From the NCBI GenBank assembly GCA_017959225.1, contig JAGDBD010000075.1, positions 1 to 41,370 on the forward strand: a stretch of 41,370 nucleotides of DNA. The letters are read 5' to 3'. Of this stretch, positions 1 to 41,370 are shown piece after piece (within the stretch, counting starts at the first letter, position 1; each line of letters begins with the position of its first letter). Origin of the DNA: Fibrobacter sp. Its GTDB lineage: Bacteria > Fibrobacterota > Fibrobacteria > Fibrobacterales > Fibrobacteraceae. The position numbers and the translations under genes are program-made. The notes beneath the pieces are model-generated. The model was not told where the DNA came from and ran no database searches. It saw only the letters and a list, made by a program, of their open reading frames with translations.

Positions 1-36
1 GCGTTCGTTCTGAGCCAGGATCAAACTCTTCATTGT
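1..36 (-). rRNA. rrs: 16S ribosomal RNA, 5' end only
   Basis: Read on the minus strand, the first bases of the window give the universal start of 16S rRNA, including AGAGTTTGATCCTGGCTCAG. Aligned by eye to the E. coli 16S start, the mature 5' end falls at about base 36. The rest of the gene lies outside the window to the left. The promoter at 182-209 reads into it. Confidence 0.96.
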
Positions 37-175
37 ATTCAAAAGGTCTGTCCCGACACGCTTTCTCTTCAGTCAATTCATTGACCGGAGCATCACTCAA
101 GCACATCTCCAAATCCTTCAATCAGCCTTCCCGAATCTCGTCCGGGGTGTTTCTCAGTCGTTCTCGACCGGAACG
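37..175 (-). other. rRNA operon leader
   Basis: This is transcribed leader between the predicted start site near 175 and the mature 16S 5' end. A hairpin with 7-bp arms (GTCGTTC / GAACGAC, 157-177) sits at the very start of the transcript. I could not identify a clear boxA antitermination element, and the 3' partner of any 16S processing stem lies outside the window. Confidence 0.6.
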
Positions 176-181
176 ACGCCA

Positions 182-209
182 ATTATAGAAATCCCCACAA
201 AAACGTCAA
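182..209 (-). promoter_or_regulatory. rRNA operon promoter
   Basis: On the minus strand, TTGACG (209-204) and a perfect TATAAT (187-182) are separated by 16 bases. The upstream flank (210-255) has A and T tracts like an UP element. The position, about 140 bases before the 16S gene, fits a main rrn promoter. It has a clear -35 box, unlike most protein-gene promoters in this window. Confidence 0.88.
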
Positions 210-615
210 GGGGTTTTTGCGCAAAAATCGACGAATTTCCGCGTTTTTTTTCTTACAATGTCTAAAATCCGTTTAATTCGGACTTAAAACCTACATAATT
301 CCACTTTATCAACAAACAATTCACAATCTTTTTCGAGTTTGGCTGCAAAATTTTTGCTAGCACCCTTTCAAATTCACCAAAAATGCCTCCATTACCCCCA
401 AAAACGAAACTTACGCGGCAGATTTCCGACATTTTTTCGAAAACCACGGCACCGCTTTGAACAGAAATGTACATCCGATGACGCGATTCCGGTTATTTTG
501 ACTTTCTATAGCTGGTTCTATACAACGCTGCTATTTACATTGGGAGATGCTTATAATATCATTCCGTTTATTTTGCAACAAATTCACTTTTACTTCGTTT
601 GTTGTAAAACGGCAC
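210..615. other. Intergenic region without a supported gene
   Basis: About 400 bases separate the rRNA promoter from the end of the fibro-slime gene. Open frames here are short, run through AT-rich DNA and lack ribosome binding sites, so I call none. A possible second, weaker rRNA promoter on the minus strand (TTGTTT, 16 bases, TATGTA, roughly 290-320) is not convincing. Nothing else is seen. Confidence 0.6.
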
Positions 616-649
616 AAAAAAAATCCCTTCCGAATAGGAAAGGATTTTT
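616..649 (-). terminator. Rho-independent terminator of the fibro-slime gene
   Basis: On the minus strand, AAATCC-TTTCC pairs with GGAA-GGGATTT around a five-base loop with one internal mismatch, followed by eight T residues. It starts about 25 bases after the stop codon of the gene at 674-4075. Confidence 0.82.
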
Positions 650-673
650 GTGAAACATTCTGTGAAACAATCT

Positions 674-3600
674 TTAGTAGACAAAACCCACCGAGCGGCG
701 AACGCCCCAGACGTTTTCTGAAGTTTTCTTGAGCACGCGATTGCCAACGAGCATTCGCACATCCAAGCGAACCACATAGGCGCCCGTTCCAACGAGACGT
801 CCTTCACTACTGCGCATATTCCAAGCGAGGAACAGAGCCTTATCACCCGTTGTGCAATCTCCACTGAAGATCGCATCCGAGCAGCGGATCGTTCCTTGGG
901 CCGAATTCACATATTCGCCGAGATTGGTGAAGTAGTAGTTTTCATAGTGAATTTCAATGTCGTCCACCGTGTACGGTGTTTCACCGTCTTCCAAATGAGC
1001 GTTCACATCTTCCAACGCGCCAAGGATTCCATCAAAGGAAACCAGCTGACCGTGGCGACCATATTCCTTCGAAATCTGTTCCGCAGAAGATCCTGCTTTC
1101 ACAGGGATCGTTTCCACCGTCGGAGATTTTTCAGCAGGCGCCGTTTCCGGAGAAAGCGTTACGAGTTCTGTAGCGGCCACAGCCACAGCGCCACCGCCCG
1201 TGATGCGAATCCACGGATTATTATCATGCGGTGTATTGTGCGACATGTCCATGGCAAGGTTCGGAACAAAACGAACGCTATCGCCCGATTCCGGAGCATC
1301 GCCAGCGAGGACATGGAAATAGAGCTGCACGCGGTCCGGAGCGACACGGACACTGTAACTAGCTTCTACGACGCCCGTTTGCAAAGCGCCCGAGCGCCAG
1401 CGTCTAAATTCAAAGGCCTGCGGAAGATCCACCTTTTGGCTATCGGAAAGACCTTCACTGATGCTAATCGTTAACGTGGAAATGTCATCTTCCACAGAAA
1501 GAGATGCACCAGTAAGAATTGGACCTACACGGTCTTCCAAGACACCGTCCAAACGGAACGGATCCCCTTCATAGGTGTAATGGGCAGAAATGCTTCCACC
1601 GTAGGCGGAAGAAGAAAGTCCCGTGAAAATTCCAGAGGTAAAAGCATCGCGGACAAGGCTCACCGTTACGTCATTTTCCCGTTCAAATGCGCCGAACGTA
1701 CTGGATGCGGAATCGCGGAATACCCACTGGAGAGAATCCGGAGCATCTTCCCCATCCGGAGCAGAAGAGAATCGCACGACGAGGCTATCACCGATACCGT
1801 CACCGTCCTGGTCGTACATGCCCGCCATTTCGATCTTCGGAACAGGAGGTTCCTTAAGCGTAATGCCACTCCACACAAGAAGGTTCACCACCGCCGAAGC
1901 CTGGACCATGAACGAAGCGTTTTCAACTTCTTCGAGAGCCATCACGTAGAACATAGCGTGGCCCTTTTCCATGACCACGGAAGTGACGCGGCTACCGTCA
2001 GAATTCACAAACACAAGGTTCGCATTGGAGCTGTTCAAGAACAGGTCCGTTGTAAGCAACGTATCGTAAGTCAAAGTGATGTAGACCGGATACATGATGC
2101 CAGCCCATTCCCCGAGCTTCGTCGTATCGGCATCGATTTCGTTGTACTTGGAATCCGCAAAAGCAATCGACACGTCCGGAACATCGATTTCCGGTTCCGG
2201 AATGGTGAACGTCATCGTTTTAGTCGCGGCTTCATTTGCTTGCGAAGTAAATTCAAAGGTGTACGTTCCCGGAACAAGGCCCGTGATTGCCGTCGTATCG
2301 ATGGAGAATCCGCTCATCGAAGAATTGATGGTGATGCCTCCGTAATAAGTACCCGCCGTGTCCAGGGAAAGGCCGCTGACCGGCAAGTTTCCGCCGTACA
2401 AGCGGAAGAAGGAAGCCGCCGGTTCATCTTCTGCCGTTGCGGAATAATCGCAAGAAAGTCCCGTTGTTTTGATGTTTTGCCAAATCGTATAAGATTTGCC
2501 GCCCGATGTGGAGGTGTAGTCACGCATACTGTAGTACTTGATGGACGTGTGAAGATCCATGGAAGTACGCATGCGGAAATTACTTTCGCTCTGTTTGCGT
2601 TCTGCGTAGAACATGTCAAAGCTATAGGTTTCACCCGGAGTGAGCCTCATCGTGTCCAGGTTCACAGCGCCAGCCTGCTGATCGTGAACACCTCCGATGT
2701 CCACAGCCAAGCGGTTATCGATAAACACCCATACGTCATCGTCTCCGTAGAAGTCAAAGTATTGACCTTCCACGTAGGTGAATTCCGCATGCACCTTCAT
2801 CGTGAAACCAAAGTTGTGATAGCCACCGCTACCGCTCAAATTGTCGAAGTAGGGATTCTTGATCGAAAGGTCATCGTCTAAGTATTCGAAGTCGTCCAGA
2901 AGGAACGCGCCTCCGCTATTGCATCCCTTGCAATCGGTCGTCGTATAATCCTTGTTGATCTGTCCAAGCCAAAGTCCGGTGGTATCTTCGAGGATGATCG
3001 TAATGTCTCGGCACGTCGCATTCGTATAGATGACTTCATCTTTTACGGCAAGCGTATCCGGAAGGAACCAATGATTGATATGGTCAGAGGCTTTGCAGTT
3101 TGCAGGGAAATTTTCGTCATTGCGCACCGGGAGACCGTTAGAACCGAGCGTGGACTTTACCATGCCCTTGGTCAACTGGTTGCAATTGTTGTTAGTCGCA
3201 TTGTTATCGTGTTTACCGAAGTCCTTGCTAGTTCCCGTATCAGCTGCCGTATTTCCGCCCGAGCCGTCCAACCAGTCGTACAGCGTCACAGAAAGCTTGC
3301 GGGACGGGCAGTCTCCCAAAACCTTGGGGTACGCAGAATACAGAACAGGAAGACCGCTCTTGGTGTTGATCCAAATGGTATTGCTGATGTCAGCAATGCT
3401 ATCCAATGCGATTTGAGCACCTTCCGTAGCGCCCGCAGCCGTAAAGACTTCCGGTCCAACAGTCTGGATGAAGATAACGTCCATGTAGTCCGCAGAAAGA
3501 GTGGCTTCGTACCAGTCGCAGGTATCTACAACCGCTTTCATTTTTAGCGTGTCCCGTGCACCGTTATAAACGATACTCGGGGTTGTACTTGTCCACGGTG

Positions 3601-4075
3601 AAAGGAAGCGGACCTTCTTTGCGTTAGAAAGCATTTCGGACGAAGAAGACCTGATTGGGATAACGATACCGGTAGATGACGAAGACTTTGCCGAAGACGA
3701 AGACCTTGCCGAGCTCACAGAACTTGATGACGCCTCGGCGGTTCCGGTTGTCGCCGAAACGGCTCCGGATTCATCGACGGTCAAATAGACGACGCTTGCC
3801 GTTGCCACAGATGCCAGAGCATAGGATTCCGAATACTCCGAACGGCTGTAAACCGTCACGGTTTTGTTTCCACCGATGGAATTATTGTAGGTTACGGTAT
3901 AGTAACCGTTCGCATCTTGAGTTAAAGTGTATGTTCGCGAGCTTCCCGAAAAAACAAGAAACAGGCCATTTTCGGCGTCCCAAGATTCAGGAACCGACAC
4001 ATAAAAAGTCACAGCGCCAAAGGCTGAAGAAAGGGCCATCAAGGCAAACGCCCAGACCCATACACACGATCTCAT
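674..4075 (-). CDS. Secreted fibro-slime domain protein
   Basis: This 1133-residue surface protein starts with a signal peptide (residues 1-20). An N-terminal beta-rich stretch is followed by a Ser-rich linker (about 112-145) and a fibro-slime domain at about 365-510, recognised by GDDDVWVFIDN, DIGGVHDQQ and the MFYAER-type ending. Fibro-slime domains are PA14-like beta modules abundant in Fibrobacter and often proposed to act in adhesion to plant fibre; the ligand here is unknown. The middle is a series of Ig-like segments. The last ~90 residues contain a W...SSEGRLVGTGAYVVRLDV pattern like FlgD-type or type IX secretion C-terminal domains. The start at 4075 has AGGAG eight bases upstream. 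It is a single-gene unit with its own terminator. Confidence 0.88.
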   Translation of the reverse strand: MRSCVWVWAFALMALSSAFGAVTFYVSVPESWDAENGLFLVFSGSSRTYTLTQDANGYYTVTYNNSIGGNKTVTVYSRSEYSESYALASVATASVVYLTVDESGAVSATTGTAEASSSSVSSARSSSSAKSSSSTGIVIPIRSSSSEMLSNAKKVRFLSPWTSTTPSIVYNGARDTLKMKAVVDTCDWYEATLSADYMDVIFIQTVGPEVFTAAGATEGAQIALDSIADISNTIWINTKSGLPVLYSAYPKVLGDCPSRKLSVTLYDWLDGSGGNTAADTGTSKDFGKHDNNATNNNCNQLTKGMVKSTLGSNGLPVRNDENFPANCKASDHINHWFLPDTLAVKDEVIYTNATCRDITIILEDTTGLWLGQINKDYTTTDCKGCNSGGAFLLDDFEYLDDDLSIKNPYFDNLSGSGGYHNFGFTMKVHAEFTYVEGQYFDFYGDDDVWVFIDNRLAVDIGGVHDQQAGAVNLDTMRLTPGETYSFDMFYAERKQSESNFRMRTSMDLHTSIKYYSMRDYTSTSGGKSYTIWQNIKTTGLSCDYSATAEDEPAASFFRLYGGNLPVSGLSLDTAGTYYGGITINSSMSGFSIDTTAITGLVPGTYTFEFTSQANEAATKTMTFTIPEPEIDVPDVSIAFADSKYNEIDADTTKLGEWAGIMYPVYITLTYDTLLTTDLFLNSSNANLVFVNSDGSRVTSVVMEKGHAMFYVMALEEVENASFMVQASAVVNLLVWSGITLKEPPVPKIEMAGMYDQDGDGIGDSLVVRFSSAPDGEDAPDSLQWVFRDSASSTFGAFERENDVTVSLVRDAFTSGIFTGLSSSAYGGSISAHYTYEGDPFRLDGVLEDRVGPILTGASLSVEDDISTLTISISEGLSDSQKVDLPQAFEFRRWRSGALQTGVVEASYSVRVAPDRVQLYFHVLAGDAPESGDSVRFVPNLAMDMSHNTPHDNNPWIRITGGGAVAVAATELVTLSPETAPAEKSPTVETIPVKAGSSAEQISKEYGRHGQLVSFDGILGALEDVNAHLEDGETPYTVDDIEIHYENYYFTNLGEYVNSAQGTIRCSDAIFSGDCTTGDKALFLAWNMRSSEGRLVGTGAYVVRLDVRMLVGNRVLKKTSENVWGVRRSVGFVY
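3675..3710 (-). repeat. Two tandem 18-base units in the Ser-rich linker
   Basis: Two adjacent 18-base units (3675-3692 and 3693-3710) match at 16 of 18 bases and encode Ala-Lys/Arg-Ser4 blocks of the linker. The unit length is a multiple of three, so gain or loss of copies would change linker length without breaking the frame. Confidence 0.75.
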
Positions 4076-4137
4076 CCCATATTCTCCTTTTCACCCACCA
4101 AATAACCAAACTTTAAAACTAGACTAGTGAACGCCAT

Positions 4138-4166
4138 TTTAAATAAAAATCTATGAAAGTTTACAA
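4138..4166 (-). promoter_or_regulatory. Possible promoter of the fibro-slime gene
   Basis: TTGTAA (4166-4161) and TTTAAA (4143-4138) are 17 bases apart on the minus strand, about 60 bases before the start codon. The 240-base gap 4076-4315 contains no gene. The match is weak and the region is AT-rich, so chance is a real alternative. I saw no convincing terminator for the upstream permease gene in this gap. Confidence 0.35.
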
Positions 4167-4315
4167 AAATTCTCCTTATTCGAAACAATTCGTCCCACTA
4201 ACGCAGAAAAAATCTTCTAAGAGCCTCTAAAATACACCGAAAAACGCTTAATTTTTCCAATTTCAACCACATATCGTGTAGAAATCGTGCAAATAAACCC
4301 CATAAAATTCCCCAT

Positions 4316-5083
4316 TTAGACAAACAAATCCCGAATCAAAACCACCGCCATCACGATGCTTGCAACCGAAATAAACCTTTTGATAAAAACATTCCCCTTT
4401 TTCCGCTGCAGACGACTGCCCAAAAGACCGCCGAGCATGGAACCAGCCGAAACGCAAATAGCAAGTCCCCATTCCACTTTACCTATCACAATCAGACCGA
4501 TGGTACTGACAAGCAAAAAGGTGGATGTCAACGCGTTCTTGATGGCATTCACGTGCAGAAGGTCAAGCCCGGTGTAGCGGGAAAGGGCAAATATTTGGAC
4601 AAAGCCCACTCCCACTTGAATAATACAACCGTAAATCGATACCGCCAAAAAGCCGAAAAACGCCGGAAGGGAAAGTTTTTGGGGAGGCGTTGCAGGAGGC
4701 TTTCCCAGAAAATCCCGTTTCAACTGCCCCATGATCACGACCAGTAGAATCGCCAAGGAGAGAATTCCCTGGAAAACTTTATCGTTCAAGCGGATCAAAA
4801 AGAAAACTCCCACCAAGGATCCGATGAAAGTCGGAATCAACAAGTTGAAGTAGATTTTTCGATGGAGAAGCCCATGGCGGAACAAGTTGATTGCAGACGT
4901 CGTGTTCCCGATGAAAAGTCCAATCCGGTTGGTACCGTTTGCAACCGTTGGCAGTAAACCGAGAAATATCATGATGGGAAGGCTGATTGTGCTTCCGCCG
5001 CCCGCAATGCTGTTGATGGCACTCGTCAAAATGCCGACAAGAAAAAAGGCGACGTATAAATACCATTCATATCCGAGAATCAC
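4316..5083 (-). CDS. TauE/SafE family membrane permease
   Basis: This 255-residue integral membrane protein of the TauE/SafE (DUF81) family has the family's N-terminal signature SAIAGGGS-like (here SIAGGGSTISLP, near residue 25) and about seven to eight hydrophobic segments. A second half-repeat has the GGLLGSRL signature near residue 225. Family members are proposed exporters of sulfite, sulfoacetate or other small anions; the substrate here cannot be read from sequence. Translation starts at GTG, and GTGA overlaps the stop codon of the upstream lipoprotein by four bases, so the two are probably translationally coupled. A link to cell-wall synthesis is only suggested by the operon. Confidence 0.85.
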   Translation of the reverse strand: MILGYEWYLYVAFFLVGILTSAINSIAGGGSTISLPIMIFLGLLPTVANGTNRIGLFIGNTTSAINLFRHGLLHRKIYFNLLIPTFIGSLVGVFFLIRLNDKVFQGILSLAILLVVIMGQLKRDFLGKPPATPPQKLSLPAFFGFLAVSIYGCIIQVGVGFVQIFALSRYTGLDLLHVNAIKNALTSTFLLVSTIGLIVIGKVEWGLAICVSAGSMLGGLLGSRLQRKKGNVFIKRFISVASIVMAVVLIRDLFV

Positions 5084-6243
5084 TTGGCAAGTTCCATTTG
5101 TAAGAATTGTTTGTTCGAAAGGACCGTGGCTCGTTCTTTATAATCCGGAGCAAATTCTAGACAAGCGTCCAGTTCGGCGATAGCCTTGGAAAGTTTATCG
5201 GACTTGTTTGCCTTTTTATTTTTGGACTCCGCAAAGAGCGCCGCTGCGAGCTTACGCTTTTCGGTGCAGAAACGGGTATTCAAAGAATCCAATTCCCGTA
5301 AGGATTCTCCACGGAGATGACTGGATTTGAGTTTTTGGAGAGCTTCTTTTGCCGCTTGCCATTTATTGCTTGCGGAAAGCTGTTTCGCTTCTTCTAGCGC
5401 TTTTTTAGGATCGTGAGACTGCCAAAATTCTGCGGAGGCAGAAGTCTCGATGCGCAAAGAGGAAATTTTTAGCACCGCGTTTTGAAGTTCTAGAGTGTCG
5501 ATGAAATCGGAATAGCGCAGAATAAGATCGGAAAGTTTTTGTTCCGCTGCATCGAAGGCGGCCTTTTCACGGGCGAGAAGAAGAGCTTCGTCTCGAACCA
5601 TTTTCACTTTTTCATAAGTACGGACGTAAGCGATTTTTGAAAGGGAATCGGTCAAATGGCGAATGGAATCGCTGGGCGACGTGGCAAAGATCGTGTCAAC
5701 GATGGGTTTCACTTCCGAATAGGGAGCGCGACGGGAATTCGCATTGACCAAAGCGATCAAATACCGTTGCAGATCTGCATCTTTTTTGGAATATCCACTG
5801 CGGACTTTTTCGCTGATGGACTTTGCTTGGACTTGCCATTCCTTCCACAAAGGGTTGAGCACAGAAAAACGTTCGACGATAGCTGCGGCAGAATCCAGTT
5901 CCCCTGCAGCATAAAAAGAGTCCGCCCGAGTCAGCGCCATTTGTGCAAGGCGCGGAATTTCCACGTAGATGTCCGGAATTTCTTCCGCTTCGATTTTTTG
6001 CGCAACCGGTTCTGAGTCTTGAACTTTTACCGGTTCACTGGCCGGAGCGTCGTCCTTTGCAAAGGCACTCGGAACTACCGGGCGAAAGACTTCCGAATTT
6101 TCTTTAAGAGTCGAATCTTTTGCAACCGGAGACGGTTCCGTGGGAGGTTCTAAAGCGGAGGAAGGCTGTGGAGAAGTTCCCACGCAAGCAGTCAAAAAAA
6201 ACGAAGCGATTCCTGTGAACGCAAGAATGTGCAAAGGTTTCAT
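5080..6243 (-). CDS. Lipoprotein encoded with a class A PBP
   Basis: This 387-residue protein has a lipoprotein signal peptide with lipobox LTAC (Cys about residue 20). A Pro/Ser/Glu-rich linker (about 22-85) follows, then a long, mostly helical, charged region with TPR-like spacing (for example ADSFYAAGELDSAAAIVERF). I do not recognise a named domain. It begins three bases after the stop of the PBP gene (GGGAG upstream) and overlaps the permease start. A lipidated, helical-repeat protein coupled to a class A PBP recalls LpoA of E. coli, the outer-membrane activator of PBP1a; no sequence similarity to LpoA was established, so a PBP-activator role is inference. Confidence 0.8.
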   Translation of the reverse strand: MKPLHILAFTGIASFFLTACVGTSPQPSSALEPPTEPSPVAKDSTLKENSEVFRPVVPSAFAKDDAPASEPVKVQDSEPVAQKIEAEEIPDIYVEIPRLAQMALTRADSFYAAGELDSAAAIVERFSVLNPLWKEWQVQAKSISEKVRSGYSKKDADLQRYLIALVNANSRRAPYSEVKPIVDTIFATSPSDSIRHLTDSLSKIAYVRTYEKVKMVRDEALLLAREKAAFDAAEQKLSDLILRYSDFIDTLELQNAVLKISSLRIETSASAEFWQSHDPKKALEEAKQLSASNKWQAAKEALQKLKSSHLRGESLRELDSLNTRFCTEKRKLAAALFAESKNKKANKSDKLSKAIAELDACLEFAPDYKERATVLSNKQFLQMELAK

Positions 6244-6246
6244 CGG

Positions 6247-9200
6247 TTAAAATTCTCCCGGTTCAATAGGAATGAAAGCATTGTCGCCGGTAAAGTCAGC
6301 AGGCAATTCAAATTCTTCGTCTTGTGTTTTCGGAGCGGAAGTTTCTGGAGGTTGCAAAGCTTCCGGTGCAAAGCTCGGCATCGAAAGGGACGTGACTATT
6401 CCCGAATTTGCAGCGGATGCCGCCGCAGTTTCCACTTGAGCAGGCGACGTATAGCCCGGAACATCTAGCAGAGGGATGGATCGAACCGTTTCGTTTGCAG
6501 AATAAACCGGAAGACCGGTGACCGGATTCACTTGAACTTCTCCACGTTCCGTTCCAAGGCGCAACGGAATCGTTCCCTTTGCAAGCATCGAAATGTCGAG
6601 GAAGTCCACTTTTGCATTTTCCTTGCGCACTTCCACCACTTTTTTTGCGAATTCCGCCCATTGCGGAAGACCACCCGAAGATCCTGCGATACGTGTTCTG
6701 CCGGATTTTAACGGACGGTTGTCATCAAAGCCCACATAGCTGCCGATTGCTATCACCGAGTCGAGACCAAAGCCGTTCTTCGTTGGTACAAATGTCGGGA
6801 TCGCTCCAAGGAAAGCCACATTGCGGTAATCGTTTGTGGTGCCGGTCTTTCCAAGCGCCGGGTAAAGAAGCGTATTTTCACCGGACGGAGACTGCATGGT
6901 AAGACTCTTGTACTGGCTATAAGCTGTACCGTACTGGAATACCGCATGGAGCATGACCGCCATCTGTTCCGTGACCGTATCCGAAAGGACTTTTTTCACT
7001 TCCACGGAATTTTCAAAAATGCGACGGCCATCCCGGTCGCGGATTTCTTTGACAAGGCAAGGTTCATTCCATTCGCCATCTGCGCACTTATAAACGTTTC
7101 CCGTTAAAAGCGTCTGGTACGCAGTCGTCATTTCGGAAAGCGGAATTTCGTTTACGCCCAAAGGCATGCTCAACACTTCTCGGAGTTTTCCGTGAATGCC
7201 GATTTCACCGGCGAACCTTGCAAAGGCTGCCATGGCAACAGAACGGCGGAAATCCGGCCAATAAAAGAGTTCTTCCGATTTCGAATAGTCTACGTCTTCG
7301 CGGGGAATTCCCATCATTCCATTTAAGCGGCGAATATCCGAAAGATTCAAATTCGGGTAAACTTCTTCGTCCGCAAGAGTCGTCGGAGCCAAAGGCTCTT
7401 CCGGATTTGAAGCCTTTAAATCGCGGTCTTTAAGGATTGCCAAATAGCGCAAGAAGTTGTGGTTGAATTCGGCAAAGTATTCCTTTTGAATTTTTTGGTA
7501 CTTCTTTTTCCCGAATTCCACGTTGCGACCGTAGAACATGTTGCGCACGGCCCGAGCCGCAGCCGGTCGATTTTCATAAAGGAGCTTTTCGTACAACGCT
7601 TTTTGCGCCTTGGAAAATTCAATTTCCTGCTTGGCGGTTTCGTTCAAATACAAGCCGTGTTTATCCCGCAAACGTTTGCGGTAATCGTCGAAAGATTCGT
7701 CGTCCCGTTTAAGGTAGCCGTTTTCGGCAGCCACCGCCATGAATTCTTCGGCAGAAAGTTTATCCAGCAAATGGTCCAAAAGCCAGATACTTGCGATGTT
7801 TTCCGAGCGGACTGCCGCCCAAAGAATGCTGACCGTTTCGCCCTTGTTCTTGTGATCGGGGCGCGGAAAATAAAAGTCATTTTCGTACTGGAACAGGTTG
7901 AATTCGTTCTCAAGTTCGTCAAGATAGTGCCAGTGATAATTCAACGCAGCCGCATACAGGAGAGGCTTCCAGCTAGAACCGAGCTGTCTCTTCGCTTTGA
8001 AGGATCTGTCGTAACCCGTATTGTGGAAACCGGCCTGGCTCGCCACGACTTCTCCGTTCTGAAGCGCGACCAGCGCACCCTGCAAAACCGGTTCCGTTTC
8101 GATTAAACACGGAACAGCTCCGTCCACTTTAACCGTATCCTTTACACTGACAAGTAAAACGGATCCTTTTGCAAGGCGCGGAGCAAGTACCGTTTTGACG
8201 TCGGCATTCATCTGCTTGCCGAGATCGGCAAGGTCCGCAGCGCTAACATGACCGTGCAGCTGTCCAAAGGAAAGGAAAATGTCTGCCAAATTTCCGTTGC
8301 CGTCATAGCGTACCGAATCGACTGCGCCGTACAAATAATCCCCGGCTCGTGCAAATGCTGCGCGGTTCGGAAGATCGGACTTCGGAAGTACGAAGCCGCC
8401 AAGCTTCACTTGAAGGTTTGAAATGTTATCCTGAACAGCCCGTTTAGCGGCCATCTGGTAATCCGCATCCATGGTCGTCACAATCTGAAGCTGAGCTTTT
8501 CGCCAGTCCGGAATGCCTTCTTTCTCAAAAAGACCCTGGTAAAAATCAGATTCGAATTTTTCTTCCAAGCGGGAAAGCTGGGTCGAAAGCGCAAAGCGGA
8601 AATTACCATGGTTAAATTCCAAAGGCTTCGCCAAGGCGGAATCCATCTGCTCCTGCGTAATGTACTCTTCATCGACCATGCGACCGAGGACGTAATTCAA
8701 ACGCGCTTTTCCACGTTCTAAAGCACGGTCTCTGCGCTGCTGGTTCCGCTGAATAAAGGGATCGTAATTGAACGGTCCTTTGACCGAACCTGCGATAAAG
8801 GCGCATTCCGCAAGTGTCAAATCTTTAAGATCTTTATTGAAGAAATATTGGGCAGCAATCGCAACGCCTTTTCCCGTTCCGGAGACGTGGAACTGGTTCA
8901 GGTAAAATTCCAGAATTTCTTCTTTGGAAAAGTGTTTTTCCATGCGAAGGGCATTGATCAATTCCTTCCACTTCGCTTTGACGCTCCGTTCTTCTCGTCC
9001 ATAAATGTTTTTGACCGTCTGCTGGGTCAGCGTGGAACCGCCCTGCTGTAAACGGCCCGCTCGGATGTTATTCACCATGGCACGGGAAAAACCCGTAATG
9101 TCGAAACCGCTGTGTTCAAAGTAACGGGAGTCTTCTGCCGCCACCAGAGCGTTTACAATGTTTTCCGGAATTTCACCAAAGGGAACGTAAATTCGGTGGT

Positions 9201-9417
9201 TCACATCGAAAAAAGAGCCCAATAGCCGTACCCCGTCGCGGTAATACACCCGGGATTCCCCCGAAAGTTCCGAAAGAATGTATCGACGGTTAAAAATTCC
9301 GTCCGGATCCTTTTCCGGCAGAACGCGGAATACGACTATATATAAAGGAATCAGGCAAAGAAGCCCGACAATGCAAAAAGCAACTGCGATTTTTAAGAGA
9401 GTCTTCAAGAATTTCAT
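6247..9417 (-). CDS. Class A penicillin-binding protein (glycosyltransferase/transpeptidase)
   Basis: This bifunctional peptidoglycan synthase has 1056 residues. An N-terminal membrane anchor (about 7-30) is followed by a GT51 glycosyltransferase domain with catalytic Glu in AAEDSRYF (about 92) and GGSTLTQQ (about 130). The transpeptidase domain has all three motifs: SSWK (nucleophile Ser about 482), SEN (about 538) and KTG (about 857). The distance from SEN to KTG is near 320 residues, much longer than usual in the family, because of a charged helical insertion at about 550-700. The C-terminal 100 residues are Pro/Glu/Ala-rich. It is first in an operon with the lipoprotein and permease genes. 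Which PBP1 subtype it belongs to is left open. Confidence 0.93.
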   Translation of the reverse strand: MKFLKTLLKIAVAFCIVGLLCLIPLYIVVFRVLPEKDPDGIFNRRYILSELSGESRVYYRDGVRLLGSFFDVNHRIYVPFGEIPENIVNALVAAEDSRYFEHSGFDITGFSRAMVNNIRAGRLQQGGSTLTQQTVKNIYGREERSVKAKWKELINALRMEKHFSKEEILEFYLNQFHVSGTGKGVAIAAQYFFNKDLKDLTLAECAFIAGSVKGPFNYDPFIQRNQQRRDRALERGKARLNYVLGRMVDEEYITQEQMDSALAKPLEFNHGNFRFALSTQLSRLEEKFESDFYQGLFEKEGIPDWRKAQLQIVTTMDADYQMAAKRAVQDNISNLQVKLGGFVLPKSDLPNRAAFARAGDYLYGAVDSVRYDGNGNLADIFLSFGQLHGHVSAADLADLGKQMNADVKTVLAPRLAKGSVLLVSVKDTVKVDGAVPCLIETEPVLQGALVALQNGEVVASQAGFHNTGYDRSFKAKRQLGSSWKPLLYAAALNYHWHYLDELENEFNLFQYENDFYFPRPDHKNKGETVSILWAAVRSENIASIWLLDHLLDKLSAEEFMAVAAENGYLKRDDESFDDYRKRLRDKHGLYLNETAKQEIEFSKAQKALYEKLLYENRPAAARAVRNMFYGRNVEFGKKKYQKIQKEYFAEFNHNFLRYLAILKDRDLKASNPEEPLAPTTLADEEVYPNLNLSDIRRLNGMMGIPREDVDYSKSEELFYWPDFRRSVAMAAFARFAGEIGIHGKLREVLSMPLGVNEIPLSEMTTAYQTLLTGNVYKCADGEWNEPCLVKEIRDRDGRRIFENSVEVKKVLSDTVTEQMAVMLHAVFQYGTAYSQYKSLTMQSPSGENTLLYPALGKTGTTNDYRNVAFLGAIPTFVPTKNGFGLDSVIAIGSYVGFDDNRPLKSGRTRIAGSSGGLPQWAEFAKKVVEVRKENAKVDFLDISMLAKGTIPLRLGTERGEVQVNPVTGLPVYSANETVRSIPLLDVPGYTSPAQVETAAASAANSGIVTSLSMPSFAPEALQPPETSAPKTQDEEFELPADFTGDNAFIPIEPGEF

Positions 9418-9478
9418 GGCTTTTCCGGATCTGAACAGGGGTAAAAATAACTAAACGCAGCTTTTTCAAAATTTGAAC

Positions 9479-9507
9479 TTGAAATTTCAGCGAAAAATAT
9501 CTAGAAT
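9479..9507 (+). promoter_or_regulatory. tRNA-Ser promoter
   Basis: TTGAAA (9479-9484) and TAGAAT (9502-9507) are separated by 17 bases and lie just before the tRNA gene. The predicted transcription start near 9514 leaves about ten bases of leader. Confidence 0.75.
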
Positions 9508-9524
9508 TGTGATCCCCCGAATTA

Positions 9525-9612
9525 GGGAAGGTGGCCGAGTTGGCCGAAGGCGCGTCCCTGCTAAGGACGTATAGGAGTTTTCCTATCGCGAGTTCGAATC
9601 TCGCCCTTCCCG
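9525..9612 (+). tRNA. tRNA-Ser (anticodon GCT)
   Basis: The 88-base cloverleaf has a perfect 7-bp acceptor stem (GGGAAGG / CCTTCCC). The anticodon stem CGTCC / GGACG carries the loop CTGCTAA (anticodon 9560-9562). A long variable arm (ATAGGA / TCCTAT) is typical of class II tRNAs, and the T arm is GCGAG-TTCGAAT-CTCGC. It reads AGC and AGT codons. The discriminator base is G and no CCA is encoded. Confidence 0.97.
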
Positions 9613-9615
9613 CTC

Positions 9616-9654
9616 TTAAAGGTCTCTGCGTAAGCAGGGACCTTTAAGCTTTTT
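9616..9654 (+). terminator. Terminator of tRNA-Ser
   Basis: A long hairpin (TTAAAGGTC...GACCTTTAA, extended by CTGC/GCAG, loop GTAA) directly follows the tRNA and ends in a short T run. The T run is present only for the plus strand, so it serves the tRNA rather than the facing phosphatase gene. Confidence 0.82.
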
Positions 9655-9668
9655 AAAGGGATTTTTGC

Positions 9669-10340
9669 TTAAAATCTTAAAAAACCATCCCCGATGAACT
9701 TCACCGGATAGATTTTTGCCGATTGCAGCGGATTTTCCGGCCGATAAAGAATAGCCGCCCCCGAAAGAAAGTTCAACCAAAAACTCGGCGTAAAGCGGAT
9801 ATCCGTAAAATAGGAAAGGAACGGCACAACCCAAGCGTCATGGGTACAAAACAGGGAAACATCCGCTTGGGAATGCTCCAAAATGTACCGTAAAAATGTT
9901 TCGGACCCTTCTTTTACCGGAACAAACCCCGCAAGACGCCCATCTGTAATCCATTTGCAAATAGCGGGGTAAAAGCCTTCGGTCAGATGGTGCAGGTACG
10001 CATCAAAATCGTTCACATAAAATTCCGCTAAAGGCTGCAAATGCGCGACGTTTTCCGGATCGGAAAATTCTGGATTTCCCATGCTCCGAGCGATAAGCGC
10101 AGCCGTTTCGCAACAGCGAAAAACGGGACTCGATCCAACAAAAAGACTTCCTTGGAAAATGGAAAGTTCTTTGCCCGCGGTCAAAGCCTGTTCACGACCT
10201 CTGTCGTTTAGCGGAACATGAGTGCCGTGGTCCGTATCTTGCGGAGTGATGTGGCGACGTTCCGCATGGCGCAGTAAAAAGGCGACAGATTCACCGGGCT
10301 GCATGGAACGGTGAACCTGTTCCGCAGTCAAAAAAGTCAT
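9669..10340 (-). CDS. Histidine phosphatase family protein
   Basis: This 223-residue protein belongs to the histidine phosphatase (phosphoglycerate mutase-like) superfamily. The catalytic RHxE motif is LLRHAER (about residues 23-29) and the second catalytic His lies in CTHDAW in the C-terminal half. Substrates in this superfamily range from sugar phosphates to phosphoproteins and cannot be assigned here. A longer open frame extends upstream through the PAP2 gene, but the start at 10340 is preferred because its ATGA overlaps the PAP2 stop codon, the coupling pattern used elsewhere in this operon. It is the last gene of the operon. Confidence 0.85.
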   Translation of the reverse strand: MTFLTAEQVHRSMQPGESVAFLLRHAERRHITPQDTDHGTHVPLNDRGREQALTAGKELSIFQGSLFVGSSPVFRCCETAALIARSMGNPEFSDPENVAHLQPLAEFYVNDFDAYLHHLTEGFYPAICKWITDGRLAGFVPVKEGSETFLRYILEHSQADVSLFCTHDAWVVPFLSYFTDIRFTPSFWLNFLSGAAILYRPENPLQSAKIYPVKFIGDGFLRF

Positions 10341-10897
10341 CCTTGGAAAAATCCTGCAACAAGCGGCAAAATGGCAAAAATCCAAACCACATGGCCAATG
10401 GCAAAGCTCAAAATGCCGAGCAAAAAGCCTCCAATCACATCCGAAAGCCAGTGCACGCCAAAATAGACACGCAAAAATCCCCACGTCAGCGGAAGGGCGA
10501 TCATCACGGCGCCGGCAACGGGAACCGCTAAAAGGACCGTCGTCGCGATCGCCAAATTGTTCATGGTATGGCCAGAAGGAAAACTGTATTTATCCAATGG
10601 CGGAACCAAAGCTTTGAATTCAGGAATCGCTTCAAAAGGGCGTCTGCGCTTTGAAGTAAGTTTCACAATCCAATACAGCGCAAGGGCCGCAACAAGCGAA
10701 GGCGCAACCTGGGCAAGCACTTTCGCAAGGAACAGCGGACCGTCCACGATCCCAATCAAAATGGCAATCAGCGCCCAAACGTAACCGTCGCCAAGCCGCG
10801 TATAACGGCGAAGCCATGAGTCCGCATTACTCGAAAGACGGTGCGTGTAAAGGTAACGTGAAAATTTTTCATCGAACTTTGCAATCTTTTTTAACAT
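10337..10897 (-). CDS. PAP2 family membrane phosphatase
   Basis: This 186-residue membrane protein has the three PAP2 phosphatase motifs: KLTSKRRRP (K-x6-RP), FPSGH, and R-x5-H-x3-D in LRVYFGVHWLSD. About five hydrophobic segments surround them. Family members dephosphorylate undecaprenyl diphosphate, phosphatidic acid or lipid A; this one is not resolved further. A TTG at 10909 is in frame and would add four residues; ATG at 10897 is chosen as the more usual start, although neither has a strong ribosome binding site. It lies between rdgB and a histidine phosphatase gene that overlaps its end by four bases. Confidence 0.87.
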   Translation of the reverse strand: MLKKIAKFDEKFSRYLYTHRLSSNADSWLRRYTRLGDGYVWALIAILIGIVDGPLFLAKVLAQVAPSLVAALALYWIVKLTSKRRRPFEAIPEFKALVPPLDKYSFPSGHTMNNLAIATTVLLAVPVAGAVMIALPLTWGFLRVYFGVHWLSDVIGGFLLGILSFAIGHVVWIFAILPLVAGFFQG

Positions 10898-10912
10898 CAC
10901 CCGTTCCAAACA

Positions 10913-11527
10913 TTAAAAAGCGGAAAGAAGTTTTCGCGACTTGAGAATTTCTATGGCATGACCGCGATGACTTAAAGCCTGTTTTTCTTCTAAAGACATT
11001 TCTGCAAAAGTCAAAGACTTTCCTTTGGGCACAAACAGTGGGTCATAGCCAAAGCCTTCGTCACCTCGGAACTCTTGAATGATGTTCCCCGGGCATTCCC
11101 CTTCCACATAGTCCACGTTTCCATTTTCATGGACAATGCAAAGATGGCACACGAACCTGGCCGAGCGATCCTGTTTGTCTGCAAGTTCACGCAAAAGTTT
11201 TTCATTGTTCGCGCGGGAATTTCCATGTTCCCCAGCAAAGCGTGCGCTGTGAATTCCCGGTGCACCGCCAAGAGCCTTGACTTCGAGCCCCGAATCGTCG
11301 GCAATGACCGTTCCGCCGATATTTTTGGATTTTAAGAACGCGGCAACTGCAAGCGCTTTGATTTTCGCGTTTTCTTGAAACGACGTTCCATTTTCATCCA
11401 CGTCATCTGTGAAGCCGATTTCCTTTTGGGTCTTAAATTCCAAATCAGGGTCGGAATTTTCGAAGGCCTTGGCGAATTCTCGAACCTTGCCTGCGTTTCC
11501 CGTCGCAATCACAACCAGTTTTTTCAC
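10913..11527 (-). CDS. rdgB: RdgB/HAM1 family dITP/XTP pyrophosphatase
   Basis: This 204-residue house-cleaning enzyme hydrolyses dITP, XTP and similar non-canonical purine nucleotides to monophosphates, keeping them out of DNA. Family signatures are present: ATGNAGKVREF at the N terminus (nucleotide binding), ADDSGLEV (about 75), GFGYDPLF (about 155) and SHRG near the end. The length is typical. The start is GTG at 11527 and GTGA overlaps the stop codon of the upstream gene by four bases, so translation is probably coupled. Confidence 0.96.
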   Translation of the reverse strand: MKKLVVIATGNAGKVREFAKAFENSDPDLEFKTQKEIGFTDDVDENGTSFQENAKIKALAVAAFLKSKNIGGTVIADDSGLEVKALGGAPGIHSARFAGEHGNSRANNEKLLRELADKQDRSARFVCHLCIVHENGNVDYVEGECPGNIIQEFRGDEGFGYDPLFVPKGKSLTFAEMSLEEKQALSHRGHAIEILKSRKLLSAF

Positions 11528-12474
11528 AGGTTTCCTTCGTCTAAATTTTTGGATTCCGGAAGGTCCAATTCCGCAAGTTTACGCTGAATTCCCGGAAGTT
11601 CTTCGAACTTTTCGTGGTACATGGCGCTGACTTTACGACACAGCAGTTCCAAACGGAAACGCTCCTTCACATTATTTTCATTGGTGCGAAGCTTGCGAAG
11701 GGTTGCACCGATCAGCTGTACATCCTTCGGTTCTTTGTAAGGCACCATGAATTCGTTAAAGCGGTTGAGGCTCGCCGTAAACTGGTCTTCTTCTGCCGCT
11801 TGATACAAAAGGTAAGGAACCACCTGGCGTTCCAAAAGTTCCTGCAAATTGCCGACGAAAGTGAGAAGGTTGCCTTTGCCAGGCAAGAATTCCCCGCCTT
11901 CCGGTTTGCTGGTGATTAAACCGTCGGTTTCGATTTGCGAAAGAAGCTCGTTGATATAGCTCTGTTCTTCGGCGCTCTGCTGTTCGCGGTACTTCGCCTG
12001 ATAAAGAATCGGAAGGCTCGTGATGCAGAGATGTGCTTGGCTCATTCCAGTAAATTCGCCGATGTAATAAATATCTGCATTCTCTTCGAGGATTTCTGCT
12101 TCGTCATCGTAGAACATGATCTTTGCCGGAACCGGAATGATTTCCATGCTGGAAAGTTCTTCCAAACGATCCCTGAACGAATCGATGTCCAAGCCTTCGG
12201 GAAGTTCCCCGCCCGATTCCTTGATGTGTTCGATCATTTCCGAAATGCCTTTATCCACCGAAGACGCACCTGCTTCGTGCTGAAGAAAGCGCTTGATATT
12301 GCTGTTCTTTTCAAATTCTCCGCGGACGGCCAAAATGCCGTTTCGCACCATCGATGCAAACGGAATCGGGCCGGAATTCTGGTCTTTGGCAGCGGACGGT
12401 GTAATTTTTGCATAGGCCACCATGCGTCCGCACAGCCTATCGGGATCACCTTTCTTTTGTTGAATACCTAACAT
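11524..12474 (-). CDS. Uncharacterised cytoplasmic protein
   Basis: I do not recognise this 316-residue protein. It has no signal peptide or membrane segment. It is acidic and mostly helical, with a central part containing FYDDEAEILEEN and YIGEFTGMSQAH. A GTG six bases upstream is in frame, but ATG at 12474 is chosen because AAGGAG lies five bases before it and would overlap the GTG. It sits between a small lipoprotein gene and rdgB in the rsmA operon and overlaps rdgB by four bases, so it is a real, co-translated gene. It may be lineage-specific. Confidence 0.8.
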   Translation of the reverse strand: MLGIQQKKGDPDRLCGRMVAYAKITPSAAKDQNSGPIPFASMVRNGILAVRGEFEKNSNIKRFLQHEAGASSVDKGISEMIEHIKESGGELPEGLDIDSFRDRLEELSSMEIIPVPAKIMFYDDEAEILEENADIYYIGEFTGMSQAHLCITSLPILYQAKYREQQSAEEQSYINELLSQIETDGLITSKPEGGEFLPGKGNLLTFVGNLQELLERQVVPYLLYQAAEEDQFTASLNRFNEFMVPYKEPKDVQLIGATLRKLRTNENNVKERFRLELLCRKVSAMYHEKFEELPGIQRKLAELDLPESKNLDEGNL

Positions 12475-12486
12475 GCACACTCCTTG

Positions 12487-12972
12487 TTAATGGAGTTTCT
12501 TTGCGCTGACAAGGCTCCCGTTTCTAGAATCGAAATAAACGACGTTCGAACCGGGATACGCCTTGCTGAAAAAGTTGTCAAACATTTGAATCGCCGACGA
12601 TTTTTCAAAACCGATTTCATTGCCGGAATTTTCATCGATGACAATACCGAAATGAGAAACGCCCGGAACTCGACGGTTGATATAAGCGGCGAATTCTTCG
12701 TCAGAATTTACCACATCGGTCGGAGCTCGGCTATCGATATCCGTCCGCGTACTAATAGACAGCGGATAAAGATTTCCAGAAACCAGCTGGGACGTTGCCA
12801 CATAAATCGCATTGCCCATGAAAATCGCAATGGAATCGTTGGGAACATAGCGAATTTCCACGTTAAAATCGCAATCCGAAGACATTTCCTTGATTTCAAG
12901 AGCCGATGGACCGCATGCAGTAAGCGCACAAGCAATCGCCATCGTCAGCAAAGCAAAAATCGTTTTTTTCAT
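12487..12972 (-). CDS. Small lipoprotein of unknown function
   Basis: This 161-residue protein has a clear lipoprotein signal peptide (MKKTIFALLTMAIACALTAC, lipobox LTAC, Cys about residue 20). The mature part is a compact alpha/beta domain with no named motif that I recognise. The frame is open further upstream, but the signal peptide and the AAAAGGA site before ATG fix the start at 12972. It follows rsmA by about 90 bases, a gap that contains TGTATTTTG about 30 bases before the start codon and could hold an internal promoter. Confidence 0.82.
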   Translation of the reverse strand: MKKTIFALLTMAIACALTACGPSALEIKEMSSDCDFNVEIRYVPNDSIAIFMGNAIYVATSQLVSGNLYPLSISTRTDIDSRAPTDVVNSDEEFAAYINRRVPGVSHFGIVIDENSGNEIGFEKSSAIQMFDNFFSKAYPGSNVVYFDSRNGSLVSAKKLH

Positions 12973-13064
12973 AAAAAATCCTTTTCTTCTCAAAATACAC
13001 ATTTTCACCCCCAGAAAAATCCGAATTTGCAAGAATTCCGGTTCGAAAGCCCCCCATTCACAGA

Positions 13065-13847
13065 TCAATTGGATTTTAATACTTCGTACAGTTGCAAAAG
13101 TTCTTCCGGGGAAAGCTCTTCGGCACGGGTCGTCTGCGCAAATCCACAGCGTTCTAGCACCTGCGAAATCTTCGTTTTTTCGTAACGGCACGAAAGCGAA
13201 TTTGTAATGACCTTGCGCTTTTGAGAAAATGCTGCCTGTACAAAATCGAAAAATTCCGGTGGAGCGTCTAACGGATCGGGCCGCGGCGTGAGAAGCACCG
13301 TGGCACTGTCGACGTTCGGTTTGGGCGTGAAATGTTCCGGGCCGATTTTGCGGAGCATTTTCCCCGTCGCATGAGCGCGGATCCAAACGGAAAGGCTTCC
13401 ATAATTTCGGGAATGAGGTTCAGCACAAAAACGTTCTGCGACTTCATACTGGACCATGCACATAAAGCCATGGGTCTTTTTCAAAAGAGGCATTACCTTG
13501 GCGACAATCCCTGTAGAAACGTTATACGGCAAATTTCCAGCAAGCCAAGGTTTGGGATTTTCCTTAAGCCATTCATCTATTGGAAAGCGGAGAATGTCCT
13601 GATTCACAACGTGAAAATTCGGATTACCGGCAAACTTATCCTTGAGATAGGCAACGCATTCTTCATCGATTTCCACAGCCGTCACAGGAACGCCTTGAGC
13701 AAGCAACGGCTCGGTGAGCGCGCCATGGCCCGGACCGATTTCCAAAATGGAATCTCCTGGGGAAAGCGGAATGTCCGAGGCCAAGAGGTTTGCGGTCTCT
13801 ACGTCCAAAAAATTTTGCCCAAAACGGCGTCTGCGATCTCTATCCAT
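13065..13847 (-). CDS. rsmA: 16S rRNA dimethyladenosine transferase
   Basis: This 260-residue enzyme (RsmA, also called KsgA) dimethylates two adjacent adenines in helix 45 of 16S rRNA late in 30S assembly, using S-adenosylmethionine. The motifs are FGQNFL at the N terminus, the SAM-binding LEIGPGHGALT (about 35-46), and the catalytic NLPYN (about 105). The length is normal for the family. It is the first gene of a minus-strand operon. There is no Shine-Dalgarno sequence; instead TAAATT lies six bases before the ATG, in the AT box shared with the divergent gene at 13879. Confidence 0.96.
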   Translation of the reverse strand: MDRDRRRRFGQNFLDVETANLLASDIPLSPGDSILEIGPGHGALTEPLLAQGVPVTAVEIDEECVAYLKDKFAGNPNFHVVNQDILRFPIDEWLKENPKPWLAGNLPYNVSTGIVAKVMPLLKKTHGFMCMVQYEVAERFCAEPHSRNYGSLSVWIRAHATGKMLRKIGPEHFTPKPNVDSATVLLTPRPDPLDAPPEFFDFVQAAFSQKRKVITNSLSCRYEKTKISQVLERCGFAQTTRAEELSPEELLQLYEVLKSN

Positions 13848-13853
13848 ACGACA

Positions 13854-13869
13854 AATTTAGATATATATT
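13854..13869. promoter_or_regulatory. Shared AT box between divergent genes
   Basis: The 31-base gap between rsmA (minus) and the gene at 13879 (plus) contains AAATTTAGATATATATTT. Toward rsmA it offers TAAATT six bases from the ATG. Toward the plus gene it offers TATATT (13864-13869) nine bases from the ATG. Both would place the transcription start at or very near the start codon. No -35 box fits on either side within the gap. Confidence 0.6.
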
Positions 13870-13878
13870 TAGGGAGCC

Positions 13879-14250
13879 ATGCTACGTTATCGGCAAAATG
13901 CGATTCTAATCCTTGCAAGCGCTCTGCTCTTGCTTGCTATCGGATTTGAAGCTTTTTCTTTTTTGCATACCCCTGCGGATGCAAACGATTTTCCCACTGA
14001 AATTTCAAAAGAAGAAACCCTTTCTTCTTCGGATCATCTCGCTACAACTTCTGCAATTTTTGACATCCGCCGGTTCCAATCGGTTTCGAGATCCGGAGTC
14101 CGGGAATCCGATGATCTCGGTCAAGTTTTTACAATCTCCGTTAAAAAGCGTTTTGCATTTTTCAAAAGCGCACGCTTTAGTCCAATCCGCATTTTCTTTC
14201 GATATTCCAAGGATTACTTTGTCTTTACCTTAGAGCGTATTCTCTGTTGA
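13879..14250 (+). CDS. Small protein with an N-terminal membrane segment, unknown
   Basis: This 123-residue open frame is not recognised. Residues 8-30 are strongly hydrophobic (ILILASALLLLAIGF) and could be a membrane anchor or uncleaved signal; the rest is Ser/Phe/Arg-rich without a motif. A second frame (13913-14233) overlaps it. This one is preferred because its start lies nine bases after a TATATT box, as for other genes here. The protein composition is not a strong argument either way, so reality of the gene is moderately supported. Confidence 0.5.
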   Translation: MLRYRQNAILILASALLLLAIGFEAFSFLHTPADANDFPTEISKEETLSSSDHLATTSAIFDIRRFQSVSRSGVRESDDLGQVFTISVKKRFAFFKSARFSPIRIFFRYSKDYFVFTLERILC

Positions 14251-14269
14251 AAACATCTCTTTTTTCTAA

Positions 14270-14305
14270 GCGATTCCTTCACAAAATGATTCGCATCGGA
14301 ATCGC
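14270..14305. repeat. Inverted repeat upstream of a small gene
   Basis: GCGATTCC (14270-14277) and GGAATCGC (14298-14305) form perfect 8-base arms 20 bases apart, 36 bases before the start codon at 14342. No T run follows, so it is not a terminator. It may be an operator or a leader hairpin, or be chance. Confidence 0.4.
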
Positions 14306-14341
14306 CTTATAGCGCATTCAATTCAACAAAGAGATTTCAAC

Positions 14342-14731
14342 ATGCAAGAAAACGAATTGGCGATGCAAAAAGCACTCGCTCAAAAGTCATACATTCAAAT
14401 TGAAAAACGGTTCTTGGGACTCAAAACAAACATTACCTACCAACCGACCCATTCCCCGGTTTACAGCGTTTATTTGGAATACGATCCGCAAGAAGGCGCT
14501 TTCGTCCAACGGATTCTGTTTGCGAAAGCTTCCGAAATTCCTTCGCTGTGCACGCACAAAATAAAAGCCACCGTCAACGGAAAATTCCGGCTGTATTTAT
14601 GCGCATCCAAGGATCGAAATTTCGCCGCTCTACAGCTTTCGGTATACGAAGACTTTTCGTTTAAACCGGTCGGCGAAATCCGTTTCGTCATCGGTGACGA
14701 GGCTCGGAAAATTCTTCAAATCCTTATGTAA
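14342..14731 (+). CDS. Uncharacterised 129-residue protein
   Basis: I do not recognise this protein. It has no signal peptide or membrane segment. It looks like an alternating beta-rich single domain (for example TYQPTHSPVYSVYLEY, FRLYLCASKDRNFAAL) with a short helical N terminus. A terminator follows 20 bases downstream, so it is transcribed alone or with the gene at 13879. No good ribosome binding site precedes the ATG (AAAGAGATTTCAAC). Confidence 0.65.
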   Translation: MQENELAMQKALAQKSYIQIEKRFLGLKTNITYQPTHSPVYSVYLEYDPQEGAFVQRILFAKASEIPSLCTHKIKATVNGKFRLYLCASKDRNFAALQLSVYEDFSFKPVGEIRFVIGDEARKILQILM

Positions 14732-14753
14732 AGCGGTAACATTCAAAAACTCA

Positions 14754-14789
14754 GCTGTCCAGAAGTCTTTCTGGGCAGCGTTTCTTTTC
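14754..14789 (+). terminator. Terminator before the phosphohexomutase gene
   Basis: GCTGTCCAGA pairs with TCTGGGCAGC (ten pairs, one G-T) around a short loop and is followed by TTTCTTTT. It separates the small unknown gene from the phosphohexomutase gene, whose AT box follows within seven bases. Confidence 0.75.
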
Positions 14790-14795
14790 ATTTAA

Positions 14796-14801
14796 TATAT
14801 T
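14796..14801 (+). promoter_or_regulatory. Start-adjacent -10-like box
   Basis: TATATT lies seven bases before the ATG at 14809. The preceding gene is closed by a terminator, so a promoter must lie here, and this box is the only candidate. The bases 17 upstream (GGGCAG) do not resemble a -35 box. A leaderless transcript is predicted. Confidence 0.65.
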
Positions 14802-14808
14802 TCTAGCT

Positions 14809-16266
14809 ATGAAGATTTCCGTAAACGATTTGATGAATTCCAGTGGCGTTGGTTTTGGCACAAGCGGCGCCCGCGGTCTCGTTTCTAAAATGACGGACCT
14901 TGTGTGCTACAGTTACACACACGCTTTTATCGCCTACTGCGAAAAGAATTACCCGTCCGAAAAAACAGTCGCCATTGCAGGGGATTTACGCCCGAGTACC
15001 GGCCGCATTCTTCAAGCTTTGACAACGGCCGCTATCGACATGGGTTGGAAAGTCATTTACAGCGGGCGCATTCCAAGCCCGGCGATTGCGCTATATGGAA
15101 TCGAAAAGGCTCTCCCCACCATCATGGTCACCGGAAGCCACATCCCTGCGGACCGAAACGGAATCAAATTCAACCATCCCCAAGGCGAAATTTCCAAAAA
15201 AGATGAAACCGGAATCCGTGCCGAAACTTTCGAAGTAGACGATTCCAAGTTCGACGACTTGGGCATGCTCAAGAATCCGGCAGAGCTCCCTCTGGAAGAT
15301 CCCGCAGCAAAAGAACTTTACATCAATCGCTACATCGAATTCTTTGGCGATAAAGCGCTTTCCGGATTCACCATCGGCATGTACGAGCATTCCGCCGTTG
15401 GCCGTGATATCATCTCTGACATTTTGAAAAAGCTCGGCGCCTATGTAAAGTCTCTTGGACGTTCGGAAACATTCATTCCGGTAGACACCGAAGCGGTTCG
15501 TCCGGAAGATGTTGAACTGGGTATTCAATGGGCCAAAGAAGGCCTTGACGCCATTGTCAGTACCGATGGCGACAGCGACCGTCCTCTCTTTGCAGACGCT
15601 ACCGGTAAATGGGTCCGCGGAGACGTGCTCGGAATTCTCGCTGCCGCATCCCTTGGAATTGACCGCATAGCGACTCCGGTCAGCTGCAACACGGCCCTTG
15701 AAAAATGCGGACTTTTTGAAAAGACACTCCGCACTCGCATCGGTAGTCCCTACGTCATCGCCGGCATGCAGGAGCTTGACGCAGACGGAAAAACCGTTGC
15801 CGGTTACGAAGCAAACGGAGGATTCCTTCTCGAAACGGACATCTCCCTCGACGGAAAGATTCTAAAGGCTCTCCCCACCCGCGACGCTCTTTTGCCGCAG
15901 CTCGCTATTCTCGTGCGCGCCCGCAAAGAACTCACCGGAGTCGAAGACCTGTTCAAAAGTTTGCCGAAACGCTTTACCGCAAGCGACCGCGTCAAGGAAT
16001 TCCCCACCGAAAAGAGCAAGGCGAAAGTAGCAGAAATCGCCGAAAAGAAGCTCGGTGAAAAGTACTTTGGAAAGCTCGTCGGAAAACTCGTCGGTGAAGA
16101 TTCTACCGACGGCTACCGGATGACATTCGACCAGGGCGATATCATTCACCTGCGCCCTAGCGGAAACGCTCCGGAACTGCGCTGCTATATTGAAAGCGAT
16201 ACCGCAGCCCGTGCAGAAGAACTCAAGGGAAAGGTCCTTGCCATTATGCAGAATTGGAAGGTCTAA
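14809..16266 (+). CDS. Phosphohexomutase (phosphomannomutase/phosphoglucomutase)
   Basis: This 485-residue member of the alpha-D-phosphohexomutase family interconverts hexose 1- and 6-phosphates through a phosphoserine. The four domain signatures are present: GTSGARGL (about 18-25), the phosphoserine loop TGSHIPADRNG (about 107), the metal loop DGDSDRP (about 252), the sugar loop EANGGFLLE (about 333), and the phosphate-binding RPSGNAPELR near the C terminus. SHIPADRNG differs slightly from the usual SHNP form. Glucose versus mannose specificity cannot be read by eye. It probably feeds sugar nucleotides to glycan synthesis. It heads a run of plus-strand genes and its start has no Shine-Dalgarno site. 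Confidence 0.92.
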   Translation: MKISVNDLMNSSGVGFGTSGARGLVSKMTDLVCYSYTHAFIAYCEKNYPSEKTVAIAGDLRPSTGRILQALTTAAIDMGWKVIYSGRIPSPAIALYGIEKALPTIMVTGSHIPADRNGIKFNHPQGEISKKDETGIRAETFEVDDSKFDDLGMLKNPAELPLEDPAAKELYINRYIEFFGDKALSGFTIGMYEHSAVGRDIISDILKKLGAYVKSLGRSETFIPVDTEAVRPEDVELGIQWAKEGLDAIVSTDGDSDRPLFADATGKWVRGDVLGILAAASLGIDRIATPVSCNTALEKCGLFEKTLRTRIGSPYVIAGMQELDADGKTVAGYEANGGFLLETDISLDGKILKALPTRDALLPQLAILVRARKELTGVEDLFKSLPKRFTASDRVKEFPTEKSKAKVAEIAEKKLGEKYFGKLVGKLVGEDSTDGYRMTFDQGDIIHLRPSGNAPELRCYIESDTAARAEELKGKVLAIMQNWKV

Positions 16267-16275
16267 AGCAAATTT

Positions 16276-16281
16276 TATATG
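16276..16281 (+). promoter_or_regulatory. Start-adjacent -10-like box
   Basis: TATATG within TTTTATATGTTT lies nine bases before the ATG at 16291. No Shine-Dalgarno site is present. The ATG inside this box is itself in frame with the gene, which is one reason automated starts here may be four codons too early. Confidence 0.45.
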
Positions 16282-16290
16282 TTTAGTCCT

Positions 16291-17208
16291 ATGAACTTCA
16301 AAACCATCGTCTTTTCCGCAGCCCTTTGCAGTGCCACCGCCACCTTTGCCGGAGGCCGCTATTGGAATGTGGACGAAGGCGGTACAACAATGAAGTTCCT
16401 TTCCATGTCCACGTCGCCCCGTTCCGCAGCCCTTGCAGGCGCAGGCGTCGCTACCCCTCAAGGCTATTCGGAAGTTTCTCGAAATCCTTTGGCCACCACG
16501 TCTTCGGATAAGGCTCAGGCGGGCATTGAACACATTGTATTTTCGAGCAATGTGGACGCCAAGCTCACTTCGGTATACTTTGGGCTTCCATTTAAATATG
16601 TGAATACAAGTGCCGCAGTCGAATATCTTGGCTATGGCGACATCGAAGGCCGTGACGAAGACGGTTTTAAATTGGAAGATTACGGAGCCATGGCTTGGGC
16701 AGTCCAACTTGGCATCGGTAGCAACCCTTCCATTTTTAACTGGGCGATTTCAGCAAGGTTCGCTTCGCAGACGATCGATAATTCTACAGCGGTCGCAGTC
16801 CTTGCCGATGGCGGTGCAAGTTTTAAGCTGAACCGGTACATTACTTTTGGCGCCACCGTTACAAACTTCGGCTGGGTTTCGGAGTATGAAAGCGAAGAAG
16901 AATCCGCTCCGATGGCTTTGCAAGCGGGCGTTACCGGCACGCATCCGATCTTTGACATTTTCGATTTGGCTATTCACGCCGATGCTTATCGCCGTGCCGA
17001 TTACAATCCGGAATGGCGTTTCGGCGGAGAGCTCCTTTACAAAAAATCCTTGGCGTTCCGAGTCGGTTATGCGTACCGCGACGAAACCGAAAGCGGGATT
17101 TCTGCGGGTCTAGGCATTGTCTTTGGACGTTTCCAATTTGACTATGCCTATGCTTCTAGCCCCGTGCTCGACGGAAACCATCTGTTCCATTTGGGAATCG
17201 GTTTCTAA
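16291..17208 (+). CDS. PorV/PorQ-like outer-membrane beta-barrel protein
   Basis: This 305-residue protein has a signal peptide (MNFKTIVFSAALCSATATFA). The mature part begins GGRYWNVDEGGTTMKFLSMS followed by PRSAALAGAGVATP, the pattern seen in PorV/PorQ family proteins. Alternating beta strands run through to a C-terminal Phe (HLFHLGIGF), the normal ending for a beta barrel. PorV and PorQ act in surface attachment of type IX secretion substrates in Bacteroidetes; other members of the wider family are of unknown role, so a type IX function is inference. ATG at 16291 is chosen over 16279 because the signal peptide then starts normally and 16279 lies within the AT box. Confidence 0.75.
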   Translation: MNFKTIVFSAALCSATATFAGGRYWNVDEGGTTMKFLSMSTSPRSAALAGAGVATPQGYSEVSRNPLATTSSDKAQAGIEHIVFSSNVDAKLTSVYFGLPFKYVNTSAAVEYLGYGDIEGRDEDGFKLEDYGAMAWAVQLGIGSNPSIFNWAISARFASQTIDNSTAVAVLADGGASFKLNRYITFGATVTNFGWVSEYESEEESAPMALQAGVTGTHPIFDIFDLAIHADAYRRADYNPEWRFGGELLYKKSLAFRVGYAYRDETESGISAGLGIVFGRFQFDYAYASSPVLDGNHLFHLGIGF

Positions 17209-17215
17209 ATAAGTT

Positions 17216-17221
17216 TATATT
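17216..17221 (+). promoter_or_regulatory. Start-adjacent -10-like box
   Basis: TATATT within GTTTATATTTTT lies eight bases before the ATG at 17230, in the 21-base gap after the barrel gene. No Shine-Dalgarno site is present, so a leaderless internal promoter is predicted. Confidence 0.55.
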
Positions 17222-17229
17222 TTTAAAGT

Positions 17230-17997
17230 ATGGGTTTGAACGAGAATTTTGCCCGGTGGTATGACGACGACGGCTTTACTTTCCACGTGGAAACGCGCAT
17301 CCCTTTTACGCAGTGCGGTCCCGATGGAAAAATGTCGCTATTCGATTTTTTACGTCTAACCACCGACATTTCTACCGAAGATGTCCGTTTACGCGGTACA
17401 TCCATGGGCTTTTTGGCCTCTCACAATATTGCCCGCGTTGTAGCCAGAAATTCTTTCCGGTTTCATCGCATGCCGACTATCGACGAAAGAATCGAAGTCG
17501 TCACCGCCGAATCCAAAGCGGAGTCTTTTCAATTCAATCGTCACTATCAAGTGTTTGACAGCGAAAAGAACCTGCTCATTTCGGGATCTTCCAAATGGAT
17601 GATCACCTCGTTTGATACTCGGAAAATTTTACCCACCAAAACCATCGAAAGTTTTCGAAAGCTGAACCCAGAAGTGCTTCCCAAGCCCGATTGTCTTCCC
17701 TGCGGTAAAATTCTCGAACCTGAAAAGATGGAAAAGATCGGGGAACAGACCATTCGACGGTCGAACCTCGACGGAAACAATCACACGGACAATGCGTTTT
17801 ACGCTGCCTTTGTCATGAGTTTTTTGCCGGACGAATATGCTTCCAAACCGCTTATTGACTTCCGAATCAATTACTCCAAGGAAGCGCTTTACGGAGAAAC
17901 CTTGGAGCTCTTCATGGCGAAGTCCGCTGAAAACCGCGTAATCGTCACCGGAAAGAAGCAAGACGGAATCTCTTTTGTGAGCGAACTCACTTTTTAG
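17230..17997 (+). CDS. Acyl-ACP thioesterase
   Basis: This 255-residue protein belongs to the acyl-ACP thioesterase family (FatA/FatB-like, double hot-dog fold). The N-terminal hot dog has the FLRLTTDISTEDVRLRG helix and SKWMITS strand. The second repeat carries the catalytic-region pattern LDGNNHTDNAFY, which aligns with the Asn-x-His segment of plant and bacterial enzymes. It releases free fatty acids from acyl carrier protein. It lies upstream of a deacetylase-like gene, an acyl-activating enzyme, fabF and fabV, so chain release and chain synthesis are encoded together. A weak terminator directly follows. Confidence 0.88.
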   Translation: MGLNENFARWYDDDGFTFHVETRIPFTQCGPDGKMSLFDFLRLTTDISTEDVRLRGTSMGFLASHNIARVVARNSFRFHRMPTIDERIEVVTAESKAESFQFNRHYQVFDSEKNLLISGSSKWMITSFDTRKILPTKTIESFRKLNPEVLPKPDCLPCGKILEPEKMEKIGEQTIRRSNLDGNNHTDNAFYAAFVMSFLPDEYASKPLIDFRINYSKEALYGETLELFMAKSAENRVIVTGKKQDGISFVSELTF

Positions 17998-18020
17998 CCG
18001 CGGACATTCCACGGCTTTTT
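17996..18020 (+). terminator. Weak terminator-like hairpin after the thioesterase gene
   Basis: AGCCG (overlapping the TAG stop) pairs with CGGCT, with a further GG/CC inside, and is followed by five T residues and CTATTTT. The stem is short, so read-through into the next gene is likely. Confidence 0.45.
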
Positions 18021-18054
18021 CTATTTTGCGCACCATTAAAATAGGAGAACAGGA

Positions 18055-18903
18055 ATGGAACTTAACAAAGACATTGCCGATATTTCTGCCGCCGAAGCAG
18101 AAAATTTCAAAGGCAAAAGATTTATTCTCTGCTATCACGACTATAACATCAAGAACTTTGAAAGCGCCCTGGTTCAAATCGAAAAGATTACCAAGGTGGT
18201 AGGTTCCCCTATTTCCATCGCAGTGGTCCCGGCTATCGGCGCCGCTCCGGAAGATGAACGCGAACGTTTTTGCGAGTCCATTGACAAGCTCAAGGCCGAC
18301 GGTCATGAACTTCTGTTGCACGGAGCCCGTCATGCGGCAAACCTCGGCAAGGAACGCTCGGTCTTCGGAAAGAGCGCCCTCATGTTCTCCAATAACGTGG
18401 CAGAATTCGCCGGTTTAAACGAAGAAGAATCCCAGGCGCTTCTCGACCGTTCCATTGCCCTTTGGCACGCTCTTGGACAAGAAGAACTCCCCATCGGCTA
18501 CGTTCCGCCTGCCTGGTACGACAATAACTATCTCAAAGACCAGATCCTCGCCAAGTTTAAAACTTACGAAGACCGCACCACGATTTACAAAAAAAGCGAT
18601 CTGATCGTTTCTGTGAACGAAGACGCTGAAGAAGCCGAAGAAAGCGCGGAAAAAACGGAAGAACAGTCCAAGGAAGAAAACACCGAAAAGTTCCTTTCCT
18701 TCGGCATCAGCTTCGCAGGCCTTCCGGACATTTCGCTCGGCGTGGCGCAGACCTCTGCCTGCCTGACCATCCAGGCTCCTATCGGAACTCCCCGTTTGAC
18801 GATTCACCACGTGGACTTCACCTCTATCGGAGAAACCCGCGTGATGAACCTCATCCGCTATGCGATGTCCAAACGCGAAAAAATTTTCTACCGAGATCTT
18901 TAA
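18055..18903 (+). CDS. Polysaccharide deacetylase-like protein (DUF2334 type)
   Basis: This 282-residue protein lacks a signal peptide. The N-terminal half resembles DUF2334/polysaccharide deacetylase-like domains: CYHDYN (about residue 25), AVVPAIG, ELLLHGARH (His pair near 83-87) and a later GYVPPAWY. These motifs fit metal-dependent carbohydrate esterase-4 relatives, but the exact substrate is unknown. Residues about 185-220 form a very acidic Glu-rich insertion. The start has an excellent site (AGGAGAACAGGA). It lies between the thioesterase and acyl-ligase genes, which raises, without proving, a role on a lipid-linked sugar. Confidence 0.72.
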   Translation: MELNKDIADISAAEAENFKGKRFILCYHDYNIKNFESALVQIEKITKVVGSPISIAVVPAIGAAPEDERERFCESIDKLKADGHELLLHGARHAANLGKERSVFGKSALMFSNNVAEFAGLNEEESQALLDRSIALWHALGQEELPIGYVPPAWYDNNYLKDQILAKFKTYEDRTTIYKKSDLIVSVNEDAEEAEESAEKTEEQSKEENTEKFLSFGISFAGLPDISLGVAQTSACLTIQAPIGTPRLTIHHVDFTSIGETRVMNLIRYAMSKREKIFYRDL

Positions 18904-18924
18904 TTTCGGCAAGTCCAGGTTTAT

Positions 18925-20619
18925 ATGAATCTTCTCTTAAATTTCATCGATCGCATCGATTACAGCTCTTATGAAGACCTGTATGCGAACTTTAAAATTC
19001 ATGTACCGGAAAGTTTCAACTTCGCCTATGACGTCGTAGACGTTTACGCCGAAAAGGAACCAAAGAAAGAAGCTCTCGTCTGGTGCGACGACAACGATGA
19101 AAAACACATTTTCACCTTTAAGGACCTTTCCCTCGCATCCAAGCGCACGGCAAACTTCTTAAAGATGCACGGAATCCAGAAGGGCGACCGCGTGCAGCTC
19201 ATGCTTCGCCGCCGCTACGAATTCTGGTTCTTCCTCCTTGCGTTGCACCGTATCGGAGCTATCGCCGTACCAGCGACGAACATGCTCACGGCAGCAGACC
19301 TCGAATACCGCTTCAACGCAGCAGAGATCAAAATGGTCGTCGCCTATGACGACCCTGCTATGCAGAAGGAAATCGAAACTGCCCGTGCCAAGTCCCCATC
19401 CGTAGAGACTCTTGTCGCAGTCGGTCAGCCGCGCCAAGGTTGGATTTCTTTTTACGACGATTACGAAATCTGCTCGTCCAAGTTCGAACGTCCGTCCGGT
19501 GATGACGCAATTTTGAACGATGACATCATGGTCATCTACTTCACCAGCGGAACTTCCAGCAATCCGAAGATGGTGGCCCACACCTTTACCTACCCCCTCG
19601 GTCACATCGTTACCGCCAAGTACTGGCAAAACGTGGTCGATGGCGGACGTCATTTGACTGTGGCGGAAACCGGTTGGGCAAAGGCTCTCTGGGGAAAAAT
19701 CTACGGTCAGTGGCTTGCAGGCAGTGCCGTGTTCACTTACGACATGAACACCTTTATTCCGGGCAAACTTCTTGAAAAGATGTCGGATTATAAAATCACC
19801 ACGTTCTGCGCTCCGCCGACCGTGTACCGCTATTTACTTCAGCACGACCTTTCCAAGTACGACCTTTCAAACCTCACCTACTGCGTCACGGCGGGTGAAG
19901 CTTTGAACTTAGATATTTACAACCGCTGGCTCGAAAAGACCGGTCTCCGTTTGCACGAAGGCTACGGTCAAACGGAAGTCACCCTTTCCGAAGGCAATTA
20001 TCCGTGGATGGATCCCCGTCCAGGTTCCATGGGAAAACCTTCTCCGGGCTACCGCATCGAAATCGTTCGAACAGATGGAACTCCTTGCGATGACGAAGAA
20101 GTAGGTGAAATCATTATTCGGATCGATGGCGGAAAACCCTTCGGCATGTTTGGCGGCTATTACAAAGATCCGGAACGCACCGAAAAAGTCTTTGAAGGTG
20201 GAGTCTACCACACCGGAGATACCGCTTGGCGGGACAAGGATGGTTACTGCTGGTTCATCGGACGTACCGATGACCTGATCAAGAGCTCCGGTTACCGCAT
20301 TAGCCCCTTTGAAGTGGAAGAAGTTCTGCTTAAACATCCGGCGGTGATGGAAGTTGCCGTGACCGGTGTCGAAGACGCTTCTCGCGGTCAAGCGATCAAA
20401 GCGACCATCGTTCTGCAAAAGGGTTACGAAGCTTCAAAGGAACTGGCAAAAGACATTCAGCTTTTCACAAAGAAAGTAGCCGCTTCTTACAAGAGTCCGC
20501 GAATCATTGATTTCGTCACGGAACTCCCGAAGACCATCAGCGGAAAAATCCGCCGCGCCACGATCCGTGAAAAAGACAAACAAGACCAACAAAAAAGCGA
20601 CGCAGAAAAGGCAAACTAA
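18925..20619 (+). CDS. AMP-forming acyl-CoA synthetase-like ligase
   Basis: This 564-residue member of the ANL adenylating superfamily is closest in style to acetyl-CoA or medium-chain acyl-CoA synthetases. Motifs: P-loop TSGTSSNPK (about 206), GYGQTE (about 345), YHTGD followed by GRTDDLIKSSGYRISPFEVE (about 430-470), and the C-terminal catalytic Lys in TISGKIRRA (about 537). It activates a carboxylic acid as acyl-AMP and usually forms acyl-CoA. Cultured Fibrobacter succinogenes needs exogenous volatile fatty acids, so activation of such acids is an attractive role, but the substrate is not readable here. The start ATG is inside TTTATATG and has no Shine-Dalgarno site; fabF follows six bases after its stop. 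Confidence 0.88.
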   Translation: MNLLLNFIDRIDYSSYEDLYANFKIHVPESFNFAYDVVDVYAEKEPKKEALVWCDDNDEKHIFTFKDLSLASKRTANFLKMHGIQKGDRVQLMLRRRYEFWFFLLALHRIGAIAVPATNMLTAADLEYRFNAAEIKMVVAYDDPAMQKEIETARAKSPSVETLVAVGQPRQGWISFYDDYEICSSKFERPSGDDAILNDDIMVIYFTSGTSSNPKMVAHTFTYPLGHIVTAKYWQNVVDGGRHLTVAETGWAKALWGKIYGQWLAGSAVFTYDMNTFIPGKLLEKMSDYKITTFCAPPTVYRYLLQHDLSKYDLSNLTYCVTAGEALNLDIYNRWLEKTGLRLHEGYGQTEVTLSEGNYPWMDPRPGSMGKPSPGYRIEIVRTDGTPCDDEEVGEIIIRIDGGKPFGMFGGYYKDPERTEKVFEGGVYHTGDTAWRDKDGYCWFIGRTDDLIKSSGYRISPFEVEEVLLKHPAVMEVAVTGVEDASRGQAIKATIVLQKGYEASKELAKDIQLFTKKVAASYKSPRIIDFVTELPKTISGKIRRATIREKDKQDQQKSDAEKAN

Positions 20620-20624
20620 GATTT

Positions 20625-21875
20625 ATGAATAAAAGACGAATTGTGATCACCGGCATGGGAGCAGTCACCCCTATCGGAAAGACCGTTCCCTCCATGTGGC
20701 AATCCATTCAACAGGGAAAAAGCGGGGTCGCTCCGATTACGCTTTTTGATGCCAGTAATTCTTCCGTAAAAATCGCTGCCGAAATCAAGGATTTTAAACC
20801 GGAAGAACACGGAATCGATCCGAAAGAAGCGCGCCGCATGGCTCGTTTTACACAATTCCTGCTTGCCGCTGCGAACGAAGCTGTTGCCGATGCAAAGCTT
20901 TCCAAAGAAGATCTCGCCGGTGAAAAAACCGGAATCGTCGCCGGAAACGGCCTTAGCGGCATGGACATTATCGACGCTTCCTACTCCAAGTATCTCGAAA
21001 GCGGTAAACGCAGAGCTTCGCCGCTTGCCATGCCCGAACTGATCGCAAACGAAGCTTGCGCAAACGTTTCGATCGCACTCGGCATTACAGGATCTGCATG
21101 GACAATCGCAACGGCCTGCGCTTCGGGCACCGACGCTCTGGGACTCGCCTTCGACACGATCCGCTCCGGACGTTTGGACATTTGCCTCGCAGGAGGCTCC
21201 GAAAGCGGCGTTACCGAATTCTCCATTAAAAGCTTTGCAGCCATGCATGCCCTCACCGACAAATTCAACGATGCTCCGGAAAAGGCTTCCCGCCCGTTCG
21301 ACAAGGATCGCTCCGGATTTGTAATGGGCGAAGGCGGAGGCGTTCTCGTTCTCGAAGAACTTGAGCACGCTAAAGCTCGTGGTGCACACATTTACGCAGA
21401 ACTCGCAGGCTATGGCGCATCTGCAGATGCATACCACATTACAAGCCCACGTCCCGGTGGAGAAACCTGTGCAAAGGCTTTGACCCGCGCCATCCAGGAT
21501 GCAGGCATTGCGCCGACGGACATCGATTATTACAATGCCCACGGCACATCCACCCATCTGAACGATTCCACCGAAACGGCAATGCTCAAAGCGGCTCTCG
21601 GCGACCATGCGTACAAAATCAAAGTTTCTAGCACAAAGAGCATGACCGGGCACTGCGTAGGCGCTGCAGGCGCAATCGAAGCCATCATTTCGACTCTCGC
21701 CATTACGCATTCCTATTTCCCGGCTACCATCAATCTCGACACTCCGGATGACGACTGCGATCTCGATTACGTTCCAAATGTAGGCATTGCAGGCAACATC
21801 AACTGCGCCGCTTCCGCTTCTCTCGGATTCGGCGGTCACAACGGTGTCGTCATCATCAAAAAATTTCAAGACTAA
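20625..21875 (+). CDS. fabF: 3-oxoacyl-ACP synthase II
   Basis: This 416-residue condensing enzyme elongates acyl-ACP with malonyl-ACP. The catalytic triad is visible: Cys in TACASGTD (about 165), His in NAHGTST (about 305) and His in MTGHCVGAAGA (about 341). GFGGHN near the C terminus completes the family signature. The length is normal for FabF. It starts six bases after the ligase gene and is followed by fabV, giving condensation and enoyl reduction steps of fatty-acid elongation side by side. The ketoreductase, dehydratase and ACP genes are not in the window. Confidence 0.94.
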   Translation: MNKRRIVITGMGAVTPIGKTVPSMWQSIQQGKSGVAPITLFDASNSSVKIAAEIKDFKPEEHGIDPKEARRMARFTQFLLAAANEAVADAKLSKEDLAGEKTGIVAGNGLSGMDIIDASYSKYLESGKRRASPLAMPELIANEACANVSIALGITGSAWTIATACASGTDALGLAFDTIRSGRLDICLAGGSESGVTEFSIKSFAAMHALTDKFNDAPEKASRPFDKDRSGFVMGEGGGVLVLEELEHAKARGAHIYAELAGYGASADAYHITSPRPGGETCAKALTRAIQDAGIAPTDIDYYNAHGTSTHLNDSTETAMLKAALGDHAYKIKVSSTKSMTGHCVGAAGAIEAIISTLAITHSYFPATINLDTPDDDCDLDYVPNVGIAGNINCAASASLGFGGHNGVVIIKKFQD

Positions 21876-21897
21876 CTCAAGGAACAAGGAATAAATC

Positions 21898-23091
21898 ATG
21901 ATTATTAAGCCTCTCATTCGTAGCAACATGTGCATCAATGCGCACCCCATCGGATGCGCAAAAGATGTGGAACATCAGATTGCCTACGTTGAAAAGAAGG
22001 CAAAGGAACGCGGTTCTCTTCCGAACGCCCCGAAGAACGTCCTCGTCCTCGGTTGCTCTACCGGCTATGGTCTTGCAAGCCGCATTTCCGCGGCATTTGA
22101 ATGCGGAGCAAATACCATTGGAGTTTCTTTCGAAAAAGAAGGTACCATCGACAAGAGCGGTACTCCGGGCTGGTACAACAACATGGCTTTTGACCGCGCC
22201 GCCAAGGCAAAAGGCCTCGGATCCATCACGTTCAACGGAGACGCTTTCTCCGACGAAATGCGCAAGCAGGTAATCGAAGCTTCCAAGCAGTTTGGCAAGT
22301 TCGACCTGGTGATTTACAGCGTGGCAAGCGCAGTCCGCGTAGATCCTGTAAGCGGCGAAAAGTATCGCAGCGTTTTAAAGCCCCTTGAAAAAACCTTCTC
22401 CGGTGCCACCATGGATGTTGTCTCCGGAAAGTTCTCCATCATTACTGCCGAAGTCGCAAATGAAGAAGAAAAGCGTCAAACGGTAAAAGTCATGGGTGGC
22501 GAAGACTGGGCTCGTTGGATCAAGCAACTCTCCGAAGCAGGCGTTCTCGCCGAAGGCGTAAAGACTGTAGCCTATTCCTATATCGGACCGACCTACACCC
22601 ACGCCATCTACCGTGACGGCACCATCGGCGCTGCCAAAAAAGACATCGAACGCACCGCCCGCGAACTGGATGCGGAACTCAAAAAGACCCTGAACGGCGA
22701 AGCTTACATCTCCGTGAACAAGGGTCTCGTCACCCGTTCTTCCGCAGTCATTCCTCTGATTCCGCTCTACATTTCTATCCTCTTCAAAATCATGAAGAAG
22801 AACGGAACTCACGAAGGTTGCATTGAACAGATGGAACGTCTTTTCGCAGAACGCCTTTACACGGGTTCCGAAGTCCCCACCGACGAAGAACACCGCATCC
22901 GTATCGACGAACTGGAACTCGACCCGAAAGTTCAGGAAGAAGTCGCCAAGTACATGCCGATCGTAAATGAAGACAACATTGCCGAACTCGGAGACATCGA
23001 AGGCTATCGCCACGACTTCCTCGCCACCAACGGTTTCGACATCGAAGGCGTTGATTACACACAAGACGTCGCTCGAATGGACACCATCTAA
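21898..23091 (+). CDS. fabV: Trans-2-enoyl-ACP/CoA reductase, FabV type
   Basis: This 397-residue enzyme is the FabV class of NADH-dependent enoyl reductase, which is longer than FabI. Signatures are the N-terminal NAHPIGC, the nucleotide-binding VLGCSTGYGLASR (about 47-59), and the Y-x8-K active site in YRDGTIGAAK (Tyr about 238). It performs the last reduction of each elongation cycle. FabV enzymes are known to resist triclosan in other bacteria. The start has AAGGA seven bases upstream. A terminator follows at 23120, closing the lipid cluster. Confidence 0.95.
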   Translation: MIIKPLIRSNMCINAHPIGCAKDVEHQIAYVEKKAKERGSLPNAPKNVLVLGCSTGYGLASRISAAFECGANTIGVSFEKEGTIDKSGTPGWYNNMAFDRAAKAKGLGSITFNGDAFSDEMRKQVIEASKQFGKFDLVIYSVASAVRVDPVSGEKYRSVLKPLEKTFSGATMDVVSGKFSIITAEVANEEEKRQTVKVMGGEDWARWIKQLSEAGVLAEGVKTVAYSYIGPTYTHAIYRDGTIGAAKKDIERTARELDAELKKTLNGEAYISVNKGLVTRSSAVIPLIPLYISILFKIMKKNGTHEGCIEQMERLFAERLYTGSEVPTDEEHRIRIDELELDPKVQEEVAKYMPIVNEDNIAELGDIEGYRHDFLATNGFDIEGVDYTQDVARMDTI

Positions 23092-23119
23092 GCCGTTAGA
23101 AAGCTCTTCAAGAGAAAAG

Positions 23120-23144
23120 ACCGTCCACGTCGGGCGGTTTTTTT
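23120..23144 (+). terminator. Terminator after fabV
   Basis: ACCGTCC pairs with GGGCGGT around ACGTC and is followed by seven T residues. It closes the operon about 30 bases after the fabV stop codon. A TTTATATT box directly after it may start the next gene's transcript. Confidence 0.88.
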
Positions 23145-23179
23145 ATATTAAAAACAGGAGCTCAAGATGGAGGTTTACC

Positions 23180-23545
23180 ATGGTTCTCGACATTGGACGC
23201 ATCGATAGCTGGAACGCATCCAAGCATACCGGCACAATCTATTCCGACGCCACCCACAAAACCTACACGGTCGATAAAAGCGCATTCGGTCGCATTCCGC
23301 GAGAACCGATCCTCGGAGATATCGTCACCATCGACACGCTCGTTCCACGGTCAGGGAACAAGGTCGAAACAGCCCGCATCCGCGGACTCGTCCCTCAAAA
23401 ATCCAATTTCGGAGCGATTCTCGGTGTCATCCTCTTTTTTGCAGCGGTCTTCTTCATCTGGAAGTCCGGCGTTCTCGAAGCCTTTGACATCGTCAAAACG
23501 GAACCTCCCGTTAAGCTGGAAGCCCCGAGCCTTCTCCACCGCTAG
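23180..23545 (+). CDS. Cold-shock-like (OB-fold) protein with a C-terminal membrane segment
   Basis: This 121-residue protein begins with a region resembling a cold-shock domain: GRIDSWNASKHTGTIYSD recalls the GxVKWFNxxKGFGFI motif, and GDIVTIDT matches the domain's later strand. The aromatic RNA-binding residues of true CspA are only partly kept, so nucleic-acid binding is uncertain. One membrane helix follows (about residues 78-100, GAILGVILFFAAVFFIW), then a short Pro-rich tail. The start at 23180 is set by GGAGG six bases upstream; the frame is open further upstream into fabV's end but that extension has no support. It is transcribed alone between two terminators. Confidence 0.72.
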   Translation: MVLDIGRIDSWNASKHTGTIYSDATHKTYTVDKSAFGRIPREPILGDIVTIDTLVPRSGNKVETARIRGLVPQKSNFGAILGVILFFAAVFFIWKSGVLEAFDIVKTEPPVKLEAPSLLHR

Positions 23546-23568
23546 CGGTCGTCCTTTTTGCACAAAAA

Positions 23569-23593
23569 AAGCCCCCGAGATCATCGGAGGCTT
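23569..23593. terminator. Bidirectional terminator
   Basis: AAGCC-CCGA pairs with TCGG-GGCTT around GATCA. On the plus strand it ends in GATTTTT and serves the cold-shock-like gene; on the minus strand it ends in a run of seven T residues and serves tRNA-Gly. Confidence 0.85.
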
Positions 23594-23602
23594 GATTTTT
23601 AG

Positions 23603-23674
23603 AGCGGCGGACCGGGATCGAACCGGCAACCATTAGCTTGGAAGGCTAAAGCTCTACCATTGAGCTACCGCCGC
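23603..23674 (-). tRNA. tRNA-Gly (anticodon TCC)
   Basis: On the minus strand the cloverleaf has the acceptor stem GCGGCGG / CCGCCGC, D arm TAGCTCAATGGTAGAGC, anticodon stem TTAGC / GCTAA with loop CTTCCAA (anticodon at 23642-23640), and T arm CCGG-TTCGATC-CCGG. The discriminator base is T and no CCA is encoded. It is divergent from infC. Confidence 0.97.
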
Positions 23675-23684
23675 AGCACTCCCA

Positions 23685-23712
23685 ATTATACAAAATTTAG
23701 GCTTTTTTCCAA
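23685..23712 (-). promoter_or_regulatory. tRNA-Gly promoter
   Basis: TTGGAA (23712-23707) and a perfect TATAAT (23690-23685) are 16 bases apart on the minus strand, with the tRNA starting ten bases later. Confidence 0.8.
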
Positions 23713-23731
23713 TGGGGAAGCCGTCGAAAAG

Positions 23732-23760
23732 TTGAAGTTTTCTATCCGATTTGCTAAATT
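23732..23760 (+). promoter_or_regulatory. infC operon promoter
   Basis: TTGAAG (23732-23737) and TAAATT (23755-23760) are separated by 17 bases. The predicted start near 23767 gives a leader of about 33 bases, too short for a long structured L20 leader, so the autoregulatory pseudoknot seen in some other bacteria is not evident. Confidence 0.62.
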
Positions 23761-23799
23761 TTCGTCGCAAAACATCACCACTATCATGAGGTAGCATAC

Positions 23800-24435
23800 T
23801 TGTATCCTAATCCGCGCATGAGGCAAATGCCGAACCGTCCTGCAGACGGAACCCGTATCAACGAAGCCATTCACATTTCCCCGGTCCGTGTCATCAAAGA
23901 AGACGGCACCCAGGAAGTTCTTGATACGCGCAAAGCTTTGCAGATGGCAAAGAACGCCGGACTGGACCTGGTGGAAGTCTCCCCGAATGCCAAGCCGCCA
24001 GTATGCCGTATCATCAATTACAGCAAATACAAGTTTGAACAGGCCAAGAAAGCTAAAGCCGCCAAGGCGAAGCAGCACGTGGTCAAGCTCAAAGAAGTCA
24101 AGATGCATCCGAAGACCGCTGAAAACGATTATCTCTATCGTGTCAAGCAGATGCGCGACTTCCTCACGAGTGGCATGAAGGTACGTTTGATTATGCAGTT
24201 CCGTGGACGCGAAATGGCGCACATGGACTACGGTCGCCGATTGATGGAACGCGCCAAGCAAGACTTGGCCGACGTCGGCGAATTGGAAACGGACTCGAGA
24301 ATGGAAGGCAATACCTTGCTTTACATTTACGGTCCAAAACGCGGTGCGACTAAAACCGCTCCGCAAAAGCCCGCAACCGAGCCGAAGGCAGCAGGTGAGG
24401 CTACACAACAAACCGAAGAGGTAAACAATGCCTAA
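23800..24435 (+). CDS. infC: Translation initiation factor IF-3
   Basis: This 211-residue factor binds the 30S subunit and proofreads the initiator tRNA and start codon. The N-terminal domain (about 17-85) contains [14 protein letters not shown] and the linker has [13 protein letters not shown]. The C-terminal domain (about 95-180) contains [13 protein letters not shown] and the [12 protein letters not shown] strand. An Ala/Pro/Glu-rich tail of about 28 residues is an extension. The start is read as TTG at 23800 because ATGAGGTAG places a GAGG site eight bases upstream; ATG codons at 23818 and 23827 have no such site. A non-ATG start fits the known autoregulation of infC in other bacteria. 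The end overlaps rpmI by eight bases. Confidence 0.95.
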
Positions 24436-24625
24436 GATGAAAACCCACGGTGGTGCTAAGAAGCGCTTCCGCGTGACCGGCAGCGGCCACGTGAAGTTCA
24501 AGCGCGCTGGTCTTCGCCACATTCTTACCAAGATGACGACAAAGCGTAAGCGCAATCTGCGCAAGGCCGGAACCGTCAAGAAGTCCGATGAATACAGAGT
24601 CAAGCGTCTGCTTGTCAAAGCATAA
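24428..24625 (+). CDS. rpmI: 50S ribosomal protein L35
   Basis: This 65-residue basic protein starts [14 protein letters not shown], the L35 signature, and continues with [17 protein letters not shown]. It is a small component of the large ribosomal subunit. GAGGT lies five bases before the ATG, inside the end of infC, and the genes overlap by eight bases. Order infC-rpmI-rplT is conserved in most bacteria. Confidence 0.97.
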
Positions 24626-24638
24626 GGAGTAAGTAAGA

Positions 24639-24986
24639 ATGCCACGTTCTAAGACTAGAGTTCCTTCTCGCGCACGCCGCAAGAACATTCTCAAGGCTGC
24701 TAAGGGTTACTACGGCCGTCGCAAGTCGAACATTCGCCTTGCTAAAGACGCTGTTGCCCATGCAGGTCAATATGCATACGCTCACCGTCGCGACAAGAAG
24801 GGCGCATTCCGCACTCTGTGGATCACCCGCTTGAACGCTGCTGTGCGTGAATTTGATTTGAGCTACAGCCAGTTCATCCACTTGCTCAGCAAGGCTAACA
24901 TCAGCATCAACCGTAAGGTTCTCGCTGACCTCGCTGTAAGCGATCCGGAAGCATTTGCTGCCATCGTGAAGCAGGTGAAGGCTTAA
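24639..24986 (+). CDS. rplT: 50S ribosomal protein L20
   Basis: This 115-residue protein is needed early in 50S assembly and binds 23S rRNA. The signature [25 protein letters not shown] is divided between residues 6 and 30, and the C-terminal globular part contains [13 protein letters not shown] and [12 protein letters not shown]. The start has AAGGAG eight to nine bases upstream. It is the last gene of the operon; a terminator follows about 30 bases later. Confidence 0.97.
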
Positions 24987-25013
24987 CTCAAAGCCTACGA
25001 GATTGATTCTCAA

Positions 25014-25050
25014 TAAAAATGCTCCGGGTCAAAACCGGGGCATTTTTATT
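25014..25050. terminator. Bidirectional terminator between rplT and the kinase gene
   Basis: AAAAATGC-CCGG pairs with CCGG-GCATTTTT around GTCAAAA, so both strands end in a T run. It serves the infC operon on the plus strand and the histidine kinase gene on the minus strand. Confidence 0.88.
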
Positions 25051-25073
25051 TTAAACACAAATGAACGTTCAAA

Positions 25074-26306
25074 TCAGGAATGCACGACTCTTTCGAAATC
25101 TTCCGAATTCTTGAAAATGTTCTTCGTATTTTCAACCCGTTCATCAAAGGATAACGGGGCGTCATTCAGCAAAAGCTTTAATTCTGCAATGTACACGCCA
25201 TTTTCTTTTTTCGCTGTGTAACGGTACTTGTTCGGATAGCAAACTTCCAAGCGTCTTTGCAAGTTTGCAAGTCCAATGCCGCTTTTCACATGGGAAGACG
25301 CCTTTTTCGGAACGATCGTATTTTCCACATGGCATGTAAGAACATCGTCTTTTTCGGAAATATCAATCGTCACATGGCTTTCCTGCGAAGGATGCACCCC
25401 ATACTTAATGGCGTTTTCCACCAGAGGCATCATCAAAAGGGGCGTTACACGCTTCTGCAAATTTTCAATGTCTGTGTTCAATGCAAAATGCATGTTGGAT
25501 CCAAAACGCAATTTTTCCAGTTCGCAGTACTTCTGCAAAATTTCCACATCCGTTTCAAGGGAAACGCTATCTTCTTTGGTCTCGTGCAAGATCTGCCGTA
25601 ACAGCGACGAAAGTCGCACCATGGACTTTTGCGCAAGTTTCGGATCGATGTCCACCAATGCCGCAATATTATTCAGCGTGTTAAAAAGAAAGTGCGACGA
25701 TAGCTGCTGCTTTAAAAACGCAAGGTCCGCCTGCAACAAAAAGTTTTCTTGCACCTTACGGATATAGACTTCCTGCGCACGGATTCCGCCAAGGCGCATC
25801 ATCACATTAAACGTGCATATAATGGCCGTCACCACCACAAAAAAACAGCAAAGACCAAGGATTGTCGGCAAGGAATAGTTGGAGCTCAACGCTTCATAAA
25901 TCGTCCCCACGTTGCTATCCAATGCGCACACGGTAAAATCCCGAATGCAAATGGTGATAATCGTATAAAGAAAATTGACAAAAATAAACAGCTTGATTTT
26001 ACGCGCAAAATACAAGCGGGGAACAAAAATAAACTGGTTCAAAAAGAAACCGCAAAGAAAATTAATGGTCGTCACCGTCGGCACCACAAAAGATCGCCAG
26101 CTATATGTACTGCTATCGATGCACGCCGTTGCCGCCACAAAAGCGATAGACAAAAAGAAGAGAATCATCATCACCCGCATCGATACGCCCGATACAGGTT
26201 TCTTTTTTAACAGCCAATCCGGGATTTTCCCCAAAGGCGCTTCCACAGACATAATCGCAGAAGAATCCGGAATATTGAGCTTTTCAAATGAAGTAGAGTC
26301 TGCCAT
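25074..26306 (-). CDS. LytS/YehU-type sensor histidine kinase
   Basis: This 410-residue membrane kinase has four hydrophobic segments in its first half (about 45-65, 72-95, 105-125, 155-178) and no obvious extracytoplasmic sensor loop. The His_kinase (LytS-type) domain follows, with the phospho-acceptor His in SHFLFNTLNNIAALV (about 225) and the ATPase motifs PLVENAIKYGVHP and GIGLANLQRRL. Partners of this family are usually LytTR response regulators, but none is encoded beside it, so it is an orphan here. The frame extends to 26354, but ATG at 26306 is preferred because TATATT lies seven bases before it, implying a leaderless mRNA. It is divergent from the sigma factor gene. Confidence 0.88.
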   Translation of the reverse strand: MADSTSFEKLNIPDSSAIMSVEAPLGKIPDWLLKKKPVSGVSMRVMMILFFLSIAFVAATACIDSSTYSWRSFVVPTVTTINFLCGFFLNQFIFVPRLYFARKIKLFIFVNFLYTIITICIRDFTVCALDSNVGTIYEALSSNYSLPTILGLCCFFVVVTAIICTFNVMMRLGGIRAQEVYIRKVQENFLLQADLAFLKQQLSSHFLFNTLNNIAALVDIDPKLAQKSMVRLSSLLRQILHETKEDSVSLETDVEILQKYCELEKLRFGSNMHFALNTDIENLQKRVTPLLMMPLVENAIKYGVHPSQESHVTIDISEKDDVLTCHVENTIVPKKASSHVKSGIGLANLQRRLEVCYPNKYRYTAKKENGVYIAELKLLLNDAPLSFDERVENTKNIFKNSEDFERVVHS

Positions 26307-26313
26307 AGCTCTC

Positions 26314-26319
26314 AATATA
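26314..26319 (-). promoter_or_regulatory. Start-adjacent -10-like box of the kinase gene
   Basis: On the minus strand TATATT lies seven bases (GAGAGCT) before the ATG at 26306. The divergent neighbour means a promoter is needed here. The predicted transcription start falls on or beside the start codon. Confidence 0.65.
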
Positions 26320-26488
26320 GGGATTTTAAGGGGAAAATGACAGAAAAATGACAAAAAGTCGATAAATGTGTACAGAAAAGCGATGAAGCTTTTGCCAAAA
26401 CAAGGGTTCTTTCTGACACTCGAGAATTACACAGGCGTTAAATTTCAAATGTAACGAAAACACGTTGCAAAACAAAAAAGAGGTCCTG

Positions 26489-27313
26489 ATGAATTCCATT
26501 TATTTCCAATACTTGAATGACATCGCCAAATACCCGCTGCTCACCCGTGAACAAGAAAAAGTTTTGATTGAACTTTCCGCCAAGGGAAACCGCCGCGCCC
26601 AGGATCTCCTCGTCAAATCCAACTTGAAGTTTGTCGTCAACATTGCAAACCTTTATAAAGGCCAAGGTTTGGACGTGAACGAACTCATCAACGAAGGCAA
26701 CATGGGCCTGATCGAAGCAGCCCGTCGTTTTGACCCAAGTCAAAAGATCAAGTTTATCAGCTATGCCGTGTGGTGGATTCGTCAGAACATCACCCGCGCC
26801 ATTTCCGAAAAGGCTCGCCTTGTTCGCATTAGCGCCGAAAAGGAACTCGTTCTTCGCCGCTTTAACCGCGTGTCTTCCAAGACCCGTCAGGTTGTCGGTG
26901 GAACGCTCACCATTGACCCGGAAAGCCTCGAAGGCGCTAGCCGTTATAAAGCCAAGGATATTGAAAAGATTTTAATGATGGGGTCCCGTTCCGCATCCCT
27001 CGATTCCCCGGTAGGTGAAGACGGTGACACCACTCTCGGCGACTGCATCGCTGCAGAAACTGAATCTACCGATGCTCTCGCTGCAAAGAACAACGAACAG
27101 GCTTCCCTCGATTTGCTGTTGAAGGATAACCTTACCGATCAGGAACACAAGGTGATCGGCCTTTACTACGGTCTCGATGTGGACGCCGACCTGAACCTGA
27201 AAGAAATCGGCAAAATGGTGGGCCTTTCGAAGGAACGCGTTCGCCAGGTGAAGGAAAAAGCCTTGGCAAAGCTCCGTTCCACCAAAATCGATCAGATTCT
27301 GGACGCCGCTTAA
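26489..27313 (+). CDS. Sigma-70 family factor, group 2 type
   Basis: This 274-residue factor has regions 1.2, 2, 3 and 4 but no region 1.1, so it is shorter than a typical primary sigma factor. Region 1.2 includes YPLLTREQEK; region 2 includes NLKFVVNIA, ELINEGNMGLIEAARRFD and the promoter-melting/-10 segment SYAVWWIRQNITRAI. Region 4 includes NLKEIGKMVGLSKERVRQ, the -35 helix-turn-helix. It may be an RpoS-like alternative factor, or serve as the main factor in a lineage with short sigma factors; whether another rpoD exists cannot be seen. The frame opens at a TTG (26465), but ATG at 26489 has AGAGGT five bases upstream. The promoter in 26307-26488 is not clear. Confidence 0.92.
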   Translation: MNSIYFQYLNDIAKYPLLTREQEKVLIELSAKGNRRAQDLLVKSNLKFVVNIANLYKGQGLDVNELINEGNMGLIEAARRFDPSQKIKFISYAVWWIRQNITRAISEKARLVRISAEKELVLRRFNRVSSKTRQVVGGTLTIDPESLEGASRYKAKDIEKILMMGSRSASLDSPVGEDGDTTLGDCIAAETESTDALAAKNNEQASLDLLLKDNLTDQEHKVIGLYYGLDVDADLNLKEIGKMVGLSKERVRQVKEKALAKLRSTKIDQILDAA

Positions 27314-27363
27314 AAGCACCCCCATTTTCAGTACTCAAACGTTTTATCTCTCTCCTTTCTATG

Positions 27364-27389
27364 AAACCCAGCCGATACGGCTGGGTTTT
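27364..27389. terminator. Strong terminator after the sigma factor gene
   Basis: AAACCCAGCCG pairs perfectly with CGGCTGGGTTT around a three-base ATA loop and is followed by TTTTCTCCTTTT on the plus strand. It isolates the sigma factor gene from the protease operon. Confidence 0.88.
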
Positions 27390-27424
27390 CTCCTTTTCAC
27401 AGGCTCCGTTCTTTTTTGAAATTG

Positions 27425-27430
27425 TATTTT
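27425..27430 (+). promoter_or_regulatory. Start-adjacent -10-like box of the protease operon
   Basis: TATTTT lies six bases (TAAGGC) before the ATG at 27437, and a terminator lies just upstream, so the six-gene operon must start here. The hexamer 17 bases upstream does not look like a -35 box. The transcript would be leaderless or nearly so. Confidence 0.6.
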
Positions 27431-27436
27431 TAAGGC

Positions 27437-29251
27437 ATGAATTCCAAAATGTCTTTTGCGCATTACATGTTCCGCGGGATCGCTTTGACAGGTCTTGCGG
27501 CAAGCGTCGCTTTGGCGGCATCCACCAAATCCGAAAAGAAGGCTCCGGGAGACTTTTACGAAGAACTCTCCCGTTTGAACAAAGTCCTTTCGGAAGTCAA
27601 TCTGAAATACGTCGAAGATGTAGATCCGGCGGAAGTTTCCGAAGCTGCGATCCAAGGCATGCGAAACATTTTGGATCCGCATACCGCCGTTTTCGCCCCT
27701 AAGGATTATGAAGACCTAAAGGTTTCTACCGAAGGTGAATTCGGAGGCGTAGGCATTACCATCAGTCTCCGCGACGACATTTTAACCGTGATTTCCCCGT
27801 TAGCAGGAACTCCGGCCTTTAACCTGGGTATTCGCGCAGGCGACCGCATTATGAAAATCGACGGGAAGGATACCCGTGGATACACTTTGGACGAAGCAGT
27901 AGGAAAGCTTCGCGGTAAAGTGGGTACGGACGTAACGATCAGCATTGCCCGTGCAGGCGTCAGCGAACTGATGGACTTTACAATCACACGCGCAAAGATT
28001 GTCGTTCACGCAGTTCCGTACAGCGGCATGGTGACAAAGGACATCGGATACATTAAGCTCGCTTCGTTCTCTCTCAAGACCCGTGACGAAGTGGTGGAAG
28101 CCATTCAGAAGCTCCAGAAGCAGGGCATGAAGAAGCTCATTCTCGATTTGCGGTACAATCCGGGTGGACTTTTGAACCAGGCCGTTGAAATCGGAGAACT
28201 CTTCTTAAAGAAGGGGAATACCATCGTTTCGACCCGCGGACGGACTCAAGCGACCGAAAGCCGTGCCCGTAAAGACGGTATCGTTCCGAAGGAAGTTCCT
28301 TTGGTTGTTCTTGTGAACCAAGGTTCGGCCAGTGCTGCAGAAATCGTTTCCGGTGCCATTCAGGACTGGGACCGCGGCCTGATTATCGGTAAGACTTCTT
28401 TCGGTAAAGGTTCCGTGCAAACGATCTTCCCGTTAGACAACCAAGGCTATGCGTTAAAGCTTACCACGGCCTTCTACTACCTGCCGTTCGGCCGTTGCAT
28501 CAACAAGCCGGAAAACGGAATCAAAGGTCTGAAGATCCGCGAAGAAGAAGCGATCGCCGATGAAGAAGGCGAAGAAATTCCAGCCGACACCACAGCCAAG
28601 GCAGAAACCGACACGGCCAAAGTCGATACGTTCTTCACCAACGCCGGACGTAAAATGTACGGCGGCGGCGGAATTACTCCAGACGTTGACGTGGAACTGG
28701 ATCCGATTCCTTGGGTAGTCCAAGTACAAGAACGCATGGCGATGTACTTCAAGTTCGCCGTTAAAATGCGTCCGAGCCTTGAAAAGAGCGGTGCAAAGAT
28801 CGACGGAGACTGGATCGTTCCAGATTCCCTCTTCACGCAATTCAAGGATTTCTGCTTAAAGGATACGAACTTTACAAAGATCAAGAGCAATTCCATTGCG
28901 ACTCTCGACATCCTCGAAAAAGACTTGATTCGCGAACAGAACTTTATGGGAGATTCTTCCAAAACCCTCTCGGATTCGACTTTGAACTTGCAGGTTTCTG
29001 CGCTCCGCAAGGCACTGGACGACAACCGTAAAAAGCAGTTCGACGACAACCGCGAATACATTTTGAACGGCATCAAGCGCGAACTTTTGACCGCTGTAAA
29101 AGGCGACTCCGCAAGCACCGCTTTCACTTTGAAGAGCGATGCCCAGGTGAAGGAAGCGATCAAGTACCTTTCGGACATGGATCTTTACAAGAAGACCATC
29201 AGCGCTCCGTCCAAGACTCCTGCTAAACAAGAAAAGAAGAAAAAGAAGTAA
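27437..29251 (+). CDS. S41 family C-terminal processing protease
   Basis: This 604-residue periplasmic serine protease (CtpA/Prc-like) has an N-terminal signal segment (about 10-27) and an early domain with ILDPHTAVFAP. A PDZ domain spans about 85-170 (EFGGVGITISL, GIRAGDRIMKIDG). The catalytic Ser lies in NQGSASAAEI (about 300) and Lys in GKTSFGKGSVQ (about 323). The C-terminal third (about 370-604) is a long charged extension, beginning with an acidic low-complexity stretch; it is larger than in minimal CtpA proteins. CtpA enzymes trim or degrade envelope proteins. mlaE begins two bases after its stop codon, tying it to envelope maintenance. Confidence 0.92.
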   Translation: MNSKMSFAHYMFRGIALTGLAASVALAASTKSEKKAPGDFYEELSRLNKVLSEVNLKYVEDVDPAEVSEAAIQGMRNILDPHTAVFAPKDYEDLKVSTEGEFGGVGITISLRDDILTVISPLAGTPAFNLGIRAGDRIMKIDGKDTRGYTLDEAVGKLRGKVGTDVTISIARAGVSELMDFTITRAKIVVHAVPYSGMVTKDIGYIKLASFSLKTRDEVVEAIQKLQKQGMKKLILDLRYNPGGLLNQAVEIGELFLKKGNTIVSTRGRTQATESRARKDGIVPKEVPLVVLVNQGSASAAEIVSGAIQDWDRGLIIGKTSFGKGSVQTIFPLDNQGYALKLTTAFYYLPFGRCINKPENGIKGLKIREEEAIADEEGEEIPADTTAKAETDTAKVDTFFTNAGRKMYGGGGITPDVDVELDPIPWVVQVQERMAMYFKFAVKMRPSLEKSGAKIDGDWIVPDSLFTQFKDFCLKDTNFTKIKSNSIATLDILEKDLIREQNFMGDSSKTLSDSTLNLQVSALRKALDDNRKKQFDDNREYILNGIKRELLTAVKGDSASTAFTLKSDAQVKEAIKYLSDMDLYKKTISAPSKTPAKQEKKKKK

Positions 29252-29252
29252 A

Positions 29253-30034
29253 ATGTTTTCTGTGTTGGACATTGCCGCTACGAGCTTGGGACATTACATC
29301 CGCAAGTTCTTTGACTCTGTCCGCGGATATTTTGCTTTTATGTGGGAACTCGGAAAGAACTGTCCCAGCTCCTTCCGAAATTTTCACACTATCGTGGAAC
29401 AGATGTATGTAACTGGCGTAACGAGCATTCCTGTCGTATTTGCGGCAAGCCTTGCTACAGGCGCCATTATGGCGTGGCAGCTCGCGTATCAGTTCGGCGA
29501 TATGATTCCGCTTGTGTTCGTCGGAATGGCGGTGGGAAAATCCGTGATGGTAGAACTTTGCCCGATTTTGACGGCCATGGTTCTCGCCGGTCGCGTTGGC
29601 GCTTCCATGTGCTCTGAACTTGGAACTATGGCTGTGACGGAACAGTTAGACGCCTACAACGTGCTGGGCCTCAACCCGTACCGTTTTTTACTTGCGCCGC
29701 GCTTGATCGCTACAATCGTCATGCTTCCGATTCTTACGATCATCAGTATTTTCATTGGTATCGTCGGCGGCTATGCTACAGCAGCGCTTTACAAAGAAGT
29801 TTCGTTTTCCACGTTCTTCTATGGCGTTCGCATGTTTTATGAAGACTGGGACTTTGCTGTAGGCCTTATCAAAGCCGCTCTCTACGGCTACTTCATTGCA
29901 AGCTACGCGTGCTACTTCGGTTACAATACGCACAGCGGTGCAGAAGGCGTCGGTAAAAGCACCAAGGCGACAGTGGTCGCCGGCATGACAAGTATTCTAA
30001 TTGGCGGCTTTGCGCTTTCAAAATTGTTGCTTGT

Positions 30035-30038
<4 letters not shown>
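29253..30038 (+). CDS. mlaE: MlaE family ABC transporter permease
   Basis: This 261-residue inner-membrane protein is the permease of an Mla-type phospholipid transporter. It has about five to six hydrophobic segments and the family pattern SIPVVFAASLATGAIMAWQ, followed by LVFVGMAVGKSVMVELCPILTAMVLAGRVG and SELGTMAVTEQLDA (each split here from a continuous stretch). In proteobacteria MlaE works with ATPase MlaF and lipid-binding MlaD; neither is encoded in the window. The gene starts two bases after the protease gene and overlaps dciA by four bases (ATGA). Confidence 0.9.
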
Positions 30039-32289
<2,251 letters not shown>

Positions 32290-32291
32290 TT

Positions 32292-33305
32292 GTGAGCATC
32301 AATCCCGCAGAACATCCGTCTTTTCAAGCCGTGCTGTCATCAGTGCGGGGACAGGTTCAAGATTATCTCGACAAATCCGAAGAAGTGATTGCCGAAGTGG
32401 CTCGCAGTGCGCCTGCAGGCGTTTCGGAACGCATGACCAAATTGATCGCCCGCAAAGGGAAAAAAATCCGTTCCACGATTCTTTCCCTGATTGCAACATC
32501 GGGAAGCGAACCAGCGGACGAGTCCCGTATTGCGCACGCCTGTGCTGGCATTGAACTTTTGCACTTGGCAAGCCTTGTACACGACGACATCATCGACGAA
32601 ACGACCATGCGCCGCGGTGAACGGACCGCACACGTGGAATGGGGAAATAAAGTTGCCGTTCTCATCGGTGATTATATTCTTTCACAGGCCATGTGCTGCG
32701 TCATCAATGAAAAATCCCGCGACATTCCTTTGACGCTTTCTACTGCTGCAAACAGCTTGATCGTTGGTGAAATTCTCGAATTGGACAACGCAGGCGATAT
32801 GAGTCTTTCGCTTGCCAAGTACAATTCGATCATCGAAGGAAAGACAGCTGCTCTTGTGGAAGCCAGTGCAAAAATCGGAGCGATCATTGCCGGTTTTGAT
32901 GCGGAACGTGTGGAAGCCTGCGGAAAGCTAGGCGCGCACTTCGGGCTTGCATTCCAAATTATCGACGATCTTTTAGATTACGGAATCGGAGCCACCAATC
33001 TCGACAAGGCAAAATTCACCGATATTTCTAACGGCCTTGTGACGCTTCCGCTGATCTATTATTTTGAAAGCGCTTCCGCAGAAGACAACGCTTCCCTTCA
33101 AAACCTTTTAAAGCGTGCCGCAGAACCCGGAATTCCGGAAGAAATCTGCAAACGTTTGGAATCAGCCGGTGCATTTGAAAAAGCCAAGGAAACTGCGATG
33201 CAGCACATTGCTGACGCAATGGAAATCGCCGATTCCCTGCCGATGACCGAACATATTGAATCTTTGAAAACGTTCCTCTATTCCATGACGGAACGCGGAA
33301 ATTAA
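32292..33305 (+). CDS. Polyprenyl diphosphate synthase
   Basis: This 337-residue trans-prenyltransferase makes a long-chain isoprenoid diphosphate (quinone side chain or similar). The first Asp-rich motif is HDDIIDETTMRRG (about 95-107) and the second is QIIDDLLDYG (about 225). GKTAAL between them is also typical. Chain length cannot be read reliably; similarity is to the IspB/HepT group. The start is GTG, two bases after the gyrB stop, without a visible Shine-Dalgarno site, so it probably depends on translational coupling. Confidence 0.92.
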   Translation: MSINPAEHPSFQAVLSSVRGQVQDYLDKSEEVIAEVARSAPAGVSERMTKLIARKGKKIRSTILSLIATSGSEPADESRIAHACAGIELLHLASLVHDDIIDETTMRRGERTAHVEWGNKVAVLIGDYILSQAMCCVINEKSRDIPLTLSTAANSLIVGEILELDNAGDMSLSLAKYNSIIEGKTAALVEASAKIGAIIAGFDAERVEACGKLGAHFGLAFQIIDDLLDYGIGATNLDKAKFTDISNGLVTLPLIYYFESASAEDNASLQNLLKRAAEPGIPEEICKRLESAGAFEKAKETAMQHIADAMEIADSLPMTEHIESLKTFLYSMTERGN

Positions 33306-33314
33306 TTTCCATTG

Positions 33315-35456
33315 ATGCTAAACGATCTGCTTTCAACGCTCAATATTGAGCAGCTTTCGGCAGTCAAAACAACCGAAGGTTACGTACGCGTTATGGCAGG
33401 CGCTGGCACCGGAAAAACAAAAGCTTTGACGGCGCGCTACTGCTACCTTGTATCGGAACTCGGAATTTCTCCCGCAAATATTCTCACGGTCACGTTTACC
33501 AACCGCGCTGCAAACGAAATGAAAGCCCGTGTACGGTCGATTCTCGGCGATGCGGACCTCGGATTCATCAGCACAATTCACGCCTTCTGCACCCGTTTTT
33601 TGAAAGAAGAAATCCACCATTTGGGATACCCCAAAAACTTCATCATCCTCGACACCGAAGATGAACGGGAAATGTTGCAGCGCATTTTTGCGGACATGAA
33701 GATTACCCTTCGCGATACGACGATGCAAAAAACCATCGATCAGGTTCTCGAAGCGAAAAAAATGACTCCGGGTTACATCACCGGGTTCATTCAAATTTCT
33801 GCAGAAGAATTGCAGCAGTGTATCGACAAAGAAAAAGACCAGCAGAACGAAATCTTTTTACGGTACCTTTACGAGCAAAAAAAGAATTACGGCCTAGACT
33901 TTAACGACCTGATCAATTTTGCCCTGTACATTCTTGAAAACTTCCCCGAAGTCCGTGAAAAATGGCAAAAGCGCATTGAATATGTTCTTGTTGACGAATT
34001 CCAGGATGTGAGCGAAAAGCAGTACAAGATTGCCCGCATCCTTTCAGGAAAACATAAGAACCTTTTTATTGTAGGCGACAGCGATCAGACGATCTATTCC
34101 TGGCGAGGATCCCATGTTCGGCTGTTTCTGGATTTCGACAAAAAATACCCCAGCGCAAAGACGATCGTTTTAAAAGACAATTATCGAAGTACTCCGCAAA
34201 TTCTTCGAATGTCCAACGAACTGATTTCGCACAACGTTGTGCGTTTTCCAAAGGAACTTTACGCCGTTCAAAGCGATGGTGCAAAGCCTTTGTACTTTCA
34301 TTGCAAAACCCCAAAAGAAGAAACGGAATGGATCGCAAACACGATTCAAACGCTTTTGGCACAAGGCGCCCGTTTAAGCGACATCGCTGTTTTGTACCGT
34401 TCCCATTTTCTTTCTCGCGGTGTCGAAGAAATTCTGATGGAACGGAAGATTCCCTACCGCGTACTTTCCGGAATCTCTTTTTATGAACGTCGAGAAATTA
34501 AAGACGTGGTCGCCTATTTGCGAATGCTCACTTCGCAAGATGACATTGCCTTTTTGCGGACGATCAATGTTCCCGGTCGAAAAATCGGAAAAAAGAAAAT
34601 CGCCTTTTTAAAGGAATATGCGAACACAAATCGCATTTCGCTTTGGAACGCCTTGCTTGAAAATCAAGACAACGGAATTTTCAAAGGGACGAATATTCAA
34701 AAATATATCCATGCGATCCTTACGACGCAAAAAGGCCTTGCCGATAAAAAACTCGACGACATTCTTGACGAAGTCTTGGACCTTTCCGGGTATACGGAAT
34801 ACATTCGCATGGATGCGGACCAGGACCGTTTAGACAACATTGCCGAATTCAAACAGAACGTGGAAACGGCGGCCAAAGATCCTGACGAAAATTTGGAAAC
34901 CTTCCTTTCACGCGTGGCATTGTACGGAAACCTCGACAAAGAAGAGCGTAAAAATGCCGTGAAGCTGTTGAGCATTCACGCAGCCAAAGGTCTTGAATTC
35001 CGATTTGTTTTTGTTACGGGACTTGAAGAAGGCGTTTTTCCAAGTGCGCAGATCGAAACCATGGAAGAAATGGAAGAAGAACGCCGCATTGCGTACGTGG
35101 CATTTACCCGCGCAAGAGAACGTTTGTTCCTTTCGGAAAATGAAGGCGGCGGCAGTGCAAACCTGAGCAAATTCCCATCGAGATTCATTTTTGATTCCGG
35201 GGAACACAATTTGGAATTTGTGCGCCCTCTGCCGGAAGATCTGCGGAAAAAAGCCTTGCAGCACATTCAGCAAGACACGGAACGTTTGGAACTGTTGCAG
35301 AACCTCCTTTTTGCCGGCGACCGTGTGCGTCATGCGGTTTTTGGAGAAGGAACGATATTAGAAATCGACGGTCCCAATTCGAGTTATGTAATTCAATTCG
35401 ACAGGCTTGAAACCACTCGAAATTTGCAATTTACAGCCAAGCTAGAACGCTTATAA
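33315..35456 (+). CDS. UvrD/PcrA-type superfamily 1 DNA helicase
   Basis: This 713-residue 3'-5' helicase acts in repair and removal of recombination intermediates. Motifs in order: Q motif LNIEQLSAV, Walker A AGAGTGKTK (about 30), TFTNRAANEMKAR, motif II VDEFQDVS (about 225), GDSDQTIYSWRG, YRSTPQIL, then LLSIHAAKGLEF and VAFTRARERLF. The C terminus has FAGDRVRHAVFGEG, the PcrA/UvrD RNA-polymerase-contact-like tail. The usual VDEFQDTN reads VDEFQDVS here. TTG at 33312 directly precedes ATG at 33315; the ATG is chosen. It is last in the operon, and a strong terminator follows. Confidence 0.94.
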   Translation: MLNDLLSTLNIEQLSAVKTTEGYVRVMAGAGTGKTKALTARYCYLVSELGISPANILTVTFTNRAANEMKARVRSILGDADLGFISTIHAFCTRFLKEEIHHLGYPKNFIILDTEDEREMLQRIFADMKITLRDTTMQKTIDQVLEAKKMTPGYITGFIQISAEELQQCIDKEKDQQNEIFLRYLYEQKKNYGLDFNDLINFALYILENFPEVREKWQKRIEYVLVDEFQDVSEKQYKIARILSGKHKNLFIVGDSDQTIYSWRGSHVRLFLDFDKKYPSAKTIVLKDNYRSTPQILRMSNELISHNVVRFPKELYAVQSDGAKPLYFHCKTPKEETEWIANTIQTLLAQGARLSDIAVLYRSHFLSRGVEEILMERKIPYRVLSGISFYERREIKDVVAYLRMLTSQDDIAFLRTINVPGRKIGKKKIAFLKEYANTNRISLWNALLENQDNGIFKGTNIQKYIHAILTTQKGLADKKLDDILDEVLDLSGYTEYIRMDADQDRLDNIAEFKQNVETAAKDPDENLETFLSRVALYGNLDKEERKNAVKLLSIHAAKGLEFRFVFVTGLEEGVFPSAQIETMEEMEEERRIAYVAFTRARERLFLSENEGGGSANLSKFPSRFIFDSGEHNLEFVRPLPEDLRKKALQHIQQDTERLELLQNLLFAGDRVRHAVFGEGTILEIDGPNSSYVIQFDRLETTRNLQFTAKLERL

Positions 35457-35474
35457 GAAAGTTGATAAGAAAGA

Positions 35475-35507
35475 AAAACCCCGAAAGCTATTCGCTTTCG
35501 GGGTTTT
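35475..35507. terminator. Strong bidirectional terminator
   Basis: AAAACCCCGAAAGC pairs perfectly with GCTTTCGGGGTTTT (14 pairs) around TATTC, with T runs on both strands. It ends the protease-to-helicase operon on the plus strand and the endoglucanase gene on the minus strand. Confidence 0.93.
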
Positions 35508-35526
35508 CTTTAACATCCGAATTTAT

Positions 35527-37638
35527 TTACTTCAGATTGATGCGAGCGGTGTACTTTTGACTTCCCTGCTGCACAACCAAGAATGCCGGGCCGCGGAAAC
35601 CTGCAGCGAGCTGCACACTGTTCGTGCCAGCCTTACCTGCAAAGTTCTGCTGAGAAATGACCTGTCCGAGACCGTTCAAAAGCATGGCCTTGCCAGCACC
35701 TGCAGATGTTGCCGTGTACATCGCCGTTACAAGACCAGGCTGAACGTTCACATTCATCTTGGCAGCACGTGCGACTGTAGCCTTTTCAATACCGAGAGTG
35801 CCCACCGTTACAGCCGTTGCCGGGACGTCCGGTGTCACAAGGACTGCATCCGTAATAATGCCTTCCACATCACCCGTCACAGACTTGTTGAAGTTCGCCA
35901 GCGTATCGGCAGTGCCGTCCGCCTTGAGCAGCAAAATGTTGTCGATGGTTACCGTTCCGCTTAACTGCGTACCGTAAACGTTGACACCGAAAGCCATCAC
36001 GTTGTTTTTAGCAGTGATATCCAAACCGGTGCTGTTGAAAGAAATCACATAATTTGCCCAGCTACCTGCAACGATATCAGCCGTTTCAATGTTGTAATCG
36101 CTCCAGCTCCATGCAGAACCAGACATGACAAACGGGCTTACCGTGACCCAGCTATAAGTAACGCCGTCCAGCGGAGAGCTTTCCAGATCGACCTTAGCAA
36201 GGATGGACACGCCAATGTAATTGCTCCAGTTTGCACCGTTCAAATTCAAACGGAACGTGCCGACTTCGCTCGAATCCGAGCGCACACTGGTATAAGTCAA
36301 CTGAACTGCGCGGTTGCTCTGATCGAGACTTGCCGTTACAAGAGAATCGATGATATCGCCGTCGAGAGCAGGAAGGCCGTATGCCGTACGCATCGCATTC
36401 AAAACGTTGTAATCGTAAATGCCGCTGTGACCCTTTTGACGGAGAATAATCGAATTGTCCGCATCACCTTCCGCACCGGTATCCCATGCGAACGGAACAA
36501 AACCATATTCCTTGGAAAGTTCGTTCACACGCTTGTACCAGGAAACGCGGGAATTCAAATGTTTGCGGAGATTATCGCCCGTAAGCTGCGAACGTTTGAT
36601 GGCCGCATATTCACCGATGACAACCGGATAGCCCTTGTCCACAAATGCAGTCTTGATCGCTGCAAAAACGGAATCCGTGTAAGCCGGACCTGCATACTGA
36701 TTTTCGTTCAGCACATAAGTCGTATCGCTTCCAGAGATCACCTTTTGACGGTTTGCATTGTGAGCGATATCCGTCGTGGAATAGTTTTCTTCACCCCAGT
36801 AGTAGAAGCAGTTACCCCAATCGGCGTCTTCCTTCATCAGGGAGAACTGGTACGGGTAAAAGTGGAATTCCATCATCAAGTAGCCAGGACCAGCCGGATC
36901 GTTCGGCATGTTGTTAGCCAACAGCGAAAGCGTGAGAGCTTCATCGGTACGCGGACCCTGAATTGCAATGGTACGTGTAGCATTGTTTCCGCCCGAAGCA
37001 CGGACTGCATTGATCATCGTTTCGTGGTAACGATTCAAAAGCGCCATACGTTCTGTCGTAAACTGGACCTGACCCGAAGAAAGCCATGCGTCGTTCACAC
37101 CCGGTTCGTTTGCGCTGCCGAAGATCACGTGTTCATCAAAATCCTTGAACTTATCCGCAATCTGCTTCCAGAATTCACCCTGGAGCTTGTTTACCAAAGC
37201 GGAGTCCGTCTCGGCAACCGCATCATCGCTAATCGAATGGGTTCCTGCAAAGACGTTGTCTTCGAGCCAACCGGTATCCCAGTGGCTATTGAGGAAGGCA
37301 TACATGCCGTTATCGACCACCATCTTCACCACAGTGTAAACGGAATCGAGCCAGCCTTCATTGATTTTACCCGTGGTCGGATCTGCATGCGTATACCAAG
37401 CTGCCGGAATACGAACAGAGCCAAAGCCAGCGTCAGCGATGTCCTTAATATACGTCGCTGTCGGGAACGGGTTACCCCAGCATTCCATCGTCGGGCAAGC
37501 GCTCGAAATTGGCACTTCCATGGTGTTGCCGATGTTAATGCCAAAGCCCATTTGCTTCTGGATTTCAGCTGCAGTCGGAAGCGCCCAAGCCTGCACAGCA
37601 AAGGCAGACGCAGCCATCAACGGAATCAATTTTTTCAT
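35527..37638 (-). CDS. Secreted family-5 endoglucanase (cellulase)
   Basis: This 703-residue secreted glycoside hydrolase has a signal peptide (1-19) and a GH5 catalytic domain (about 22-420). GFGINIGNTME resembles the GxNxGNT start of subfamily GH5_4. The acid/base Glu is in SANEP (about 177) and the nucleophile Glu in VIGEYA (about 343). A second beta-rich domain (about 430-590) looks like a carbohydrate-binding module of undetermined family. The last ~75 residues (GKAMLLNGLGQVISQ, then GFRGPAFLVVQQG and TARINLK) resemble a type IX secretion type-A sorting domain. It likely cuts beta-1,4-glucans in plant cell wall outside the cell. ATG at 37638 has GAGG about nine bases upstream. Confidence 0.92.
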   Translation of the reverse strand: MKKLIPLMAASAFAVQAWALPTAAEIQKQMGFGINIGNTMEVPISSACPTMECWGNPFPTATYIKDIADAGFGSVRIPAAWYTHADPTTGKINEGWLDSVYTVVKMVVDNGMYAFLNSHWDTGWLEDNVFAGTHSISDDAVAETDSALVNKLQGEFWKQIADKFKDFDEHVIFGSANEPGVNDAWLSSGQVQFTTERMALLNRYHETMINAVRASGGNNATRTIAIQGPRTDEALTLSLLANNMPNDPAGPGYLMMEFHFYPYQFSLMKEDADWGNCFYYWGEENYSTTDIAHNANRQKVISGSDTTYVLNENQYAGPAYTDSVFAAIKTAFVDKGYPVVIGEYAAIKRSQLTGDNLRKHLNSRVSWYKRVNELSKEYGFVPFAWDTGAEGDADNSIILRQKGHSGIYDYNVLNAMRTAYGLPALDGDIIDSLVTASLDQSNRAVQLTYTSVRSDSSEVGTFRLNLNGANWSNYIGVSILAKVDLESSPLDGVTYSWVTVSPFVMSGSAWSWSDYNIETADIVAGSWANYVISFNSTGLDITAKNNVMAFGVNVYGTQLSGTVTIDNILLLKADGTADTLANFNKSVTGDVEGIITDAVLVTPDVPATAVTVGTLGIEKATVARAAKMNVNVQPGLVTAMYTATSAGAGKAMLLNGLGQVISQQNFAGKAGTNSVQLAAGFRGPAFLVVQQGSQKYTARINLK

Positions 37639-37651
37639 AAACCAACCTCTA

Positions 37652-37659
37652 TATATAAA
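37652..37659 (-). promoter_or_regulatory. Possible -10 box of the endoglucanase gene
   Basis: TTTATATATA on the minus strand lies 13 to 15 bases before the ATG, directly upstream of the AGAGG ribosome binding site. No -35 box is recognised. The 100-base gap to pyrC also contains an AT-rich inverted repeat (AAAGTTTT / AAAACTTT) that may help end the pyrC transcript. Confidence 0.45.
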
Positions 37660-37739
37660 GTCAGCCTAAATTTAGATTCCGAGCCGTCTAAACGCTCAAA
37701 TGTAAAGTTTTGTTAATTGAAAAAACTTTTGCAAATCAT

Positions 37740-38738
37740 TTATACACGTTTCCAACGGAGTGTTTTTCCGGCAAAAAGAGGCACTGCGCCGTCCACATTT
37801 TCGGGAACGGTCCACGGTTCTTCCGCATACACCACTTTTTTCGCCGACCGCGGAATCCGGTAAAAATCCGCTCCAAAGCCTCCGATAAAATTCGAAAGTT
37901 TATCCAAATGCCCCGCTTCTTCAAAAATCTGAATTAAAACAGGGATGGCAACCGGAGCCGTGTAAACGCCTGCGGCTCCACAGCAACATTCCTTTTTGCT
38001 CTGGGCATGAGGCGCCGAATCCGAGCCGAAGAAAAACTTTGGATTTCCGCTGAATGCAGCTTCACGGAGAGCGGCACGGTCTTCCGGGCGTTTAGGCGTC
38101 GGCTTGCAAAAATGATGGGGCATCAAAGATCCTCCGATAATATCGTCCAATGTATGCAGCAAATGGTGCACAGTGATGGTCGCCGCTACATTCTGCGGCA
38201 ATCGAAGGACCGCTTCCACGGAAGCCTTTGTGGAAAGATGTTCAAAAACAATGCGCAATTTAGGGAAATGTTCTGCCAAATATTCCACGCGACGGATAAA
38301 TTCCTTTTCGCGATCCAAGCAGAACGCTGTGGGCTCTTCACCATGGATGCACAGTACCAAGTCCAGCTTTTCCATTTCAGCGATCACCGGGAGAATGGAA
38401 TCGAAGTCCGATACGCCGTCTTCGCTGTTCGTTGTGACTCCTGCCGGGTAATATTTACCGGCAACAGCCCCGGCAGCCTTCATCGCGGCCAAATCTTCCG
38501 GTGTGAATTTCGCATTCAGCTTGAATGTCATCAAAAGATCCAGATCCGGAGCCGCTTTTTGAATTTCAGCGCGGTAATCCTGGATCTGTAAAGCACTTGC
38601 GATCGGGGGAACCGTATTTGGCATCACAAGAATGCGGCCAAATTCACTTGCCACGGTCTTTGCGTAGTTTTCAAGAGGCGCACCCTGGCGAAGGTGCACG
38701 TGGAAATCATCGGGTAACGGAAGTTCTAACGTTTTCAT
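37740..38738 (-). CDS. pyrC: Dihydroorotase
   Basis: This 332-residue enzyme closes carbamoyl-aspartate to dihydroorotate in pyrimidine synthesis. The metal-binding DDFHVHLRQG lies near the N terminus, the carbamylated Lys is probably in AGKYYPAG (about 95), and later metal/substrate residues lie in VFEHLS, TVHHLLHTLDD and GSDSAPH. It resembles the PyrC (E. coli-like) class. An ATG at 38756 would add six residues, but the shared AT box puts transcription start near that codon, so 38738 is chosen; a leaderless start at 38756 is a fair alternative. It stands alone among nonpyrimidine genes. Confidence 0.93.
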   Translation of the reverse strand: MKTLELPLPDDFHVHLRQGAPLENYAKTVASEFGRILVMPNTVPPIASALQIQDYRAEIQKAAPDLDLLMTFKLNAKFTPEDLAAMKAAGAVAGKYYPAGVTTNSEDGVSDFDSILPVIAEMEKLDLVLCIHGEEPTAFCLDREKEFIRRVEYLAEHFPKLRIVFEHLSTKASVEAVLRLPQNVAATITVHHLLHTLDDIIGGSLMPHHFCKPTPKRPEDRAALREAAFSGNPKFFFGSDSAPHAQSKKECCCGAAGVYTAPVAIPVLIQIFEEAGHLDKLSNFIGGFGADFYRIPRSAKKVVYAEEPWTVPENVDGAVPLFAGKTLRWKRV

Positions 38739-38760
38739 CACAAAAGAAAATAGCATTTTT

Positions 38761-38770
38761 AATATATATT
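38761..38770. promoter_or_regulatory. Shared palindromic AT box between pyrC and a lipoprotein gene
   Basis: AATATATATT is a perfect palindrome in the short gap between divergent pyrC and the gene at 38777. On the plus strand TATATT ends six bases before the ATG. On the minus strand TATATT ends four bases before the first possible pyrC ATG. No -35 box fits either side. Confidence 0.6.
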
Positions 38771-38776
38771 AGGGGC

Positions 38777-40240
38777 ATGTTCCCCCGTCCACGATTCTTA
38801 CTTTCCATTTGTTCCGTTTCCCTGCTGTGCGCTTGCGGCGTTGAATTTGACACCCGCGGAGCGGAACGTTTGCAGTTCAGTTACACGACTCCGCCAAACA
38901 TCAAATCCACATACGAAGTCCTCTTAGGAAACCTAGAAGCCAAAAAGTACGAGAACATTCACGGAGCGGTCAAACATATTTCACAAAAGAATTACGTCGT
39001 TGCCAAAGATGAATACGGGAATTGGATGGAACCGCATTTTGCAGGGACTGTCGAAATCCATCATTTGCCAAACGGTGAATTGGCCGATTTCGCAAGTTAC
39101 GATAGCACCGGGAGCTTAACCACCCTCGCCCAGGTAATTCACAAAGCGAACCGCCGCGAAATCTACGTTCACACTTTTGATGCAAACCGTGACTTTGTGT
39201 ACTTCCTCGCCAACGACAACCGCATCATCGAAGAATCGGGTACTCCTTTCTACCGCCAAAGTCCCGTAGACAACTCTTGGAATTCCGCAGACGGGCATCT
39301 CTCCTGGGAAGAAAATTCCAAACATCAGATTGTAGCCGCTTCAGGCAGCACCCCCAGCGTTCAATACCGCCACCTTTACGAATATGACGCAAACGATTCT
39401 CTGGTGCGCATTTTGGCCATGGACCAGAACGGTAAAAGGATCGGATCCATTGAAAGAGAATTTACAGACAGCCTTCTGCAGAAAGTGGAATTCCGCTTTG
39501 ACGAGCATCTTTTTTACCCCGACCTTTTGAATTACACCGAAACGTACCAGTACGATTCCAATGGACGTTTGACGCGTATCATCACCAAGCATTCCAAAGC
39601 CTGGTCTCCTAAAAACGACACGACACTCTACGTTTATCGCGACAGTGCAAACTTTTCGGAGCGTTTCATCTACCGCCACGGTGAATTAGAATCCCATTCC
39701 GTATACGACGCCCATGGGAACGCAACTTTGATCGAAACCTATGGATCCTTTATTTATGAAGGTTCCGACGGCACAGCGGAATCTTACGACATGGAACGCC
39801 TTGTCCGAGAAATTGAATATTACGGCGACACTGCCGAAGCCAAAACGGACAGCAACATTCTAAAGCAACCGTTCATTTCCCTTTCCGCAGACGAATTCTT
39901 CCGGGAAACGAAAGACTCCGCGCTCTACTGCATTCCGTCCAAGAATCGCGTTTTCTGCCGCACGTTAAACAAAGTTCCCGGCACGCTCTTTTTGAACTTC
40001 ATCGAAAGCATTACTTACAAAAACGCAAGCGAAGTATTCCTAGAAAAGAATGCGGCAAAGCCAACCACTCCGCTGCTCATTTCGGAAGGCAAATGCGCAA
40101 TGATTCTCAACACGAGCCTTGAAGACAATGGCATTCTCTTTACCAATTCCCTTGTAAAGATGAAGCGCAATCCCTATGCGCAGTTCTTTGGAGATACTCT
40201 TTCGTTCTCCGCCAAAGATTTTCCCTGTGAATTGAAATAA
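38777..40240 (+). CDS. Lipoprotein with YD-like repeats
   Basis: This 487-residue protein has a lipoprotein signal peptide (MFPRPRFLLSICSVSLLCAC, Cys about residue 20). The mature part is beta-rich with several units like YEYDANDSLVRI, YQYDSNGRLTRI and VYDAHGNATLI, which match YD (RHS-type) repeats; such repeats form extended beta structures. No toxin or protease domain is attached. The function is unknown. An open frame continues upstream to 38525 through pyrC, but the signal peptide and AT box fix the start at 38777. It converges on the DUF167 gene with only seven bases between stop codons. Confidence 0.82.
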   Translation: MFPRPRFLLSICSVSLLCACGVEFDTRGAERLQFSYTTPPNIKSTYEVLLGNLEAKKYENIHGAVKHISQKNYVVAKDEYGNWMEPHFAGTVEIHHLPNGELADFASYDSTGSLTTLAQVIHKANRREIYVHTFDANRDFVYFLANDNRIIEESGTPFYRQSPVDNSWNSADGHLSWEENSKHQIVAASGSTPSVQYRHLYEYDANDSLVRILAMDQNGKRIGSIEREFTDSLLQKVEFRFDEHLFYPDLLNYTETYQYDSNGRLTRIITKHSKAWSPKNDTTLYVYRDSANFSERFIYRHGELESHSVYDAHGNATLIETYGSFIYEGSDGTAESYDMERLVREIEYYGDTAEAKTDSNILKQPFISLSADEFFRETKDSALYCIPSKNRVFCRTLNKVPGTLFLNFIESITYKNASEVFLEKNAAKPTTPLLISEGKCAMILNTSLEDNGILFTNSLVKMKRNPYAQFFGDTLSFSAKDFPCELK

Positions 40241-40247
40241 GCTTGTA

Positions 40248-40469
40248 TCAGTCGTCGATTTCGACGACTTTTCGACTATTGGTGGATCCCATCGCAACGC
40301 GAACTGCGCTTTTGGGCTTTTTAAAATATTCCGCGATAACTGCACAAACGGCTTCGTTCGCTTTGCCTTCGACAGGCGGAGCCTTGACGTCTACTTTATA
40401 AGAACCGTCGGGCTGCAAAACGACGCCTTCGCGTTTGCTCCGAGCGTGAACTTTGATCTGGATCTTCAT
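40248..40469 (-). CDS. DUF167 (YggU-type) protein
   Basis: This 73-residue protein is a member of the DUF167/UPF0235 family: the PPVEGKANEAVCAVIAEYF segment and SRKVVEI ending are diagnostic (VKAPPVEGKAN, about residues 28-38). It is a small soluble fold of unknown function, widespread in bacteria and eukaryotes and often encoded near yggT, proC or division genes. Its ATG overlaps the DivIVA-domain gene's stop by four bases. Confidence 0.87.
   Translation of the reverse strand: MKIQIKVHARSKREGVVLQPDGSYKVDVKAPPVEGKANEAVCAVIAEYFKKPKSAVRVAMGSTNSRKVVEIDD
40251..40272 (+). terminator. Possible terminator of the lipoprotein gene
   Basis: GTCGTCG and CGACGAC pair around ATTT and are followed by four T residues on the plus strand. 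The hairpin lies inside the last codons of the convergent DUF167 gene. The short T run makes it only moderately convincing. Confidence 0.5.
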
Positions 40470-40939
40470 TCCGGAATTTCCAGAGCCTGTTCTTTTTCCA
40501 TTGCAGAAAGCAGATCGGACTGGCTCTTGATCATGGCGCGGATGCGGATGAAGTAGTTCGTGCGGAGCTGTTTTAACTGTTCGATTTCGGAACGGAGATA
40601 TTCCGCTTCACGCTTTGTATTTTCCACTTCGTGCTGTGCGCGGGTCTTCGCTTCGGCAACGATCAGTTCCCCTTCCTTTTCAGCGTTGCGGCGGACTTCG
40701 TCCAAAGTTCTCTGCATCGTCACGGCGGCATCTTGAATCGTCTTTTCGATTTGCTTGTAATAGTTCACGCGTTCTTCCGCAATTTTCAAACGCTCCGTGA
40801 GTTCGGTACGGTTACGACCGGATTCTTCAAAAGCTTTGGCCGCCGTTTCAAGAAAAGCCTTGACCTCTTCCGGGTCAAAACCGCCAAAGCGTTTGGTGTG
40901 GAAAGTCTGATTGCGAATGTCAAGCGGCGTGAGGTCCAT
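40466..40939 (-). CDS. DivIVA-domain coiled-coil protein
   Basis: This 157-residue protein starts with a DivIVA membrane-binding domain: LTPLDIRNQTFHTKRFGGF and DPEEVKAFLETAA (within residues 3-32). The remainder is almost entirely coiled coil, rich in Glu, Arg and Lys, up to about residue 145. DivIVA proteins bind curved membrane at poles and division sites and recruit partners; they are best known in Gram-positive bacteria but occur in other phyla. Partners here are unknown. AGAGG lies about eight bases before the ATG and the DUF167 gene is co-translated. Confidence 0.88.
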   Translation of the reverse strand: MDLTPLDIRNQTFHTKRFGGFDPEEVKAFLETAAKAFEESGRNRTELTERLKIAEERVNYYKQIEKTIQDAAVTMQRTLDEVRRNAEKEGELIVAEAKTRAQHEVENTKREAEYLRSEIEQLKQLRTNYFIRIRAMIKSQSDLLSAMEKEQALEIPE

Positions 40940-40962
40940 AAAATAAACCTCTGATTGCCCAT

Positions 40963-40968
40963 AATATA
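40963..40968 (-). promoter_or_regulatory. -10-like box of the DivIVA-DUF167 pair
   Basis: On the minus strand TATATT lies 23 bases before the ATG at 40939, leaving room for a short leader containing AGAGG. No -35 box is seen. This is the same box as in the leaderless genes but with a normal leader. Confidence 0.5.
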
Positions 40969-41043
40969 GGATTTAAATTTTAGGCGGAATGTGGAGTGAG
41001 ATAAAAAAATCAAACCTTCGCTTGAATTAAAATTTTACCATCC

Positions 41044-41370
41044 CTAAAACCGAACAACCGCATTTACTCCGCCACGCTTTTCGATAAAATTGAGTTCGGG
41101 GAAAATCATCAATTGCAGCGCACTGGATTCGCCACCGCGCTTTCGCAGCTTATAACGATCGAGCGCAGCTTGGTATTCATCGCGCTTATTGGCATGTCCT
41201 TTGTGGACAATATACTTGTAAGTGTTGTACGAAAGAACAGGAATACCCACGCCAAGAAAAGGGATGGAAATTAATAGGCTTAAAGATCCTAAAACATTCC
41301 CGGCAACATTCTCGTAAGGATCGTTTGAATTGTACAATATGGCATATAGTCCAAACCCGACAAGAGCCCC
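41044..41370 (-). CDS. Membrane protein, 5' end cut by the window edge
   Basis: The last 108 codons of a gene that enters from the right edge are present. The frame stays open to base 41370 and the extra codons encode a hydrophobic stretch (GALVGFGLYAIL), so a TTG at 41337 that could pass for a start is probably internal. A second hydrophobic segment (LGSLSLLISIPFLGVGIPVL) follows after a short loop, then a basic, helical cytoplasmic tail (HANKRDEYQAALDRYKLRKR). The family is not recognised. No clear terminator follows in 40970-41043. Confidence 0.68.
   Translation of the reverse strand, partial: GALVGFGLYAILYNSNDPYENVAGNVLGSLSLLISIPFLGVGIPVLSYNTYKYIVHKGHANKRDEYQAALDRYKLRKRGGESSALQLMIFPELNFIEKRGGVNAVVRF

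Follow-up and report, generated by a model that had tools for sequence, protein, structure and literature searches.

The window, i.e. the whole stretch of 41,370 nucleotides analysed here, lies on contig C65, part of a 2.43-Mb genome (G000) that is 91.5% complete. One relative, a Fibrobacter sp. MAG, was recovered by a single-sequence scan of genome contigs, a scan of low sensitivity. The locus comprises three genes on the minus strand, encoding a class A penicillin-binding protein (PBP), a lipoprotein and a permease, with the following features:

6247..9417, minus strand: class A PBP, PBP1A type, 1056 aa (transmembrane segment, GT51 domain, OB-like module, split transpeptidase and disordered tail)
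8677..9207, minus strand: GT51 glycosyltransferase domain of the PBP, residues 71-247 (Pfam PF00912, E 2e-54)
8098..8394, minus strand: interdomain module, residues 342-440, with OB-like strand order, positioned where PBP1A has its OB/ODD region
7966..7977, minus strand: transpeptidase SxxK motif, SSWK, residues 481-484
7318..7737, minus strand: part of a long insertion that separates SxN from KTG, residues 561-700
6841..6849, minus strand: transpeptidase KTG motif, residues 857-859
5080..6243, minus strand: TPR-like lipoprotein, 387 aa, conserved candidate partner of the PBP
6184..6243, minus strand: signal peptide and lipobox with predicted lipidated Cys20 (from sequence; C20 invariant in 59 rows)
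5971..6183, minus strand: Pro/Ser/Glu-rich disordered linker, residues 21-91, about 70 residues (pLDDT < 50 for 36-79; composition)
5083..5970, minus strand: helical-repeat body, residues 92-387, with C326, R330 and C361
4316..5083, minus strand: TauE/SafE permease, the third gene, a neighbour at family level only (Pfam 1e-37)

Both gene junctions are operon-like. The sequence-only reading had placed the lipoprotein three bases after the PBP stop codon, and indeed its ATG lies in frame behind the PBP TAA, separated from it by CCG; the GTG start of the permease gene shares 4 nt with the lipoprotein TGA. The motif GGGAG at 6255..6259 (minus strand), within the last codons of the PBP gene and 11 nt before the lipoprotein ATG, is a possible ribosome-binding site. 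Promoter-like sites (8 versus 4.4 expected) and terminator-like sites (11 versus 9.7 expected) were not used as evidence. The third gene product is, as had been proposed, of the TauE type, with no evident wall role. Just downstream of it, at positions 674-4075 of the window, a 1133-aa Fibro-slime domain protein is encoded (TIGR02148, 2e-41), and such a protein holds the same place in G142, G143 and G144.

The assignment of the first gene product to the class A PBPs held, as it combines a GT51 domain with a transpeptidase carrying the SxxK, SxN and KTG motifs (SSWK481, SEN538 and KTG857), the catalytic residues being invariant in 20/20 aligned relatives. The window PBP gave no Pfam transpeptidase match at E <= 1, and the transpeptidase model matches 10 of the 20 aligned relatives. 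NCBIfam PBP_1a_fam ranks first with 370.6 bits, and because this score is below the cut-off of 508.75, "PBP1A-type" denotes the nearest type and not a curated member. With VIA, the protein was aligned to PBP1a chains over up to 436 residues, versus at most 362 for PBP1b, and the profile of 20 relatives is colinear with the solved PBP1A structures 4oon, 3udf and 5u2g through the interdomain region. There, between the glycosyltransferase and transpeptidase domains, residues 342-440 are predicted to adopt the order strand-strand-strand-helix-helix-strand-strand (five strands, two helices), i.e. a predicted OB/ODD-like module whose likeness is one of position and OB-like strand order only. Its position equals that of the ODD region of E. 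coli PBP1A, at which, according to the accessible part of PMC3060616, LpoA docks. A UB2H match was found in none of the 20 PBPs examined. The spacing from SxN to KTG is 319 residues in the window PBP versus 126 in the other class A PBP of the genus; the insertion (561-700) is fast-evolving and was found in all PBPs read from the class. The GT51 proteins found in G000 number only two, the window PBP and one that is probably monofunctional; the genus's second class A PBP (773 aa) is missing, perhaps through an assembly gap.

All three elements ascribed to the lipoprotein, namely lipobox, linker and helical-repeat body, were recovered. The lipobox reads LTAC with Cys20, C326 and C361 are the only other cysteines, residues 36-79 have pLDDT below 50, and the structure prediction that had been called for gave an all-helical AlphaFold body (92-387) of eleven helices with pLDDT mostly 85-98. 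In an alignment of 59 relatives C20, C326 and R330 are invariant and C361 is conserved in at least 90%, while in a second, overlapping set that includes the short g4 forms and f2, C326, R330 and C361 are kept in 47/47. In the AlphaFold model the positions of C326 and C361 on the neighbouring helices 311-342 and 344-364 match in height, a placement suited to a disulfide, and a C326-C361 disulfide hairpin is therefore likely. The lipobox +2 position was read by the E. coli Lol rule, and no Asp occurs there in any of the 41 sequences, out of 47, for which a site was picked.

No curated family was found for the lipoprotein, PF04348 (LpoA) and PF13036 (LpoB) giving no match at E <= 1. TPR models are weak overall, the TPR_14 model matching 22/59 members at E <= 0.1, with 1e-6 as the best value. 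The best Foldseek match is BamD (E 5e-3, TM < 0.25) and the best VIA match has Z 10 at rmsd 18; such fold matches would reflect a common helical-repeat arrangement and give no family assignment. LpoP, LpoA and LpoB are absent from the best 50 Foldseek and VIA matches listed, which says little either way, and no LpoP chain appears among the PDB sequence matches at E <= 10.

Conservation of the pair across the phylum, proposed earlier as a check, was determined in 167 genomes, in which the best PBP E-values split into <= 1.3e-90 (n = 120) and >= 4e-41 (n = 47, one of them without any PBP match). With presence of the lipoprotein defined as a profile E <= 1e-8, it was found in 115/120 genomes with the PBP ortholog and in 0/47 without it, a near-perfect co-occurrence in genomes that are not independent of one another. 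Such co-inheritance would be expected of a PBP activator. It is itself not independent of linkage, because linked genes go missing together in assembly gaps. Contig ends account for three of the five misses, the PBP lying at a contig end in G121, G128 and G041, and the start of the lipoprotein being visible at the ends in G041 and G121. For the remaining two, G056 (g4) and G146, the lipoprotein was not found at E <= 1e-8 with no contig end as cause; in G146 the PBP is directly followed by TauE. The proposal thus all but withstood the search for PBP genomes lacking the partner, by which it could have been overturned: only G146 and G056 are left unexplained at this threshold, and 11 further g2/g4 genomes hold a trimmed, unlinked copy.

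The lipoprotein gene lies within 3.2 kb downstream of the PBP gene on the same strand in 96/115 genomes, across families f1-f4, and since the same order recurs in so many of the genomes with both genes, the adjacency is beyond chance. At six of the junctions read, PBP and lipoprotein genes share exactly 4 nt. In the other 19/115 the lipoprotein is encoded elsewhere (8 g6 and 11 g2/g4 genomes); in G127, one of the eight, it stays with TauE and not with the PBP. For five class A PBPs of ordinary type, encoded outside this class, the stretch read contained no lipoprotein homolog. TauE follows in 20/34 f1 loci and in 0/13 loci of other families (L081-L093), and therefore looks like a younger neighbour.

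We then considered where the two proteins might meet. The PBPs of the g2/g4 clade (support 1.0) fill only 1-33 of the 99 positions of the OB-like module and have thus lost it, and ~106 residues are missing from the centre of the lipoprotein, which is no longer linked to the PBP. In this single clade the pattern looks like a coupled loss of module and lipoprotein centre. In f2, however, the module is lost (3 of 99 positions) and the lipoprotein is nonetheless adjacent with its central part; in G161/G162 the central part is reduced and the module present; and in G146 the module is present and the lipoprotein absent. As these cases run counter to the correlation, the module is at most a candidate docking site, and f2 and G146 led us to reject it as the sole one. 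A mirror-tree comparison over 58 family pairs gave a partial r of 0.73-0.76 for the PBP insertion 561-700 against the N-terminal half of the lipoprotein (92-204); for the OB-like module the values were slightly below zero. TauE, taken as a linked control, gave partial values of 0.40 (30 pairs) and 0.05 (15 g6 pairs), and an unlinked control lipoprotein, encoded beside an LpoB-like gene, 0.47-0.52 (50 pairs). With the latter included, the insertion/lipoprotein value dropped to 0.66 for all pairs, and within g6 to 0.37, or 0.01 when ranks were used. Because the unlinked control gave a similar pattern, no conclusion was drawn from the mirror-tree, and its signal was read as mostly a rate effect. 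A complex model, computed with AlphaFold as one read-through chain of PBP 300-1056 and lipoprotein from an 85-row alignment, reached a pTM of 0.70 with ~147 linker residues disordered; against our own rough expectation of ~0.6 if undocked and ~0.75 or more if docked, this is at most a lean towards docking.

Other candidate activators are encoded in the family. The window's own genome carries an LpoB-family lipoprotein (G000:C9:17399-17839; L149:1216-1977; PF13036 E 1e-45), which scores 108.1 bits against the NCBIfam LpoB cut-off of 110.55, and the LpoB family is over cut-off in 28/31 family genomes. The C9 gene is followed by that of a 476-aa TPR lipoprotein, itself conserved in 92/111 family genomes searched. 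An LpoA-like protein is over cut-off in 15/31 family genomes and was not found by profile search in the window's own genome. Such LpoA-like proteins of ~600 aa, with an LppC N-terminal part and Peripla_BP_6, occur at L147:880-2658 and in 19 other genomes, outside Proteobacteria; the one read (L147) carries a signal peptide but no lipobox, and is a better match to Peripla_BP_6. In G144, a single contig, neither an LpoB-family nor an LpoA-like gene adjoins this PBP. The LpoB-like and LpoA-like proteins may instead be the true activators of this PBP. In 3 of the 4 g4 loci read (L097:6408-6935, L099:6628-7122 and L095:3886-4482), a conserved small lipoprotein with an LRPLAP motif is encoded after the unlinked short one.

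Taking these results together, we give an even chance to the lipoprotein being the cognate outer-membrane partner, probably an activator, of the co-encoded PBP1A-type synthase. The protein would be exported, lipidated at Cys20 and sorted to the outer membrane; its disordered linker would let the TPR-like body cross the wall mesh and touch the inner-membrane PBP on its periplasmic side; and this contact would, by analogy with LpoA, LpoB and LpoP, raise (or gate) the glycan-polymerising and cross-linking activities of the PBP. In favour of a partner are co-occurrence, linkage, architecture, the lack of a +2 Asp, the OB-like module at the ODD position and, weakly, the pTM of 0.70. Against it stand the 8 g6 genomes with the genes apart, f2 without the module, G146 without the lipoprotein, the rival LpoB- and LpoA-like genes and a mirror-tree without a clean specific signal.

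The same body would also suit an NlpI-like TPR scaffold bringing hydrolases or other envelope proteins to the PBP with its catalysis unchanged, and NlpI and LapB do figure in the weak Foldseek list; in the conserved neighbourhood, however, no hydrolase gene was noted, and the PBP accompanies the lipoprotein in four families; we regard a scaffold as rather unlikely. That the two genes are merely co-expressed, the lipoprotein doing an unrelated envelope job from a shared transcript, would suit the linkage in f1 of TauE, itself without evident wall role (20/34 loci), and the retention of an unlinked lipoprotein in g2/g4 and the 8 g6 genomes. Outside f1, however, TauE is gone (0/13 loci) and PBP and lipoprotein are still adjacent, in some cases overlapping, which makes co-expression alone quite unlikely. 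The sign of an effect is not given by sequence, and the same anatomy would serve a negative regulator, or a spacer or tether between outer membrane and synthase, holding the PBP; this we consider improbable, as the outer-membrane lipoproteins dedicated to class A PBPs that are described in the accessible parts of PMC7267771 and PMC3060616 stimulate them. A role in the assembly of outer-membrane proteins, as a paralog of BamD/YfiO, would account for the best weak matches (Pfam 0.002, NCBIfam 18.8 bits and a Foldseek E of 5e-3), but these fall far under the cut-offs of 25 bits and 81.4 bits (NCBIfam TIGR03302, 18.8 versus 81.4), the top Foldseek match has a TM of 0.16-0.24, the VIA rmsd is ~18, and a proper BamD is over cut-off at C5 of the same genome, as in 20/21 genomes searched; such a paralog is very improbable.

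The broader proposal, put forward tentatively and with less assurance than the partnership itself, is that an outer-membrane activator of a PBP1A-type synthase arose within Fibrobacteria themselves, without sequence relationship to LpoA, LpoB or LpoP. This would be one more independent origin, outside Proteobacteria, of outer-membrane control over wall synthases; the activator would be locked by a conserved disulfide hairpin, and its PBP combines an OB-like module with a transpeptidase insertion of ~190 residues. Fibrobacter degrade cellulose in the rumen and alter their envelope proteome on this substrate, according to the accessible portion of PMC6851124, which lists an LpoB/LptE-type lipoprotein and TPR lipoproteins but states no PBP link for them. 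A PBP1A/LpoA-type activator or TPR-peptidoglycan system of Fibrobacter was not found in the literature searched, mostly without subscription papers. The candidate is class-wide, co-inherited and operon-linked in a non-proteobacterial diderm lineage, and hence directly testable; if confirmed, outer-membrane control of class A PBPs would have arisen repeatedly.

As regards known systems, BamD/YfiO is likewise a TPR lipoprotein with weak local similarity, but the window lipoprotein scores far under its cut-offs and the true BamD is encoded elsewhere. Clade-restricted class A PBP cofactors have precedents in CofA and MacP, as far as the partial accounts of them go; to our knowledge, neither is an outer-membrane lipoprotein of this build. 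LpoB of E. coli shares the disordered tether, the outer-membrane anchoring and a paired class A PBP, PBP1B (PMC7267771, accessible part), but the body here is all helical, PF13036 does not match, and a separate LpoB-family gene exists at C9. The sequence-only reading had likened the lipoprotein to the general design of LpoA, the E. coli activator of PBP1A. Both indeed have TPR-like helices and are paired with a synthase of the PBP1A type in which an additional module, at the position where LpoA docks, separates GT from TP, on the partial evidence of PMC3060616 and PMC4111904; however, the PBP1A-binding half of LpoA has a periplasmic-binding-protein fold that is absent from the all-helical lipoprotein, and PF04348 gives no match. 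Of the lineage-specific activator proposed earlier, the pairing itself, its recurrence in four families, its lineage restriction and the fitting architecture stand, while the LpoA design does not, tether and TPR body being closer to LpoP. In P. aeruginosa, as the accessible text of PMC7267771 has it, LpoP-PBP1B unites an outer-membrane lipoprotein having a disordered N-terminal tether and a C-terminal TPR body with one dedicated class A PBP, and lipobox, disordered tether and TPR-like body all recur in the window lipoprotein. It differs in that the LpoP body has ~105 residues versus ~300 here, and in that the partner here is of the PBP1A type without a match to UB2H, a domain expected of an LpoP partner. 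The best reading is a Fibrobacteria-specific outer-membrane partner, probably an activator, of this PBP that has no sequence match to LpoP but is built like it.
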